Part shown: in pieces, positions 1 through 53,451 of the stretch
Position numbering within the stretch: the first letter of the stretch is position 1
How the letters are laid out: each line of letters starts with the position of its first letter
Assembly: GCA_903922605.1 (NCBI GenBank)
Contig: CAIXUG010000023.1
Span: 1 to 53,451, forward strand
Direction: 5' to 3'
Length of the DNA: 53,451 bases
Origin: an uncultured Verrucomicrobiota bacterium
GTDB taxonomy: Bacteria > Verrucomicrobiota > Verrucomicrobiia > Limisphaerales > UBA9464
Translations under genes and position numbers: made by a program
The notes under the pieces: generated by a model
The model's input: the letters and a program-made list of their open reading frames with translations, nothing else
Told to the model about the DNA's origin: nothing
Databases searched by the model: none

Positions 1-17
1 GTCCGCCCTCCGGCCCA

Positions 18-265
18 GCCGTTTTAACGGCTTGTCGGGAATAGGCGGGGCCGTCGTCGCCGAAAAACGGTTGAAACCGTTGGACCTCAAAGATTCCCCA
101 CCCGGCTGAAGCCGGGTGCTGGCGAGACATCAACGGCACTTTCCCCGTCTGGCAGGAGTGAAAAGAATCGGTGGGACACTCTCTTTTCGGGAGCGGGCCT
201 GGTTTCATGCCGATCACCAACCTTGCGGACGATGGCTGCGTGATTATTTAAACCGCTATAGCGGT
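18..265. repeat. Cluster of small perfect palindromes upstream of the ArsR operon
   Basis: The first 336 bases hold no credible gene but contain four compact inverted repeats: 18-31 (GCCGTT/AACGGC), 66-81 (AACGGTT/AACCGTT), 99-118 (CACCCGGC, TGAA loop, GCCGGGTG) and 252-265 (ACCGCTATAGCGGT). The same style of element (paired CCGC/GCGG arms around TTCA or TGAA) recurs at 23869-23934. They look like REP-type intergenic palindromes rather than terminators, because no T-run follows them. Their function is unknown. Confidence 0.55.
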
Positions 266-327
266 CGAGCGGGCGTTTTCTTCCTTTTCCAAAAATCGAC
301 TTGCCAACGCTTCCTGTTTTCACAACA

Positions 328-345
328 TTTAACCATATGGTTAAA
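328..345. promoter_or_regulatory. 18-bp perfect palindrome overlapping the arsR-type start codon; likely operator
   Basis: TTTAACCATATGGTTAAA is a perfect 18-bp palindrome whose centre contains the ATG start codon (337-339) of the downstream regulator. ArsR/SmtB-family dimers bind palindromes of this size, and the position would block ribosome or polymerase access, so autoregulation of the whole regulator-SRPBCC operon is the simplest reading. The palindrome is seen directly; the operator role is inferred. Confidence 0.6.
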
Positions 346-684
346 CATTCTCCGACGCAATTGGACCGTACCTTTGCGGCGCTGGCGGACCCGACCCGCC
401 GGCGCATCTTGGAGCATCTGGCCCAGGGTGACCGCTGCGTCACCGATCTGGCCAAGCCATATTCCATGTCACTGCCGGCGGTCTCCAAACACCTGCGTGT
501 GCTGGAAAAGGCGGGATTGGTCCGCCGCCGGCGGAACGGGCGGGTTCACCGGCTGAATCTGGAGGCCGCGCCGATGAAGCAGGCGTCACAGTGGATCGAG
601 GAATACCGGCGCTTCTGGGAGGAGAGCTTTGACCGTTTGGGCGAATATCTGAAAGAACTGCAAGCCAGGGAGGAAAAGAAATGA
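337..684 (+). CDS. ArsR-family winged-helix transcriptional regulator
   Basis: A 115-residue protein with the ArsR winged-helix core: the helix opening ALADPTRRRILEHLA, recognition helix SLPAVSKHLRVLEKAG and a wing rich in arginine (VRRRRNGRVHRL). It lacks the CxC metal motif of SmtB/ArsR sensors, as usual for the subgroup paired with SRPBCC proteins. The ATG at 337 is preferred over an in-frame TTG at 301 because the conserved domain begins a few residues later and the ATG sits inside the palindrome at 328-345. Its stop overlaps the next ATG (ATGA at 681-684), showing translational coupling. It probably represses its own operon. The effector is unknown. Confidence 0.85.
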   Translation: MVKHSPTQLDRTFAALADPTRRRILEHLAQGDRCVTDLAKPYSMSLPAVSKHLRVLEKAGLVRRRRNGRVHRLNLEAAPMKQASQWIEEYRRFWEESFDRLGEYLKELQAREEKK

Positions 685-1574
685 ACACACCCACTGACAA
701 TCCCGCCGACTGTCTCGGACGGGAATTTACCATCATCCGCGAGTTCGCCGCGCCGCGCGAACTGGTCTTCCAGACGTGGACCGATGCGAAACATGTGGCG
801 CAGTGGTGGAGCCCGAAAGGATTCACCAACCCGGTTTGCGAATGGGACGCGCGTCCCGGCGGCAACATCTACGTCGTGATGCAGGCACCCAACGGGGTCC
901 GCTACCCGATGGGTGGGCAGTTCCGCGAAGTCGTTGTGCCTGAACGGCTGGTGCTGACCACGGGCGCCCTCGACGAGCAAGGCAAGCTGATGTTCGAACA
1001 GCTGCACACCGTGACCTTCGTGGAGCTGAACGGGCAAACCACGCTCACGATCCAGTCACGGGTCATCAAAACGTCGCCCGGCGCCGGCAAATACATCGGC
1101 GGCTTCGAGGCGGGCATGTCGCAGAGCCTGGAGCGGCTCACCGGACGTCTGGAAAACCTGCCGCTGGTGGTCGAGCGGACCTTCGATGCGCCGGTGGCCA
1201 AGGTGTGGCAGGCCCTGACGGACGTGGAGGCCATGCGACAGTGGTTTTTCGAACTGAAAGAGTTCCGACCGGAAATCGGCTTCGAGTTTGGATTCAGCGT
1301 GGAGCACGAGGGAATGACTTACGTTCATCTTTGCCGGGTCACGGAAGCGGTTCCGTTGCAGCGGCTGGCCTACACGTGGCGCTACGAAGGGCATGCGGGC
1401 GATTCACTGGTCACGATGGAACTGTTTGCCGAGGGGAAGGGGACCCGGGTCAAGCTGACCCACACCGGATTGGAGACCTTCCCGAAGACTCACCAGTTCC
1501 GGCGCGCGAATTTCAGCCGGGGCTGGACCGCGCTGATTGGCTCCTCGCTGAAGGAATTTTTGGAAACCAAATAA
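681..1574 (+). CDS. Tandem SRPBCC (AHSA1-type) domain protein
   Basis: A 297-residue protein made of two START/Bet v1-like SRPBCC units, about residues 13-150 and 153-297. Each opens with the family signature: IIREFAAPRELVFQTWTD followed by QWWSPKGF, and VERTFDAPVAKVWQALTD followed by MRQWFF. Such domains bind small hydrophobic ligands or act as Aha1-like partners, and no catalytic residues can be assigned. The gene overlaps the regulator by four bases and is followed after 21 bases by another tandem SRPBCC gene, so the operon encodes four SRPBCC units under one ArsR regulator. The two units are diverged from each other, suggesting an old fusion. The ligand is unknown. Confidence 0.8.
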   Translation: MNTPTDNPADCLGREFTIIREFAAPRELVFQTWTDAKHVAQWWSPKGFTNPVCEWDARPGGNIYVVMQAPNGVRYPMGGQFREVVVPERLVLTTGALDEQGKLMFEQLHTVTFVELNGQTTLTIQSRVIKTSPGAGKYIGGFEAGMSQSLERLTGRLENLPLVVERTFDAPVAKVWQALTDVEAMRQWFFELKEFRPEIGFEFGFSVEHEGMTYVHLCRVTEAVPLQRLAYTWRYEGHAGDSLVTMELFAEGKGTRVKLTHTGLETFPKTHQFRRANFSRGWTALIGSSLKEFLETK

Positions 1575-1595
1575 GCAACCACACGCATACAAACT

Positions 1596-2561
1596 ATGGC
1601 TGAACCCATGAAGGAGATGACCAGTGACCGTGAAATCGTGGTGACACGCGAGTTTCAAGCGCCCCGGAGCTTGGTCTGGGAGGCGATGACGAATCCCCAG
1701 CACGTGGTGAACTGGTGGGGCCCGCGCGGCTTCACCACCACCATCGAGACGATGGATTTTCGCGTCGGCGGCGAGTGGAAGCACGTCATGCGCGGGCCGG
1801 ATCGCGCGAAGTATCCGAACCGGAGCATCTTCCGGGAGATCGTGGATCAGGAGCGCATCGTCTATTCGCATGGTGGCGCGCGTGAGGGCGGGCCGGGGGT
1901 GCGCTTCGTCTCCACCTGGACCTTTGAGGCGCTGGCAACGGACCGCACCCGCGTGACGATCCGTCTGGCCTTCGCGACGCCCGAGGAGCGGGATTTTGTC
2001 GTCAAGGAGTTCGGCGCGGTCGAAGGCGGCCGACAGACCCTGGAGCGGCTCGGCGAGCACCTCGGACGGACCCAATGCGAACCGTTTACGATTTCCCGCG
2101 AGTTTGCGGCCCCGCGTGAGGTGGTTTGGAAAGCATGGACGGATCGCGAATGCCTGATGCAGTGGTTCGGCCCCAAGGGCTGGACCATCACCGTAGCGAA
2201 GCTGGATTTCCGGGTTGGTGGGGAATTCCACTACGGGATGAGCATGCCGGATGGCAAGGAGATGTGGGGCAAGTGGATCTTCCGCGAGATTGTGGCACCG
2301 GAGAAAATCGTCCTGCAGAACTCGTTCTCGGACAAAGATGCTGGAATCACGCGTCCGCCGTTCCCCGGCAAATGGCCCTTGCGGATGCTGACCGAGACGA
2401 CGTTCACGGAGCAGGACGGCAAAACCACCATCACGCTGAAGTGGTTCCCGCTGGATGCGGATGCCGAAGAAATCAAGACGTTCGACGCGGCGCGCCCCGG
2501 ATTTACCGTGGGCTGGGGTGGGACGTTCGAGCAGCTCAGCGCGTATCTGGCGAAGGTCTGA
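1596..2561 (+). CDS. Second tandem SRPBCC (AHSA1-type) domain protein
   Basis: A 321-residue protein with two SRPBCC units, about residues 11-155 and 163-321. Both carry the WWGPRGF / WFGPKGW signature after the first helix, and DFRVGGE motifs are conserved in both halves. The first unit begins VTREFQAPRSLVWEAMTN and the second ISREFAAPREVVWKAWTD, so the halves are more alike than those of the upstream gene. The ATG at 1596 gives the expected N-terminus; a second in-frame ATG at 1608 is possible. It is the last gene of the operon, and the hairpin at 2631-2680 follows. Role unknown; ligand binding or stress-related hydrophobic-compound handling is typical of the family. Confidence 0.8.
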   Translation: MAEPMKEMTSDREIVVTREFQAPRSLVWEAMTNPQHVVNWWGPRGFTTTIETMDFRVGGEWKHVMRGPDRAKYPNRSIFREIVDQERIVYSHGGAREGGPGVRFVSTWTFEALATDRTRVTIRLAFATPEERDFVVKEFGAVEGGRQTLERLGEHLGRTQCEPFTISREFAAPREVVWKAWTDRECLMQWFGPKGWTITVAKLDFRVGGEFHYGMSMPDGKEMWGKWIFREIVAPEKIVLQNSFSDKDAGITRPPFPGKWPLRMLTETTFTEQDGKTTITLKWFPLDADAEEIKTFDAARPGFTVGWGGTFEQLSAYLAKV

Positions 2562-2630
2562 ATTCCGACACGGCCTGCATTCGCTGAGAAATAGCCTGGC
2601 TCGTTATTGAGTCAGGAGTCGGTAGCTGGA

Positions 2631-2680
2631 GCGGATCGAAGTTCGCGTGAAGTCACGTGTGCTTCGATCCGCTTTCTTTT
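2631..2680 (+). terminator. Intrinsic terminator of the ArsR-SRPBCC operon
   Basis: An 11-bp perfect stem (GCGGATCGAAG at 2631-2641 with CTTCGATCCGC at 2662-2672) encloses a second small stem (CGTGA/TCACG) and is followed by TTTCTTTT. It lies 70 bases after the SRPBCC stop codon. Confidence 0.75.
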
Positions 2681-2928
2681 CAGCGTTACGTTCGAAGTCA
2701 CGGGGAGCGCGAGTGGATGGCTCTTTTCGCGTCCATTTTGAGACAGGCTGGACATTAGGGGACAGTGATCGGCGTCGCCGAGCCAAGTGTTGAAGAAAAT
2801 TCTTATGCGCGGCAGGGAGAACGGCTGCAAGGCAGGGGCGGATGCCGCAGAGCGGAACTTCGTTCAGCAATAAGATTCATGGTTTTGAGCAATGCAATTC
2901 AAGTCTGTTCCCGGACCGTAACCTGAAT

Positions 2929-2945
2929 TTGGCAGTCCGGTAGCT
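2929..2945 (+). promoter_or_regulatory. Candidate sigma-54 (-24/-12) promoter for the porin-urt operon
   Basis: TTGGCAGTCCGGTAGCT matches the sigma-54 pattern TTGGCAC-N5-TTGCW with the invariant GG (2931-2932) and GC (2943-2944) exactly ten bases apart. Mismatches are at the C and G after GGCA and at one T of TTGC. Transcription would start near 2956, giving a 5' leader of about 145 bases to the start at 3100. A sigma-54-type activator is encoded at 17924-19447, which makes the site more plausible, but no other evidence is available. Confidence 0.45.
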
Positions 2946-3099
2946 CAAGCGGTTGTGGGACCAGTAAATGGCCAAATCCAACCAACCAGCATTCCATCAA
3001 TCTCCAAAAGGCACCGCCTGATTGCGTATTGATGGGGTGTGAATGGCGGAACGCCTGGCAGTCCCTGAACCCAACTCAAGCACCACCATCACATCGATA

Positions 3100-4392
3100 A
3101 TGAAGAATAGCCCCATGGGATATCGCAGACAACGGCTGGCACCGCTCGGACTCGCACTTGGCGTGGCCATCTCCAACGCCGCTGGTATCGGTGCGCTGTC
3201 GGCCTTTGCCGACGACGCGAGCAAACTCGACAAGCTGGCGCAGGAAAACCAGGACCTGAAGAACCGTTTGGACGCCCTGGAAGGGGTTGCCAAAAAGGAA
3301 GGCATTCTGCCGTCGGCCGATCCCTCTCCCAAGATCGTCACCGCGATGTCGGACATCACCATCACTGGTTTTGCCCAGGCTTCCTATTTCTACAACACCC
3401 AGAAGCCGGCAGACGGCCTCTCCGACGGTTATCTGTGGAACACCCGGGACAATTCATTTTCCCTCAACAAGTTCAAGCTGACCATCGCCAGCAAACCGGT
3501 GGCCACCGACAAGTGGGACGCGGGCTTCAAAGCCTCGCTGCTTTTTGGGGACGATGCTCCCGATCTGAACACTGCCGGTTCAAACGGCACCGGTAGCAAT
3601 ACCAGCTTCAATGATGTGCGTGAGGCGTACGTCGAGATCAACGTGCCCGTCGGCACCGGCCTGAACATCAAGGCCGGCGAGATGATCTCGCTGCTGAACT
3701 ACGAGTCCGGCGATGGCGGTGCGGCGAACGTCAACTTCTCCCAGGGCAACCAGTGGTGGTTCACCGGCAATGGGCCCTCGGCGGGCGTTCAGGCCTCCTA
3801 CAACTTCACCGACAAGATCGGCCTGACCCTGCGGGTGGACAACGGCCTGTTCCAGGGCCCGGTGGACAATAACTCCGGCAAGGACTTCAGCGGCAGCATC
3901 AACTTCAAGCCGAACGCCAAGCTCTGGGCGAACCTCTATTTCTACTATGATGCCCAGCCGGCCAAGTTGGATGTATCGGGCCTCGGTTCCATCGGTGGCT
4001 ATCAGTTCACTGAGAAACTGGGCACCGGCTACGAAGTCGACTATTTCCATTACTCCAGCCCCGGAAGCAGCGTCGACCAGTGGTCGGTGGGTGGTTGGGC
4101 CTGGTACGACTTCACTGCCAAGGTGGGCCTGGCCTTGCGTGCCGATCTGATCGAAAGCCCGGATTCTCCCCTTTCGCCTCCTGACGTCCGTGCCGGCGCG
4201 GGCATTGCCAGCGGTTTCGCCACCGATTCCAACGGCCATCTGGGCAGCCTGACCCTGACCCTGAACTACAAGCCGGTTCCCAGCCTCAAGATCCAGCCGG
4301 AAATCCGTTACGACTTCACGTCCTTCAAGAACGGTCTGGATGGCAAGAAAGACCGCGTGATCGTGGGCGTGGGCGTGACCTACCTGTTCTGA
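3100..4392 (+). CDS. Outer-membrane beta-barrel porin (BBP2/OmpL-like) preceding urt genes
   Basis: About 430 residues. The N-terminus (MKNSPMGYRRQRLAPL, then a hydrophobic stretch ending ALSAFA) is a signal peptide, and a short coiled-coil segment (residues about 40-60, LAQENQDLKNRLDALEG) follows, as in trimeric or peptidoglycan-tethered porins. The rest alternates short aromatic-rich strands and ends with VIVGVGVTYLF, the terminal phenylalanine typical of outer-membrane barrels. The motif DITITGFAQASYFYNTQ and the later FSLNKFKLTIASKP fit the BBP2 family. ATG 3100 is chosen because the signal peptide begins there; 3043 and 3115 are alternatives. It ends 39 bases before urtA, suggesting co-transcription and a role in letting urea or other small amides cross the outer membrane. 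Confidence 0.75.
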   Translation: MKNSPMGYRRQRLAPLGLALGVAISNAAGIGALSAFADDASKLDKLAQENQDLKNRLDALEGVAKKEGILPSADPSPKIVTAMSDITITGFAQASYFYNTQKPADGLSDGYLWNTRDNSFSLNKFKLTIASKPVATDKWDAGFKASLLFGDDAPDLNTAGSNGTGSNTSFNDVREAYVEINVPVGTGLNIKAGEMISLLNYESGDGGAANVNFSQGNQWWFTGNGPSAGVQASYNFTDKIGLTLRVDNGLFQGPVDNNSGKDFSGSINFKPNAKLWANLYFYYDAQPAKLDVSGLGSIGGYQFTEKLGTGYEVDYFHYSSPGSSVDQWSVGGWAWYDFTAKVGLALRADLIESPDSPLSPPDVRAGAGIASGFATDSNGHLGSLTLTLNYKPVPSLKIQPEIRYDFTSFKNGLDGKKDRVIVGVGVTYLF

Positions 4393-4431
4393 GTCCTCCC
4401 GTTCGAACCCCAATTCCTTAGCAAGCGAAAC

Positions 4432-5658
4432 ATGAAACCTAGTTTCTCCAAAATTTTGGCCGGCGCAGCCGCCGGCCTCATAGCCCTCACGGCCAGTGCC
4501 GCCGACACGGTCAAGGTCGGCGTCCTTCACTCCCTCAGCGGCACCATGGCCATCAGCGAAACCTCGCTGAAGGACGTGCTGCTCTTCACGTTCGACGAGA
4601 TCAACAAGAAGGGTGGCGTCATGGGCAAGATGATCGAGCCCGTCGTGGTCGATCCCGCCTCCAACTGGCCGCTCTTCGCCGAAAAGGCCGAGGAACTGCT
4701 GGTGAAGGACAAGGTGGCGGTCGTTTTCGGCTGCTGGACCTCGGTCAGCCGCAAGTCCTGCCTGCCCGTGTTCGAGAAGGAAAACGGCCTGCTCTTCTAC
4801 CCCGTGCAGTACGAGGGCGAGGAGCTGTCCAAGAACATCTTCTACACCGCCGAAGCCGTGAATCAGCAGGCCATCCCGCCGGTTGATTACATGCTCTCGG
4901 AGGGCAAGAAGAAGTTCTACCTGCTCGGCTCGGACTACGTCTATCCCCGCACGACAAACAAGATCCTGAAGAAGTATCTGAAGTCGAAGGGCATTCCGGA
5001 TTCCGACATCGAGGAAATCTACACGCCGTTTGGTCACACCGACTACCAGACGATCGTCGCTTCCATCAAGAAGTTCGCGGCCGGCGGCAATGCCTGCATC
5101 ATCTCCACGCTGAACGGGGACACCAACGTGCCGTTCTTCAAGGAGTTCGCCAACGCGGGCCTGACCTCGGAAAACTGCCCGGTGGTCTCGTTCTCGATCT
5201 CCGAGGATGAATTCCGCGGCCTGCCGGCGAAGCAGCTTGCCGGTCACCTCGGCTGCTGGACCTACTTCATGTCCATCAAGACCCCCGAGAACGAGATGTT
5301 CGTCCATGACTTCCTGTCCTGGGTGCAGGCGCCCAAGGTCAGTGGCATCGATTACACGGTGAGCGGCGTCGATCCCAAGGGCCGCGTCACCTGCAGCCCC
5401 ATGAACCTGTCCCGTATGGGTGTCTATCTGTGGAAGCAGGCGGTCGAGAAGGCCGGCACCTTCGATGTGGACAAGGTGCGCGACGCGCTCATCGGCCAGA
5501 AGTTCAAGGGCCCGGTGTGCGAGGTCACGATGCAGGAGAATCATCACCTGATTAACGACGTCTTCATCGGCGAGACCCTGCCGACGGGCCAGTTCAAGGT
5601 GATCAAGACTTTCAAGGGCGTCGCTGGCGAGCCCTTCAGTGAGAAGTTCCTCAAGTAA
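4432..5658 (+). CDS. urtA: Urea ABC transporter, periplasmic substrate-binding protein
   Basis: A 408-residue type I periplasmic binding protein with a signal peptide (hydrophobic core about residues 8-22, cleavage after ASA). The mature start [17 protein letters not shown] and later [19 protein letters not shown] and [12 protein letters not shown] are diagnostic of UrtA rather than of LivJ-type amino-acid binders. UrtA delivers urea to the UrtBC channel. Length is normal for the family. The gene heads the urtABCDE set and is followed by a strong hairpin (5677-5707) that could keep UrtA expression above that of the membrane subunits. Confidence 0.95.
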
Positions 5659-5676
5659 GTGTGTGTGTGGAAACGG

Positions 5677-5707
5677 GGAGGCGGGCCAGCAGGGCCCGCC
5701 TCCTTTT
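5677..5707 (+). terminator. Hairpin after urtA; partial terminator/attenuator
   Basis: A perfect 11-bp GC-rich stem (GGAGGCGGGCC at 5677-5687, GGCCCGCCTCC at 5693-5703) with a five-base loop is followed by TTTT. It lies between urtA and urtB, where a leaky terminator or RNA-stabilising hairpin commonly raises binding-protein levels relative to permease levels. Confidence 0.65.
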
Positions 5708-5821
5708 GGTGCAAGGGGGGCATGGATCTGGACTGTGGAGGCGCAGTCCCGCCCGCTTTCGCCAGAACGCAGTCCTGATGGTGGTTACTGACCTGTCTCT
5801 TTCTCTCCCACATTTCTGCCC

Positions 5822-7540
5822 GTGAAATATTCTCTGCTGATCTTGCTGGGCTGCCTGACCCTGTTGCTGCCGGTTCGGGGGGCGGAAAACCAGGCCTTCT
5901 ACCGCGACATTCTGGTCAAGGCGATCAACGAGGAGGACAGCGCCAAACAGATTGCGCTCGTCAAGGAGCTGGTCGCCGCCGGGGACGAGCTGGTGGAGCG
6001 CGGTCTGGCCGCCTGGCGTGTGAGTGAGCTTTTTGTCAATTCCGAGGCGAACGGCCTCAAAGTCCCTTTCGTGCTCGACACGCAGCTCGACAGCGATGGC
6101 AAGGCCAAGGCCATCCGGCTTACCGACGGGAAGTTCATCACCGATGCCGCCGGGAAGCCCCTGCTGTTCCGGGCGAATGAGCTTACGGCGGTGGATAACA
6201 ATTCCCGCATCCGTCGCGCCATCAAGACGACGCTGGATCTTTTCGCCATCGGCAATCCGGTTCCAAAACTCCGCCGCGACGCCGTCATCAAGCTCGGTCA
6301 GGAGCAGAATCCGGAATATCTTCCCCACTTCCAAAACCGCCTGAAAACCGAGACCGATCCGGAGGTCATCAAGGCGCTGAACGAGGCGGTGGCGCTCACG
6401 CAGACGGTCGATGCCGACGCGGCCGTGCGGAATCCGGCCATCATCAAGCTGGGTCAGATGCGTTCGATCAACGCGCATGACTTTCTGGTGCAGCTGGAGA
6501 CGAAGGTCAAAGCCGACCGAGCCAAATACGGCGAGGAGACTTTGCAGGTACTGCAGAAAACGATTGTCCAGATAGAGAACTACCAGCGGTGGGGAACGCT
6601 GTTTGGCACCGCTTTCCGGGGTGTCAGTCTGGCGGCGGTGCTGCTCGTGGCCGCCCTTGGCCTGGCGATCACGTTTGGCCTGATGGGCGTCATCAATATG
6701 GCCCATGGCGAGGTCATGGCGGTGGGCGCTTACACGACCTTTTTTGTGCAGGGAGTGTTCGGCAGCGGCCTGCTGTTTTCGCTTTTTGGCAAGACCGTCA
6801 CCGTGAAGGGCATGGGCCTGACCGGGGGTGGATTTGACTGCTATTTCATCGTTTCGCTGGTCGCCTCGTTTGTCATGGCCGGTCTGGTCGGGCTTGCCTT
6901 GGAGCGCGGCATCATCCGATTTCTCTACAAGCGTCCGTTGGAATCGCTTCTCGCCACCTGGGGCGTGAGCCTGATTCTCCAGCAGATTTTCCGGCACACC
7001 TTCGGTTCGGCCAACGTTCAGGTGGATGCTCCAGGGTTCCTGCAGGGCAGCCTGGTGGTGGACGATGTGCTTTTTGCCTACAACCGCATCTTCATCATCG
7101 GCTTCGCCGGGTTCGTGGTGCTGCTCACGTGGCTGCTGCTGACCAAGACATCTCTTGGCCTCCAGATCCGGGCCGTGATGCAGAACCGCACCATGGCCTC
7201 CTGTGTCGGTGTCCGCACGGACCGCGTCAACATGATGACCTTCGCCTTCGGCTCCGGACTGGCGGGGATGGCGGGGGCGTGCATGACCCAGATTGCCAAT
7301 GTCGGTCCCAGCCTCGGCCAGAACTACATCATCGACTGTTTCATGGTGGTGGTGCTGGGCGGCGTCGGGAACTTGGTCGGCACCGTGTCTGCCTCGGCGG
7401 GTGTCGGGATCACCAACCAGGTATTGGAGCCGTGGCTGGGTGCGGTGCTGGGCAAGATCACCGTGCTGACGGCGATCATCCTTTTCCTTCAGTGGCGGCC
7501 CAACGGCCTGTTTGTCACCCGCAGCCGCAGCCTCGACTGA
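5822..7540 (+). CDS. urtB: Urea ABC transporter, permease subunit UrtB
   Basis: A 572-residue LivH-type permease. A signal-like N-terminus (SLLILLGCLTLLLPVRG) is followed by a periplasmic region of roughly 230 residues, which is characteristic of UrtB, and then by a membrane domain from about residue 255. That domain carries the family motifs GLMGVINMAHGEVMAVGAY, SLLATWGVSLILQQ and VVVLGGVGNLVGTV. It pairs with UrtC to form the urea channel. The start is a GTG at 5822, chosen because the signal segment begins there. The downstream spacer to urtC is 139 bases and contains a UUCG-capped hairpin. Confidence 0.95.
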   Translation: MKYSLLILLGCLTLLLPVRGAENQAFYRDILVKAINEEDSAKQIALVKELVAAGDELVERGLAAWRVSELFVNSEANGLKVPFVLDTQLDSDGKAKAIRLTDGKFITDAAGKPLLFRANELTAVDNNSRIRRAIKTTLDLFAIGNPVPKLRRDAVIKLGQEQNPEYLPHFQNRLKTETDPEVIKALNEAVALTQTVDADAAVRNPAIIKLGQMRSINAHDFLVQLETKVKADRAKYGEETLQVLQKTIVQIENYQRWGTLFGTAFRGVSLAAVLLVAALGLAITFGLMGVINMAHGEVMAVGAYTTFFVQGVFGSGLLFSLFGKTVTVKGMGLTGGGFDCYFIVSLVASFVMAGLVGLALERGIIRFLYKRPLESLLATWGVSLILQQIFRHTFGSANVQVDAPGFLQGSLVVDDVLFAYNRIFIIGFAGFVVLLTWLLLTKTSLGLQIRAVMQNRTMASCVGVRTDRVNMMTFAFGSGLAGMAGACMTQIANVGPSLGQNYIIDCFMVVVLGGVGNLVGTVSASAGVGITNQVLEPWLGAVLGKITVLTAIILFLQWRPNGLFVTRSRSLD

Positions 7541-7606
7541 TGATGAAGTTATTCAGCTTCCCAGCGCCGGGCCGGTCGGCTTGCCGGTCTGTTCCATTGG
7601 CGTGCG

Positions 7607-7624
7607 CACCGGCTTCGGCCGGTG
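7607..7624 (+). other. UUCG-tetraloop hairpin between urtB and urtC
   Basis: CACCGGC-TTCG-GCCGGTG forms a perfect 7-bp stem closed by a C(UUCG)G tetraloop, one of the most stable RNA hairpins. No T-run follows, so it is more likely an mRNA-stabilising or processing element within the urtB-urtC spacer than a terminator. Confidence 0.5.
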
Positions 7625-7679
7625 ACTTGAAACCTTGTTTTGCTCCGGTCGTCGAAGCTTGGAGCCCGCAGTTGTCGTC

Positions 7680-9224
7680 ATGAAGCGAACCTTCTCCCAA
7701 CGGGAAATCCTCTTTGTCGCGCTGGCGTCGGTAATCGGCCTGATTGTGCTGCCCTGCCTGAACGCCTTCGTCCCGCCGGAGAGCGCGCTGCATGTCAGCA
7801 CCTTTTCCCTGAGCCTTTACGGCAAGTACCTGACCTACGCCGTGCTGGCACTCGGAGTGAACCTGCTCTGGGGCTACACCGGGCTGCTCTGCCTCGGACA
7901 AGCACTGTTCTTCTCGCTCGGTGGCTACTGCCTGGGCATGTACATGATGATGAACATCAGCCGGCTAGGGCAGTATCACGAGGCCATTCCCGACTTCATG
8001 GTGTTCCTGGAATTCCCGGCACGGTTTCCCGCGACCGGCGGATTGCCGCCGCACTGGATTCCCTTCAAGCACTTCTGGTTTGCGGCGCTGATGATCATCC
8101 TCGTGCCGGCGGTGGTGGCCTACATTTTCGGGTTCCTCGCCTTCCGCTCGCGCATCAAGGGAGTGTATTTCTCGATCCTCAGCCAGGCGCTCACGTACGC
8201 CGCGTGCCTGATGTTTTTCCGCAACGACTTCACCTTCGGCGGCAACAATGGTCTGACCGATTTCAAATTCCTGCTGGGCACACCGGCAGTGGAAGCGGCG
8301 GATATCCGGAACCCAGCGGCTTTCGCCACCAAGCTGAAAGACGGTTCCGACGGCGTGAGCAAGTTCCTGTGGAGCCAGCTGGCCGCAACCAACCAGGCCA
8401 AAGTTACCGAACTTCTCGGGGCCGGAAAGGCGGCAGAAATACCCGCCGTGGTCGTGGATGATCTCAACAAGACCATCGCCACAGCCTTGATCTACGACGG
8501 GCCACGCTTCACCGGAGTCACGCTGTCGCCCGAAACCAAGCTGCTGCTCGCTTCGTCACCCAAGGACGCGGCCACGTTGAAGCTCAACCGGATGCTGCTG
8601 GAAGACGCCTTTCCGCAGGAATTGGCGAAGAAGTCCTTCACCGGATATATCGTCAATGCCCCCTCTACCAAGCGCGCCCTCTACATCTGCTCCGGTGTGC
8701 TGCTGCTACTGACGTATCTCTTCTGCCGCTGGCTGACCTCGACCCGGTTCGGGCTGATCCAGCGGGCGGTGCGGGATTCCGAAAACCGCGTGCTCTTTTC
8801 CGGCTACGCCACCGCGAACTTCAAGCTCTTCGTGTTCGTGATCGCCGCGATCATCTCCAGTCTCGGCGGAGCGCTCTTCGTGCCGCAGGTCGGCATCATC
8901 AACCCCAGCGAGATGGGCGTGGACAAGTCCATCGAGGCCGTCATCTGGGTGGCCGTGGGCGGACGCGGCAACCTGCTCGGGCCGATCCTGGGCGCGATCG
9001 GCATCAACTCGCTCAAGAGCTATGCAACCCACTCCTTCGCCGAGCAATGGCCCTACGTTCTCGGCGGCCTGTTTGTGTTTGTGACGCTGTTCATGCCCAA
9101 GGGGCTCATCGGGCTGCCCGACCAGTTGCGCGGCCTGGCGAAGAAGTTCGCCAAGAAACCCGCGGCGGAGATTTCCGCTGCTGCCATTCCCGAGACCAAG
9201 CTCGAACCCACCGGAAAAGAATGA
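7680..9224 (+). CDS. urtC: Urea ABC transporter, permease subunit UrtC with a large internal insertion
   Basis: A 514-residue LivM-type permease and partner of UrtB in the urea channel. Core motifs are present: GVNLLWGYTGLLCLGQA near residue 60, NGLTDFKFLLG ending near residue 200, and, after the insertion, RALYICSGVLLLLTYLFCRW, ENRVLFSGY and AVGGRGNLLGPILGA. UrtC is usually about 360-390 residues. Here about 125 residues (about 201-327, nucleotides 8280-8660) separate LTDFKFLLG from the PSTKRALY segment that normally follows within a few residues. The insert is hydrophilic, alanine- and lysine-rich, and would sit in a periplasmic loop. The start is the ATG at 7680, not a TTG 45 bases upstream. 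The stop overlaps urtD (ATGA, 9221-9224). Confidence 0.92.
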   Translation: MKRTFSQREILFVALASVIGLIVLPCLNAFVPPESALHVSTFSLSLYGKYLTYAVLALGVNLLWGYTGLLCLGQALFFSLGGYCLGMYMMMNISRLGQYHEAIPDFMVFLEFPARFPATGGLPPHWIPFKHFWFAALMIILVPAVVAYIFGFLAFRSRIKGVYFSILSQALTYAACLMFFRNDFTFGGNNGLTDFKFLLGTPAVEAADIRNPAAFATKLKDGSDGVSKFLWSQLAATNQAKVTELLGAGKAAEIPAVVVDDLNKTIATALIYDGPRFTGVTLSPETKLLLASSPKDAATLKLNRMLLEDAFPQELAKKSFTGYIVNAPSTKRALYICSGVLLLLTYLFCRWLTSTRFGLIQRAVRDSENRVLFSGYATANFKLFVFVIAAIISSLGGALFVPQVGIINPSEMGVDKSIEAVIWVAVGGRGNLLGPILGAIGINSLKSYATHSFAEQWPYVLGGLFVFVTLFMPKGLIGLPDQLRGLAKKFAKKPAAEISAAAIPETKLEPTGKE

Positions 9225-9982
9225 GCAAGGAATTCATCCTGACCGTCGAGGGGGTCACGAAGACGTTCGATGGCTTCAAGGCCATCTCGGACCTCAACTT
9301 CTACATGGATACGGGGGAGTTGCGGGTGATTATCGGGCCGAATGGCGCGGGCAAGACCTCGTTCCTCGACCTCATCACCGGCCGCACCAAGCCCGACGTG
9401 GGCAAGATCGAGTTCGGCAAGGACACCGACCTGACGCGGCTCAACGAGTACCAGATCAACCGTCTGGGCATTGGCCGGAAATTCCAAACGCCATCGGTCT
9501 ACATCGACCACACGGTTTACGAGAACATCCTGCTCTCGCTGCAAGGATCGCGCAGTGTCTGGTCCGCACTCTTCTCGCGCGTCACACCCGCCCAGCGCGA
9601 CCGTATCCAGGAAGTGCTCGAAACCGTGGGCTTGGCGGCCAAGGCCAATAGCAAGGCGGGTTTGCTGGCGCACGGCCAGAAGCAGTGGCTGGAAATCGGG
9701 ATGCTGCTCGCACAAAATCCCAAGCTGCTGCTGGTGGATGAACCCGCCGCCGGCATGACCGACGAGGAAACCGCCAAGACGGGTGAACTGCTGATCAGCC
9801 TCGCTGGCAAGCACAGCATCGTCGTCATTGAGCACGACATGGTCTTCGTCCGCCAGATCGCCCGGAAGGTCACGGTGCTGCACCAGGGACATGTGCTCTG
9901 CGAGGGCACGGTGGACGAGGTCCAGAACAACGAGCGCGTCATCGAGGTTTATCTGGGCCGGAAGAAGAAGGAGAAACACTGA
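9221..9982 (+). CDS. urtD: Urea ABC transporter, ATP-binding subunit UrtD
   Basis: A 253-residue ABC ATPase. Walker A is GPNGAGKTS, the signature region is LLAHGQKQWLEIGM and Walker B is LLLVDEPAAGM. The GQKQWLEIG form of the signature and the GRKFQTPSVY segment are typical of UrtD and separate it from LivG. It energises urea import together with UrtE. The ATG at 9221 overlaps the urtC stop, so translation is coupled. A 113-base spacer filled with two heptanucleotide arrays follows before urtE. Confidence 0.95.
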   Translation: MSKEFILTVEGVTKTFDGFKAISDLNFYMDTGELRVIIGPNGAGKTSFLDLITGRTKPDVGKIEFGKDTDLTRLNEYQINRLGIGRKFQTPSVYIDHTVYENILLSLQGSRSVWSALFSRVTPAQRDRIQEVLETVGLAAKANSKAGLLAHGQKQWLEIGMLLAQNPKLLLVDEPAAGMTDEETAKTGELLISLAGKHSIVVIEHDMVFVRQIARKVTVLHQGHVLCEGTVDEVQNNERVIEVYLGRKKKEKH

Positions 9983-9985
9983 TGG

Positions 9986-10088
9986 AAGCTCAAAATTCAA
10001 AGCTCAAAAATCCAAGGTGCCGTGACCGGGCGGCCGAATTGGACTGGGCCTGATTGAATTTTGAGCTTTGAGCTTTGAATTCTGAATT
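9986..10088. repeat. Two facing heptanucleotide arrays in the urtD-urtE spacer
   Basis: Left array (9986-10013): consecutive 7-mers AAGCTCA, AAATTCA, AAGCTCA, AAAATCC. Right array (10054-10088): TTGAATT, TTGAGCT, TTGAGCT, TTGAATT, CTGAATT. The right units are reverse complements of the left ones, so the spacer RNA could fold into a long hairpin; 14 bp (9987-10000 with 10055-10068) pair perfectly. The period of exactly 7 is shared with arrays elsewhere in the window. Confidence 0.8.
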
Positions 10089-10095
10089 TTCCCGC

Positions 10096-10791
10096 ATGCT
10101 GACCCTTTCCAACCTTTCCGTTTCCTACGACGGCTCCCGCATCCTGCGCGGGGTCAACCTGACGGTGCCCGAGAAGAGCCTGGTCTGCCTCATGGGCCGC
10201 AATGGCGTGGGCAAGACCACGACGCTCAAATCCATCATGGGGTTGGTCGCGCCGGATTCCGGCGAAATGACACTCGATGGGAAATCGCTCAACGGACTCA
10301 AGCCGGATGGCCGTTCCCGAGCAGGTCTCGGCTATGTACCGCAGGGACGCGACATCTTCCCCCACCTCACGGTCTGGGAAAACCTGAAGATCAGCCTCGT
10401 GGTTCATGGGGCCAAGGAGAATGGCCAGGTCGAGCGCGTCCTGGAGCTGTTCCCCATCCTGAAGGAGTTCCTCCAGCGCAAGGGCGGCGTACTCTCCGGG
10501 GGCCAGCAGCAGCAGCTCGCCATCGCGCGCGCGCTGCTCACCGACCCGAAGATCCTGCTGCTCGACGAGCCGACCGAGGGCATTCAGCCCAACATCATCG
10601 ACCTGATCGGCGACACGCTGGTGAAGATCAAAAAGGAGGGAAAGATCAGCATCCTGCTGGTCGAGCAGTACCTCGATTTCTGCCTCGCGGTCGGCGACAT
10701 CTTTTACATCATGGATCGCGGTGCGATCGTGGCCGAGGGGCCCATCGCAAAACTCGATGACGACATGGTGAAAGCGCATCTCACGGTATGA
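10096..10791 (+). CDS. urtE: Urea ABC transporter, ATP-binding subunit UrtE
   Basis: A 231-residue ABC ATPase with Walker A GRNGVGKTT, signature LSGGQQQQLAIARAL and Walker B ILLLDEPTEGIQPNII. The GIQP sequence after Walker B is typical of UrtE. ATG 10096 is chosen because MLTLSNLSVSYDG starts the ABC fold directly; the in-frame upstream codon at 10075 would lie inside the repeat array. The stop overlaps the next ATG (10788-10791), tying the transporter genes to the urease genes. Confidence 0.95.
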   Translation: MLTLSNLSVSYDGSRILRGVNLTVPEKSLVCLMGRNGVGKTTTLKSIMGLVAPDSGEMTLDGKSLNGLKPDGRSRAGLGYVPQGRDIFPHLTVWENLKISLVVHGAKENGQVERVLELFPILKEFLQRKGGVLSGGQQQQLAIARALLTDPKILLLDEPTEGIQPNIIDLIGDTLVKIKKEGKISILLVEQYLDFCLAVGDIFYIMDRGAIVAEGPIAKLDDDMVKAHLTV

Positions 10792-11060
10792 CCAAGTATC
10801 TGATCCCCCGGGTTGTCGGCCTGCTGGCCATTCTCACGGCCGGTTCGTCGGCGCAGGCGCATCCGGGGCATTCGCTCTCCGAGGCGAACGTGTCCCACGT
10901 GCTGACCAGCCCCTACCACCTCGCGGTCCTGGCGGCCGGCGGGGCGCTGATGCTCGCGGCCGCGCAGTTGACCCGGCAAAGCGTGTCGCAGCGTCTGCTG
11001 CGTTCAGGTGGTGCGGTGGCCTTGCTGGGTGCGGTGGTGCTGTGGAGCCTGCCTGCGTGA
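10788..11060 (+). CDS. Small membrane protein with HupE/UreJ-like N-terminus
   Basis: A 90-residue protein with a signal peptide ending near SAQA, then AHPGHSLSEANVSH and two predicted membrane helices (about residues 43-58 and 72-87). HupE/UreJ nickel transporters carry a short His motif straight after their signal peptide and then six helices; here only the motif and two helices are present, so it is a truncated relative or a convergent miniature. It overlaps urtE by four bases and ureD by four bases (GTGA at 11057-11060), placing it between urea import and urease maturation. A role in nickel or urea handling is inferred from position only. Confidence 0.6.
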   Translation: MTKYLIPRVVGLLAILTAGSSAQAHPGHSLSEANVSHVLTSPYHLAVLAAGGALMLAAAQLTRQSVSQRLLRSGGAVALLGAVVLWSLPA

Positions 11061-11908
11061 GCCTGCCCGTCCAGCAAGCAGCGACGGCGGCCTGCCACGC
11101 GGGAACCGGTTGCCTGCACGTGGAGCGCGTGGATGGGCTGAGCGCGGCCGTTTCGGTGGAATCGACCAGTCCGCTCAAGCTGCTCGTTCCCCGTCCGCGC
11201 GGGGAAAGTGTCTGGGCCTATTTCAGCAGCTTCGGAGGTGGGCTCGTAGCCGGCGACGAAACCCGGGTGGACCTCCGGCTGGCGGCCCATACCAAGTGCT
11301 TCGTCAGCACCCAGGCTTCGACCAAGGTTTACCGCAATCCGCTGGGCCGTCCCTGTGGCCATCACCTCAGCGCCACGCTGGGCGAGGGGTCACTGCTGGT
11401 GCTGGCACCCGATCCGGTGCAGGCCTTTGCCGGTTCCAGCTACGCGCAGCGGCAGGAATTCCGCCTGCAAGCTGGCGCGAGCCTGGCGCTCGTGGACTGG
11501 TTTACTTCCGGGCGGACCGCCCGCGGTGAACGCTGGGACTTCACGCGCTTCCAGAGCCGCAACGATATTGTCCTCGGCGACGAACGTCTGCTCGTTGATT
11601 CGCTCCTGCTCGATGCGACGGACGGTGCGCTCGAGGGCTCGCACCGCATGGGCCGCTTCAACTGCCTCGCGCTGGTGGTGCTAGTGGGCGTTGCCTGGCG
11701 CGAAATCGCCCCGCAGCTGCTGACTGATATCGCCATCCAACCGGTCGCGCGCCGGGCCGCGCTGGTCAGCAGCGCCAGCCCGATCCGCGAGGGCGCGCTC
11801 CTCCGGATCGCCGGTGAGAGCGTCGAAGACGTGGGGCGTGAGATTCATCGCCATCTTGCCTTTTTGCGCGACCTGCTGGGCGACGATCCGTTCGCCCGGA
11901 AGTGGTGA
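11057..11908 (+). CDS. ureD: Urease accessory protein UreD
   Basis: A 283-residue UreD/UreH family protein, a scaffold that binds apo-urease and UreF/UreG for nickel delivery. Recognisable elements are SSFGGGLVAGDETRVDLRL, the STQASTKVYRN segment and DWFTSGRTARGE, all conserved in UreD. The GTG at 11057 overlaps the upstream stop and gives the expected N-terminus; an in-frame GTG at 11042 is an alternative. The gene precedes the structural genes, as in many ureDABC clusters. Confidence 0.92.
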   Translation: MSLPVQQAATAACHAGTGCLHVERVDGLSAAVSVESTSPLKLLVPRPRGESVWAYFSSFGGGLVAGDETRVDLRLAAHTKCFVSTQASTKVYRNPLGRPCGHHLSATLGEGSLLVLAPDPVQAFAGSSYAQRQEFRLQAGASLALVDWFTSGRTARGERWDFTRFQSRNDIVLGDERLLVDSLLLDATDGALEGSHRMGRFNCLALVVLVGVAWREIAPQLLTDIAIQPVARRAALVSSASPIREGALLRIAGESVEDVGREIHRHLAFLRDLLGDDPFARKW

Positions 11909-12016
11909 GTTTTCCTGCCGAATGAAGCAGATGGACCCAGTTTTTGAAATCAGCTTGCCGTTCGGTTTGATGTCGCTGTCAATTCCCGCAGCCCGTGGCT
12001 GAGCCCGTTTCCCATC

Positions 12017-12778
12017 ATGCACCTGTCCCCCCGCGAAATTGACAAGCTGCTCCTGCACAACGCGGGTTTTCTGGCCCAGAAGCGCCTCGCCCGCGGCTTG
12101 CGCCTGAACCATCCCGAAGCCGTCGCGCTCATCGCCACGCAATTGCTGGAATTTATCCGCGACGGCCGCCGGGTCGCGGAGCTGATGAACTTGGGACGCC
12201 AGTTTCTCGGTCGCAACCAGGTCATGTCCGGCGTACCCGGAATGATTTACGACGTGCAGGTCGAAGGCACCTTTCCCGACGGCACGAAGCTCGTGACCGT
12301 GCACCATCCCATCGCCTCGGAGAATGGGGACCTCTCGCTGGCGCTCTACGGCAGCTTTCTGCCCGTGCCGGACCTTTCGGTTTTCAAGCCGACACCTAAG
12401 GAGCCGGAACCCGGTAGCATGGAAGTTCAGGACGGCGAACTGGAACTTAACGCGAACCGCGAAACGGCGAACCTCGCCGTCACGAACCTGGGTGACCGCC
12501 CGATCCAGGTCGGCAGCCACTACCACTTTATCGAGACCAACGCGTCCCTGCGCTTCGACCGCGGGATCGCCTACGGCAAGCGCCTCGACATTCCCGCCGG
12601 CACCGCGGTGCGGTTCGAGCCCGGCGAAACCAAGACCGTTAAGCTTGTCGCCATCGCCGGAAACAAGGTCATCCAGGGCGGCAACAACCTAGCCTCCGGC
12701 GCCGTCTCCGAATCCGGCAAAAAAGCCGCATTGGAAAAGGTTAAAGCCGCCGCCTTCGCCCACGAGCAATCGTCCTGA
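12017..12778 (+). CDS. ureAB: Urease gamma-beta fusion subunit
   Basis: A 253-residue fusion. Residues 1-100 are the gamma subunit ([40 protein letters not shown]). A linker of about 30 residues rich in Pro and Lys follows, and residues about 135-235 are the beta subunit ([39 protein letters not shown]). Fused gamma-beta chains are known in Helicobacter and several other phyla. It assembles with UreC into the cytoplasmic nickel urease. The gap of 108 bases from ureD holds no gene, and the 57-base gap to ureC holds a heptamer array. Confidence 0.95.
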
Positions 12779-12787
12779 TCATCGACC

Positions 12788-12822
12788 ACTGATTACTGAT
12801 TACTGATTCACTGACTTACTGC
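12788..12822. repeat. Heptanucleotide array between ureAB and ureC
   Basis: Three perfect ACTGATT units (12788-12808) are followed by two diverged 7-mers, CACTGAC and TTACTGC. The array ends 13 bases before the ureC start codon, inside its leader. Confidence 0.85.
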
Positions 12823-12835
12823 CCCTCTGTCCGCC

Positions 12836-14551
12836 ATGTCCCACAAAATCAAACGCCAGCATTACGCCGACATGTTCGGCCCGACCACCGGCGACAAGGT
12901 CCGGCTCGGTGACACGTCGCTCGTGCTCGAAGTGGAGCGGGATTTCACGGTATATGGCGACGAGTGCAAATTCGGCGGCGGGAAGACCATCCGTGAAGGC
13001 ATGGGGCAGGCGGCTGGCGTGGCCCAGGCGGACGCGCTCGACTGCGTGATCACAAACGCGCTGGTGGTGGACCACAGCGGCATCTTCAAGTGCGACCTGG
13101 GGATCAAGCGCGGCCTCATTGCCGGCATCGGCAAGGCGGGCAATCCCGACGTAATGGCCGGGGTGACTCCCGGCATGGTGGTGGGCGTCACCACCGAGGT
13201 CATCGCGGGCGAAGGGCTGATCCTCACCGTCGGGGGGCTCGACACCCACATCCATTTCATCTGTCCGCAGCAGGCCCACGAGGCCATCGCCGCCGGGCTT
13301 ACGACCATGGTTGGCGGCGGCACCGGTCCGGCGACCGGCACCTGTGCGACCACCTGCACACCGAGCGCGTTCTACCTCCGCTCGATGCTGCAGGCCACCG
13401 ATGCGCTGCCGCTCAATTTTGGCTTCACCGGCAAGGGTAACACCGCGCTGCCGGCCGGCCTCGTCGATCAGATTCTTGGCGGGGCCATCGGGCTGAAGCT
13501 GCATGAGGATTGGGGCACGACCCCCGCCGCGATCGACTGCTGCCTGCGCATCGCCGACGAGCACGACATCCAGGTGACCATCCATACGGACACGCTGAAT
13601 GAGTCGGGCTTCGTCGAGCAGACCATCGCCGCCATCGGTGGCCGCACCATCCACACCTACCACTCCGAAGGCGCGGGTGGTGGCCACGCGCCGGACATCA
13701 TCAAGATCTGCGCGGAGAAGAACGTCCTGCCGAGTTCCACGAACCCGACCAAGCCGTACACGGTGAACACGATTGATGAGCACCTCGACATGCTCATGGT
13801 CTGCCATCATCTCGATCCTGCGCTGCCCGAGGACGTGGCCTTTGCCGAGAGCCGCATCCGGGGCGAGACGATTGCGGCGGAGGACATCCTGCACGACCTG
13901 GGTGCCATCAGCATGATGAGCAGCGACAGCCAGGCGATGGGCCGCATCGGCGAGGTCATCACGCGCACCTGGCAGACGGCAGACAAGATGAAGCAGCAGC
14001 GCGGACGCCTGGCCGGTGAGACCGGTGAGAACGACAACCTGCGCATAAAGCGGTACATCTCGAAGTACACGATCAACCCCGCGCTCGCGCATGGCATGGC
14101 GCACGTCATAGGCTCGGTCGAAGTGGGCAAGCTTGCCGATCTGGTGCTGTGGAAGCCCGCGTTCTTCGGGGCCAAGCCCGAGCTGGTGATCAAGGGCGGC
14201 GTCATCGCGTGGGCGCAGATGGGTGATCCGAATGCGAGCATTCCCACGCCGCAACCGGTGTTCATGCGGCCGATGTTCGGTGCCTTTGGCCATGCGCCCG
14301 GGCCGATCTCATTCGCCTTCGTGAGCCAGCTTTGCAAGGAGCAGGGCGTGGCGGCCGGTTACGGTTTGACCAAGCGCATCGAGGCCGTTCGCGGCTGTCG
14401 CACACTCACCAAGAAAGACCTGAAGTGGAATGATGCCACGCCGGTCATCACGGTGGACTCGGAGACCTACACCGTGACCGCCGACGGTGAGGCGCTCACC
14501 TGCGAGCCGGCGAAAGTCCTGCCGCTGGCGCAGCGGTATTCCCTTTTCTGA
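12836..14551 (+). CDS. ureC: Urease alpha (catalytic) subunit
   Basis: A 571-residue amidohydrolase that hydrolyses urea to ammonia and carbamate. All active-site features are visible: nickel ligands in THIHFICP (H138, H140), carbamylated lysine K221 in GLKLHEDWG, the ligand-rich [13 protein letters not shown] segment, the mobile flap with MVCHHLDP (catalytic His 324) and D364 in SSDSQAMGR. Positions are four higher than in Klebsiella urease throughout, so no indel affects the core. Length is normal. It sits between ureAB and ureF and is predicted to be fully active. Confidence 0.97.
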
Positions 14552-14552
14552 C

Positions 14553-15212
14553 GTGTCCGACTGGCTCGTCTGGCAGCTGGCCGATTCGGCGTTTCCCATC
14601 GGCGGCTTTGCGCATTCCGGCGGCCTGGAGGCCGCTTGGCAGCATGGCGAGATTCGGGGCCGGGCGGATTTGCTCCAGTTTGCCGAGGCAAGTCTGGGTC
14701 AGCTGGGGCACGCGACCCTGCCGTTCGTTACTGCCGCCCACCGCGAGCCAGCACGATTTGCCGAACTGGACCGCCTCTGCGATGCCTTCACCAGCAACCA
14801 CGTCGCGAACCGCGCCAGCCGGCTTCAGGGACAGGCGCTGCTGGCCTCGGTCGAACGGATCTTCGCGATCGCGGAACTGCAGCGCTTGCGGGAGACTGAA
14901 CACCAGCCGCCGTGCGGACATTTCGCCCCGGTATTTGGCGTCGTGATGGGTGTGCTCGGTCTGGATCGGCCCGCGACGGCGCGATTGCTGTTCTTCCAGC
15001 ATGTGCGTGGTCTGGTGGCCGGTGCGGTGCGCCTCGGCATCATCGGGCCGATGGAGGGGCAGTCGTTGCAACACCGGCTGGGGCCCCGCGCCCAGGCAAT
15101 TCTCGAACGCTGCGAAGGTCTGGCCGTGGAGAATCTCGCCCAGACGGCCCCGTTGCTGGACCTCTGGCAGGGCGCACAAGACCGGCTCTACTCGCGGCTG
15201 TTCCAAAGCTGA
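14553..15212 (+). CDS. ureF: Urease accessory protein UreF
   Basis: A 219-residue all-helical UreF protein that gates GTP-dependent nickel insertion with UreD and UreG. WQLADSAFPIGGFAHSGG is the hallmark N-terminal motif, and RQ/AREL-type helices with VRLGIIGPMEGQSLQH near the C-terminus fit the family. The GTG at 14553, one base after the ureC stop, is chosen because the motif begins six residues later. ureG does not follow as it usually would and is found 10 kb downstream. Confidence 0.93.
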   Translation: MSDWLVWQLADSAFPIGGFAHSGGLEAAWQHGEIRGRADLLQFAEASLGQLGHATLPFVTAAHREPARFAELDRLCDAFTSNHVANRASRLQGQALLASVERIFAIAELQRLRETEHQPPCGHFAPVFGVVMGVLGLDRPATARLLFFQHVRGLVAGAVRLGIIGPMEGQSLQHRLGPRAQAILERCEGLAVENLAQTAPLLDLWQGAQDRLYSRLFQS

Positions 15213-15228
15213 AATGCTTTCCGAAGGA

Positions 15229-15298
15229 CGTAGTAGCCGACGTGAGAAGGCTCCATCTGAAAAGCAGAGGTTTGAGCCTCGTCACCTCGGCTGCTACG
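15229..15298. repeat. 70-bp imperfect palindromic element (REP/MITE-like)
   Basis: The ends CGTAGTAGCCG (15229) and CGGCTGCTACG (15298) are near-perfect inverted copies, and inner segments CGTGA/TCACC and AGGCTC/GAGCCT extend the pairing, leaving a loop of about 20 bases. It would form one long hairpin. It has no transposase and sits 16 bases after ureF, so it may act as a 3' barrier or be a non-autonomous mobile repeat. From memory, closely similar palindromes recur in verrucomicrobial genomes. Confidence 0.65.
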
Positions 15299-15422
15299 AG
15301 ATGACAGCAGATGCCAGCCTTTGTGCAGCTTGGCCACATTTCACCAAGCCGTAGCTGCCGAATGCAGGATTTCGCGCCTGATCAGCGACGGATCGCCCGT
15401 AGATCGCCTGGCGGCAAACATC

Positions 15423-17927
15423 ATGCTCGCCGTGAAGTGGTTGACTAAGCCTGCCGCCATTTCACCATCGCGTCTGCCCCTGCCGTGGATCCTCTGCGTG
15501 CTGGGCACGGGGACTGTGCTGTCCTTGTTGCTGTGCCTTACCATGCGCGGCTGGGAGCGGCGCGAACTGGCGCAGCGCGCCGGTGACGTGACCCGCGAGC
15601 AGGTGGAGCGGCTCCAGGTGAGCCTGCTGCGCTCGCTGGAGGTGCTGCATTCCATCGCTTCGCTCCACGCCGCGGAAGGGGACATCCGGCGGGTGCAGTT
15701 CGGGAAATTCGTCCGGCAAGCCCTCGCGCGGCAGCCTGAATTGCAGGCATTGTCGTGGAATCCGTTGGTTTCCGCCGCGCGGCGAGCGGAATTGGAGACG
15801 GCGGCCGTTGCCGAAGGTGCGGCCGGATTTCAATTTCGGGAGCGGGCGGCGGACGGTCATTTCATCGCGGCGGGAGTCCGGGCCGAATACGTGCCGGTGT
15901 ACTTTATCGAGCCGCTGGAGCGGAATGCCCTGGCGCTCGGTTACGACCTCGATTCCGACCCGCGCCGCCGGGTCTCGCTGGAGCAGGCGCGCGATACCGG
16001 CCTGCCCGCCGCCACTGCGCCGCTCCGCCTCGCGCAGGAGCCGGGTGACCAGACAGGCCTGCTGGTGCTGATGCCGGTTTATAATGGTTCAACGCCCACC
16101 GACGTCGCGTCCCGCCGCGAACGCCTAGCCGGGTTTGCCGTGGCCGTATTCCGTGTTGCCGACCTCGTGGGGAACGCGTTTCAGGAACTGCGAACCAAAG
16201 GCATCGAGGCGCAGCTTTTCGACGAGTCGCCCGCTGGCGAGCGGATCTTCAACAGCACCGCCGATGCGAAAATTTCGCCTGCCATGAGCGCCCAGACGGC
16301 CTTGGAATTTGCCGGCCGGCGCTGGGCCGTGGTGTTCGCGCCGACCGCGGAGTTCAGCGCCACCCAGTCACACCTCCAGTCGCAGCTGGCGCTGTTCGGC
16401 GGGCTGGCCTTCACGCTGCTGACCACGGCATACCTCTTCGGCAGTTGGCGGCGGACGCGTGAAGTGGCCTTTGCTAACGCGGCGTTGCAGGAGGAGGTCC
16501 GCGTGCGTCAACAGGCCGAGGCGGCGGCGGCGGCGGCCAACGCCGCCAAGTCCGACTTTCTCGCGAGCATGAGCCATGAGATCCGCACGCCGCTCAATGC
16601 CATCCTGGGCTATGCGCAGCTCATGCGGCGCGATGAGCGGCTGCCACCGGAGCAGCACGACTCCATCCGGGGCATCAGCGCCAGCGGCCATCATCTGCTG
16701 GGGCTGCTCAACGAAATCCTCGACCTTTCCAAGATCGAGGCCGGCCGCATGGAGCTGAACCCTGTGGACTTCGATCTGGCGGCCTTGGGACGCGGTCTGA
16801 CGGCGACGTTTCAGCCGCTCTGCGCGCAGAAGCGCATCGGCTTCCGGGTGCTTCCGGAAGGGGCTGAGCGCCTGCCGGTGCGGGGCGACGAGGGCAAGCT
16901 GCGGCAGGTGCTTATCAACCTGCTGGGCAACGCGGTGAAGTTCACCCGCATGGGTGAGGTATGCCTGCGGTTTCAGGCGCGGCCCGAAGGGCAATGGCTG
17001 TTCGAAGTGATCGACAGCGGGCAGGGCATTCCCGAGGGGGAACTGACGGACATCTTCAAGCCTTTCCACCAGGGCATTGGTGCACGCGATCACGGGGGAA
17101 CCGGTCTTGGTCTCGCCATTGCCCAACGGCAGGTGGAATTGCTCGGCGGGAAGCTGGAATTGCAATCCTCGCGCGGAGTCGGTTCGCGCTTCCATTTCTC
17201 CATTCCGCTGCCGTCGGCGGATGGGGTGGCTGAGGAGACGATCGTGCAGGTCGCGCGGTTGGCACCGGGCTCCCGGGTGCGGGCTTTGGTGGTGGATGAT
17301 CGCCGCGAAAACCGGGAAGTGTTGGGCGGATTGCTTGCCGCCATCGGATGTGAAGTTCGCTATGCCGTGGACGGCGAGGAGACGTGCCTCGCTGTGCGTG
17401 AAGAGTGCCCCGACATCATCTTCCTCGACCTGCTGCTGCCGGGATTGAGCGGGGCTGACACGGCCCGGAAACTTTTGGCCGAAGCGCCTCATGATCCGCC
17501 GAAGATTGTCGCGCACACCGCGTCAGCGCTGGCACGGCACCGGGATGAGGCGCTGACCGCCGGCTGCATCGATTTTCTGGCCAAGCCGTTTCGCGGCGAA
17601 CGGATCTACGAGTGCCTGAAGACGCACCTCGGGACGGAATTTGAATATGTGACGCCCATGGCTTCCGCTCCGCAGCTCGCCTCACCCGACACCTTGCGGG
17701 TTGCCCTGCCGGATGAACTCTGTGCCCGCTTGAACGTGGCGGCGGAACTGCACAGCACGACGGCCCTCAAGGCCTGCCTACAGGAGCTGCGCCAGCTCGG
17801 GCCAGATGCGGAAATGCTCGCGGAACACATCCGGTATCGCATGCGCAGCTACGACATGGACGGAATCCTGCGCCTGCTGGTGCGCGTCACCCAACCCGAA
17901 GCGACGGGAGCGGCGGCCAGCCTATGA
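15423..17927 (+). CDS. CHASE-domain hybrid sensor histidine kinase
   Basis: An 834-residue membrane sensor. TM1 spans about residues 17-40, a periplasmic CHASE domain about 75-260 (QALSWNPLV, YDLDSDPRRRVSLEQARDTG), and TM2 about 318-340. A HisKA domain has H385 in SHEIRTPLNAI, a HATPase has NLLGNAVKF and GGTGLGLAIA near residue 560, and a receiver domain has D669 in FLDLLLPGLSG. A helical tail of about 90 residues follows. ATG 15423 is preferred to an earlier TTG because TM1 follows directly. The stop overlaps the response-regulator start, so the two form one two-component system. CHASE domains sense small extracellular ligands; a nitrogenous ligand is inferred from the setting only. Confidence 0.9.
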   Translation: MLAVKWLTKPAAISPSRLPLPWILCVLGTGTVLSLLLCLTMRGWERRELAQRAGDVTREQVERLQVSLLRSLEVLHSIASLHAAEGDIRRVQFGKFVRQALARQPELQALSWNPLVSAARRAELETAAVAEGAAGFQFRERAADGHFIAAGVRAEYVPVYFIEPLERNALALGYDLDSDPRRRVSLEQARDTGLPAATAPLRLAQEPGDQTGLLVLMPVYNGSTPTDVASRRERLAGFAVAVFRVADLVGNAFQELRTKGIEAQLFDESPAGERIFNSTADAKISPAMSAQTALEFAGRRWAVVFAPTAEFSATQSHLQSQLALFGGLAFTLLTTAYLFGSWRRTREVAFANAALQEEVRVRQQAEAAAAAANAAKSDFLASMSHEIRTPLNAILGYAQLMRRDERLPPEQHDSIRGISASGHHLLGLLNEILDLSKIEAGRMELNPVDFDLAALGRGLTATFQPLCAQKRIGFRVLPEGAERLPVRGDEGKLRQVLINLLGNAVKFTRMGEVCLRFQARPEGQWLFEVIDSGQGIPEGELTDIFKPFHQGIGARDHGGTGLGLAIAQRQVELLGGKLELQSSRGVGSRFHFSIPLPSADGVAEETIVQVARLAPGSRVRALVVDDRRENREVLGGLLAAIGCEVRYAVDGEETCLAVREECPDIIFLDLLLPGLSGADTARKLLAEAPHDPPKIVAHTASALARHRDEALTAGCIDFLAKPFRGERIYECLKTHLGTEFEYVTPMASAPQLASPDTLRVALPDELCARLNVAAELHSTTALKACLQELRQLGPDAEMLAEHIRYRMRSYDMDGILRLLVRVTQPEATGAAASL

Positions 17928-19447
17928 TGTCCACTGCTCCCGCGACAGTTGCGCTGCGCGAAAAGATCCTGCTGGTGGATGACGTGCCGGAAAATCTCGC
18001 CGTGCTGACCTCCGCCCTGGAGCCGGAGGGTTACGAGATACTGGCCGCCCCAGGCGGGCAGGTGGCCTTGAAGGTCGCCGCCCGGGCCCGGCCGGAGCTG
18101 ATCCTGCTCGACATCCTGATGCCGGAACTCGACGGCCTGGAAACTTGCCGGCGTCTGAAGCGGGACGAAGCCACGCGGGACATTCCCGTGATCTTCATCA
18201 CGGCGCGCGGCGAGCTGACGAGCATGGTCGAGGCCTTCCGGGCGGGCGGCGTGGATTACGTGGTGAAGCCCTTCCAGGCCGACGAAGTCCTGAGCCGCGT
18301 GGCCACGCATCTGCGCCTGAGCCGGCTGACCCGCGAGCTGCGCGAGAAGAACCGAGCCCTCGAGACCCGCACGGCCGAACTGACGGCGGAAATCGAGCGA
18401 CGGCAGCAGGCCGAGACGGCTCTGCGGCATGCGGACGAAAAACTAGCGGCCATCTCCGGGCTGGAGGCTGAGCGCTGGAATCTGGCGGGTCTCGTCGGCG
18501 GCAGCCGGTTGATCCGCAAGATCACCGATGACATCCGGCGCCTGCATCAGTTCGCCCAGACCAGCGTGCTGATTCTCGGCGAAAGCGGCACCGGCAAGGA
18601 ACTGGTGGCGCGGGCGGTCCACTTCGACAGCGCGCGCGCCAAAGGCCCCTTCGTGCCCGTGAACTGTGTCGCGATCCCGACCGAACTCGCGGAATCCATG
18701 CTGTTCGGCCACGTCAAAGGCGCCTTCACGGGTGCGACGGCCGACCGCAAGGGCTACTTCGAGCTGGCCCATGGTGGGACGCTCTTTTTGGATGAGATTG
18801 GCGACATGCCCGCGTCACTCCAGGTGAAGCTGCTGCGTGTGTTGGAGGATGGTTGCGTGACGCCCATTGGGGCGTCCCAGCCGCGCAAGGTCGATGTCCG
18901 CATCATTGCCGCGACCAACGCGGATCTCGACGCGCGCATCGCGGCGGGGACCTTCCGGCAGGATCTTTATTTCCGGCTTGCGCGCTACGTGGTGGCCACG
19001 CCACCGCTGCGGGAACGGCGCGAGGACGTGCCGTTGCTGGCGACCCATTTTCTGCGCCTGTTCGCCGCCGAAATGGGACTGAAGGCGCCGCCCTTCAGCA
19101 GTGAGGCCCTGGAGGCGCTGCAACGTCATGATTATCCCGGAAATGTGCGGGAGCTGAAAAATGTCATCGAGCGGGGCCTGATCGAAAGTGGCGGCGATGT
19201 CATCCGGGCGGAACACCTCGGCCTGCCGACGAGTGCCGTCCAGCCACCGGCAAAGGGACTGCGAGTGGACCGCAAGGCTACGGTCGCCGCGCTGCCCCTG
19301 AACCTGGCCGAGGCGGAGGACCTGCTGATCCAACGAGCGCTGCAGGAGACGGGCGGAAACATCGCCGACGCGGCGCGTCTGCTCGGGGTCCACCGCACGC
19401 GCATCTACCGGAAGCTGGCGCAGGAAGATGTGCCCCCGGCGTTGTGA
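17924..19447 (+). CDS. Sigma-54-dependent response regulator (REC-AAA+-Fis)
   Basis: A 507-residue NtrC-type activator. The receiver domain has D63 in LLDILMPELDG. A coiled coil lies at about residues 125-185 (RTAELTAEIERRQQAETALR). The AAA+ domain has Walker A GESGTGKE, the sigma-54-contacting loop GAFTGA at residues 266-271 and Walker B TLFLDEIGD. A Fis-type helix-turn-helix lies near residues 470-505 (NIADAARLLGVHRTRIYRKL). The intact GAFTGA loop means it should activate sigma-54 promoters. Candidate -24/-12 sites lie before both porins in this island (2929 and 19618), the second with repeated boxes at enhancer distance. Confidence 0.93.
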   Translation: MMSTAPATVALREKILLVDDVPENLAVLTSALEPEGYEILAAPGGQVALKVAARARPELILLDILMPELDGLETCRRLKRDEATRDIPVIFITARGELTSMVEAFRAGGVDYVVKPFQADEVLSRVATHLRLSRLTRELREKNRALETRTAELTAEIERRQQAETALRHADEKLAAISGLEAERWNLAGLVGGSRLIRKITDDIRRLHQFAQTSVLILGESGTGKELVARAVHFDSARAKGPFVPVNCVAIPTELAESMLFGHVKGAFTGATADRKGYFELAHGGTLFLDEIGDMPASLQVKLLRVLEDGCVTPIGASQPRKVDVRIIAATNADLDARIAAGTFRQDLYFRLARYVVATPPLRERREDVPLLATHFLRLFAAEMGLKAPPFSSEALEALQRHDYPGNVRELKNVIERGLIESGGDVIRAEHLGLPTSAVQPPAKGLRVDRKATVAALPLNLAEAEDLLIQRALQETGGNIADAARLLGVHRTRIYRKLAQEDVPPAL

Positions 19448-19458
19448 ACCAACCCTGC

Positions 19459-19493
19459 GAGCGCGGAGCGGGGAGCGGGGAGCGAAAAGACGG
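19459..19493. repeat. Heptanucleotide array after the response regulator gene
   Basis: Consecutive 7-mers GAGCGCG, GAGCGGG, GAGCGGG, GAGCGAA, AAGACGG. The array begins 12 bases after the stop codon of the sigma-54 activator. Confidence 0.75.
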
Positions 19494-19505
19494 TGGGGTG
19501 AGCAT

Positions 19506-19541
19506 CTGTTTCAAGTGTTTCACGGGCGACAACTGAAACAG
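19506..19541. promoter_or_regulatory. TGTTTCA boxes: candidate enhancer (UAS) for the sigma-54 activator
   Basis: CTGTTTCA (19506-19513) and TGAAACAG (19534-19541) are inverted 8-bp arms, and a further direct copy TGTTTCA lies at 19516-19522. The boxes lie about 100-140 bases before the predicted start of the -24/-12 promoter at 19618, the normal distance for an NtrC-type activator site, and directly downstream of the gene for such an activator. The binding is inferred. Confidence 0.45.
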
Positions 19542-19617
19542 TCCGAAGCGTGTCGGAGTCCGGACTGGTTTTCACGGAAGAGCGGTAAACATTGATAATT
19601 TCACACGCGTAAATAAC

Positions 19618-19633
19618 TGGCACGGGGGCGGCT
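19618..19633 (+). promoter_or_regulatory. Candidate sigma-54 promoter for the second porin
   Basis: TGGCACGGGGGCGGCT has a perfect -24 element TGGCACG, and GC at -12 with the required ten bases between GG (19619-19620) and GC (19631-19632). The only departures are CG in place of TT before the GC. Transcription would begin near 19644, 45 bases before the ATG at 19689. Confidence 0.5.
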
Positions 19634-19688
19634 TAAGGGAGATCGCCAGTAACCCAACTCTGGCGCAACCCAAAGAAATTACGCCACC

Positions 19689-20684
19689 ATGACGGCAACC
19701 AATACCAGTTCTCACCGCTCGACCGAACCTCTTCGCCTTGGCTCCCACCTGCTGGCCGCCGCAGTCCTGGCCGCAGGAGCGACCGCCACTGTCTCCCCGG
19801 CTCAGGCAGAGGACGCTCCCTCCCGGGTCCACGCCCTGTTTGCGGTGGAACTCGCCAACGAGTACGTGACGCCGCGCGGCATGCTCGTCCGGGACAAGGG
19901 ACTCACGGTCGAGCCCCTGTTTCTGACCTTCGTCAACCTCTACAAGGGCGATTCGTTCATCAACGACGTCACCCTCGTCGGCGGTGTCTGGAACGACCTC
20001 GGCACGAGCCAGGTCTCGGTGCATGGCCCTTACGGCAGCCAGCCGAAGACGCCGTGGACGGAAATCGATCCGATCGCCGGCTTCTCCTTCGGCCTGGGCA
20101 AGCATTTCAAACTCGACCTGACCTACACCGCCTTTGCCGAGCAGATCCTCGACATCGGCACCTCCCACCACTTGGAATCGAAGCTGAGCTTCGATGACAG
20201 CGAATACCTCGGGGCATTCGCGCTGCATCCATACGTCATCTACTGGCAGGAACTCGAGGGCAAGGCGACGGATGCCGCGCTTCCCGGAGGGGTCATTGGC
20301 CTGCCGCCGGTCAACCCCAACGCCAAGCATCCCGCGCCCGGCTCCAGCTCGTACTTCGATGTCGGCGTGGCTCCGGGCTACACCTTCAAGGATGCCGGCG
20401 GCCTGAAGCTGGAGGCGCCGCTACGCGTGCTGCTGCCGGATGAGCGCTTCTACGGGGACTTCTACCACAGCAGCTCCACCGTGGGCCTCTACGAACTGGG
20501 CGTAAAAGCCACGCTCCCGATGAATTTCATGCCCGCCGGTTATGGGCACTGGAGCGTTCACGCGGGCGTGAAGTACATCAACTTCGTGGACGACAACCTC
20601 TACAACCTGAATGCCTTTAATGCACCCGGAAAGCCGACGCGTGACACGGTCCAGGTCTATCTCGGTTTCTCCGCCTTCTTCTGA
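19689..20684 (+). CDS. Outer-membrane beta-barrel protein in the urea/ureide island
   Basis: A 331-residue protein with a signal peptide (hydrophobic core about residues 20-36, cleavage near AQAED) and a barrel-like sequence of alternating short strands ending VYLGFSAFF, with the terminal Phe typical of outer-membrane barrels. No closer family is certain. It has no long loops or TonB box, so a passive channel or small sensor barrel is most likely. It lies between the two-component system and the first cysteine hydrolase and has its own candidate sigma-54 promoter, which suggests inducible outer-membrane uptake of the substrate handled by the following genes. Confidence 0.65.
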   Translation: MTATNTSSHRSTEPLRLGSHLLAAAVLAAGATATVSPAQAEDAPSRVHALFAVELANEYVTPRGMLVRDKGLTVEPLFLTFVNLYKGDSFINDVTLVGGVWNDLGTSQVSVHGPYGSQPKTPWTEIDPIAGFSFGLGKHFKLDLTYTAFAEQILDIGTSHHLESKLSFDDSEYLGAFALHPYVIYWQELEGKATDAALPGGVIGLPPVNPNAKHPAPGSSSYFDVGVAPGYTFKDAGGLKLEAPLRVLLPDERFYGDFYHSSSTVGLYELGVKATLPMNFMPAGYGHWSVHAGVKYINFVDDNLYNLNAFNAPGKPTRDTVQVYLGFSAFF

Positions 20685-20773
20685 GCCATGCGTCCGCCTT
20701 GCCGCACCCGACAGTCCGCCCGGCGGATGCCCAGCGCTCACCAGCGGCACCTCAACCTGACCCAGCCTCATCC

Positions 20774-21433
20774 ATGACGATCGACGCCGAGCCTTACGCC
20801 TTCGAGTTCGAACCCACCAAGTGCGCGCTGCTGATCATTGACATGCAGCGCGACTTTCTCGAACCGGGCGGCTTCGGCGAAATGCTGGGCAATGACGTGT
20901 CGCAACTCCGCCGTACGATCGCGCCCAACCAGCGGCTTCTGGCGGCGTGGCGTGCGGCGGGGTTGCAGGTGCTGCACACCCGCGAAGGGCATCGTCCCGA
21001 TCTCACGGACCTGCCGCCGGCCAAGAAGATCCGCGGCCGCAGCGCGACCTGCATCGGCGACGCCGGGCCGAAGGGCCGCATCCTGGTGCGGGGCGAGGCC
21101 GGGCACGACATCATCGCCGAGCTGTATCCGCTGCCGACGGAACCGGTGATCGACAAGCCGGGGAAGGGGGCCTTCTTTGCCACCGACCTCCATGCGATCC
21201 TGCAAAACCGGGGCATCACGCAGCTTGTGGTCACCGGTGTGACCACCGAAGTCTGCGTGAACACCACCGTCCGCGAGGCCAATGACCGGGGCTACGACTG
21301 CCTCGTTCCGGCGGATTGTGTCGGCTCCTATTTTCCTGAGTTCCAGGAGATGGGCCTGAAGATGATCAAGGCGCAGGGCGGCATCTTCGGCTGGGTGTCC
21401 GACTCGGAGAAGGTTCTCGCCGCGCTTTCCTGA
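20774..21433 (+). CDS. Isochorismatase-like cysteine hydrolase (biuret/ureide amidohydrolase type)
   Basis: A 219-residue cysteine hydrolase of the isochorismatase-like fold. The catalytic triad is visible: D23 in LLIIDMQRDFL, K128 in VIDKPGKGAFF and C161 in VTTEVCVNTTVREAND. Family members cleave amide C-N bonds in biuret, triuret, ureidoacrylate or N-carbamoyl compounds. ATG 20774 is chosen because the fold starts there. It is 49 bases upstream of an NCS2-type permease, with a paralogue on the other side (23170-23850). The setting among urea genes favours a urea-yielding or allophanate-yielding substrate such as biuret. The exact substrate cannot be read from the sequence. Confidence 0.8.
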   Translation: MTIDAEPYAFEFEPTKCALLIIDMQRDFLEPGGFGEMLGNDVSQLRRTIAPNQRLLAAWRAAGLQVLHTREGHRPDLTDLPPAKKIRGRSATCIGDAGPKGRILVRGEAGHDIIAELYPLPTEPVIDKPGKGAFFATDLHAILQNRGITQLVVTGVTTEVCVNTTVREANDRGYDCLVPADCVGSYFPEFQEMGLKMIKAQGGIFGWVSDSEKVLAALS

Positions 21434-21482
21434 CCCATTTCCGCCCCGTTCGACTGCTTCCCAACCACCAATTGAATCCACC

Positions 21483-23075
21483 ATGAGCGATACCAAACCC
21501 AAAATCTGGGTGCCCGGAGACTGGAATGCCTTCTTCGGCTTCGGCACCAATATCCTCGTCAACCTGCTCACGCTCACGGCGCTCCTGCGCTTTGTGCTCA
21601 AGCTGCCGGATGACCTCGTCTTCGGCCGCATCCTGCCGGCCACCGGCCTGATGATGCTGCTCTCCACGCTCTACTATGCCTGGCTGGCCTATCAGCTCGC
21701 CAAGAAGACGGGCCGGACCGACGTGTGCGCTCTGCCCTCGGGCATCAGCGTGCCGCACATGTTCGTCGTCGTCTTCGTGATCATGCTGCCCATCAAGATC
21801 AAGACGGGCGACCCGGTGAAGGGCTGGGAGGCGGGGCTCACCTGGGTGTTCATCCAGAGCTTTGTCCTGATGATCGGCGGTTTCATCGCGCCGATCATCC
21901 GCAAGATCACGCCGCGCGCGGCGCTGCTGGGCACGCTGGCCGGCGTCTCGGTGACGTTTATCGCCATGAGCCCGGCGTTGCAGATGTTCATGACGCCGGT
22001 CATTGGCCTGACCTGTTTTGCGATCATCCTGCTGAGCTGGTTCGGCGGCGTCCGCTACTTCCGGGGCATCCCGGCCGGTCTTATCGCCATCGCCGTCGGA
22101 ACCCTCATTGCGTGGGGGTCGAACGCGTTCGGCCTCAACTATGGCGGCATGAGCCTGAAGGGACTGACGGACTCCGTGACCAGCTTCGGCTTCCATGTGC
22201 CGCTGCCGGCCTTTAATCACGTGTTCTCCGGCTTTGAGTTTCTCGGGGTGATCCTGGTCACCGCCATTCCGTTCGGTATCTATGACCTGGTCGAGGCCAT
22301 CGATAACGTCGAGAGCGCGGCGGTGGCCGGCGACAGTTTCCCGACGACCCGCGTCCTGACAGCGGACGGTGTGGTCAGCCTGATCGGCTGCCTGATGGGC
22401 AACCCGTTCATCAACGCCGTGTACATCGGCCACCCGGGCTGGAAGGCCATGGGCGGGCGCATCGGTTACTCCGCCGGCACGGGCATCCTCGTGATCCTGC
22501 TATGCTGGTTCGGAACGATCTCGGTCATGCTGGCGCTGATTCCGAGCGTCGCCATCCTGCCGATCCTGCTCTACATCGCGATGCTGATTGGCTCTCAGGC
22601 CTTCCAGGAAACGCCGAGGAGCCATGCACCCGCGATCATCCTCTCGCTCGCGCCGCACATCGCCAACTGGGGCCTGACCATCATCAAGGGCGCCCTGGCG
22701 GCGGCGGGTGTCTTTGAGATCTCGGAGGAACTGGTCGGCGGCATGAAGAACCAGGGCGTGCTTTTCCACGGCCTCCAGATTCTCGGCGGTGGCTCCATCC
22801 TCGGCGGCCTGATGCTGGGGGCCATTGCGACCTTCATCATCGACCGTAATTTCCTGAAGGCGGCCGGGTTCGCCGCCGCCGGGGCGGTGCTGACCTTCTT
22901 TGGCCTGATGCACGGCGAGCAGATTGGCATCGGCCAGAGCCTGCCGGTGGCGGCGGGCTATCTGGGAGTGGCTGCGGTCTTGGTGGGCTGTGCGAAGTTC
23001 GTGGTGGTGGCGCCGAAACCGGCCGAGCACCCCGAGCCGTCGGGTGAAACCCAGCCGCACTCGGTCACCGCCTGA
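21483..23075 (+). CDS. NCS2-like (xanthine/uracil permease superfamily) membrane transporter
   Basis: A 530-residue transporter with about 12-14 membrane helices and cytoplasmic termini. The N-terminus (WVPGDWNAFFGFGTNILVNL), YDLVEAIDNVESAAVAGD and LIGCLMGNPFINAVYIGHPG match the divergent permease branch related to NCS2/AzgA nucleobase transporters. The ID-x-x-ESA motif corresponds to the substrate/proton site region of NCS2 proteins. It is flanked on both sides by cysteine hydrolases (gaps of 49 and 94 bases), so it probably imports their substrate, a ureide or cyclic amide, rather than a nucleobase. No purine or pyrimidine catabolic genes are nearby. Confidence 0.8.
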   Translation: MSDTKPKIWVPGDWNAFFGFGTNILVNLLTLTALLRFVLKLPDDLVFGRILPATGLMMLLSTLYYAWLAYQLAKKTGRTDVCALPSGISVPHMFVVVFVIMLPIKIKTGDPVKGWEAGLTWVFIQSFVLMIGGFIAPIIRKITPRAALLGTLAGVSVTFIAMSPALQMFMTPVIGLTCFAIILLSWFGGVRYFRGIPAGLIAIAVGTLIAWGSNAFGLNYGGMSLKGLTDSVTSFGFHVPLPAFNHVFSGFEFLGVILVTAIPFGIYDLVEAIDNVESAAVAGDSFPTTRVLTADGVVSLIGCLMGNPFINAVYIGHPGWKAMGGRIGYSAGTGILVILLCWFGTISVMLALIPSVAILPILLYIAMLIGSQAFQETPRSHAPAIILSLAPHIANWGLTIIKGALAAAGVFEISEELVGGMKNQGVLFHGLQILGGGSILGGLMLGAIATFIIDRNFLKAAGFAAAGAVLTFFGLMHGEQIGIGQSLPVAAGYLGVAAVLVGCAKFVVVAPKPAEHPEPSGETQPHSVTA

Positions 23076-23169
23076 GCAGATGTTTGCAGTGTGTGTTGTG
23101 TAGATGGCGGTCGCGGCAGCAATGCCGCGGCCGCTTTACCCTGAGCGAAGCCAACCTTTACCCCTTCCG

Positions 23170-23850
23170 ATGAAACACTACGTCGAAGCCGATCCCTATC
23201 CCTGGCCCTACAACGGCGAACTGCGTCCGGACAACACCGTCGTGCTCGTGATTGACATGCAGACGGACTTTTGCGGACCCGGCGGCTATGTGGACAAGAT
23301 GGGGTACGATCTTTCACTCACCCGGGCGCCGATCGGGCCGATCCAGCGCGTGCTTACGGCGGCGCGGATGAAGGGCTTCCACATCATGCACACGCGGGAA
23401 GGGCATCGCCCCGATCTCTCCGACCTGCCCGAAAACAAGCGCTGGCGCAGCCAGCGCATCGGGGCGGGCATAGGTGACAGCGGGCCGTGCGGGCGCATCC
23501 TCATCCGGGGCGAGGCCGGCTGGGATCTCATTCCCGAACTGGCCCCGCTGCCGGGCGAGGCGATCATCGACAAACCGGGGAAGGGGTCTTTCTACGCCAC
23601 GGACCTCGACATGCTGCTCCGGCGAAAGGGCATCCAGAACATCGCGCTGGCCGGCATCACTACCGACGTATGCGTGCATACCACCATGCGCGAGGCCAAT
23701 GACCGTGGCTACGAATGCCTGGTGCTCTCCGATTGCACCGGCGCGACCGACTACGGCAACTACCTCGCCGCGCTGAAGATGATCAAGATGCAGGGCGGCG
23801 TCTTTGGGGCGGTGGGCGATTCGGCGGCCTTCATCAAGGCGATTGAATGA
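23170..23850 (+). CDS. Second isochorismatase-like cysteine hydrolase, paralogue of the gene at 20774
   Basis: A 226-residue hydrolase with triad D29 ([16 protein letters not shown]), K135 ([11 protein letters not shown]) and C168 ([20 protein letters not shown]). The Asp-Lys and Lys-Cys spacings (106 and 33 residues) equal those I recall for biuret hydrolase (Asp36-Lys142-Cys175). It shares long identical stretches with the 20774 protein, such as [10 protein letters not shown] and [18 protein letters not shown], so the two arose by duplication around the permease. ATG 23170 is preferred to an in-frame ATG at 23104. One paralogue may handle triuret and the other biuret; this is inference. Confidence 0.8.
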
Positions 23851-23868
23851 ATCGTCCGTCTCCCATTA

Positions 23869-24036
23869 ACACCGGATTTCAACCCGGTGTCGGCCCACGC
23901 TCCCCACGGGAAACCGCTTCAGCGGTTTTCCCGGCAGTCCGGTATCCCGGTCCTGCCACGGGGCTGCCGCATGCCTGATGGCGGCAGTGATTATGATCAA
24001 GATTAGGATTATGAGTAAGATTGGGAGTGGGACGAT
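23869..24036. repeat. Palindromes followed by an eight-unit hexanucleotide array
   Basis: The 274-base gap before the cupin gene holds inverted repeats at 23869-23890 (ACACCGG/CCGGTGT) and 23907-23934 (arms CGGGAAACCGC and GCGGTTTTCCCG, TTCA loop). A run of eight degenerate 6-mers follows at 23989-24036 (GATTAT, GATCAA, GATTAG, GATTAT, GAGTAA, GATTGG, GAGTGG, GACGAT). No gene is seen here. Confidence 0.7.
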
Positions 24037-24124
24037 GCGAGCCAGGCTGCGGGCCTCCGTTATTCCTTGCCGCTTTTCCTCTTGGTGAAAAACTCCGCGC
24101 ACGCCGGCTTCTTCATCATAACGC

Positions 24125-24517
24125 ATGGAAAACGACCCCGCCCGGGTGCTCAAACTCAAGGATCTCTTCCAGATCGCCGACTGGCAGCACAAGCTCCCAT
24201 GGAAACCTTTTCAGGAAGGCGTGGACATCTACCGCCTCTACGGCGACGGGCAGACCGGGCCGACGGCGGCATTGTTACGCTTCCGAGCCGGGTCGCGCGT
24301 GCCGCTCCATGAGCACACCGGGTATGAGCACATCTTCACGCTCTCGGGCTCGCAGGTGGATGAGAACAGCCGATCCGACGCGGGCATGCTGATCATCAAT
24401 CCACCGGGTACGAGTCACAGCATCCTGAGCGAACCGGGCTGCATCGTGCTCGCGATCTATGAGAAGCCGGTCCGCTTTCTCGGGCCCGGTGAACTGGCGA
24501 ATCCCCTTCATGAATGA
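24125..24517 (+). CDS. ChrR-type cupin domain protein
   Basis: A 130-residue single-domain cupin. The metal-binding motif 1 is PLHEHTGYEHIFTLSGSQVDE (His, His, Glu) and motif 2 is NPPGTSHSILSEPGC (His), with the ALLRFRAGSRVP lead-in typical of the ChrR cupin family. It could bind Zn, Fe or Ni. The stop lies eight bases inside the next gene, so the two are translationally coupled. In this operon it may help handle a catabolic intermediate or a metal; nothing in the sequence decides between these. Confidence 0.75.
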   Translation: MENDPARVLKLKDLFQIADWQHKLPWKPFQEGVDIYRLYGDGQTGPTAALLRFRAGSRVPLHEHTGYEHIFTLSGSQVDENSRSDAGMLIINPPGTSHSILSEPGCIVLAIYEKPVRFLGPGELANPLHE

Positions 24518-24896
24518 CCTGTTACTGGCGGTGAACGGCACGCTGATGCGCGGCCTGGAGCTGAATCCCAACCTGCTGGCCGTCGGGGCGACGTTCGTCC
24601 GCGAGGCGAAGACGGCGGCGTGCTACCGGATCTGGTCCATCAACGACCGGCATCCGGCCATGATGCGGTTCCGTGAAGGCGGGGTGGACGTCGCGCTTGA
24701 ACTCTGGTGTGTCCCACCGGCCGGTTTGGCTTCGGTGCTGTCCCGGGAACCGGCCGGCCTCGCCATCGGCAAGGTGAAGCTGTCCGACGGCGAAGAGGTG
24801 CTCGGGGTGCTGGGCGAAGCCTTTCTCTGCGAAGGGCAGCGCGAGATCACCTCCTACGGCGGTTGGCGGGCCTACACGGCGGCAACGAAGAGGTAA
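24510..24896 (+). CDS. Stand-alone allophanate hydrolase C-terminal domain (AtzF-C)
   Basis: A 128-residue protein matching the C-terminal domain of allophanate hydrolase: AVNGTLMRGLELNPNLL, ACYRIWSINDRHPAM, VALELWCVPPAGLASVLS, IGKVKLSDGEEVLGVLGEA and the closing ITSYGGWRAYTA. In the full enzyme the N-terminal amidase makes N-carboxycarbamate and the C-domain catalyses the following decarboxylation (known for the Kluyveromyces enzyme). No amidase-signature gene is present in this window. ATG 24510 overlaps the cupin gene. With the two cysteine hydrolases upstream, it supports a biuret/allophanate branch feeding nitrogen metabolism. Freestanding copies are annotated elsewhere as allophanate hydrolase-related proteins. 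Confidence 0.75.
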   Translation: MNDLLLAVNGTLMRGLELNPNLLAVGATFVREAKTAACYRIWSINDRHPAMMRFREGGVDVALELWCVPPAGLASVLSREPAGLAIGKVKLSDGEEVLGVLGEAFLCEGQREITSYGGWRAYTAATKR

Positions 24897-24980
24897 GCCA
24901 GTGAGCCAGTAGGTCAGTGATCAGAAGGGGAGCGGGACGTAGCGCAGGGCGTCGTAAATCGTAAATCGCAAATCGTAAAT
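24895..24980. repeat. Short tandem repeats upstream of ureG
   Basis: Three 8-mers ending in AGT (AAGCCAGT, GAGCCAGT, AGGTCAGT; 24895-24918) overlap the stop region of the preceding gene. Four 7-mers follow at 24953-24980: CGTAAAT, CGTAAAT, CGCAAAT, CGTAAAT. The ureG start is 60 bases further on. Confidence 0.8.
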
Positions 24981-25040
24981 TCCCCACTCCTTACGCGATT
25001 GTTTGCCATTGTCCGGCCGGTCGCTTCCAATTCCGCCCGC

Positions 25041-25775
25041 ATGAGCGCGCACGAGCATCATCACGGACCCGGCGGCCACACCCACGAGCACCTCGACCAT
25101 CCTGGTCATTTCCACGAGCGCGAGCTGCCGCTGGATCGTGATTTCAAGCGGCGGGCCTTCACCGTTGGCGTGGGCGGCCCCGTCGGCAGCGGCAAGACCG
25201 CGCTGATGCTCCAGCTCTGCCGGCGTCTTCGCGAACACCGGAACATCGCCGCCGTCACCAACGACATCTTCACCCGCGAGGACGGTGAATTCCTCATCCG
25301 CAACCAGGCCCTGGACGCCTCGCGAATCCGCGCCGTGGAAACCGGCGGATGTCCCCATGCCGCCATCCGCGAGGACATTTCGGCGAACCTGCTCGCGCTG
25401 GAGGAACTGCACCGCCTGTTCCATCCGGAAATCCTGCTGCTCGAATCCGGCGGCGACAATTTGGCGGCCCACTTCAGCCGGGAACTGGCCGACTATACGA
25501 TTTACGTCATTGATGTGGCGGGTGGCGACAAGGTCCCCCGCAAAGGCGGTCCCGGGATCACTCAGTCCGACCTGCTGGTCATCAACAAAACCGACCTGGC
25601 GGTGGCCGTTGGCGCCGATCTGGATGTGATGGCGCGCGATGCCAAGGCCATGCGTGGTCCGGGCCCAGTCGTTTTCGCGCAGGTGAAACATGGCGGCGGC
25701 GTGGATGACATCATCGACCACTTGTTGCACGCCTGGCAGCATGCGTGTGGGGTCGAGCATCATCATCATCACTGA
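25041..25775 (+). CDS. ureG: Urease accessory GTPase UreG with His-rich ends
   Basis: A 244-residue SIMIBI GTPase that delivers nickel to urease. It has P-loop [13 protein letters not shown], the nickel-binding CPH motif in [22 protein letters not shown], and the guanine-specificity motif NKTD. The N-terminus carries ten histidines in its first 25 residues, and the protein ends in five consecutive histidines. ATG 25041 is chosen because the His-rich leader begins there. UreG is 10 kb away from ureDABCF, though on the same strand. No UreE-like nickel chaperone is visible, so the histidine tails may store or ferry nickel in its place. Confidence 0.95.
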
Positions 25776-25779
25776 GGCA

Positions 25780-25807
25780 CGGTTTTCGGTTTTCGGTTTT
25801 CAGTCTT
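25780..25807. repeat. Heptanucleotide array after ureG
   Basis: Three perfect CGGTTTT units (25780-25800) and a diverged fourth (CAGTCTT) lie directly after the ureG stop codon. Confidence 0.8.
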
Positions 25808-25838
25808 GTCCGCCGCCTTAGTCACACCGCTTCATGCC

Positions 25839-26405
25839 ATGAATCTGCCGCAAGTCATTCGTCCCTGGCCCACGATTTCTTCCACCCTCCTGGCGGATTA
25901 CCGGATTTTTCGCATCCGCTCCGACCTGAAAACGAATCCCCGGACAGGCGGCCAGCACGATCTCTTTGCCATCGAATGTGTGAACTGGGTGAACGTCGTG
26001 CCCATCACGACCGATGGCCACCTGGTGATGGTCGAGCAGTTCCGGCACGGTTCGAACACGGTCGAGCTGGAGATTCCCGGCGGCATGATGGACCCCCACG
26101 AATCCGACCCGGTCGCCGCCGGAGTGCGCGAATTGCGTGAGGAGACGGGCTATGAAGGGACGCAGGCGCGGCTGATCGGCAGCATTTTCCCGAACCCGGC
26201 CATCCAGACCAACACCTGCCATACGCTATTGGTGGAGGGTTGTGAGCTGCGCCACCCGGTCGAATTCGACGCCACAGAAGACATCGCCTTGCGTCTCGTT
26301 CCGGTGGCGGAAATTCCAGGGCTCATCAGGACGGGCCGCATCCGCCATGCGCTGGTGGTGGTGGCCCTGACGCATTACCTGCTGCATTTGGGAACTTCGT
26401 TCTGA
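25839..26405 (+). CDS. NUDIX hydrolase, ADP-ribose pyrophosphatase-like
   Basis: A 188-residue NUDIX protein. The NUDIX box is complete: G at the start of GGMMDPHESDP and the helix VRELREETGYEG with the metal-binding REEXG core. The upstream VNVVPITTDGHLVMVEQFRH and EIPGG segments resemble the ADP-ribose pyrophosphatase (NudF) branch, which hydrolyses ADP-ribose to AMP and ribose phosphate. ATG 25839 is chosen over a TTG at 25806. It follows ureG by 63 bases across a repeat array and is probably the last plus-strand gene of this region. No direct link to urea is evident. Confidence 0.85.
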   Translation: MNLPQVIRPWPTISSTLLADYRIFRIRSDLKTNPRTGGQHDLFAIECVNWVNVVPITTDGHLVMVEQFRHGSNTVELEIPGGMMDPHESDPVAAGVRELREETGYEGTQARLIGSIFPNPAIQTNTCHTLLVEGCELRHPVEFDATEDIALRLVPVAEIPGLIRTGRIRHALVVVALTHYLLHLGTSF

Positions 26406-26432
26406 GGTTTTGGGGCGGGCGTGCTCCGCTGG

Positions 26433-26723
26433 TCACTTTTTATGAAAGTATAACTTGGTGTAATATGCAATTATGGCAGGGGACAAGCTTGGTAAAAAGA
26501 GAAACACGACGAAAGGGTATATGCAATAAACGACAGCGGTGGCCAGGTGTCCCCAGGAGATGAATTCAGGGGCGTCATCCATATAGCAGGCCGCCACAAT
26601 TCCAAGAAGTACGCTGGCCAGGGCGCAGCGGGTTGCCAGCATGAAAAGGCCGCATTTTGAAAACCACCCCAACAGGACGCCGATCACTGCGGAAAAAACT
26701 ACTATATAGATCAAGATTTCCAT
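26433..26723 (-). CDS. Small hypothetical membrane protein
   Basis: A 96-residue protein with three predicted membrane helices (about residues 3-20, 25-46 and 60-80) and a basic C-terminus (YYTKLYFHKK). It has no recognisable family. The GAGGG sequence eight bases before the ATG is a reasonable ribosome-binding site. Its base composition is clearly more AT-rich than its neighbours, and it sits alone between the NUDIX gene and the receiver gene, so it may be a recent acquisition. Cysteines occur in the first loop and second helix. Confidence 0.55.
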   Translation of the reverse strand: MEILIYIVVFSAVIGVLLGWFSKCGLFMLATRCALASVLLGIVAACYMDDAPEFISWGHLATAVVYCIYPFVVFLFLPSLSPAIIAYYTKLYFHKK

Positions 26724-26785
26724 GGGTGCCCTCGGAATTTGAAATCAGCAGGGGTCCTTATCGAATGCGGAATTCCGAAAGCTGC

Positions 26786-27154
26786 TCAATTCGCCAGGGT
26801 GTCGCGCACCGCATCAAGGATTTCCTGCTTGGAGAACGGTTTGGCCACGGTGCGGGCGGCCCCGAGCGATTTGGCGATCGGCAGGTAGCTGATGGCCCCG
26901 CTCCGACCACCGCCGGACACCGCAATGATGCGCACTTTGGGGAAGTCCTTGCGCAGGGCGATGATGGTCTCCATGCCCTCCTTCTCCGGCATGATCAGGT
27001 CGGTGATGACCAGCTCGGCGGGCTGCGCACGGTAAAGGCTGAGCCCCTCGGCGCCATTCGCGGCCGTCACGATCTGATAGCCGGCGCGCCCGAGGATTTC
27101 ACTCAGCAAGTCGCGCACTTGCTCGTCGTCATCAATGATCAGGATGCGTTGCAT
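26786..27154 (-). CDS. Single-domain response regulator (CheY-like receiver)
   Basis: A 122-residue receiver domain with no output domain. The acidic pocket IIDDDEQ, phospho-acceptor D52 in LVITDLIMPEKEGME, the VSGGG switch region and VAKPFS lysine are all present. It lies 19 bases after the hybrid kinase gene in the same operon (27174-29450) and is presumably its partner in a phosphorelay. The final output is unknown. Confidence 0.9.
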   Translation of the reverse strand: MQRILIIDDDEQVRDLLSEILGRAGYQIVTAANGAEGLSLYRAQPAELVITDLIMPEKEGMETIIALRKDFPKVRIIAVSGGGRSGAISYLPIAKSLGAARTVAKPFSKQEILDAVRDTLAN

Positions 27155-27173
27155 AGGATTTGCGGCGGTACGT

Positions 27174-29450
27174 TCAGTTGCTCGATCCCGGTGCTTCGGG
27201 TTTCTCTTCCAAGGCCTTGCGGATGGCCCGGCTCAATTCGGCAAAATTGACAGGTTTGGTCAGGCACTCACGGACCGCCGGACGCATCAGCTCCGCTTCG
27301 GACAGGGTGTGCGAGGAGCCGGTGACGATGATGACCGGTGTGTGGGCATGGAGCCGGACCACCTCCGCCGCCAGACCCGTGCCGGTCAGCTTCGGCATCG
27401 CCTGGTCGGTGATCACCAGATTGAACGGGGTACTGGTCGTGCGGAACTCGTCGAGGGCGGCCACGCTGTCGTGATGGGCGACCACGTCGTAGCCCAAACG
27501 GGAGAGCCGCTGCTGCATCATATTGGCCAAGGACTCCTCGTCATCCACCACCAGAATGCGCTCCGTGCCGCCGCGAATCGGTTCGTCGATTCCCTCGCTC
27601 GCGACGAAGGCCCCGAGTTGCACGTGCGGCAGGAAGATGGCGAAGGTGGTGCCCTTGTCCGGAGCGCTCTTTACGGTGATCAAACCGCCATGATTTTCGA
27701 TGATGCCGTGAACGACGGACAGGCCGAGCCCGGTGCCTTCCCCCACGGGTTTGGTCGTGAAGAACGGCTCGAAAATCCGCTCCTGCACCGACTGCTCCAT
27801 GCCGTGACCGGTATCGGCAACCCGCAGCCGCAGGTATGATCCTGGCTTGAGTTGGGGCGCTTCGGGAGCGCCGCCTTCGGGCACGCTGAACTCGTCAAGG
27901 GCGAACGTCAGCTCACCGCCCCCGTTACGCATGGCGTGACTGGCATTGGTGCCCAGGTTCATCAGCACCTGGTGGAGCTGCGTGGGATCGGCAATCACGA
28001 CATCCTCCGTGGTGTCGAGCCGGGTATGGATTTCGATGGTGGCCGGGATCGTGGCCCTTAACAGCCGGGCGGTCTCATCGATGATGGCGCTCAACCGAAC
28101 CTTGACCCGCTGGGGAGCACTTTGCCGGCTGAACGCGAGAATCTGCCGCACGAGATCCTTGGCCCGCTGCCCGGCCTTGAGCACCTGCCGCAGATTCCGG
28201 GCGGTGCTGCTATCGCGGGGCACATCCTCGAGGGCCAGTTCGCCAAAGCCGAGAATGGCCCCGAGCATGTTGTTGAAATCATGGGCGATGCCGCCGGCCA
28301 GCGTGCCGATGGCCCGGAGTTTTTCGCTCTGGATGAGCTGGGCCTGGGTCGAGCTCAGGGTTTCGACGGTCTTTTCCAGCTGTTCGCGCGAGGTTTTGAG
28401 GTTCGCCGTCATCCGGTTGAACACGCCGGCCAGTTCGCCGCACTCGTCGCGGGAACGCACCTCGACGCGCTGGGAGAAGTCGCCGCGTCCGACCGCCTCG
28501 GCGCTGTCCCGGAGCTGGCGCAGCGGGTTGGTCACGCGACGCACCAGGAGCCACACCACCGTCGTGCCCAGCAGGATGCCGGCGAACTGAATCCAGAGAA
28601 ACTGGCGCTGCGTGGCCTGCAATTCGAGCAGGGGCTGTTCATAGGAGCTGAGCAGCAGGTAGCCAAGGCGCGGGCCGGAGGCGGCCTGGCCCAGTTCACC
28701 GGCCAGATACATGAAGTGCTCGCCGTTCACAGTCACCGTGTCCGCGTGATGTGCCGCCGCCTTGTCCGGAACAGTCTGTGCCAGTTCGGCCGTCAGGTTG
28801 GTGGCTACTAGCGTGCCCGCCGCGATCTGATTGCCCGCCAGCAGGACAATCTCGCTGCGCGTGAGCTGCTTGAACTCCCGCACCGCCTCTTCGCCCAGTT
28901 CCGAGGCGAAGGTGAGACCGCCCACAACCTCTTCGCCAGCGAGGACGGGAACGGAAACCAGATCAAACAGCCGGCCATCGGCATCAATGGTGGTGACGTT
29001 GGCCTCATTGCCAAGGGCCAGCCGGATGGAATCGGCACCCAGACCAGCCAGCCGCGAGGGGTCCAAAGCGGGCAGCCGGCTGGCTTTCGCGACCGGCTCG
29101 CCGTGGGCGTCGAAATAGAGGACGGCATCGCCACCGAGCTCCTCCAGCAACTCCTTGAGCTGAAAGCGCAGCGTTGGTTCGTGGGCCAGTTTCGCGGCGG
29201 CCTTGAAACGCGGGTCGTTGGCCGCGTTGCGGTAACGCAGCAGGAGGTTTCTGGCCTGTATCGGCCGCAGGTTCCGAAAAACCGCGTCGGCAGTGGCGAG
29301 GTTTTCCGCCGCGACCGTCTCGAACTGGCGCGACAAGCGGCGGGTCACCAGCCAGGTGGGCAGCACGACCAGCAGCACCATGATGCCGACCACGGGGATC
29401 AATACCTTGGTCTGAAAGCTCAGCCGGACTGGTCGTACAGAGTGGGGCAT
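27174..29450 (-). CDS. Hybrid sensor histidine kinase with HAMP and receiver domains
   Basis: A 758-residue kinase. TM1 lies at about residues 15-35, followed by a periplasmic sensor region of about 250 residues (probably Cache-like, not certain) and TM2 at about 287-305. A HAMP domain follows (RRVTNPLRQLRDSAEAVGRG). The HisKA domain has H390 in GGIAHDFNNMLGAI, the HATPase has NLGTNASHAM and GEGTGLGLSVVHGI, and the C-terminal receiver has D682 in LVITDQAMPKLTG. The HDFNN form of the H-box is typical of NtrB-like/hybrid kinases. The gene is seven bases downstream of the cupredoxin-like gene, suggesting that it senses a periplasmic redox or metal state. Confidence 0.9.
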   Translation of the reverse strand: MPHSVRPVRLSFQTKVLIPVVGIMVLLVVLPTWLVTRRLSRQFETVAAENLATADAVFRNLRPIQARNLLLRYRNAANDPRFKAAAKLAHEPTLRFQLKELLEELGGDAVLYFDAHGEPVAKASRLPALDPSRLAGLGADSIRLALGNEANVTTIDADGRLFDLVSVPVLAGEEVVGGLTFASELGEEAVREFKQLTRSEIVLLAGNQIAAGTLVATNLTAELAQTVPDKAAAHHADTVTVNGEHFMYLAGELGQAASGPRLGYLLLSSYEQPLLELQATQRQFLWIQFAGILLGTTVVWLLVRRVTNPLRQLRDSAEAVGRGDFSQRVEVRSRDECGELAGVFNRMTANLKTSREQLEKTVETLSSTQAQLIQSEKLRAIGTLAGGIAHDFNNMLGAILGFGELALEDVPRDSSTARNLRQVLKAGQRAKDLVRQILAFSRQSAPQRVKVRLSAIIDETARLLRATIPATIEIHTRLDTTEDVVIADPTQLHQVLMNLGTNASHAMRNGGGELTFALDEFSVPEGGAPEAPQLKPGSYLRLRVADTGHGMEQSVQERIFEPFFTTKPVGEGTGLGLSVVHGIIENHGGLITVKSAPDKGTTFAIFLPHVQLGAFVASEGIDEPIRGGTERILVVDDEESLANMMQQRLSRLGYDVVAHHDSVAALDEFRTTSTPFNLVITDQAMPKLTGTGLAAEVVRLHAHTPVIIVTGSSHTLSEAELMRPAVRECLTKPVNFAELSRAIRKALEEKPEAPGSSN

Positions 29451-29456
29451 TGCGGG

Positions 29457-30149
29457 TCAGTACTTCGGCAGGTTCGTGATGCCCAAGGTGAAGTCCGCGC
29501 TGACTTCGCCGTTTTCCGGCACCACGATCTCCCGGGTCTGGCCCGGCATGCGCTCGTGCCAGGCCCGCAGGCGGTAGGTTCCGGCCGGAACATTGGGGAT
29601 CGCATAGCGGCCGCGATCGTCCGTGATGGCAAAATGGGGGTTCTCCAGCACGAGGATGGTGCAGTTCATCGTCTTGTGGATGGAGCAGAAGACATCCACC
29701 CGGCCCGGCTTGTCGAACGTGACCCGCTTCACCTCGGGATGCTTATAGAGCCCCAGATCGAACTGCTTTGCGTCGGAGATCGAAAAGACATTGTGGAAGA
29801 TGTCGTCGTTGTTGGGCCATTCGACGGTGGTGCCGACGACCACGGGCAGGACGTGCGGGGTGAATACGGCACCCTGCTGGTTGACCTTCCGCGAGGTGAC
29901 CACCTGGACGGTCTGGTCCGTCAGCGAGTTCGTGGCGGGCGGCCCTTCAAGGTACACCACAAAGTCACGCATCTGCGTGTAATCGACCCGTTCCACGAAC
30001 TTGTATTTGCGGCTGTCGTATTTGCCGCCGGCGGCCCCTTCATCCGCGCCTTCCTTGCCCTGGGCCTTGACTGTGCCCGTGATCGTGCCGGCCTGGATTT
30101 CGGCCGTGAGGGCAAACGCCCCCGCCAACCAGATGGAGAGGGACTTCAT
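29457..30149 (-). CDS. Periplasmic cupredoxin-like protein (methylamine utilisation type)
   Basis: A 230-residue exported protein with signal peptide (cleavage near IQAG). The central cupredoxin domain carries a type 1 copper ligand set: H119 in IFHNVFS, C155 and H158 in VFCSIH and M161 in KTMNC. Residues 165-230 form a carboxypeptidase-regulatory-like beta sandwich (GRYAIPNVPAGTYRLRAWHE). The start is the ATG at 30149, two bases after the stop of the porin gene; upstream in-frame codons lie inside that gene. Proteins of this architecture are often named methylamine utilisation proteins, but no methylamine genes are present. A role as a periplasmic electron carrier or copper sensor for the adjacent kinase is inferred. 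Confidence 0.8.
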   Translation of the reverse strand: MKSLSIWLAGAFALTAEIQAGTITGTVKAQGKEGADEGAAGGKYDSRKYKFVERVDYTQMRDFVVYLEGPPATNSLTDQTVQVVTSRKVNQQGAVFTPHVLPVVVGTTVEWPNNDDIFHNVFSISDAKQFDLGLYKHPEVKRVTFDKPGRVDVFCSIHKTMNCTILVLENPHFAITDDRGRYAIPNVPAGTYRLRAWHERMPGQTREIVVPENGEVSADFTLGITNLPKY

Positions 30150-30151
30150 GG

Positions 30152-31465
30152 TCAGAAGGCAAAGGCGGCAGTCACGGCGAGCAGGTCTTCGGCGGTGCGG
30201 TCGGGGCCGTTGATGGTGTGGCCCTGCTCCAGGGAATACTCGACCTTGAACACCAGCTGTTCGCTCCAGCGATACCCCACCCCGAGGCTCAGCAGCCAGA
30301 GGTCTTTGGTCAACACCGGGCTGAAGGCGTAAGTGCCCACATTGCCATTGCCGGCGATGGGGAAACCCTTGTCGGCGAAAACCTGGCTCCAACGAACGGC
30401 GGCATAGAAGCCCCCGTACAGCTTCTGCACGCCTTCGGCGTAATAGTAGTACACCTCGCGCCCGTTGTCCGCCGTCGGATCGTCGTCACTATACTGCAGC
30501 ATGCCTCCGGCCAGTTTCACCGTCGTGCGCGGCAGCTTCAGCTGCACGTCGCCTTCCAGCAGACCGGCCCGAAACACCGTTGTCTTCGCGGAGCCGAGCG
30601 GTCGCACAAAACCGGAACCCAGCCACAGTTCCGAGAGCTGGTCCTGCTTCACGTCGAGCGCGCCCGTGCGCATGCCGCTGACACTCAGGTGCAGCCATTT
30701 CACCGGGTCCACGCCCACGCGGGCGATCACCGCCTTGTCGCGGTTGAAATCACGCAGGCCGCTATGGCCGCCATTCTGGACGGCCAGCACGTATTGGAAG
30801 CGGTCCAGCGCGCCGTAGAGTTCCACCCCTTCATCGACGCCCCATAAGTTCATGATCGAGTGGGAGACCAGCGGATTGTCGATGGCGTCGTGCGTCTGGT
30901 ATTCCTCGCCAAAGGGGATGTCGATGCGGCCCGCCCTCAGGTTGAGCTGCCGGTCCTGGCCCCAGAGCTGCGACAGGTTCTCGGCGTCCAGATAAAGCTC
31001 GCCGGGCCGCAGTTCATACTCGTCCTCCTCCCGGAGGAACAGGTTGATTTCGCTGAAGAAATAGACGTCATTCCACACCTGCGCCTCGACGAAGAGCTTC
31101 GCCTCGTCGATCCGGAATTCGGAGTTCGGAAACTGTCCGTGTGAGCCCGCGTTGAAGAAACCGACCTGGCCTTCACCGCTCAGGTGGAGCTTGCCGGTGG
31201 AAAAGCCTCCTTGGCTGTGCGCCGGTTCGGGCGCATCCTTGTCACTGCCACCGGACGATTCGAGCTGGGCCACCTTTCGGCTCAGGTTTTCGATCATCTC
31301 CTGCTGCCGGAGCATCTGCTGCTGCAGCGCGTCGTTCTGCTGTTGCAGAAGATGAAGTTGCTGCTGCGTGCCCGAATCATTGGCCGTGGAATCGGCGCTG
31401 GCGGAGCAGGCAAGCAGTCCTGCTGCGCCAATCCACGAGGCTGTGATTCGGCACCACCGTTCCAT
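30152..31465 (-). CDS. Outer-membrane beta-barrel protein with coiled-coil leader
   Basis: A 437-residue protein: signal peptide (SWIGAAGLLACSASA), a glutamine-rich coiled coil at about residues 32-70 (TQQQLHLLQQQNDALQQQML), then a barrel of alternating aromatic strands ending LLAVTAAFAF with a terminal Phe. The start at 31465 places the signal peptide at the N-terminus; an earlier ATG at 31534 is possible. It is the first gene of a four-gene operon (barrel, cupredoxin-like protein, hybrid kinase, receiver) with gaps of 2, 7 and 19 bases. It is divergent from the cytochrome gene at 31603. Confidence 0.75.
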   Translation of the reverse strand: MERWCRITASWIGAAGLLACSASADSTANDSGTQQQLHLLQQQNDALQQQMLRQQEMIENLSRKVAQLESSGGSDKDAPEPAHSQGGFSTGKLHLSGEGQVGFFNAGSHGQFPNSEFRIDEAKLFVEAQVWNDVYFFSEINLFLREEDEYELRPGELYLDAENLSQLWGQDRQLNLRAGRIDIPFGEEYQTHDAIDNPLVSHSIMNLWGVDEGVELYGALDRFQYVLAVQNGGHSGLRDFNRDKAVIARVGVDPVKWLHLSVSGMRTGALDVKQDQLSELWLGSGFVRPLGSAKTTVFRAGLLEGDVQLKLPRTTVKLAGGMLQYSDDDPTADNGREVYYYYAEGVQKLYGGFYAAVRWSQVFADKGFPIAGNGNVGTYAFSPVLTKDLWLLSLGVGYRWSEQLVFKVEYSLEQGHTINGPDRTAEDLLAVTAAFAF

Positions 31466-31602
31466 TGGTGTCCAGTGTGGGAAGGACACCCCGGCAAACA
31501 AGCCCCGAATCATCATTCCGGATGCCTGAAACATTGGGATTCTCTAATGAATCGCCTGTGGCTTGGCATCGCCGCCGGCTTTGCTAGCGTGCCGGCATCG
31601 CC

Positions 31603-32334
31603 ATGAAATTCACCTGTCTTGCTCCGCTCGTGCTCGCCCTGCCACTCGCCTTGTTTGCCGAGGACAAGAAAGCCAAACCGGTGGATGTGTCGAAGCTGCC
31701 GCTGCCGCTGCCGCGCAAGGTGGATTTCACCCAGGAGGTCTATCCGCTGCTCAAGGAGTCCTGCTTTTCCTGCCACGGCGCGCAGAAGCAGAAAGGCAAA
31801 TACCGCTGTGACACGAAGGAGGGCGCGTTCAAGGAGACCGACTATGGCCCGACCATCGTCTCGGGCCACAGCGAGCAGAGCGCGCTCATCCACATGGTGG
31901 CCGGGTTGGTGGACGAGATGCTCATGCCGCCGCCGAGCGACAAACCCGGCCAGTCCGAAAAGCTCACCAGCGAGCAGATCGGGCTGTTGCGTGCGTGGAT
32001 CGATCAGGGGGCAGTCTGGCCCGATGGCCCCATTGCCGACGTGGTGAAGCCGGTCACGTTTGCGGCGGACATCCAGCCGGTGTTTGCCTCGGCCTGCGGG
32101 TCGTGCCACTCGGGTGCGTCGGCCAAGGGCGGCTTCGATGCCGGTTCGCTGGAAGGCGTGTTGAAAGGCGGCAAGACCTATGGGCAGGCCGTCACCCCGG
32201 GCGACCTGAAGAAGTCGCCACTCACCACCATCGTGGCCGGTCTGGATGAGGATTTGCCGTTGCCCGAGAAGCATAAACTGCCGTCCAAGTCGCTGGAGCT
32301 GGTGAAGAAATGGGTGCAACAGGGTGCGAAGTGA
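31603..32334 (+). CDS. Dihaem planctomycete-type cytochrome c
   Basis: A 243-residue exported protein (signal peptide about residues 1-19) with two CxxCH haem sites, C54-C57-H58 (CFSCHG) and C165-C168-H169 (CGSCHS). Around the first site, QEVYPLLKESCFSCHGAQKQ and MLMPPPSDK match the PSCyt1 domain common in Planctomycetes and Verrucomicrobia. MLMPP supplies a likely Met ligand. The second site starts a shorter cytochrome-like repeat (FAADIQPVFASACGSCHSGA). It is divergent from the cupredoxin/kinase operon, consistent with a shared redox theme. The electron partner is unknown. Confidence 0.85.
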   Translation: MKFTCLAPLVLALPLALFAEDKKAKPVDVSKLPLPLPRKVDFTQEVYPLLKESCFSCHGAQKQKGKYRCDTKEGAFKETDYGPTIVSGHSEQSALIHMVAGLVDEMLMPPPSDKPGQSEKLTSEQIGLLRAWIDQGAVWPDGPIADVVKPVTFAADIQPVFASACGSCHSGASAKGGFDAGSLEGVLKGGKTYGQAVTPGDLKKSPLTTIVAGLDEDLPLPEKHKLPSKSLELVKKWVQQGAK

Positions 32335-32432
32335 TGCGGTTTGGGTTGTGGTGCTGCGCCATGAAATCATTTCACGGCCTGCGATGGGCTGAATGGATTG
32401 ACGGAGCGGATACGAAGGCACGTTAATGAGGC

Positions 32433-32792
32433 GTGGCTGAACCCGACCCATTGCCAAGCTTCCGCGATGTCTATTCCCGTCGGAATGGCATCGCTCCGGA
32501 ACAGTTCGAAGGGGTGATTTTTGCCCGTTGCCTCACATGGTGGAAGCGTCCCGCCGCGCTGCTGATCCGCAGCGTCTGGCCCCGGGCTTTCGCGCCGGAT
32601 TTCGCCGTCATCTCCGAGGCGGGGGATGCGCATGCGGTCTTTCAGGTCAGCTCGATCGCCAACGATCTGCGCGTGCGGAAGGAGGATGGCGTCAATCCGG
32701 TGCGCGATTGGCTGGGGCTGCGCATCTCTGGCCGCCGCCTGGTGGAAGTGGCGGCCAGCCACCTGCAGAATCCGAAAAATCAGCCGTCCTGA
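32433..32792 (+). CDS. Hypothetical protein
   Basis: A 119-residue soluble protein starting at a GTG. No family is recognised. It is rich in Arg, Trp and Ala, with segments RCLTWWKRPAALLIRS and VRDWLGLRISGRRLVEVA. There is no signal peptide or convincing membrane helix. It lies between the cytochrome and the aldose-epimerase-like gene with gaps of about 100 and 54 bases. Codon use is like that of its neighbours, so it is probably real. Confidence 0.55.
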   Translation: MAEPDPLPSFRDVYSRRNGIAPEQFEGVIFARCLTWWKRPAALLIRSVWPRAFAPDFAVISEAGDAHAVFQVSSIANDLRVRKEDGVNPVRDWLGLRISGRRLVEVAASHLQNPKNQPS

Positions 32793-32846
32793 ACCGGTCG
32801 CCGCTGGCCCCTTCCCATGCGTAGGCGCTGGGTTTAGCCTCTGGCC

Positions 32847-33752
32847 ATGGCAACCGCACTCACGCTCCGCGACGGCGATCACGCCCTCGCCACGGTCTAT
32901 CCTGAACTGGGTGGCTGGCTGGTGCGTTATGCGAAGCGCCTGCCCGGTCACGGCCTGGTGGACGCCCTGCACTGCACTGAGGACGTCATCGCGCGCTATC
33001 CCGACCGCATGTGGGGCGGCAATCCGCTGCTGTTCCCGCACGTGAGCTTCAACACCGCGCAGGGCAAGGAAGGGCAGTACGAACTCAACGGCCAGCTCTG
33101 GCAGTCGCCGCAACACGGGTTCGCGAGACGCGTGCCCTGGCGGGTCACGGCTCAGAGCGAGTCCAGCGTCACGCTGGAACTGACCGACTCCGAGCTGACG
33201 CGTCCGAGCTATCCCTTCGCCTTTCGCCATGAGGTGATCTACCGGCTGACCGGAGGGCGGCTGGAACTGGTGCAGACCGTGGAGAACCGCGATTCACAAC
33301 CGCTGCCTTTCAGCACGGGCATCCACCCCTATCTGGCGGTGCCGATCATTCCCGGTGGCGAGCGCAACCGCTGCTTCATCCGCATCTCGCGGGCGACCCG
33401 GTTCAACCAGATCGGCAAGGCGGAATCCTTTTTCGAGGAGCCTTTTCCCGCGCAGGAGCTGAGTGCCGGAGTGGACGTGAGCGGCACGGTGTTCCTCGGT
33501 GAATTTGCGGAGAAGGAGCTGGCCTTGGTGGACCCGGCAGCGGGCCTTGAGATGGTCGTCAATTTCGCCGCCTCCCCAGAATACCGCTTCGCGGCGCTGT
33601 GGTCGCGCAACACTGAGGAGTCGTTTTACTGCCTCGAACCCTGGACGGCGCTTCCCAACTCCTTTGGCCGGGGGGATGGCGAGGTGATCGTGCTCGCCCC
33701 GGGCGGGAAGTTTCACGCGACGCTCTGGCTGGACGTGCGCGAAGTTCGGTAA
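32847..33752 (+). CDS. Aldose 1-epimerase-like (galactose mutarotase fold) protein
   Basis: A 301-residue protein with the galactose-mutarotase-like beta-sandwich pattern: GGNPLLFPHVSFN near the N-terminus, HGFARRVPWRV (the conserved HGxxR), STGIHPYLAV (active-site HPY) and a C-terminal CLEPWTALPNSFGRGDGEVI. The HGFAR...HPY...EPW set is that of the YeaD/hexose-6-phosphate mutarotase or aldose epimerase superfamily. It interconverts sugar anomers, but the sugar cannot be predicted. It precedes the EboD-like gene by 40 bases and may be co-transcribed with it. Confidence 0.8.
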   Translation: MATALTLRDGDHALATVYPELGGWLVRYAKRLPGHGLVDALHCTEDVIARYPDRMWGGNPLLFPHVSFNTAQGKEGQYELNGQLWQSPQHGFARRVPWRVTAQSESSVTLELTDSELTRPSYPFAFRHEVIYRLTGGRLELVQTVENRDSQPLPFSTGIHPYLAVPIIPGGERNRCFIRISRATRFNQIGKAESFFEEPFPAQELSAGVDVSGTVFLGEFAEKELALVDPAAGLEMVVNFAASPEYRFAALWSRNTEESFYCLEPWTALPNSFGRGDGEVIVLAPGGKFHATLWLDVREVR

Positions 33753-33792
33753 ATAAATCCGGTCCGGCGTCGTCAGACTACCACGCTTTTTC

Positions 33793-34995
33793 ATGACTTC
33801 CCTTGAGCGAACCATCGAAGTCCGCTGGCGGCACCAGGTGCATTTCACGCACGAGGTGTTCGCCCCGGCCAACTCGTTGCTGGCGGATATCCTGGTGGAT
33901 GGCCGGCCTGCGCCCTTCAGCCCCCGGGCCCGGGTGTTGGTCGTTGTCGATGAATCGCTCGCCCAGGCGATGTCCGGCCTGCCGGGCCGCATTGAGGCGT
34001 GGTTTGCCGCGCACGCGGAGCAGGTGCAGCTGGTGTGCCCCCCGGTGCTGATGATTGGTGGCGAAACGGTCAAGAACACGCCGTTCCGGGTCACGGAGAT
34101 GCACGCCCTCATCGACCGGCATCACATCGACCGGCACAACTACGTGATCGCCATTGGCGGCGGCGCGGTGCTCGACATGGTTGGTCTCGCGGCAGCCACC
34201 GCCCATCGCGGCGTGCGGCACATCCGCATCCCTACCACGACGTTGGCGCAGGCTGATTCGGGTGTGGGCGTAAAGAACGGGATCAACGCCTTCGGAAAGA
34301 AGAATTTCATCGGCGCGTTTGCTCCGCCATTTGCCGTCGTCAATGATTTCAGCCTGCTGGAGACGCTTTCCGGCCGTGACAAGCGGGCCGGCTACGTCGA
34401 GGCGGTCAAGGTGGCCTGCATCCGCGACGCGGAGTTTTTCAACTGGCTGGAGCAGGCTGCCGGGGATCTGGCCCGGTTTGCCGCGGAGCCGATGCAACGG
34501 CTGATTTTCCGCAGCGCCGAACTGCACCTGAACCACATCGCCACGGGCGGCGATCCGTTTGAGATGGGCAGCGCCCGCCCGCTGGATTTTGGCCACTGGG
34601 CCGCCCATAAGCTGGAACAGCTTTCCGAATACCGCCTGCGCCATGGCGAGGCCGTGGCCGTCGGCATCGCGCTGGATGTGATCTACGCCCGCGAGCAGGG
34701 CTTTCTGAAGCCCGATCAGGCCGAACGCATCCTGGTGCTGCTGGAGCGGCTGGGCTTCGACCTCTTCGTCAATGAGCTGCTTCACGAGGACGAGCACGGG
34801 CAGCTGCGCGTCGTCACCGGCCTGGAGGAATTCCGCGAGCACCTGGGCGGCGAACTGACCATCACGCTGCTGCGCGAGATCGGTCGCGGGTTTGAAGTTC
34901 ACGAGATGGCGGCCCCGGTCGTGGTGAAAGCGATCCATGAACTTCAGCGGCGCCACGCCTCCCGTGCTGGCGCGATGACGCGGGCGAGTGCTTAA
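33793..34995 (+). CDS. eboD: EboD-like 3-dehydroquinate synthase family protein
   Basis: A 400-residue member of the sugar-phosphate cyclase/dehydroquinate-synthase superfamily. NAD-binding GGGAVLDMVGLAAA, substrate-loop IPTTTLAQADSGVGVKNGIN and the metal ligands are in place: Glu in RAGYVEAVKV, His in LDFGHWAAHKLE and His in RHGEAVAVGI. The protein is longer than AroB (about 360), and the next gene encodes an EboF-like protein, so it is assigned to the ebo type rather than to the shikimate pathway. The ebo gene set (eboA-F) has been linked to export of scytonemin precursors in cyanobacteria and occurs in scattered other bacteria. Only D- and F-like genes are present here. Confidence 0.75.
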   Translation: MTSLERTIEVRWRHQVHFTHEVFAPANSLLADILVDGRPAPFSPRARVLVVVDESLAQAMSGLPGRIEAWFAAHAEQVQLVCPPVLMIGGETVKNTPFRVTEMHALIDRHHIDRHNYVIAIGGGAVLDMVGLAAATAHRGVRHIRIPTTTLAQADSGVGVKNGINAFGKKNFIGAFAPPFAVVNDFSLLETLSGRDKRAGYVEAVKVACIRDAEFFNWLEQAAGDLARFAAEPMQRLIFRSAELHLNHIATGGDPFEMGSARPLDFGHWAAHKLEQLSEYRLRHGEAVAVGIALDVIYAREQGFLKPDQAERILVLLERLGFDLFVNELLHEDEHGQLRVVTGLEEFREHLGGELTITLLREIGRGFEVHEMAAPVVVKAIHELQRRHASRAGAMTRASA

Positions 34996-35051
34996 AGAAT
35001 TCCTGACGGCGAGTTGATTGACCGCAGTCCGCGCTTGCCGACACTCGCCCT

Positions 35052-36443
35052 GTGACACGCACCGCAGTTCTCAACGTAGTCGGCCTCACGCGCGGCCTGT
35101 TTGGCGAGCATACGCCCCGGCTCAAGGCGTTCCTCGAGCGTGGCCATTCCGCCGTGATTGATCCGGCTTTGCCGGCGGTCACCTGCACGGCGCAGTCGGA
35201 CTATGTCACCGGCAGGCGGCCATCCGACCACGGCATCGTGGCGAATGGCTGGTATCACCGTGAACTGGCCGAGGTGCAGTTCTGGAAGCAGTCCAACCAC
35301 GTCGTGACGGCGCCGAAGGTATGGGACGCACTGCGCGCCGAGCTGCCGGGCTTCACCTGCGCGAAGCTCTTCTGGTGGTACAACATGTACTCCACCGCCG
35401 ACTGGTCCGTCACGCCGCGCCCGATGTACCCGGCGGATGGCCGTAAGTTTTTCGACATCTACACCTGGCCGTACGATCTGCGGCCGGCGCTTAAGCAGGA
35501 GCTGGGGGAATTTCCCTTTGCCGGCTTCTGGGGACCGGCGGCCGGCGTGAAGTCGCCGCAGGGCGAGCCCGATTGCGTGTCCCGCTGGATCGCGAACTCG
35601 GCGAAATGGATTGAGGAGAAGCACTCGCCGACGCTGAGCCTCGTCTATCTGCCACACCTCGATTACAACCTGCAACGCTTGGGGCCAACCCATCCCACGA
35701 TCCCAGATGACCTCCGACGGATCGACACCATCGTGGGTGACCTCCTGGACTTCTTCGTCAAGCGCGGCGTCCAGCCCATCGTGCTCAGCGAGTACGGCAT
35801 CACGCCCGTGGACACGCCGATCCACCTGAACCGGGAATTCCGCAAACGCGGATGGCTTACGGTGAAGGAGGAACTCGGTCTCGAACTGCTCGACGCGGGC
35901 AATTCCAAGGTCTTCGCCGTCGCCGACCATCAGGTCGCGCACGTCTATGTGAATGACCGGAGCCTGCTGGGAGCCGTGAAGGACTTGCTGGGCCACACAC
36001 CCGGCGTTGCCGAGGTCTGGGACGCGGCGGAAAAGGCCGCGCATGGTCTGACCCACGATCGCGCGGGCGACCTGATCGCCCTGGCGAAGGAGAACGCCTG
36101 GTTCACCTACTACTACTGGCTCGACGATGCGAAAGCGCCGGACTTCGCCCGCTGCGTGGACATCCACCGCAAGCCCGGCTACGACCCGGTCGAGCTGTTC
36201 CTCGACCCCAAGATTCCCGCCGTGAAGCTGCGGATTCTCTGGCGGCTGCTGCAAAAGAAGCTCGGCTTCCGGATGCTCATGGACGTGATCCCGCTCGACG
36301 CCACCCTCGTGAAAGGCTCACACGGCGTACGCCCACAAAATCGGGATGATTGGCCATTGGTCATCACACCGACCCCGCTACCACGTGCCGAACTTGCCTC
36401 GACGGACGTTTACGACGTCATCCGCGAGACGGTACGTCGCTAG
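35052..36443 (+). CDS. eboF: EboF-like alkaline phosphatase/nucleotide pyrophosphatase family protein
   Basis: A 463-residue alkaline-phosphatase-superfamily protein starting at GTG 35052. The nucleophile region is PAVTCTAQSDYVTG (Thr), and metal-site segments YLPHLDYNLQ, VLSEYGITP and VADHQVAH follow the nucleotide pyrophosphatase pattern. The first Asp ligand, normally in a DG motif near the N-terminus, is replaced (LNVVGLTRG), and SEYG stands where SDHG is usual, as I recall for the ebo subgroup. It has no signal peptide. It lies 56 bases after the EboD-like gene. The substrate is unknown; a phosphorylated cyclitol- or lipid-linked product of the EboD-like enzyme is a guess. Confidence 0.7.
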   Translation: MTRTAVLNVVGLTRGLFGEHTPRLKAFLERGHSAVIDPALPAVTCTAQSDYVTGRRPSDHGIVANGWYHRELAEVQFWKQSNHVVTAPKVWDALRAELPGFTCAKLFWWYNMYSTADWSVTPRPMYPADGRKFFDIYTWPYDLRPALKQELGEFPFAGFWGPAAGVKSPQGEPDCVSRWIANSAKWIEEKHSPTLSLVYLPHLDYNLQRLGPTHPTIPDDLRRIDTIVGDLLDFFVKRGVQPIVLSEYGITPVDTPIHLNREFRKRGWLTVKEELGLELLDAGNSKVFAVADHQVAHVYVNDRSLLGAVKDLLGHTPGVAEVWDAAEKAAHGLTHDRAGDLIALAKENAWFTYYYWLDDAKAPDFARCVDIHRKPGYDPVELFLDPKIPAVKLRILWRLLQKKLGFRMLMDVIPLDATLVKGSHGVRPQNRDDWPLVITPTPLPRAELASTDVYDVIRETVRR

Positions 36444-36454
36444 AAAACCGAAAG

Positions 36455-36482
36455 CCCGTGCGCTCCATTGGGAGCGCACGGG
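36455..36482 (-). terminator. Terminator between the EboF-like gene and hsp20
   Basis: A perfect 12-bp stem (CCCGTGCGCTCC / GGAGCGCACGGG) with an ATTG loop sits between two convergent genes. On the minus strand it is followed by CTTTCGGTTTTC, so it mainly serves the hsp20 gene but may act in both directions. Confidence 0.7.
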
Positions 36483-36505
36483 GTGAATTCGTTGCCGTTA
36501 TCCGT

Positions 36506-36961
36506 TCAGCTCGCGCTGATGGTGATCGGCTTGGGCTTGGCCTCGGGCGTCTTGGGCAGTGTGATCGTGAGCACACCGTCCTTGTAGGCCGCCTTCACGG
36601 CGTCGGCCGCGACCGGCTGGGCGAGGGCTACCTGACGCTGGAAGCGGCCGTAGCTGCGTTCGGTACGGAAGTATTCGCCTTCCTTCACCTCGGTCTCCTG
36701 CTTGCGTTCGCCGGAGATGGTGAGCACGCCTTCATGGAGCGTGACCTCAACGTCCTTCTTATCCACGCCGGGTAGCTCGACACTGACGAAGACGTTGTCC
36801 TTGTCCTCGCGCAATTCGAGCGCGGGAACGTAGGAGTTCTGGTATTCGCGACTGGCCGGGCTGCGGAGCGAGGCATCAAACAGTCGGTCCAGTTCATGAC
36901 CGAGGTTGAGCAGCGGGTTGAGTCCGTAGCCATTCTGACGATTGGGGATCAGCAGTTTCAT
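36506..36961 (-). CDS. Hsp20/alpha-crystallin family small heat-shock protein
   Basis: A 151-residue chaperone with an alpha-crystallin domain at about residues 42-140: VPALELREDKDNVFVSVELP, the GVLTISGER beta strand and KDGVLTITLPK, the signature near the C-terminus. A C-terminal ITI (I-x-I) anchor allows oligomer assembly. It binds unfolding proteins in the cytoplasm without ATP. It is a single gene, with a 239-base upstream gap in which no clear heat-shock promoter or CIRCE element was recognised. Confidence 0.93.
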   Translation of the reverse strand: MKLLIPNRQNGYGLNPLLNLGHELDRLFDASLRSPASREYQNSYVPALELREDKDNVFVSVELPGVDKKDVEVTLHEGVLTISGERKQETEVKEGEYFRTERSYGRFQRQVALAQPVAADAVKAAYKDGVLTITLPKTPEAKPKPITISAS

Positions 36962-37200
36962 AGGATATGTGGTTTTGCTTTTGGTTACTTAATGTGCGCC
37001 GCCTTCCGGGCGACGCTCTGCCGTCCCTATTGCAATCGTGATGCCGGGCCGAAAACGGGCGTGGAATCGGTGTAAATGCCTGAAAAAGCGCCATTTCTGC
37101 CCCGTGAAGCCTTTTCGGGCGTGCCGCCGTGTGACGCAATGAAACAGCCGGGTGTGACAAGTGCCAAAACCGTGTCCCAATCCTACCCAAAAGGGCCTTT

Positions 37201-37908
37201 TCAGCCCCCCAGATAGGCTTCCCGGACCTTCGGGTCGGCACGGAGGCTGGCCGCCTCGCCGGCGAGGATGACGCGGCCGGTCTCCAGCACGTAGCCGTAG
37301 CTCGAAACCTGAAGGGCCAGGTTGGCGTTCTGTTCGACGAGCAGGATGGTGAGGCCCCGAGTGCGGTTCAGCTCCACGATCTTCTCGAAGATGGATTTGA
37401 CCAGCAGCGGGGCGATGCCGAGCGAAGGTTCGTCGAGCAGCAGGCACTTCGGCTGGCTCATCAGGGCGCGGCCAATGGCGAGCATCTGCTGCTCACCGCC
37501 GCTGAGGGTGCCGGCGAGCTGGGCCGCGCGTTCCTTCAGGCGGGGAAAGGTGGCGTAAACGAATTCCAGCTCACGCGCGATGATCGCCTTGTCGCGCTGG
37601 AGATAGGCACCCATCCGCAGATTCTCCAGCACGGTCAGGTTGGCGAAGACCATCCGGCCCTCGGGCGAATGGGCGAGACCCTGACCCACGAGCTTGTGCG
37701 GCGGCACCCCCGTGATGTCGCGGCCCTCGTAGAGGATCTGCCCTGACTTCGGCTTCACCATGCCCGAGATGGCGCGCAGGGTGGTCGTCTTGCCCGCGCC
37801 ATTGCCACCGATGAGCGTGACGATCGCCCCCTGTGGCACTTGAAGAGAGACGCCATGCAGCGCTGTAATAGCACCGTAGTTTACCGTCAGATTTTTAACT
37901 TCGAGCAC
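37201..37908 (-). CDS. livF: Branched-chain amino acid/amide-type ABC transporter ATP-binding protein LivF
   Basis: A 235-residue ABC ATPase: Walker A GGNGAGKTT, signature LSGGEQQMLAIGRAL, Walker B CLLLDEPSLGIAP. It starts at GTG 37908 and ends EAYLGG, as LivF proteins do. It is the last gene of the minus-strand importer operon and is separated from livG by the four-helix-bundle gene. With LivG it powers the LivHM channel. Confidence 0.93.
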   Translation of the reverse strand: MLEVKNLTVNYGAITALHGVSLQVPQGAIVTLIGGNGAGKTTTLRAISGMVKPKSGQILYEGRDITGVPPHKLVGQGLAHSPEGRMVFANLTVLENLRMGAYLQRDKAIIARELEFVYATFPRLKERAAQLAGTLSGGEQQMLAIGRALMSQPKCLLLDEPSLGIAPLLVKSIFEKIVELNRTRGLTILLVEQNANLALQVSSYGYVLETGRVILAGEAASLRADPKVREAYLGG

Positions 37909-37916
37909 GGGGGCGA

Positions 37917-37937
37917 ATGAAAAATGACCAATGAAAA
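37917..37937. repeat. Heptanucleotide array upstream of livF
   Basis: Three 7-mers ATGAAAA, ATGACCA, ATGAAAA lie between livF and the four-helix-bundle gene, immediately beside the latter's stop codon. A related AAAATGAACAATG stretch (minus strand) surrounds the start of that gene at about 38330-38345, so the inserted gene is bracketed by like sequence. Confidence 0.65.
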
Positions 37938-37941
37938 ATTG

Positions 37942-38337
37942 TCAGGCGGAGCGAGCGCCTTTGGTGGAGGAAACGATCGCGCCCAAGATGCGTCGAATCT
38001 CGTCGGATTCCTGGACCAGAGGTCGCGGAGGTTCAACTTTTTTCAGTCCCGCGACAGCGAGGACCCGTAGGCGGAAGTGGGTTTCACGGGCTTCTTTCAG
38101 TGCGATGGACATTTTTGAGACAAAATCAGCCCGGCTTTCTGCGGGTTGGGCTTCCTCAACGTTCGAACCGACGCTGGTTCCTGAGCGGACAATCTGCGAC
38201 ATCAACACGCGTCCAACACCGGGCTGTTGGTCCAGTCGATCGCAAAATTTCACCACTTCCACCGCAAATCGGAACGTGCGCCCAAGAATCTCCGGCTCGC
38301 CGCCGATGCCCTCATTTTGAATTGGCACATTGTTCAT
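37942..38337 (-). CDS. Four-helix-bundle (S23/IVP-type) protein inserted in the liv operon
   Basis: A 131-residue member of the four-helix-bundle family first known as 23S rRNA intervening-sequence proteins (TIGR02436 type). The core pattern is visible: RTFRFAVEVVKFCDRL, VLMSQIVRSGTSVGSNVEEA and RADFVSKMSIALKEARETHF. The conserved RSGTSVGSNVEEA is diagnostic. The function of the family is unclear, and freestanding copies are often found near repeats or in diversity-generating cassettes. It sits between livG (gap 10) and livF (gap 33), splitting a normally contiguous pair, so it is probably an insertion. The start at 38337 is chosen to give the short family N-terminus. Confidence 0.85.
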   Translation of the reverse strand: MNNVPIQNEGIGGEPEILGRTFRFAVEVVKFCDRLDQQPGVGRVLMSQIVRSGTSVGSNVEEAQPAESRADFVSKMSIALKEARETHFRLRVLAVAGLKKVEPPRPLVQESDEIRRILGAIVSSTKGARSA

Positions 38338-38347
38338 TTTTAATTCC

Positions 38348-39118
38348 TCAGGCGTGTTCTTGCCCAAGGTAAGCGGCAATCACGGCCGGGTTGGCGCGAA
38401 TTTCGGCAGGCGTGCCTTCGGCGATCTTGCGGCCGTATTCGAGCACATGGATGCGCTGGCAGATGCCCATGACGACCTTCATGTCGTGCTCGACCAGCAG
38501 GATGGCCAGCCGGAATTTTTCCTGGATGAACTGGATGAGCTTCATCAGCTCGATCTTCTCGGCGGGGTTCATGCCGGCGGCGGGTTCGTCGAGCAGCAGC
38601 AGTTTGGGCTGCGTGGCGAGTGCGCGGATGATCTCCAGCCGACGCTGGTCGCCGTAAGGGAGGCTTTTGGCCGGCTCATTCTGAACGCGCTCGAGATTGA
38701 AGATGCTGAGCAGCTCCCGCGTGCGCTCACGCAGCGCGATCTCCTCACGATGGAATTTTGGCCCGCGCGACAGCGAATGCAGGGCGTCATGCTCCAGGTG
38801 CAGGTGGAACGCCACCCGGACATTGTCGAAAACGGTGAGGCTCGGAAACAGGCGGATGTTCTGGAAAGTGCGGGCAATGCCGCGCTCAGTCAGCTCGAAG
38901 GGTTTCAGGCTGGCCGTTGGCTTGCCCGCGAAGGCGATGCCACCACTGGTGGGCTGGTAGACACCCGTGACCATGTTGAAGACCGTGGTCTTGCCGGCGC
39001 CGTTGGGCCCGATGAGCCCGACGAGTTCGTGCTCGTTCACGGTGGCAGAGACCTCAGAGACAGCCGTCAGTCCGCCGAAGCGGATCGTCACATTGTCGAG
39101 TTGGAGCAGGACGGACAT
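38348..39118 (-). CDS. livG: Branched-chain amino acid/amide-type ABC transporter ATP-binding protein LivG
   Basis: A 256-residue ABC ATPase: Walker A GPNGAGKTT, the LivG-type RTFQNIRLFPSLTV segment, signature LPYGDQRRLEIIRAL, Walker B LLLLDEPAAGMNP and ILLVEHDM. It follows livM by seven bases. The tyrosine in LPYG is normal for LivG. It couples ATP hydrolysis to solute import by the LivHM channel. Confidence 0.93.
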   Translation of the reverse strand: MSVLLQLDNVTIRFGGLTAVSEVSATVNEHELVGLIGPNGAGKTTVFNMVTGVYQPTSGGIAFAGKPTASLKPFELTERGIARTFQNIRLFPSLTVFDNVRVAFHLHLEHDALHSLSRGPKFHREEIALRERTRELLSIFNLERVQNEPAKSLPYGDQRRLEIIRALATQPKLLLLDEPAAGMNPAEKIELMKLIQFIQEKFRLAILLVEHDMKVVMGICQRIHVLEYGRKIAEGTPAEIRANPAVIAAYLGQEHA

Positions 39119-39125
39119 CGGTGGA

Positions 39126-40064
39126 TCAAGCCTGCTTCTTCTTCCACAGCGGCCAGACGAACAGTCCCTGCGGCCGCGTGATCATCAGAACGATGAGGAG
39201 GAGCGAATAGAGGATCATGCGCCAGTCGCCGAGCTGGCGGAGGGGCTCCTGCACGGCGGTGAGCAGGATGGCCGCGAGGATCACGCCCACGTGCCGGCCC
39301 ATGCCGCCGAGGATGACCATCACCACGATCTCGATGCTCTTGTTGAAGTCGAAGCCGCCGGGATTCAGGTAGCCCTTGAGGTGCGCATAGAGTCCACCCG
39401 CCACGCCGGCGAAAAAGGAGCCGACCACGAAAGCCGTGATCTTGTAACGCGTGGGGTTCAGGCCCATCGCTTCGGCCGCCACCTCGTCATCGGCCACCGC
39501 GAGGAAGCCGCGACCGTAGGTGGAGTTCAGCAGCGCCCAAACGACATAGACCGTCACGGCGGCGACCCCGAAGGTCCAAAACAGGTTCGTGTAGTTCGGT
39601 ATGCCCACCAGGCCACGAGCACCGCCCACGGCGTCCACATTCTGGAAGATGACCTTGATGATCTCGCCGAAACCGAGGGTGACGATGGCGAGGTAGTCGC
39701 CCTTGAGCCGCAGCGACGGTGCGCCGACGGCGAGGCCGGCCAGGGCCGCGAGCAGCCCGCCAACCACGAGGCTGAGCGGGAAAAGGATCCAGACCTGACC
39801 TCCCACGAGCGGCAGGAGCTTTGGGCCGAAATTGGTCGTGATCACCGCCGACGAGTAAGCCCCGACCGCCATGAATCCCGCGTGTCCGAGCGAGAACTGG
39901 CCGGTGAAGCCGTTGATGAGGTTCAGACTCGCTGCGAGCGTGACCGCAATCCCCACACCCATCGTCACATCGAGAAAGTAGGGATCAATCCGCCCAGAGA
40001 ACGCGGAGACAATTCCCGCCACCACCAAGGTTGCCAAAAGCCAGAGCTGGGATTTGGGAGGCAT
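39126..40064 (-). CDS. livM: Branched-chain amino acid/amide-type ABC transporter permease LivM
   Basis: A 312-residue permease with about eight to ten membrane helices. NLINGFTGQFSLGHAGFMAVGAY, LRLKGDYLAIVTLGFGEII, RGFLAVADDEVAAEAMG and MVILGGMGRHVG are the LivM hallmarks. It forms the transmembrane channel with LivH. Gaps to its neighbours are six and seven bases, so it is translated as part of one operon. Unlike urtC in this window, it has no internal insertion. Confidence 0.93.
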   Translation of the reverse strand: MPPKSQLWLLATLVVAGIVSAFSGRIDPYFLDVTMGVGIAVTLAASLNLINGFTGQFSLGHAGFMAVGAYSSAVITTNFGPKLLPLVGGQVWILFPLSLVVGGLLAALAGLAVGAPSLRLKGDYLAIVTLGFGEIIKVIFQNVDAVGGARGLVGIPNYTNLFWTFGVAAVTVYVVWALLNSTYGRGFLAVADDEVAAEAMGLNPTRYKITAFVVGSFFAGVAGGLYAHLKGYLNPGGFDFNKSIEIVVMVILGGMGRHVGVILAAILLTAVQEPLRQLGDWRMILYSLLLIVLMITRPQGLFVWPLWKKKQA

Positions 40065-40070
40065 AGGTGT

Positions 40071-40961
40071 TCAAACCTTCTCGACGCGCATCTTGCCCAA
40101 GAGGCCCGCCGGGCGAAACAGCAGGATCAGGATCAGGATGGCGAAGGCGATGGCGTCGCGGAAGGTGGAGGCCCTGGTCCCGGAGATGAACGTCTCCACC
40201 AGGCCGATGAGCAGGCCGCCTAGCGCGGCACCGGGCAGGTTGCCGATACCGCCGAGGACCGCCGCGACGAACGCTTTCAGGCCCGGCAGCGTGCCCATGA
40301 GCGGGTCGATGCTCGGGTAGTTCATCGCGTACAGGATGCCCCCGGCACCGGCCAGCGCGGAACCCAGGGCGAAGGTGAACGAGATCACCGCGTCGTTGTT
40401 GATGCCCACGAGCGAGGCGGCGGTGGCGTTGAAGGACAGGGCGCGCATCGCGGTGCCGATGCGGGTGCGGTGGACGATCCACCACAGCATGACCAGCAGG
40501 AAGACGCTCACGGCCAGCACAATAAGCTGGTTGCTGGAGACGGTGAGTTCGCCGAAGTGAAGCTGCGTCTCGGGGAACAGCTTCGGGAACGCGCGCGGAT
40601 TCGGGCCGAAAAGCTTCTGCCCGCCATTCTGCAGCAGCAGCGACACGCCGATGGCCGTGATGAGCACCGTGAGGGTGGAGCGGTTTCGCAACGGCCTGTA
40701 GGCGAGTTTTTCGATGATGACGCCGAGCAGGGCGCAAGCAGCCATCGCCGCGAACAGCACTGCCAGGCCACCTGGCACCGAGCCGGCGCCCAGCTTCGGA
40801 GCGAGGTAGAAGCCCACGTAGGAACCGATCATGAAGACGTCGCTGTGGGCGAAGTTGATGAAGCGCAGCACCCCGTAAACCATCGTGTAGCCGAGCGCGA
40901 TGAGCGCGTAGATCGCACCCAGGGACAGGCCGTTGATGAGTTGTTGCAGCAGTTCGGTCAT
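40071..40961 (-). CDS. livH: Branched-chain amino acid/amide-type ABC transporter permease LivH
   Basis: A 296-residue permease. LQQLINGLSLGAIYALIALG at the N-terminus, MVYGVLRFINFAHSDVFMIG, TRIGTAMRALSFNATAASLVGIN and AAVLGGIGNLPGAALGGLLI are characteristic. It pairs with LivM. It lies between the first substrate-binding protein gene (gap 54) and livM. Confidence 0.93.
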   Translation of the reverse strand: MTELLQQLINGLSLGAIYALIALGYTMVYGVLRFINFAHSDVFMIGSYVGFYLAPKLGAGSVPGGLAVLFAAMAACALLGVIIEKLAYRPLRNRSTLTVLITAIGVSLLLQNGGQKLFGPNPRAFPKLFPETQLHFGELTVSSNQLIVLAVSVFLLVMLWWIVHRTRIGTAMRALSFNATAASLVGINNDAVISFTFALGSALAGAGGILYAMNYPSIDPLMGTLPGLKAFVAAVLGGIGNLPGAALGGLLIGLVETFISGTRASTFRDAIAFAILILILLFRPAGLLGKMRVEKV

Positions 40962-41015
40962 CGCACGCCATCGTCACGGCGCTGTGACGAGCGTGCCGGG
41001 GCGGCTTGCCGGTGG

Positions 41016-42194
41016 TCAAGGTGCGACCGTCTCGACGAACTGAAAACGCCCTTTCCTCACCTGGATGATTGAGGCGGACTTGCGGGCGTTGCGGGCGACG
41101 TCGATCGCGATGCGGCCGGTCACGCCGTCGAAGTCGTGGGTGGCGGCGAGGGCGTCACGAATGGCAGGGCCATCCGTGGTGCCGGCCCGGCGTATGGCGT
41201 CGGCCAGGAGCATCATGGCGTCGTAACCAAGGGCGGAGACGCCGGTGGGCGGCTTCTGGTAATGCGCGGTGAACTTCTGTACGAAGTCGCGGCTGCGAGC
41301 ATCCGTGCTCTCCAGCGAGAAGTGGACGGGAAAGTACGCACCTTCTGCCGCCGCACCGGCGACCTCGATCAGCTCGGGAGCCTCATACCCGTCACCACCC
41401 AGAATGGGCAGGGTGATCCCGAGCTGGCGGGCCTGGAAGAGGATCAGCCCGGCCTCGCCGTAATAACAGGGGGCGAAGATCGCGTCGGGATTGGCCGCCT
41501 TGATCGCGGTGAGCTGGGCCCGGAAATCCTTGTCGCCGCCCGCGAATTTTTGTTCGGCGACGATCACGCCGCCATCGGCCTTAAACCGTTCCTTGAAGAA
41601 CTCCGCGAGGCCGACGCTGTACGACGCGCCGACATCCACGAGCAGGGCCACACGGTGGGCCTTGAGCGAGTCGCGGGCGAACTTCGCCATCACCGTGCCC
41701 TGAAACGGATCCGTGAAGCAGACCCGGAAGATGTAGTCGCCGATCTCGGTGACCTTCGGATTAGTCGCGCTCGGGGTGACCAACGGTACATGGCCATCCT
41801 GTGCGATCGGTGCGCCTTCGAGACAGCGACCGGAGGCGCCCTCACCGATGAGCGCGATGACGTGATCGCGGCTGACCAATTTGCGCGTGGCGATCACGGA
41901 TTCGCCAGCCTTGGACTGGGTGTCTTCGGCGATGACCTCAACCGGACGGCCCAGCAAGCCACCGGCGGCGTTCAATTCCTCGAGCGCCAACAGCACACCC
42001 ATGTGCGTGTATTGGCCCAAACCGGCCTCGCGGCCGGTGAGCGAGGAGAATTCGCCGATACGGATGGGTGTGGTCGCTCCGGGAGCGGCGGCCCTTTTGC
42101 AGCCGCCACTGGCGAGGGCGATGAGAAGGAAGAGCAGTGCGAGCGTGCGCGGAAACAGTTTCACGAAGCTCAAAGCGCACCGTGCCCTCCGCAC
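41016..42194 (-). CDS. ABC transporter substrate-binding lipoprotein (LivJ-like), copy 1
   Basis: A 392-residue type I periplasmic binding protein. The signal sequence ends in a lipobox (LIALASGGC), so it is probably a lipoprotein. The mature part begins IRIGEFSSLTGREAGLGQ and contains VTPSATNPKVTEIGDYIFRV, AGTTDGPAIRDALAAT and VRKGRFQFVE, as in LivJ-family binders of amino acids or amides. It starts at a GTG at 42194; a GTG at 42164 would begin right at the signal peptide and is a good alternative. A closely related paralogue lies 40 bases upstream (42235-43425), giving the importer two binding proteins. Confidence 0.87.
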   Translation of the reverse strand: MRRARCALSFVKLFPRTLALLFLLIALASGGCKRAAAPGATTPIRIGEFSSLTGREAGLGQYTHMGVLLALEELNAAGGLLGRPVEVIAEDTQSKAGESVIATRKLVSRDHVIALIGEGASGRCLEGAPIAQDGHVPLVTPSATNPKVTEIGDYIFRVCFTDPFQGTVMAKFARDSLKAHRVALLVDVGASYSVGLAEFFKERFKADGGVIVAEQKFAGGDKDFRAQLTAIKAANPDAIFAPCYYGEAGLILFQARQLGITLPILGGDGYEAPELIEVAGAAAEGAYFPVHFSLESTDARSRDFVQKFTAHYQKPPTGVSALGYDAMMLLADAIRRAGTTDGPAIRDALAATHDFDGVTGRIAIDVARNARKSASIIQVRKGRFQFVETVAP

Positions 42195-42203
42195 GACTCA
42201 CTC

Positions 42204-42231
42204 GTCATTCGAAATTCGTAAATCGCAATTC
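42204..42231. repeat. Heptanucleotide array between the two binding-protein genes
   Basis: Four degenerate 7-mers GTCATTC, GAAATTC, GTAAATC, GCAATTC fill most of the 40-base spacer between the paralogous binding-protein genes. Confidence 0.7.
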
Positions 42232-42234
42232 ACC

Positions 42235-43425
42235 TCACGGCTGGATCGTCTCCAGATACTTAAACTTGCCATCCTTCACCGTGATGATGACGGCGGCTTT
42301 GCTCGCGTTGCGGGCGCTGTCGAGAGTCGTCTTGCCGGTGACGCACGGGTAATCCTTGGTCGCGGCCAGGGCATCGCGGACCTTGGCGCCGTCAGTGGTG
42401 CCGGCGCGTTTCATGGCGTCGGCGAGCACCATCGCGGAATCGTAGCCGAGGGCGGCCATGGCGTCGGGCGTCTCGCCGCCGAAGCGGGCTTGGAACGCCT
42501 TCACAAACGTCTGCACGCGGGCATCGCTGGATTCGGGCGAGTAGTGCGTCGAGTAGTAGGTGTTGGCGAGGGCGTCAGCGCCGGCGATCTGGATCAGCTC
42601 CGGGGCTTCCCAGCCGTCACCGCCGAAGATCGGCACCATGATGCCGAGCTGCCGGGCCTGCGCGACGATGAGGCCGGCCTCGGTGTAGTAACCGGGCACG
42701 AAAATCGCGTCAGGACTGGCCGCCTTGATCGCGGTGAGCTGGGCTTTGAAGTCCTTGTCCTTGGACGTGTATTTCTGCTCGGAGATGATTTCGCCGCCTC
42801 CTGCGGTGAAGCCTTCGCGGAAGAAGCGGCCGAGACCGTCGCTGTAGGCCGAGGAAACGTCAGAGAGCAGGGCGACTTTCTTCGCCTTGAGCGTCTTGGC
42901 AGCGAAGTCCGCCAGCAGCTTCCCTTGGAACGGGTCGATGAAGCACACGCGGAAGATGTAGTCGCCGATCTCCGTCACCTTCGGATTGGTGGAAGAGGGC
43001 GAGATCATTGGAATGCCGGCGGTCTGGCAGACGGGCGCGGCTTCCATCGAGCGGCCCGACGCGACCTCGCCGAGCACGGCCACCACGTGATCACGGCTGA
43101 TGAACTTCTTCACGATGGTCACCGATTCGCCGGCGGTGGAGCGGTTGTCCTCCGTGATCAGGTTGAACTGCTTGCCCAGCACGCCCCCGGCCTTGTTCAG
43201 CTCCTCGATCGCCAGCAACGTGCCCTCGTGCGACGATTTGCCAAACGTGGCCTCGGTACCTGTCAGCGAGGCAAATTCGCCGACGACAATGGTGCTGGCC
43301 GCACCGCCGGCCGTATCTCCGCCGGAACCGGAGCCGCCGGAGGGTTTGCAGCCGGCCAACAAAGCGGCGGCGGCGACGAGGGTGAGAAATCCACGGCGGG
43401 ACGTGTCGGGCGAGAGTTTCATCAT
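42235..43425 (-). CDS. ABC transporter substrate-binding lipoprotein (LivJ-like), copy 2
   Basis: A 396-residue paralogue of the next gene in the operon. The N-terminus has a twin-arginine-like motif (SRRGFLTLV) followed by a lipobox (LLAGC), so it may be a Tat-exported lipoprotein, unlike copy 1. The mature part IVVGEFASLTGTEATFGKSS, SPSSTNPKVTEIGDYIFRVC and AGTTDGAKVRDALAAT aligns along its length with copy 1. The start at 43425 is chosen to place the RR motif at the N-terminus; an earlier codon at 43464 exists. It is the first gene of the importer operon, divergent from the VOC gene. Confidence 0.87.
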   Translation of the reverse strand: MMKLSPDTSRRGFLTLVAAAALLAGCKPSGGSGSGGDTAGGAASTIVVGEFASLTGTEATFGKSSHEGTLLAIEELNKAGGVLGKQFNLITEDNRSTAGESVTIVKKFISRDHVVAVLGEVASGRSMEAAPVCQTAGIPMISPSSTNPKVTEIGDYIFRVCFIDPFQGKLLADFAAKTLKAKKVALLSDVSSAYSDGLGRFFREGFTAGGGEIISEQKYTSKDKDFKAQLTAIKAASPDAIFVPGYYTEAGLIVAQARQLGIMVPIFGGDGWEAPELIQIAGADALANTYYSTHYSPESSDARVQTFVKAFQARFGGETPDAMAALGYDSAMVLADAMKRAGTTDGAKVRDALAATKDYPCVTGKTTLDSARNASKAAVIITVKDGKFKYLETIQP

Positions 43426-43495
43426 GGTCTTTGCGGTTATGCCGGCGGCCGAGACGACCGCCAACCCGGCGAGGCTAAGAGCCAGTGGGGAGAAA

Positions 43496-43544
43496 GGAAA
43501 AAGGAAAAAGGCAAAAGGAAAAAGCGGGAGTCAGGAGCCAGGAG
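43496..43544. repeat. Seven-unit heptanucleotide array in the divergent promoter region
   Basis: Units in order: GGAAAAA, GGAAAAA, GGCAAAA, GGAAAAA, GCGGGAG, TCAGGAG, CCAGGAG. The phase is kept although the unit sequence drifts from A-rich to GGAG-rich. It lies between the divergent starts of binding-protein copy 2 and the VOC gene. Confidence 0.85.
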
Positions 43545-43588
43545 GCGCTTTCGCTTGAGCCGTGATTGGCTGCGGGTAGGCTGCACGG

Positions 43589-44158
43589 ATGACTTCAATC
43601 CCTGTTTCCACCCGCCGGCGTACCAGCCTCTTCACGGCCCTGCTGCTGACGGCGTTATTCTCCCTGAGCCTGTTGCGAGTGCGGGCGGAGGAGCCAGCAG
43701 TGACCTTTTCGAAGCCGGTGATCGACGTGGGCATCGTGGTCAGTGACCTCGACATGGCCGCCCAGTTTTACACCAACGTGATCGGTTTCCGTGAAGTCGC
43801 GGGATTCAACGTGCCGGCCGCGATGGGTAAGAAAATCGGGCTGACGGACAGCCGGGCGGTGAAAATCCGCGTCTTCGAGCTGGGGGAAGGGAATTCAGCC
43901 ACGAAGATCAAGCTGATGTCCTTCCCCGACGTCGCCGTGGCCAAGCCGGAGCGGAAGTTCATCCATTCCACCATGGGGCTGAACTACCTCACGATCTACG
44001 TGGGTGACATGACGCATTCGCTGCGGCTGCTCAAGGCGGGCGGCGTCAAGCTGCTGGTGGACGCGCCCGTGGAACTGGGCGGCGGCACCCAACTCGTGAC
44101 GTTCCAGGACCCTGACGGCACCTTCATCGAGCTGGTGGGGCCCGCGAAAACGCCCTGA
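43589..44158 (+). CDS. Secreted VOC (glyoxalase/bleomycin-resistance fold) protein
   Basis: A 189-residue protein with a signal peptide (LFTALLLTALFSLSLLRVRA) and one VOC domain: VIDVGIVVSDLDMAAQFYTN at the first beta-alpha unit and the C-terminal TFQDPDGTFIELVGP. A VOC metal site normally uses His/Glu; the final Glu (IEL) is present, but the first ligand position (GIVV) lacks His, so metal catalysis is doubtful. Export of a VOC protein is unusual but is seen in this phylum. A decayed copy of its C-terminal end lies 2.1 kb downstream (46272-46346). The reaction is unknown. Confidence 0.8.
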   Translation: MTSIPVSTRRRTSLFTALLLTALFSLSLLRVRAEEPAVTFSKPVIDVGIVVSDLDMAAQFYTNVIGFREVAGFNVPAAMGKKIGLTDSRAVKIRVFELGEGNSATKIKLMSFPDVAVAKPERKFIHSTMGLNYLTIYVGDMTHSLRLLKAGGVKLLVDAPVELGGGTQLVTFQDPDGTFIELVGPAKTP

Positions 44159-44192
44159 GGAAAGGCCGGAACACCGCTCCGGGAAAACGCAA

Positions 44193-44225
44193 AAAACCCC
44201 GCCGCAGAACGGCGGGGTTTTGTTT
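44193..44225. terminator. Bidirectional terminator between the VOC and PEP-CTERM genes
   Basis: AAAACCCCGCCG / CGGCGGGGTTTT is a perfect 12-bp stem with a five-base loop. It is flanked by A-runs on the left and TGTTTTT on the right, so it can end transcripts from both converging genes. Confidence 0.9.
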
Positions 44226-44235
44226 TTCGCAGAAA

Positions 44236-46128
44236 TCAGGGCTTGGGGCTGGCGGCCTTGCGCCGGCGGCTGGCGAGGATGCCGAGCAGGCCGAGACCAC
44301 CGAGGATCGCGGCGTTGGTGCTCGGTTCCGGCACCGTCATCGACACGCCGCGGAGGACTTCGCCGTAACCGGCCGTCTCCAGGGTGGTAAAAGTCTCGCC
44401 CGAAACCGCCGAGGGAGTGGTCGCGCCCAGCAGGTCGCTGATGCTGACCAGCTGGTTGGGATCGGCGCCCTGATCCGTCAGCGCGCTCACCGTTGAGGTA
44501 GTGGCGTAGATGCTGACCGTCCCGTCGCCGTTGACGAAGCCGGTGATCTGGCGCAGGCCGCCGGCGGCGGGGTTGAACGCGGTATTGTAAACCTCTCCGT
44601 TCGGACCGTTGGCGATGCTGTATTGCACGCCCATATTCAGGCCTTGGGTCAGGATGTAATCGAGCTGCCAGGTGCCGTTGACGAGGCTCCATTTCTGGAG
44701 GCCGGCCCCGACGTTGACCCCGTTGGTGATGTCGGCCGCCGAGCCCGTGCCCTCGTCGGCGACATAGAGCGTGGTCGCGTTGGCGAACCAGATCCCGTCC
44801 GGATGATACAGCGGCTGGGCGTTGCCGGCGCTGTCCTTGCCGGTCTTGGCGGAGTTGGTCGGGAAGCCTGGCAGGATGTTGATTGTGGTGCTGCTGGCGT
44901 TCCCGGTGGTGGGCAGGCCGGCACCGGTGGCCGGGTCCACGTAGCCACCGCCGGACGGATTGACCTGATAGATGGTGTTGATGCCGTTGCTGCCGCTGCC
45001 CTTGGTGACGTAGAGGGTGCCGTTGTAGACCGCCTCCCCCCGGAAGTTGTCGTCCTTGCCCGACTTGTCGGCCGCAAAACCGGCCTGGGTGATGTTGAAC
45101 CCGTTCTGATAGCCGGTGGTGCTGCTGCTGCTGCCGCTGGCCACCCCGACCACGGTGGTGTTGCCGCTGCTGCCGGCGGGGATCATCTGCACGCCCGTAT
45201 TCTGGCTGATCATTGTCGTCTGGGTCGCCGCCGTGGCCGTGCCAACGGTCAGGCCCGCGCTGGAACTGCTGCCCGTGGTGGCGGCAGTGATGGTGAAATG
45301 GGTCGCATCCACCACGGAGGCGATCGTCGTCCCGCTCGGGATCTTGCTGCTGCCGGTCACGGGCATCCCCGCGACGAGTCCGGTCGTGCTGCCGGTGATG
45401 GTGGTGCTGCCGCTGGCGAAGCTGGCGCCGGCAACCGACACCGTGCCGTTGTTGCCGCCACCGTTGCCGACCAGATAGTAGTTGCCGTTGGCCAGGATCG
45501 CCGCGCGACCGTTATTGCCGGTGTAGGCGTTCACGGCCGTGCTTTGCACGTTGCCGTTCGCGTCCACCTGCACGATGGAGCGCTGGTAGGTGAGGCCGAC
45601 GGGATTGGAAGGATCCACATGGCCCGGCGTATTGGAATTGGAGGCATCCAGCGTGTTTACCGGTGCCGCATAGGCCATGAACGTGAGCGCCGAACCGTCG
45701 GGCGAAACGCTCAGGGCCAGCTCGGATTTGGACGGGAAGCTCGTGCTGACATTGCCGCCCAGGGCGCTGGTGACGTTGAGCGAGTTCACCAGCGTGCCGG
45801 AGGGCGTGAGCTGGTCGAGGTAGATCGGCGAGGTGACACCGAAGCTCGGATCGGGGGTTTCGTTTTGAAAGATGTTGGGATAAGTGCCGTTGGCCACGGC
45901 GACACCACCACCCGGCAGCGGCGCGCCGGCCGTCACGGTTGAGGCCGTGCCGGTATACACGCTGCGGCTCACGATGAGGTTGCCGGGCGTGAAATACTGC
46001 TGGGCCATGGCCGGAAGGGCGGTGATACCCAGCAGCGTGGCGCGGGCGAGCCAGCGGAAGCAGGGCGGACGCGAAGCAGCCGAGGGCTGCTGAAAACTGA
46101 AAGCGGTCGGTTTGTTCTGATTTTTCAT
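44236..46128 (-). CDS. PEP-CTERM sorting domain protein
   Basis: A 630-residue exported protein with a signal peptide (ATLLGITALPAMA). It ends in a PEP-CTERM tail: VPEPSTNAAILGGLGLLG, then a basic cluster (SRRRKA). Such tails are processed by exosortase and are linked to exopolysaccharide production. The body has beta-propeller-like repeats (GLTYQRSIVQVDANGNVQ, YVADEGTGS, GPNGEVYNTAFNPAAGGL), suggesting an extracellular propeller. A Ser/Thr/Gly-rich block at about residues 225-300 (GASFASGSTTITGSTTGLVA) interrupts the repeats and looks like an inserted low-complexity beta module. No exosortase gene is in the window. Confidence 0.85.
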   Translation of the reverse strand: MKNQNKPTAFSFQQPSAASRPPCFRWLARATLLGITALPAMAQQYFTPGNLIVSRSVYTGTASTVTAGAPLPGGGVAVANGTYPNIFQNETPDPSFGVTSPIYLDQLTPSGTLVNSLNVTSALGGNVSTSFPSKSELALSVSPDGSALTFMAYAAPVNTLDASNSNTPGHVDPSNPVGLTYQRSIVQVDANGNVQSTAVNAYTGNNGRAAILANGNYYLVGNGGGNNGTVSVAGASFASGSTTITGSTTGLVAGMPVTGSSKIPSGTTIASVVDATHFTITAATTGSSSSAGLTVGTATAATQTTMISQNTGVQMIPAGSSGNTTVVGVASGSSSSTTGYQNGFNITQAGFAADKSGKDDNFRGEAVYNGTLYVTKGSGSNGINTIYQVNPSGGGYVDPATGAGLPTTGNASSTTINILPGFPTNSAKTGKDSAGNAQPLYHPDGIWFANATTLYVADEGTGSAADITNGVNVGAGLQKWSLVNGTWQLDYILTQGLNMGVQYSIANGPNGEVYNTAFNPAAGGLRQITGFVNGDGTVSIYATTSTVSALTDQGADPNQLVSISDLLGATTPSAVSGETFTTLETAGYGEVLRGVSMTVPEPSTNAAILGGLGLLGILASRRRKAASPKP

Positions 46129-46271
46129 CTTAAGAGGTTGGGCTTGGCCATCACGGGGGCCCGAGGCGGCAGAATGCGGGATTCCTTAAGGAGAAACCGA
46201 GCGATTCATGGTTACATGTGGGTTCCGCCCCGGTTACGCCCGTTGCCGGAACGACACAGAACAATCCGAAC

Positions 46272-46346
46272 ACTGGGCACTGGGTGAACTTTCAGGGCCC
46301 CGACGAAACTTGCATTGAACTGGTGAGACCAACCAGCGCTCCTTAA
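46272..46346 (+). pseudogene. Remnant of a VOC-family gene (C-terminal end only)
   Basis: Translated from 46272, the DNA reads TGHWVNFQGPDETCIELVRP and ends in a TAA at 46344-46346. This parallels the end of the VOC protein at 43589-44158 (TFQDPDGTFIELVGPAKTP, stop) position by position, including the same distance to the stop. No upstream part of a VOC domain is readable in this frame, so it looks like the tail of a decayed or deleted gene. It is short, so chance cannot be fully excluded. Confidence 0.5.
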
Positions 46347-46378
46347 GCTACGGAACGGGAACTAAGCGGTGCTGTGTC

Positions 46379-47179
46379 ATGGATACCAATCTGGCAATCA
46401 TCTGCGGGCTGACCTTCGTCATTCATCTGGTCGGCACCCTGGCCTACGCCGCCCGGATCGCGGGCGTCCGAACCGGGCACATTGCCACCGCCCTGATGCT
46501 GTTCAACCTGCTGACCCTCGTTTCGCGAACTTCCAACTCCTTTCAGGCTCCATTTCTGGCCAAGCGGATTGAGGCCGGGCTTTCGGGGGCAGGCGCACCC
46601 TTGTTGTCCGATTTCCGTTGGATTCTGGCTTCAGCCGCCCTCGCGACAGCCTTGGGAGCCTTGCTGGTTCCAAGCATCCAGAGAGCCATGCTGCGGGCGA
46701 TTTCCCTTTTCCAGACTCACCGCTCCGTCCATCGCCTGGCGGTTCACGGCCTTCATCCGCGACGGCTCTGGGGACTCCGACGCTTTCTGGTCCTTCCCGA
46801 TGCCGCCAATTTTCGCTGCTTCCTTACGCGTGGCGGTCTCTCGTGGGGTTTTCTCAGCCTGAACGCGTTGGCGATCGCCCTGTGGACCGTCGGAGTTTTC
46901 GCGGCCCTTTACGCGGGATCGGTGATGCCAGCCTACCGGGTCACCTGCAGCAATCTCTCCGCGATCATCAATGGGTTGGCCACCATCCTGATGTTTCTGG
47001 TGATCGACCCGCAGCTGTCGTTCCTGACGGACGACGTTTCCCACCGGCGCGTCGGGCAGGGCACGTTTCGGGCGGCCATTGGCTCCCTGGTGGGCGCGCG
47101 CCTGGCGGGTGTCTTGTTGGCGCAGTTCCTGTTGGTTCCTTCCGCACTGCTCATTGCCAGCGTTGCCCGGCACATTTGA
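46379..47179 (+). CDS. amj: Amj-like lipid II flippase family protein
   Basis: A 266-residue membrane protein with six or so helices. The N-terminus LTFVIHLVGTLAYAARIAGV, then VRTGHIATALMLFNLLTLVSRTSNSFQAP, broken here for length as TGHIATALMLFN and SRTSNSFQAP, and the end TDDV...GARLAGVLLAQFLLVP match Amj (formerly YdaH, DUF2837), the alternate lipid II flippase of Bacillus subtilis that can replace MurJ. It would flip the peptidoglycan precursor across the inner membrane. It is a single gene between the PEP-CTERM gene and tRNA-Ala. Function is inferred from family resemblance. Confidence 0.75.
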   Translation: MDTNLAIICGLTFVIHLVGTLAYAARIAGVRTGHIATALMLFNLLTLVSRTSNSFQAPFLAKRIEAGLSGAGAPLLSDFRWILASAALATALGALLVPSIQRAMLRAISLFQTHRSVHRLAVHGLHPRRLWGLRRFLVLPDAANFRCFLTRGGLSWGFLSLNALAIALWTVGVFAALYAGSVMPAYRVTCSNLSAIINGLATILMFLVIDPQLSFLTDDVSHRRVGQGTFRAAIGSLVGARLAGVLLAQFLLVPSALLIASVARHI

Positions 47180-47202
47180 TCTGGGAAGGAAACCGGCCCA
47201 AA

Positions 47203-47229
47203 TGAAAATCGCCGCGTGGTGCGCGGCGA
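47203..47229 (-). terminator. Terminator downstream of tRNA-Ala
   Basis: TCGCCGCG (47209-47216) and CGCGGCGA (47222-47229) pair around a five-base loop. Read on the minus strand the hairpin is followed by TTTTCATTT, 24 bases after the tRNA 3' end. Confidence 0.7.
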
Positions 47230-47252
47230 CGGATTCCGAACGACTTTCGATT

Positions 47253-47328
47253 TGGTGGAGCCGAGGGGATTCGAACCCCTGACCCCCACAATGCCATTGT
47301 GGTGCTCTACCAACTGAGCTACGACCCC
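47253..47328 (-). tRNA. tRNA-Ala (anticodon GGC)
   Basis: A complete 76-base cloverleaf. Acceptor arms GGGGTCG and CGGCTCC include the G3-U70 wobble that identifies tRNA-Ala. The D-arm has GCTC-AGTTGGTA-GAGC. The anticodon stem is CCACA/TGTGG with loop ATGGCAT, giving anticodon GGC. The T-arm is AGGGG-TTCGAAT-CCCCT. The discriminator base is A, and CCA is encoded in the DNA. Confidence 0.98.
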
Positions 47329-47465
47329 AAATCCAAAAGCGGGCGCGACGTTAGGAAACTGCCGCCGAGTGTCAAAGGCTTTTCCCACAGAATTTTCATT
47401 CGGCATTCCCCAACGGGCCATTCGCGGGCCGGTTCCCGACCGCGATCCGCGACCGGCCCCGCAGT

Positions 47466-47921
47466 TCAGCTCCGTTCGGGCGCCAGCAGCTCCAGGGGCG
47501 CAACCTCGATTTTCGAGGCCAATTCGGGCGGAAACGGCACGGCCTGCAGCTTGCCATCAGGGCCTTTGCTGGCGCACACGACGGTCAGTTTGCCGACGGC
47601 AACTTCCTCGACCGGACCGGGTTCGATCCGGCGAAACCGGATCTGGTAGCTGAGGCTGCGCGTCTTTTTCTCCGTCACCAGCAGGTGCATTTCGACGATG
47701 TCCTCGAAGTGCAGCGGGCGCTTGTAGTCGCAGGAGGCGTGGACCCTTGGCAGTCCGATCGGCTGCTCGAACTGCGTCATCACCACCGAGCCACCGAGGG
47801 AGCGCCAGAAGGCGTGCTCCACGGTCTCGATGTACCGGAAGAAGTTGGAAAAATGGACGATGCCGGCCAGATCGGTGTCGCTGAACTCGACGCGGCGGGT
47901 GGCTTTGAACTCGAAGGGCAT
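47466..47921 (-). CDS. Hotdog-fold acyl-CoA thioesterase (4-hydroxybenzoyl-CoA thioesterase/YbgC type)
   Basis: A 151-residue single hotdog domain. The active-site segment RRVEFSDTDLAGIVHFSNFF contains the catalytic Asp of the 4HBT/YbgC group, and VHASCDYKRPLHFEDIVEM is the conserved following strand. It hydrolyses short-chain or aromatic acyl-CoA thioesters. The start at 47921 is chosen because the domain begins there; upstream in-frame codons to 47987 would add a non-conserved leader. It lies alone between tRNA-Ala and a divergent hypothetical gene. Confidence 0.87.
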   Translation of the reverse strand: MPFEFKATRRVEFSDTDLAGIVHFSNFFRYIETVEHAFWRSLGGSVVMTQFEQPIGLPRVHASCDYKRPLHFEDIVEMHLLVTEKKTRSLSYQIRFRRIEPGPVEEVAVGKLTVVCASKGPDGKLQAVPFPPELASKIEVAPLELLAPERS

Positions 47922-48177
47922 GATGCGTGGAGCACAGGTTAAAAGGGGAAGAAGCAGTTTGTCACGGAGGTGGCGAGGAAAGGGCATGACGCATCTGAGT
48001 CAACTGTTGACGAAGAGTTTTTTTACGGTGCAAAAATCGGCTGGCCAAATAAATGGCAGCTGCCGTGTGCCGAAAGCTCGCTGGGATGGTTTGGATTTCA
48101 TGATCAGCTTGATTTCTCCCAGTGGGAACAGACATTCGACGGCGACACCCAATCCAAGTTCGTACACCTTTCCCGCC

Positions 48178-48699
48178 ATGCGATCCCTGTTCCTTGCAAT
48201 AGCCCTGCTCGGCTGCTCCGCCTCTGCTCAGACCAATACGGCTGCGAAGATAGAGGAGGCCTTTGGCGTGAAACTGGGCGAGAAGCTTGATCGGAAGCTG
48301 CTCGTCACGGCGGAGACAAACGCGGCTTACGTGCTCATCCATTTTAGTCCGGTCAATCCCTTCCCAGATATCCCCTTGAAGGACTACAAAGCTTTTTCGA
48401 CGGTTTCTGATCAAAGGATCCACCAGATATCGATCAACACAACTCTGGGCAGCAAAGGACAAATGACGGAGATGGCCGGTAAGATTCTTGCAAGTCTGAA
48501 GAGCAAATACGGAAACCCCACGAAATCAGATATCTTTGACGGATTCGGTTCGGCAGAGTGGCGCCAAGGGAAAAGGGAAATATACCTGTCATGGACTGAC
48601 ACAATCAGCTTCGACCTCTTCCTGACTTATTTGGACGACGAAATGCGCGATCAGGCCAAGGCCGAACAGAAGCGGGCCGAAGCAAATTCCGGACTCTGA
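48178..48699 (+). CDS. Small secreted hypothetical protein
   Basis: A 173-residue protein with a clear signal peptide (SLFLAIALLGCSASA; LLGC also resembles a lipobox). The mature part, with KIEEAFGVKLGEKLD, HFSPVNPFPDIPLKDY and KSKYGNPTKSDIFDGFGSAE, is not recognised, although the FP...Y and LxxKYG patterns recall small periplasmic proteins of unknown function. The base composition is more AT-rich than its neighbours. The ATG at 48178 places the signal peptide at the N-terminus. The 256 bases upstream hold nothing clear. Confidence 0.65.
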   Translation: MRSLFLAIALLGCSASAQTNTAAKIEEAFGVKLGEKLDRKLLVTAETNAAYVLIHFSPVNPFPDIPLKDYKAFSTVSDQRIHQISINTTLGSKGQMTEMAGKILASLKSKYGNPTKSDIFDGFGSAEWRQGKREIYLSWTDTISFDLFLTYLDDEMRDQAKAEQKRAEANSGL

Positions 48700-48827
48700 A
48701 AACCCTTCTGAACCTTTTCATTACAGCAGGCTTTTGAGAGCAGTGCCGATGGGTTTCGCTCCCAAGCAAATCTCTCCGGACTTGCCAAACGTTTTCCGGG
48801 CGCTGTGCCGATAGGGCGGAATATGGG

Positions 48828-50129
48828 CTACCTGATGAACTGGCCGGTGATTTTGGCGATTTCGCGCGCCATCACTTCATCCGTATATCGAGCGAAGACA
48901 GCTTCCCGTCCCGCATTCCCCAGCGCCCGCAGGCGGGCGGGGTCCAACAGCAGCGGCTCCAGGGTGGTTGCGAGCGCTTCGGCGGTATTGGGGCCGTGGA
49001 GGACACCGCCACCGGTCGCCGCAATCAGTTCGGGATAGGTGATCGCATCTGGCTGAACCAGCGGGGTGCCTGCGGCCATCGACTCGATGACATAGAGCCC
49101 GAACGACTCGCTCATCTTCGCCGGCACGGAGAGCACGTCGCAACTGGCGTAGAAGGCGACCTTTTCCTCACGGGAGACGTTGGGATGGAAACTCACGGCG
49201 TCGAGCAGGCCGGCGGCGGCCAGCTTCTGGCGTAGCACCGCCACAAATTTTTCGTCACTGGGGCCGCAACCGCCACCGATCTTGAGCCGGAGGTGGGGCA
49301 GCCGCTGGCCCTGACGCAGCCGGATGAAGGCATCCACGACCGTGTCCAAGCCCTTCTCCGGGCACATGCGGGCAAAAAAGCCGAGCGTGACCGGTTCGCC
49401 GGGTAGCCGCGCCGTTCGCTTGGGCAGCGAGTCGTAACCCTCCAGGCTGATGCCATTGGGGACCACCTGAAGCCGTTGAGAAGGCAGATCGAGCCGCTGG
49501 ATCATGCGGTCGGCAAAGTACCGGCTCGGTGAAATCCACAGGTCCAGATCGGCCGCCCGGGCTTTCAGGGCGGCCCAGGCCTGCGCCCGCCACGGATCCG
49601 GGAGCGAATCGAGGAAGGACTCTTCGCTCTGCAGAAAACAGATCACTTTGGTGCCCAAGGCCTCCTTGAGCTGGCGGGCAAAGCCAGCCAGCAGCGCATT
49701 CGAGAGAAACACGGCGTCAATGCGCGGCTGTTGCTTCAGCCAGGACACCATCTCATCGAGGTCCCGGGCTTGGTTGCCCTGTTCGCCTTGGAGCATTGAG
49801 ACCGTGAGCTCGCCCACGTCATCCGGCCTTGTTTTGGCGGTTTTGCCGGCCGCCCATTTCAGGAGGGCGGGAGAATCCAGCAGCTGCCGCAACCAGCTCG
49901 GTGCGCCCCGATAGAGGGCCGATTTCTGGTCGAGGAAGACGTTAATGCCGCCGAAAAAGGTCGGCGTCTGGGCGACCGTGCTGGTCTCGTCCAGGGTCAT
50001 CGGCAGGTACAGCGGCACCATGAGGGTGTCGTGTCCCTGCCGGCGCAGCGCGGCGACGAGCGCATTGTCGCGGAAACAGTTGCCGCAATACATGCCGCCG
50101 GCACCGGGAGTGATCTGGATGAGATTCAC
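48828..50129 (-). CDS. Family 4 (GT-B) glycosyltransferase
   Basis: A 433-residue GT-B glycosyltransferase. The N-terminus ITPGAGGMYCGNCFRDNALV has the glycine-rich acceptor loop, the C-terminal half has LGFFARMCPEKGLDTVVDAF, and the EX7E motif is in ESFGLYVIESMAAGTPLV. It transfers a sugar from a nucleotide donor, probably NDP-hexose; donor and acceptor are unknown. It follows the flavoprotein gene by 15 bases, so it belongs to the minus-strand group that includes a chorismate-lyase-like gene, and an aromatic or lipid acceptor is possible. Confidence 0.88.
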   Translation of the reverse strand: MNLIQITPGAGGMYCGNCFRDNALVAALRRQGHDTLMVPLYLPMTLDETSTVAQTPTFFGGINVFLDQKSALYRGAPSWLRQLLDSPALLKWAAGKTAKTRPDDVGELTVSMLQGEQGNQARDLDEMVSWLKQQPRIDAVFLSNALLAGFARQLKEALGTKVICFLQSEESFLDSLPDPWRAQAWAALKARAADLDLWISPSRYFADRMIQRLDLPSQRLQVVPNGISLEGYDSLPKRTARLPGEPVTLGFFARMCPEKGLDTVVDAFIRLRQGQRLPHLRLKIGGGCGPSDEKFVAVLRQKLAAAGLLDAVSFHPNVSREEKVAFYASCDVLSVPAKMSESFGLYVIESMAAGTPLVQPDAITYPELIAATGGGVLHGPNTAEALATTLEPLLLDPARLRALGNAGREAVFARYTDEVMAREIAKITGQFIR

Positions 50130-50144
50130 GCTCTCCTTGATGGA

Positions 50145-51419
50145 TCAGGCGGTGGCGGCTGCTTCCCGGCTGGGCAGGGGCATGCCGTAGGGCAGGTCGT
50201 CGGGCACGGTAGTCCAGTCGCTGCTGGCGCGGTGCAGGCCGGAATAGTCCTTGTTCACGTCTCCCGAAAGGCAGTCGGTGAGCATCCCATGCGTTTCGGG
50301 ATACCGGTCCACCATGGTGCGGAAACTGATCTTCGGGTCGTAGAAGGCGTACACGAGCTTGCGCATGTTTTCGATGCCCTCGCTCATCACGCGGCCGTAC
50401 TCGGTGAACTTGGCCGCCGAGAAGTCCTTCTCCAGGAGCGCCTCGTGGATCGTCTCGCCCGCCAGCACGCCGCTCTTCAGGGCGAGCATCAGGCCCGACG
50501 AGAACACGGGGTCCAGGAAGCCGAAGGCATCGCCCACCATCACCAGTCCGTCCGCCGCGCAATACTGCGAGCGGAAGGTGTATTCGCCGGTGATGCGGTA
50601 CTCGCCGTTGCTCTTTCCGCAGGCGAGATGTTCCTCGATCCACTTGTTCTGCTTGATCTCGCGCTCGAAGATCGCCTGCGGATCCTTCACGCCGTCGCGG
50701 GTGAGGTATTTCGCCTCGGCCACCACGCCGACGCTGATGAAGTCGTTGTGCTGGGGGATGTACCAGAACCAGCCCTTGTCGGGCACAAACGCCACGGTGG
50801 TGGCTCCGCCATCAATGCCCTCGTCGCGCTTGGCCCCCTTGTAGTAGGTCCACACCGCGACCTTGTTCAGCTTCGGGTCACCCCGTCGCCAGCCATTTTG
50901 GACGGAGGCGATCGCCTGCCGGCCGCTGGCGTCGACCGTGATGGGGGCGCGGTATTCGGTGATCTTGCCATCCTTGTCCTTGGCGCGCGCGCCGACAAAG
51001 CGGTCGCCCTCCTTCTGCACTTCCAGCACCTCGACCTCCTCGCGTACCTGGGCGCCCTTCGAGCGGGCGTTGTCCATGAGGATCTGGTCGAACTCGCTCC
51101 GCAGCACCTGCCAGGTCTGCGCGATGGTCTCCCGGTCGTAGCGGTTATAGAAATAGAACGGCTGGGAGGCGCGACCCGAGGGGGAAACGAACTGTACCGA
51201 ATATTTCTTGATGAAGCAGGAGTCCTTCATCAGCGGCACCAGGCCTAGCTTTTCCAAGGCGGGGTAGGTGAACGGGATGAGCGATTCGCCAATGTGATAA
51301 CGGGGGAATTTTTCGCGCTCGAGCACGACCACGTTGTGACCGTGCTGGGCGAGGATGGTGGCGGTGGCGCAGCCGGCGGGGCCGCCCCCAATGACAATGG
51401 CGTCGAAATGTTCAGTCAT
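50145..51419 (-). CDS. FAD-dependent oxidoreductase resembling flavin-dependent halogenases
   Basis: A 424-residue flavoprotein. Rossmann FAD motif AIVIGGGPAGCATATILAQ, then LEREKFPRYHIGESLIP, GWFWYIP (fits the halogenase WxWxIP motif) and VGDAFGFLDPVFSSGLMLAL, which fits the Fx.Px.Sx.G halogenase pattern and the GD FAD motif. Such proteins are either halogenases acting on aromatic or pyrrole substrates or geranylgeranyl-reductase-like enzymes, and sequence alone does not decide. ATG 51419 is preferred to a TTG at 51431. It lies eight bases after the chorismate-lyase-like gene, which would provide a phenolic substrate. Confidence 0.8.
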   Translation of the reverse strand: MTEHFDAIVIGGGPAGCATATILAQHGHNVVVLEREKFPRYHIGESLIPFTYPALEKLGLVPLMKDSCFIKKYSVQFVSPSGRASQPFYFYNRYDRETIAQTWQVLRSEFDQILMDNARSKGAQVREEVEVLEVQKEGDRFVGARAKDKDGKITEYRAPITVDASGRQAIASVQNGWRRGDPKLNKVAVWTYYKGAKRDEGIDGGATTVAFVPDKGWFWYIPQHNDFISVGVVAEAKYLTRDGVKDPQAIFEREIKQNKWIEEHLACGKSNGEYRITGEYTFRSQYCAADGLVMVGDAFGFLDPVFSSGLMLALKSGVLAGETIHEALLEKDFSAAKFTEYGRVMSEGIENMRKLVYAFYDPKISFRTMVDRYPETHGMLTDCLSGDVNKDYSGLHRASSDWTTVPDDLPYGMPLPSREAAATA

Positions 51420-51427
51420 GTGTGTGT

Positions 51428-51994
51428 TCAACGGTTGTCCGCCACCGTGACCGGCGGCAGGATTTCAATGATTTCGGCCAAAACATGGCCGGAGTCATCC
51501 CGCAGGGCGTTTTGACGACCGTACAGTAATGTGCCGTCCCTCAGATGCAACGCGCGGGTCATGAACTCGTCCGGTGTGAAAAGGAGATGGGCCGTGGGCC
51601 GGCTGGTGTAGCGGATGCCGCTGGCGTTGAGGATGCCGCCGAGCGGGCGGCGTTCCTCCAGGATCAGCGTGCGCCATGGTTCTGGAAACCCGTCCAGGTG
51701 AATCTTGATGGCTCCGTATTCCACCGCGCGGTTGGAACCGTCGAGTTCCAGCACGGACTCGCGCCAGTAGGCGTCCGCCTCGTGGTAGCTTGAAAGCACC
51801 CGCAGATGGATCACCCCGGCGTGGAACTGTTCCAGCGTGCGCGTCATGTCGCGCTCATGCACCAGCAGCGAGCGGTAGGGCTCGGGCATCTCGGCGGCGG
51901 CAACCGGTGCAAACTCCATCGGTGCCCGGCCTTTGCGGGCGTAGAATTCGTCGAGCGGCTGGATCTGCGAATGAGGCTGGGCGGTAGCGGTCAT
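51428..51994 (-). CDS. Chorismate lyase (UbiC)-like protein
   Basis: A 188-residue protein resembling the chorismate lyase fold. RESVLELDGSNRAVEYGAIK, then EERRPLGGILNASGI (PLG is conserved in UbiC) and a closing LLYGRQNAL with EIIEILPPV, which parallels UbiC's final segment and its catalytic Glu. Chorismate lyase makes 4-hydroxybenzoate and pyruvate. Similarity is distant, so the assignment is tentative; a related non-catalytic or different aromatic-processing role is possible. It overlaps the beta-helix gene by four bases (ATGA) and is followed by the halogenase-like gene. Confidence 0.55.
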   Translation of the reverse strand: MTATAQPHSQIQPLDEFYARKGRAPMEFAPVAAAEMPEPYRSLLVHERDMTRTLEQFHAGVIHLRVLSSYHEADAYWRESVLELDGSNRAVEYGAIKIHLDGFPEPWRTLILEERRPLGGILNASGIRYTSRPTAHLLFTPDEFMTRALHLRDGTLLYGRQNALRDDSGHVLAEIIEILPPVTVADNR

Positions 51995-53451
51995 TGGAGG
52001 TGGGCGAGACGCTGGCGGGTGGCATCGGCACGCAGGCCGATCTGGTCAAACGGAATGGGCTGGAACCCCAGCTTCCAGGCGGGCGAATCCTTCGGCAGCC
52101 GGAAGCCATCCGCGGCCGGGGCGACCTGCTGAGGGTCGGCGGACACGAAGTTGTCATGCACGTCGAAAAGCTCCGGCTTCGCATTCCAGGTGATGTTGAG
52201 CCAGTTGCCGACGCAGACATTGTGCGCAATGACGTTGCCCTCCGGCGGCACGCCCTTGAAAGCGCCTCCCGTGAGGGCCGGGCTTTCGGGCGCACCATAA
52301 TGGGCATCGAGCGATTTGATGGCCGGATACCGTTCGCGGTACAGCGCGGCCGGTATGGCCGCAAGCTTCTGCCGCATATAACCATTCACCATGTCATGCC
52401 AGACGGGTGCGCGGTCGAGGCCGCGACCATCCGCCTGCACGGCCGGCTCGCAGTCCACGAAGACGTTGTTCTCCACGTGATGGTCGCGTCCACCGCCGAT
52501 GAACATGGCCAGATGCACCTTTTGGAAGACGTTGCCGAAGATCTCCGTGCCGCTCACGCAGTCGTCCATGTAAACGCCCATCGAACCCATCCCCACACCA
52601 CCGGTCTCGTGAATGAAGTTGTTCCGGATGCGGTTTCCGCGAAACGAATAATCGCGCCCGGTATAGATGGCGCCGACATCGCCTGTCTCCAGCGCGATGT
52701 GGTGGATGTCGTTGAACTCGATCAGGACGTCATTTCCCCAGAAAATGATCCCGGCGTGAGGATGGTCATGGATGAGGTTGTGCGAAGCGCGCAGGCCGAC
52801 GCCGGTCATCTCGATCGCCGGGGCATAGCACTTCGACCAGCGGGCCTGCCGTTGGAAATGGCAGTTCTCCACGAAATGGCCCGCCGGTGTGAGGGTCTGT
52901 CGGTCGCCGCCGGTCAGCGAGACGCCGCCGTCGCCGGTGTCGAGAATGTCGCAGCCCACCACGCCGTGGTCCGTGCCGCCGTTGATGACCACTCCCAGAT
53001 TGCCCAGATTCCGCAGGAGGCAGCCGACGAGACGGTTGCCCGTACCGCCGTTGATCTCCACCGCGCTGCCACGGGTGGCTTCGACCACCAGTCCTTGGAG
53101 GATGATGTGGCTCGCCCCGGTCAGTTTGAAAATCGGTTGGCGAAGGAGTGAGAGCAGAGTCTCAGACGAGACGATCGGACCAGGCGGCCAGAAGTAGAGC
53201 ACGCCCGATTTGCGATCCAAAAACCACTCGCCGGGCTGGTCGAGCTCCTCCAAAACGTTCAGGAAATAGAAGCGCTGGCCGGTGCGGAAACCATAGTGGC
53301 CAAATGGTGGCGCGGTCTTGACAAGGTGCTGATCGGGATCGAGGGCGGCGACGTGCTCGTAGGAGTTCGCCCAATCGTAGGCCCAAAAACCATGGACCCA
53401 CAGGTCGCCGGTGTCCTGCCAGCGGCGCGGCCGGTCGCCCGGGTAGAAAAA
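51991..53451 (-). CDS. Right-handed parallel beta-helix protein (5' end beyond window)
   Basis: The frame is open to the window edge, so at least 486 residues are present but the N-terminus is missing. The first visible part (FFYPGDRPRRWQDTGDLWVH, FRTGQRFYFLNVLEELDQPG) and a run of beta-helix coils follow: GLVVEATRGSAVEINGGTGN, NDIHHIALETGDVGAIYTG, IRNNFIHETGGVGMGSMGVY. Such proteins are usually polysaccharide lyases, epimerases or surface glycan-binding proteins. HVENNVFVDCEPAV and NVIAHNVCVGNWLNI are typical of parallel beta-helix repeats. It overlaps the downstream gene by four bases, so it is coupled to it. Confidence 0.8.
   Translation of the reverse strand, partial: FFYPGDRPRRWQDTGDLWVHGFWAYDWANSYEHVAALDPDQHLVKTAPPFGHYGFRTGQRFYFLNVLEELDQPGEWFLDRKSGVLYFWPPGPIVSSETLLSLLRQPIFKLTGASHIILQGLVVEATRGSAVEINGGTGNRLVGCLLRNLGNLGVVINGGTDHGVVGCDILDTGDGGVSLTGGDRQTLTPAGHFVENCHFQRQARWSKCYAPAIEMTGVGLRASHNLIHDHPHAGIIFWGNDVLIEFNDIHHIALETGDVGAIYTGRDYSFRGNRIRNNFIHETGGVGMGSMGVYMDDCVSGTEIFGNVFQKVHLAMFIGGGRDHHVENNVFVDCEPAVQADGRGLDRAPVWHDMVNGYMRQKLAAIPAALYRERYPAIKSLDAHYGAPESPALTGGAFKGVPPEGNVIAHNVCVGNWLNITWNAKPELFDVHDNFVSADPQQVAPAADGFRLPKDSPAWKLGFQPIPFDQIGLRADATRQRLAHLQ

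Follow-up and report, generated by a model that had tools for sequence, protein, structure and literature searches.

An in-frame insert in the urea permease UrtC

The window analysed here, a 53,451-nucleotide stretch (contig CAIXUG010000023.1) from an uncultured Verrucomicrobiota bacterium of the Limisphaerales (UBA9464), carries a urea ABC transporter (urt) operon on its forward strand. Directly upstream of urtC lie urtA (4432-5658), encoding the urea-binding protein (TIGR03407, 519.4 bits against a cut-off of 492.75), and urtB (5822-7540), encoding the permease partner of UrtC (TIGR03409, 373.7 bits, cut-off 250.3), both above their family cut-offs. UrtB has an N-terminal region of its own, long and HEAT-like (5822-6610), ahead of its membrane part, with HEAT_2 just below the Pfam cut-off. 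Downstream follow two ATPase reading frames on the same strand, urtD-like (9221-9982) and urtE-like (10075-10791), both named by eye from their translations. The gene between them, urtC (7680-9224, forward strand), encodes a permease of 514 amino acids that agrees with other UrtC proteins in its family score (TIGR03408, 391 bits against 296.2) and in its urtA and urtB neighbours, but that carries 122 extra residues, which most UrtC proteins are without. Other permeases in the window (39159-39776 and 40095-40538, both on the minus strand) match TIGR03408 below its cut-off only.

Empty-site comparison with five block-less sister UrtC proteins (L186, L182, L202, L203 and L204) places the extra residues in a single in-frame insert of 122 codons at 8280-8645 (forward strand; UrtC residues 201-322), made up of a plug-in domain and short linkers. 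The domain core, as matched by a first profile (A1), spans 8304-8633; its last helix has the motif LNRMLLEDAFP, near-invariant in an 82-row alignment (A2). TIGR03408 matches the window protein as two pieces, model positions 2-159 and 152-313, flanking the block. At the junction the block-less sisters read NGLTDFKFILG-ADINSPATKRALY, whereas the window UrtC reads NGLTDFKFLLG, then the 122 residues, then YIVNAPSTKRALY; compared with the sisters, all host residues around the insert are present, making this a clean insertion. Its position has one residue of slack because a Gly stands at both edges, and the YIVNAP to its right is host sequence (compare YDVNLP in L204). We found no clear direct or inverted repeat at the junction. 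The original prediction of a hydrophilic block of roughly this size and place was sound; of the extent it gave, residues 201-327 (8280-8660), the left end is nearly exact and the right end runs about five residues too far.

It is next to inconceivable that a frameshift, chimera or assembly artefact created the block, an outcome that would have undone the original prediction. The reading frame is open across the whole insert, which recurs in eight separate genomes. One of these encodes a near-identical UrtC (L074, genome G485), whose comparison with the window protein gives a dN/dS of 0.124 for the block and 0.061 for the remainder of UrtC, well under 1 in both parts for this one genome pair. 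The comparison shows purifying selection, and hence protein-level constraint, on the UrtC block in one close pair; the same insert in L074, at a dN/dS of 0.12, makes frameshift or misassembly untenable.

Most UrtC proteins in the phylum and order samples are without the block. The phylum sample of 387 genomes gave 40 above the UrtC cut-off, with a within-frame split in the window's own only; the order, with 245 genomes, gave 71, ten of them split within one frame. Eight of the ten have this block and two (G579 and G700) a different insert. In two further UrtC proteins the contig end interrupts the gene; G633 shows part of the block and G560 has no block match. The insert of G579 and G700 (L192 and L193), about 160 residues in the same UrtC loop, is beta-rich and carbohydrate-module-like by eye and has no Pfam match. 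We built a tree of 74 UrtC proteins with inserts cut out, leaving out 13 loci (11 duplicates and the fragments L196 and L197). A single branch (99/90; recovered in 98% of 200 bootstrap trees) separates the eight block rows from the others; they adjoin five block-less rows of the same order, weakly grouped (92/52). The simplest history is that UrtC gained the block once, in one clade. Block-bearing UrtC span four family codes of the order (f1, f89, f102 and f153), and two genomes of the window's own genus (G428 and G499) have block-less UrtC from another branch. Alignment and tree thus confine the block to one UrtC clade, and 'species-specific addition', as first suggested, proves too narrow for something clade-wide in one UrtC branch and widespread as a domain.

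Fold and membrane side of the domain

AlphaFold, given the 82-row alignment, predicted six helices (pLDDT 89.1, pTM 0.83). The model has just two bridge residues, 14 and 120, which suggests that the ends of the domain pair with each other. In a model of full-length UrtC, pLDDT averaged over ten residues at a time stays at about 83-98 across the block; the remainder of the protein, for which relatives are too few, is modelled badly (mean pLDDT 58.2), and this model is informative for the block only. Six columns are invariant in the 82 rows (N108, R109, L111, L112, E113 and A115).

The domain searches called for by the original prediction returned no Pfam match above the curated cut-off among 82 copies, with one weak stray (PTPRCAP, E 0.0033, in one member), and no NCBIfam match among the same copies. 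Nothing credible emerged from sequence search of the PDB (best E 0.063), fold search of the PDB with Foldseek (best E 2.4) or search of viral folds in BFVD (best E 0.37). VIA-align against 74 chains gave weak rows, including DdmD and spidroin N-terminal domains, with Z of 3.9 or less, which we set aside. Searches of open-licence PMC papers found no description of the insert or the domain.

In UrtC, a predicted helix (328-353) alone separates the block from the motif FGLIQRAVRDSENRVLFSGY, which we take to be the cytoplasmic coupling region. With a single helix between them, the block most likely lies on the periplasmic side, as originally predicted. A positive-inside topology script applied to 29 rows called 23 'out' and 6 'in', the window UrtC 'in' and its relative L059 'out'. 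Although its call for the window protein goes against the periplasmic placement, the script is too crude to carry such a claim, having misplaced two of ten E. coli controls relative to their expected orientation.

Occurrence and host proteins

The domain extends well beyond UrtC. A tblastn-like search of the window's own genome with the block alone found the domain in two unrelated proteins (33 and 36% identity): a BrkB-family membrane protein and a long TPR protein, the latter in one cluster with TMEM260-like proteins. With a profile built from 82 copies we recovered the same three copies and none further at E values up to 10. The BrkB-family protein (L010, G000:C3:145999-146355) combines the block with a C-terminal Rrf2-like region. 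Across the order, three quarters of the sampled genomes carry the domain: at E 1e-5, one or more copies are present in 180 of 245, and in 95 of 129 among the better genomes; in a class sample searched with a three-row profile, 51 of 286 genomes had a copy. Among the matches listed, the number per genome reaches 16, all matched frames are at least 252 amino acids long and no copy is free-standing; one match (G391:C114) crosses the stop at the end of its host. Two contigs (G516:C46 and G432:C21) have block copies inside open frames of 15,029 and 17,972 codons.

A scan of genome contigs confirmed 183 of 215 candidates. By record label, the best 80 of the 183, which were kept, comprise 56 from Verrucomicrobiota, 6 from Planctomycetota, 6 from Kiritimatiellota, 3 from Nitrospirota, 3 from Pseudomonadota, 2 from Armatimonadota, 1 each from Chloroflexota and Acidobacteriota, and 2 untold. 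The outer phyla need care because some record labels, of bins called Akkermansia or Klebsiella, look wrong. Assemblies labelled Akkermansia muciniphila or Klebsiella pneumoniae (L080, L096, L097 and L139) look mislabelled. Copy L137, the one copy in its genome, comes from the record of a named and cultivable strain, Paraburkholderia ultramafica LMG 28614.

The collected loci comprise 131 distinct copies in 121 host proteins, which fall into 70 blastp clusters once the blocks are masked; these are not a count of folds, since remote homologues are counted apart (MFS transporters make three clusters). Pfam names 39 of the clusters, with 35 different names, and a Pfam scan of 60 hosts found a family in 46 and none in 14. 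Named hosts include UrtC-type and RbsC-type permeases, BrkB, TatC, MurJ, FtsW/RodA, LptF/G, LptE, LptD_N, SDF symporters, several MFS types, PTS EIIC, AI-2E, MMPL, CAAX protease, MscS, histidine kinase, HlyD and ABC2. They also include SecA, a PRK-type kinase, RT-Cas1, Cas_NE0113, trypsin-PDZ, GDSL lipase, AhpC/TSA, cytochromes, propellers and TMEM260-like proteins, and one host has a Baseplate_J match just under the cut-off. Eight loci hold tandem pairs of blocks (L109, L118, L107, L131, L114, L130, L134 and L128), several of them in LPS-transport proteins (LptE, LptD_N). One contig (G516, C145) has two copies of the block (L209 and L232), with about 13 kb between the RT-Cas1 and Cas_NE0113 proteins that host them. 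The SecA host (L125, frame 1126-4458) bears its block in the second nucleotide-binding region and is the sole SecA found in its record.

Projected onto E. coli K-12 homologues, with L069, L097 and the LptF/LptG rows excluded for lack of clean junctions, the insertion sites fall at residues 49-56 of TatC, 68-86 of FtsW, 23-38 of GltP and 542-549 of SecA. MurJ is entered at 115-127 and, in another lineage, at about 468; YihY (BrkB/YihY) is entered at 60-88 and, in others, at 163-179. Two different sites in each of MurJ and YihY imply separate insertions in both. From the topologies of these proteins, we take the mapped membrane-protein sites to be periplasmic and the SecA site to be cytoplasmic. 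The block-bearing TatC is the sole TatC found in all five of five genomes. In a tree of the blocks themselves, BrkB and MurJ copies are ungrouped, and UrtC, TatC, SDF and LptE copies are grouped; the tree has too few columns and 70 of 128 forks are drawn open, so we used it only to count host changes, of which it needs 29, where the minimum would be 20 and shuffling gives a mean of 61.1.

Origin and role of the domain

As a whole, these observations are best explained by an undescribed domain, six helices and about 120 residues in size, that folds autonomously and inserts into loops and of which one copy sits in UrtC, an explanation we consider likely. The ends of the domain would lie close together, allowing it to slot into a host loop with nothing removed. 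Dozens of unrelated proteins would have received copies, several families of them repeatedly and at different sites. Entry into UrtC would have been a single event, in an ancestor of one clade of UrtC in the window's order; the loop concerned, most likely periplasmic, precedes the membrane helix leading to the ATPase-coupling region. New copies might arise by rare recombination between genes, which is a guess on our part. The UrtC insert is probably a periplasmic appendage on a working permease: judging from sequence, UrtC should still work, as it retains the complete family signature and both parts are under selection.

The original prediction offered a docking or lid domain for UrtA. Such a role would suit the probable periplasmic side of the block, beside the permease, and its retention in UrtC across four family codes of the order. 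It nevertheless explains too little, because TatC, MurJ, FtsW/RodA, SecA, RT-Cas1 and many further hosts contain the same domain, dozens of them having no UrtA, and most UrtC proteins work without the block; we regard a UrtC-specific function of this kind as very improbable. We give rather more weight, while still thinking it doubtful, to the proposal that the UrtC loop is a tolerant site that collects any foldable insert and that the block is functionless there. In its favour, the G579 and G700 proteins have another insert, about 160 residues long, in this loop; purifying selection on the block (one pair) and the keeping of its motif across hosts and phyla speak against it, though both could also reflect a need to stay folded.

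Another possibility is a selfish coding mobile element that enters genes in frame, like Rickettsia palindromic elements or PARCELs, and whose product folds harmlessly. This would account for the clean in-frame insertion that leaves UrtC intact, for up to 16 matches in one genome among the matches listed, for hosts that have no function in common, with cytoplasmic proteins and a CRISPR locus among them, and for the three IMG/VR contigs that carry the domain. Recent copies are missing, however: in the set of 131, the highest identity between two copies whose 60-residue flanks are unrelated is 63% (L081 and L136, from the same assembly), and the remaining such pairs are at 58% or less, the next one, at 58%, being tandem. 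Nor do the blocks have an excess of nucleic-acid secondary structure (mean z of -0.41 over 45 of the 131 copies, where the two flanks give -0.27 and -0.21), while synonymous sites vary freely at the conserved motif and the UrtC insert has no clear direct or inverted repeat. Neither 50,697 phage records, searched with a typed consensus, nor 72,556 plasmid records, searched with one copy as query, gave a match. On balance we find a selfish element unlikely. The domain copies are old, and a recently active mobile element, or recent transposition, is unsupported; spread in the distant past, or at a low rate, may have occurred. Equally unlikely, in our estimate, is a new class of selfish element acting at the protein level, that is, a non-palindromic helical-domain cassette that repeatedly enters essential genes in frame (TatC, MurJ, SecA, FtsW/RodA), persists as a harmless fold and is possibly carried by phages from one lineage to another.

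Of the IMG/VR contigs, all classed as viral, two (L241 and L242) encode protein identical over long stretches to L141, and the host protein of the third (L243) resembles the tail-like proteins L120 and L111. A bias towards CTC at the first Leu codon of the motif was considered as a sign of DNA-level conservation and rejected, as the same bias appears in Leu-before-Asn codons of the flanks (55 of 134).

For the loop-inserting domain we favour, the role that seems most likely to us, and the weakest step of the explanation, is that of a generic accessory binding module, in which the conserved last helix (LNRLLLEDAYP) would serve as contact or core and the target would be common to many sites. The main alternative is a structural, merely tolerated insert, a passenger, and the presence of hosts on either side of the membrane favours this reading. 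It is difficult to propose a single partner when SecA, RT-Cas1, Cas_NE0113 and the PRK-type kinase stand on one side and envelope proteins on the other.

The finding is larger than UrtC: this is a widely spread plug-in module, some of whose hosts are core cell machines, and it is not specific to urea. If the explanation above is right, one small undescribed domain resides in at least 35 differently named Pfam host types, including machines thought to be intolerant of inserts, and provides natural examples of tolerance to large inserts in TatC, MurJ, FtsW/RodA, LptF/G, SecA and ABC permeases, as well as a test case for the origin of in-frame insertions in bacteria. The domain would also explain the oversized look of such proteins in these genomes.

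Among known systems, inteins are in-frame insertions inside conserved proteins, and the domain likewise sits in frame within conserved proteins. Inteins have a Hint-type beta fold, whereas the model of the domain consists of helices only and lacks any strand as long as three residues; Pfam and NCBIfam searches with 82 copies gave no intein or Hint family. Rickettsia palindromic elements are short and palindromic, with similar copies, and place a coding segment in frame into many unrelated genes. The domain resembles them in being inserted in frame into many unrelated genes and differs from them in its 122 codons, its confident globular fold and its lack of near-identical copies and of any structure excess. 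A palindromic-element reading was accordingly set aside, there being no clear junction repeats in UrtC, no close copies among the 131 and no structure excess in the 45 copies sampled. PARCELs are 25-residue tandem repeats with dyad symmetry in the DNA, whereas the domain is a single 120-residue unit, sometimes paired, that has no such symmetry; the two are alike as coding modules found across distant bacteria, often in membrane proteins.
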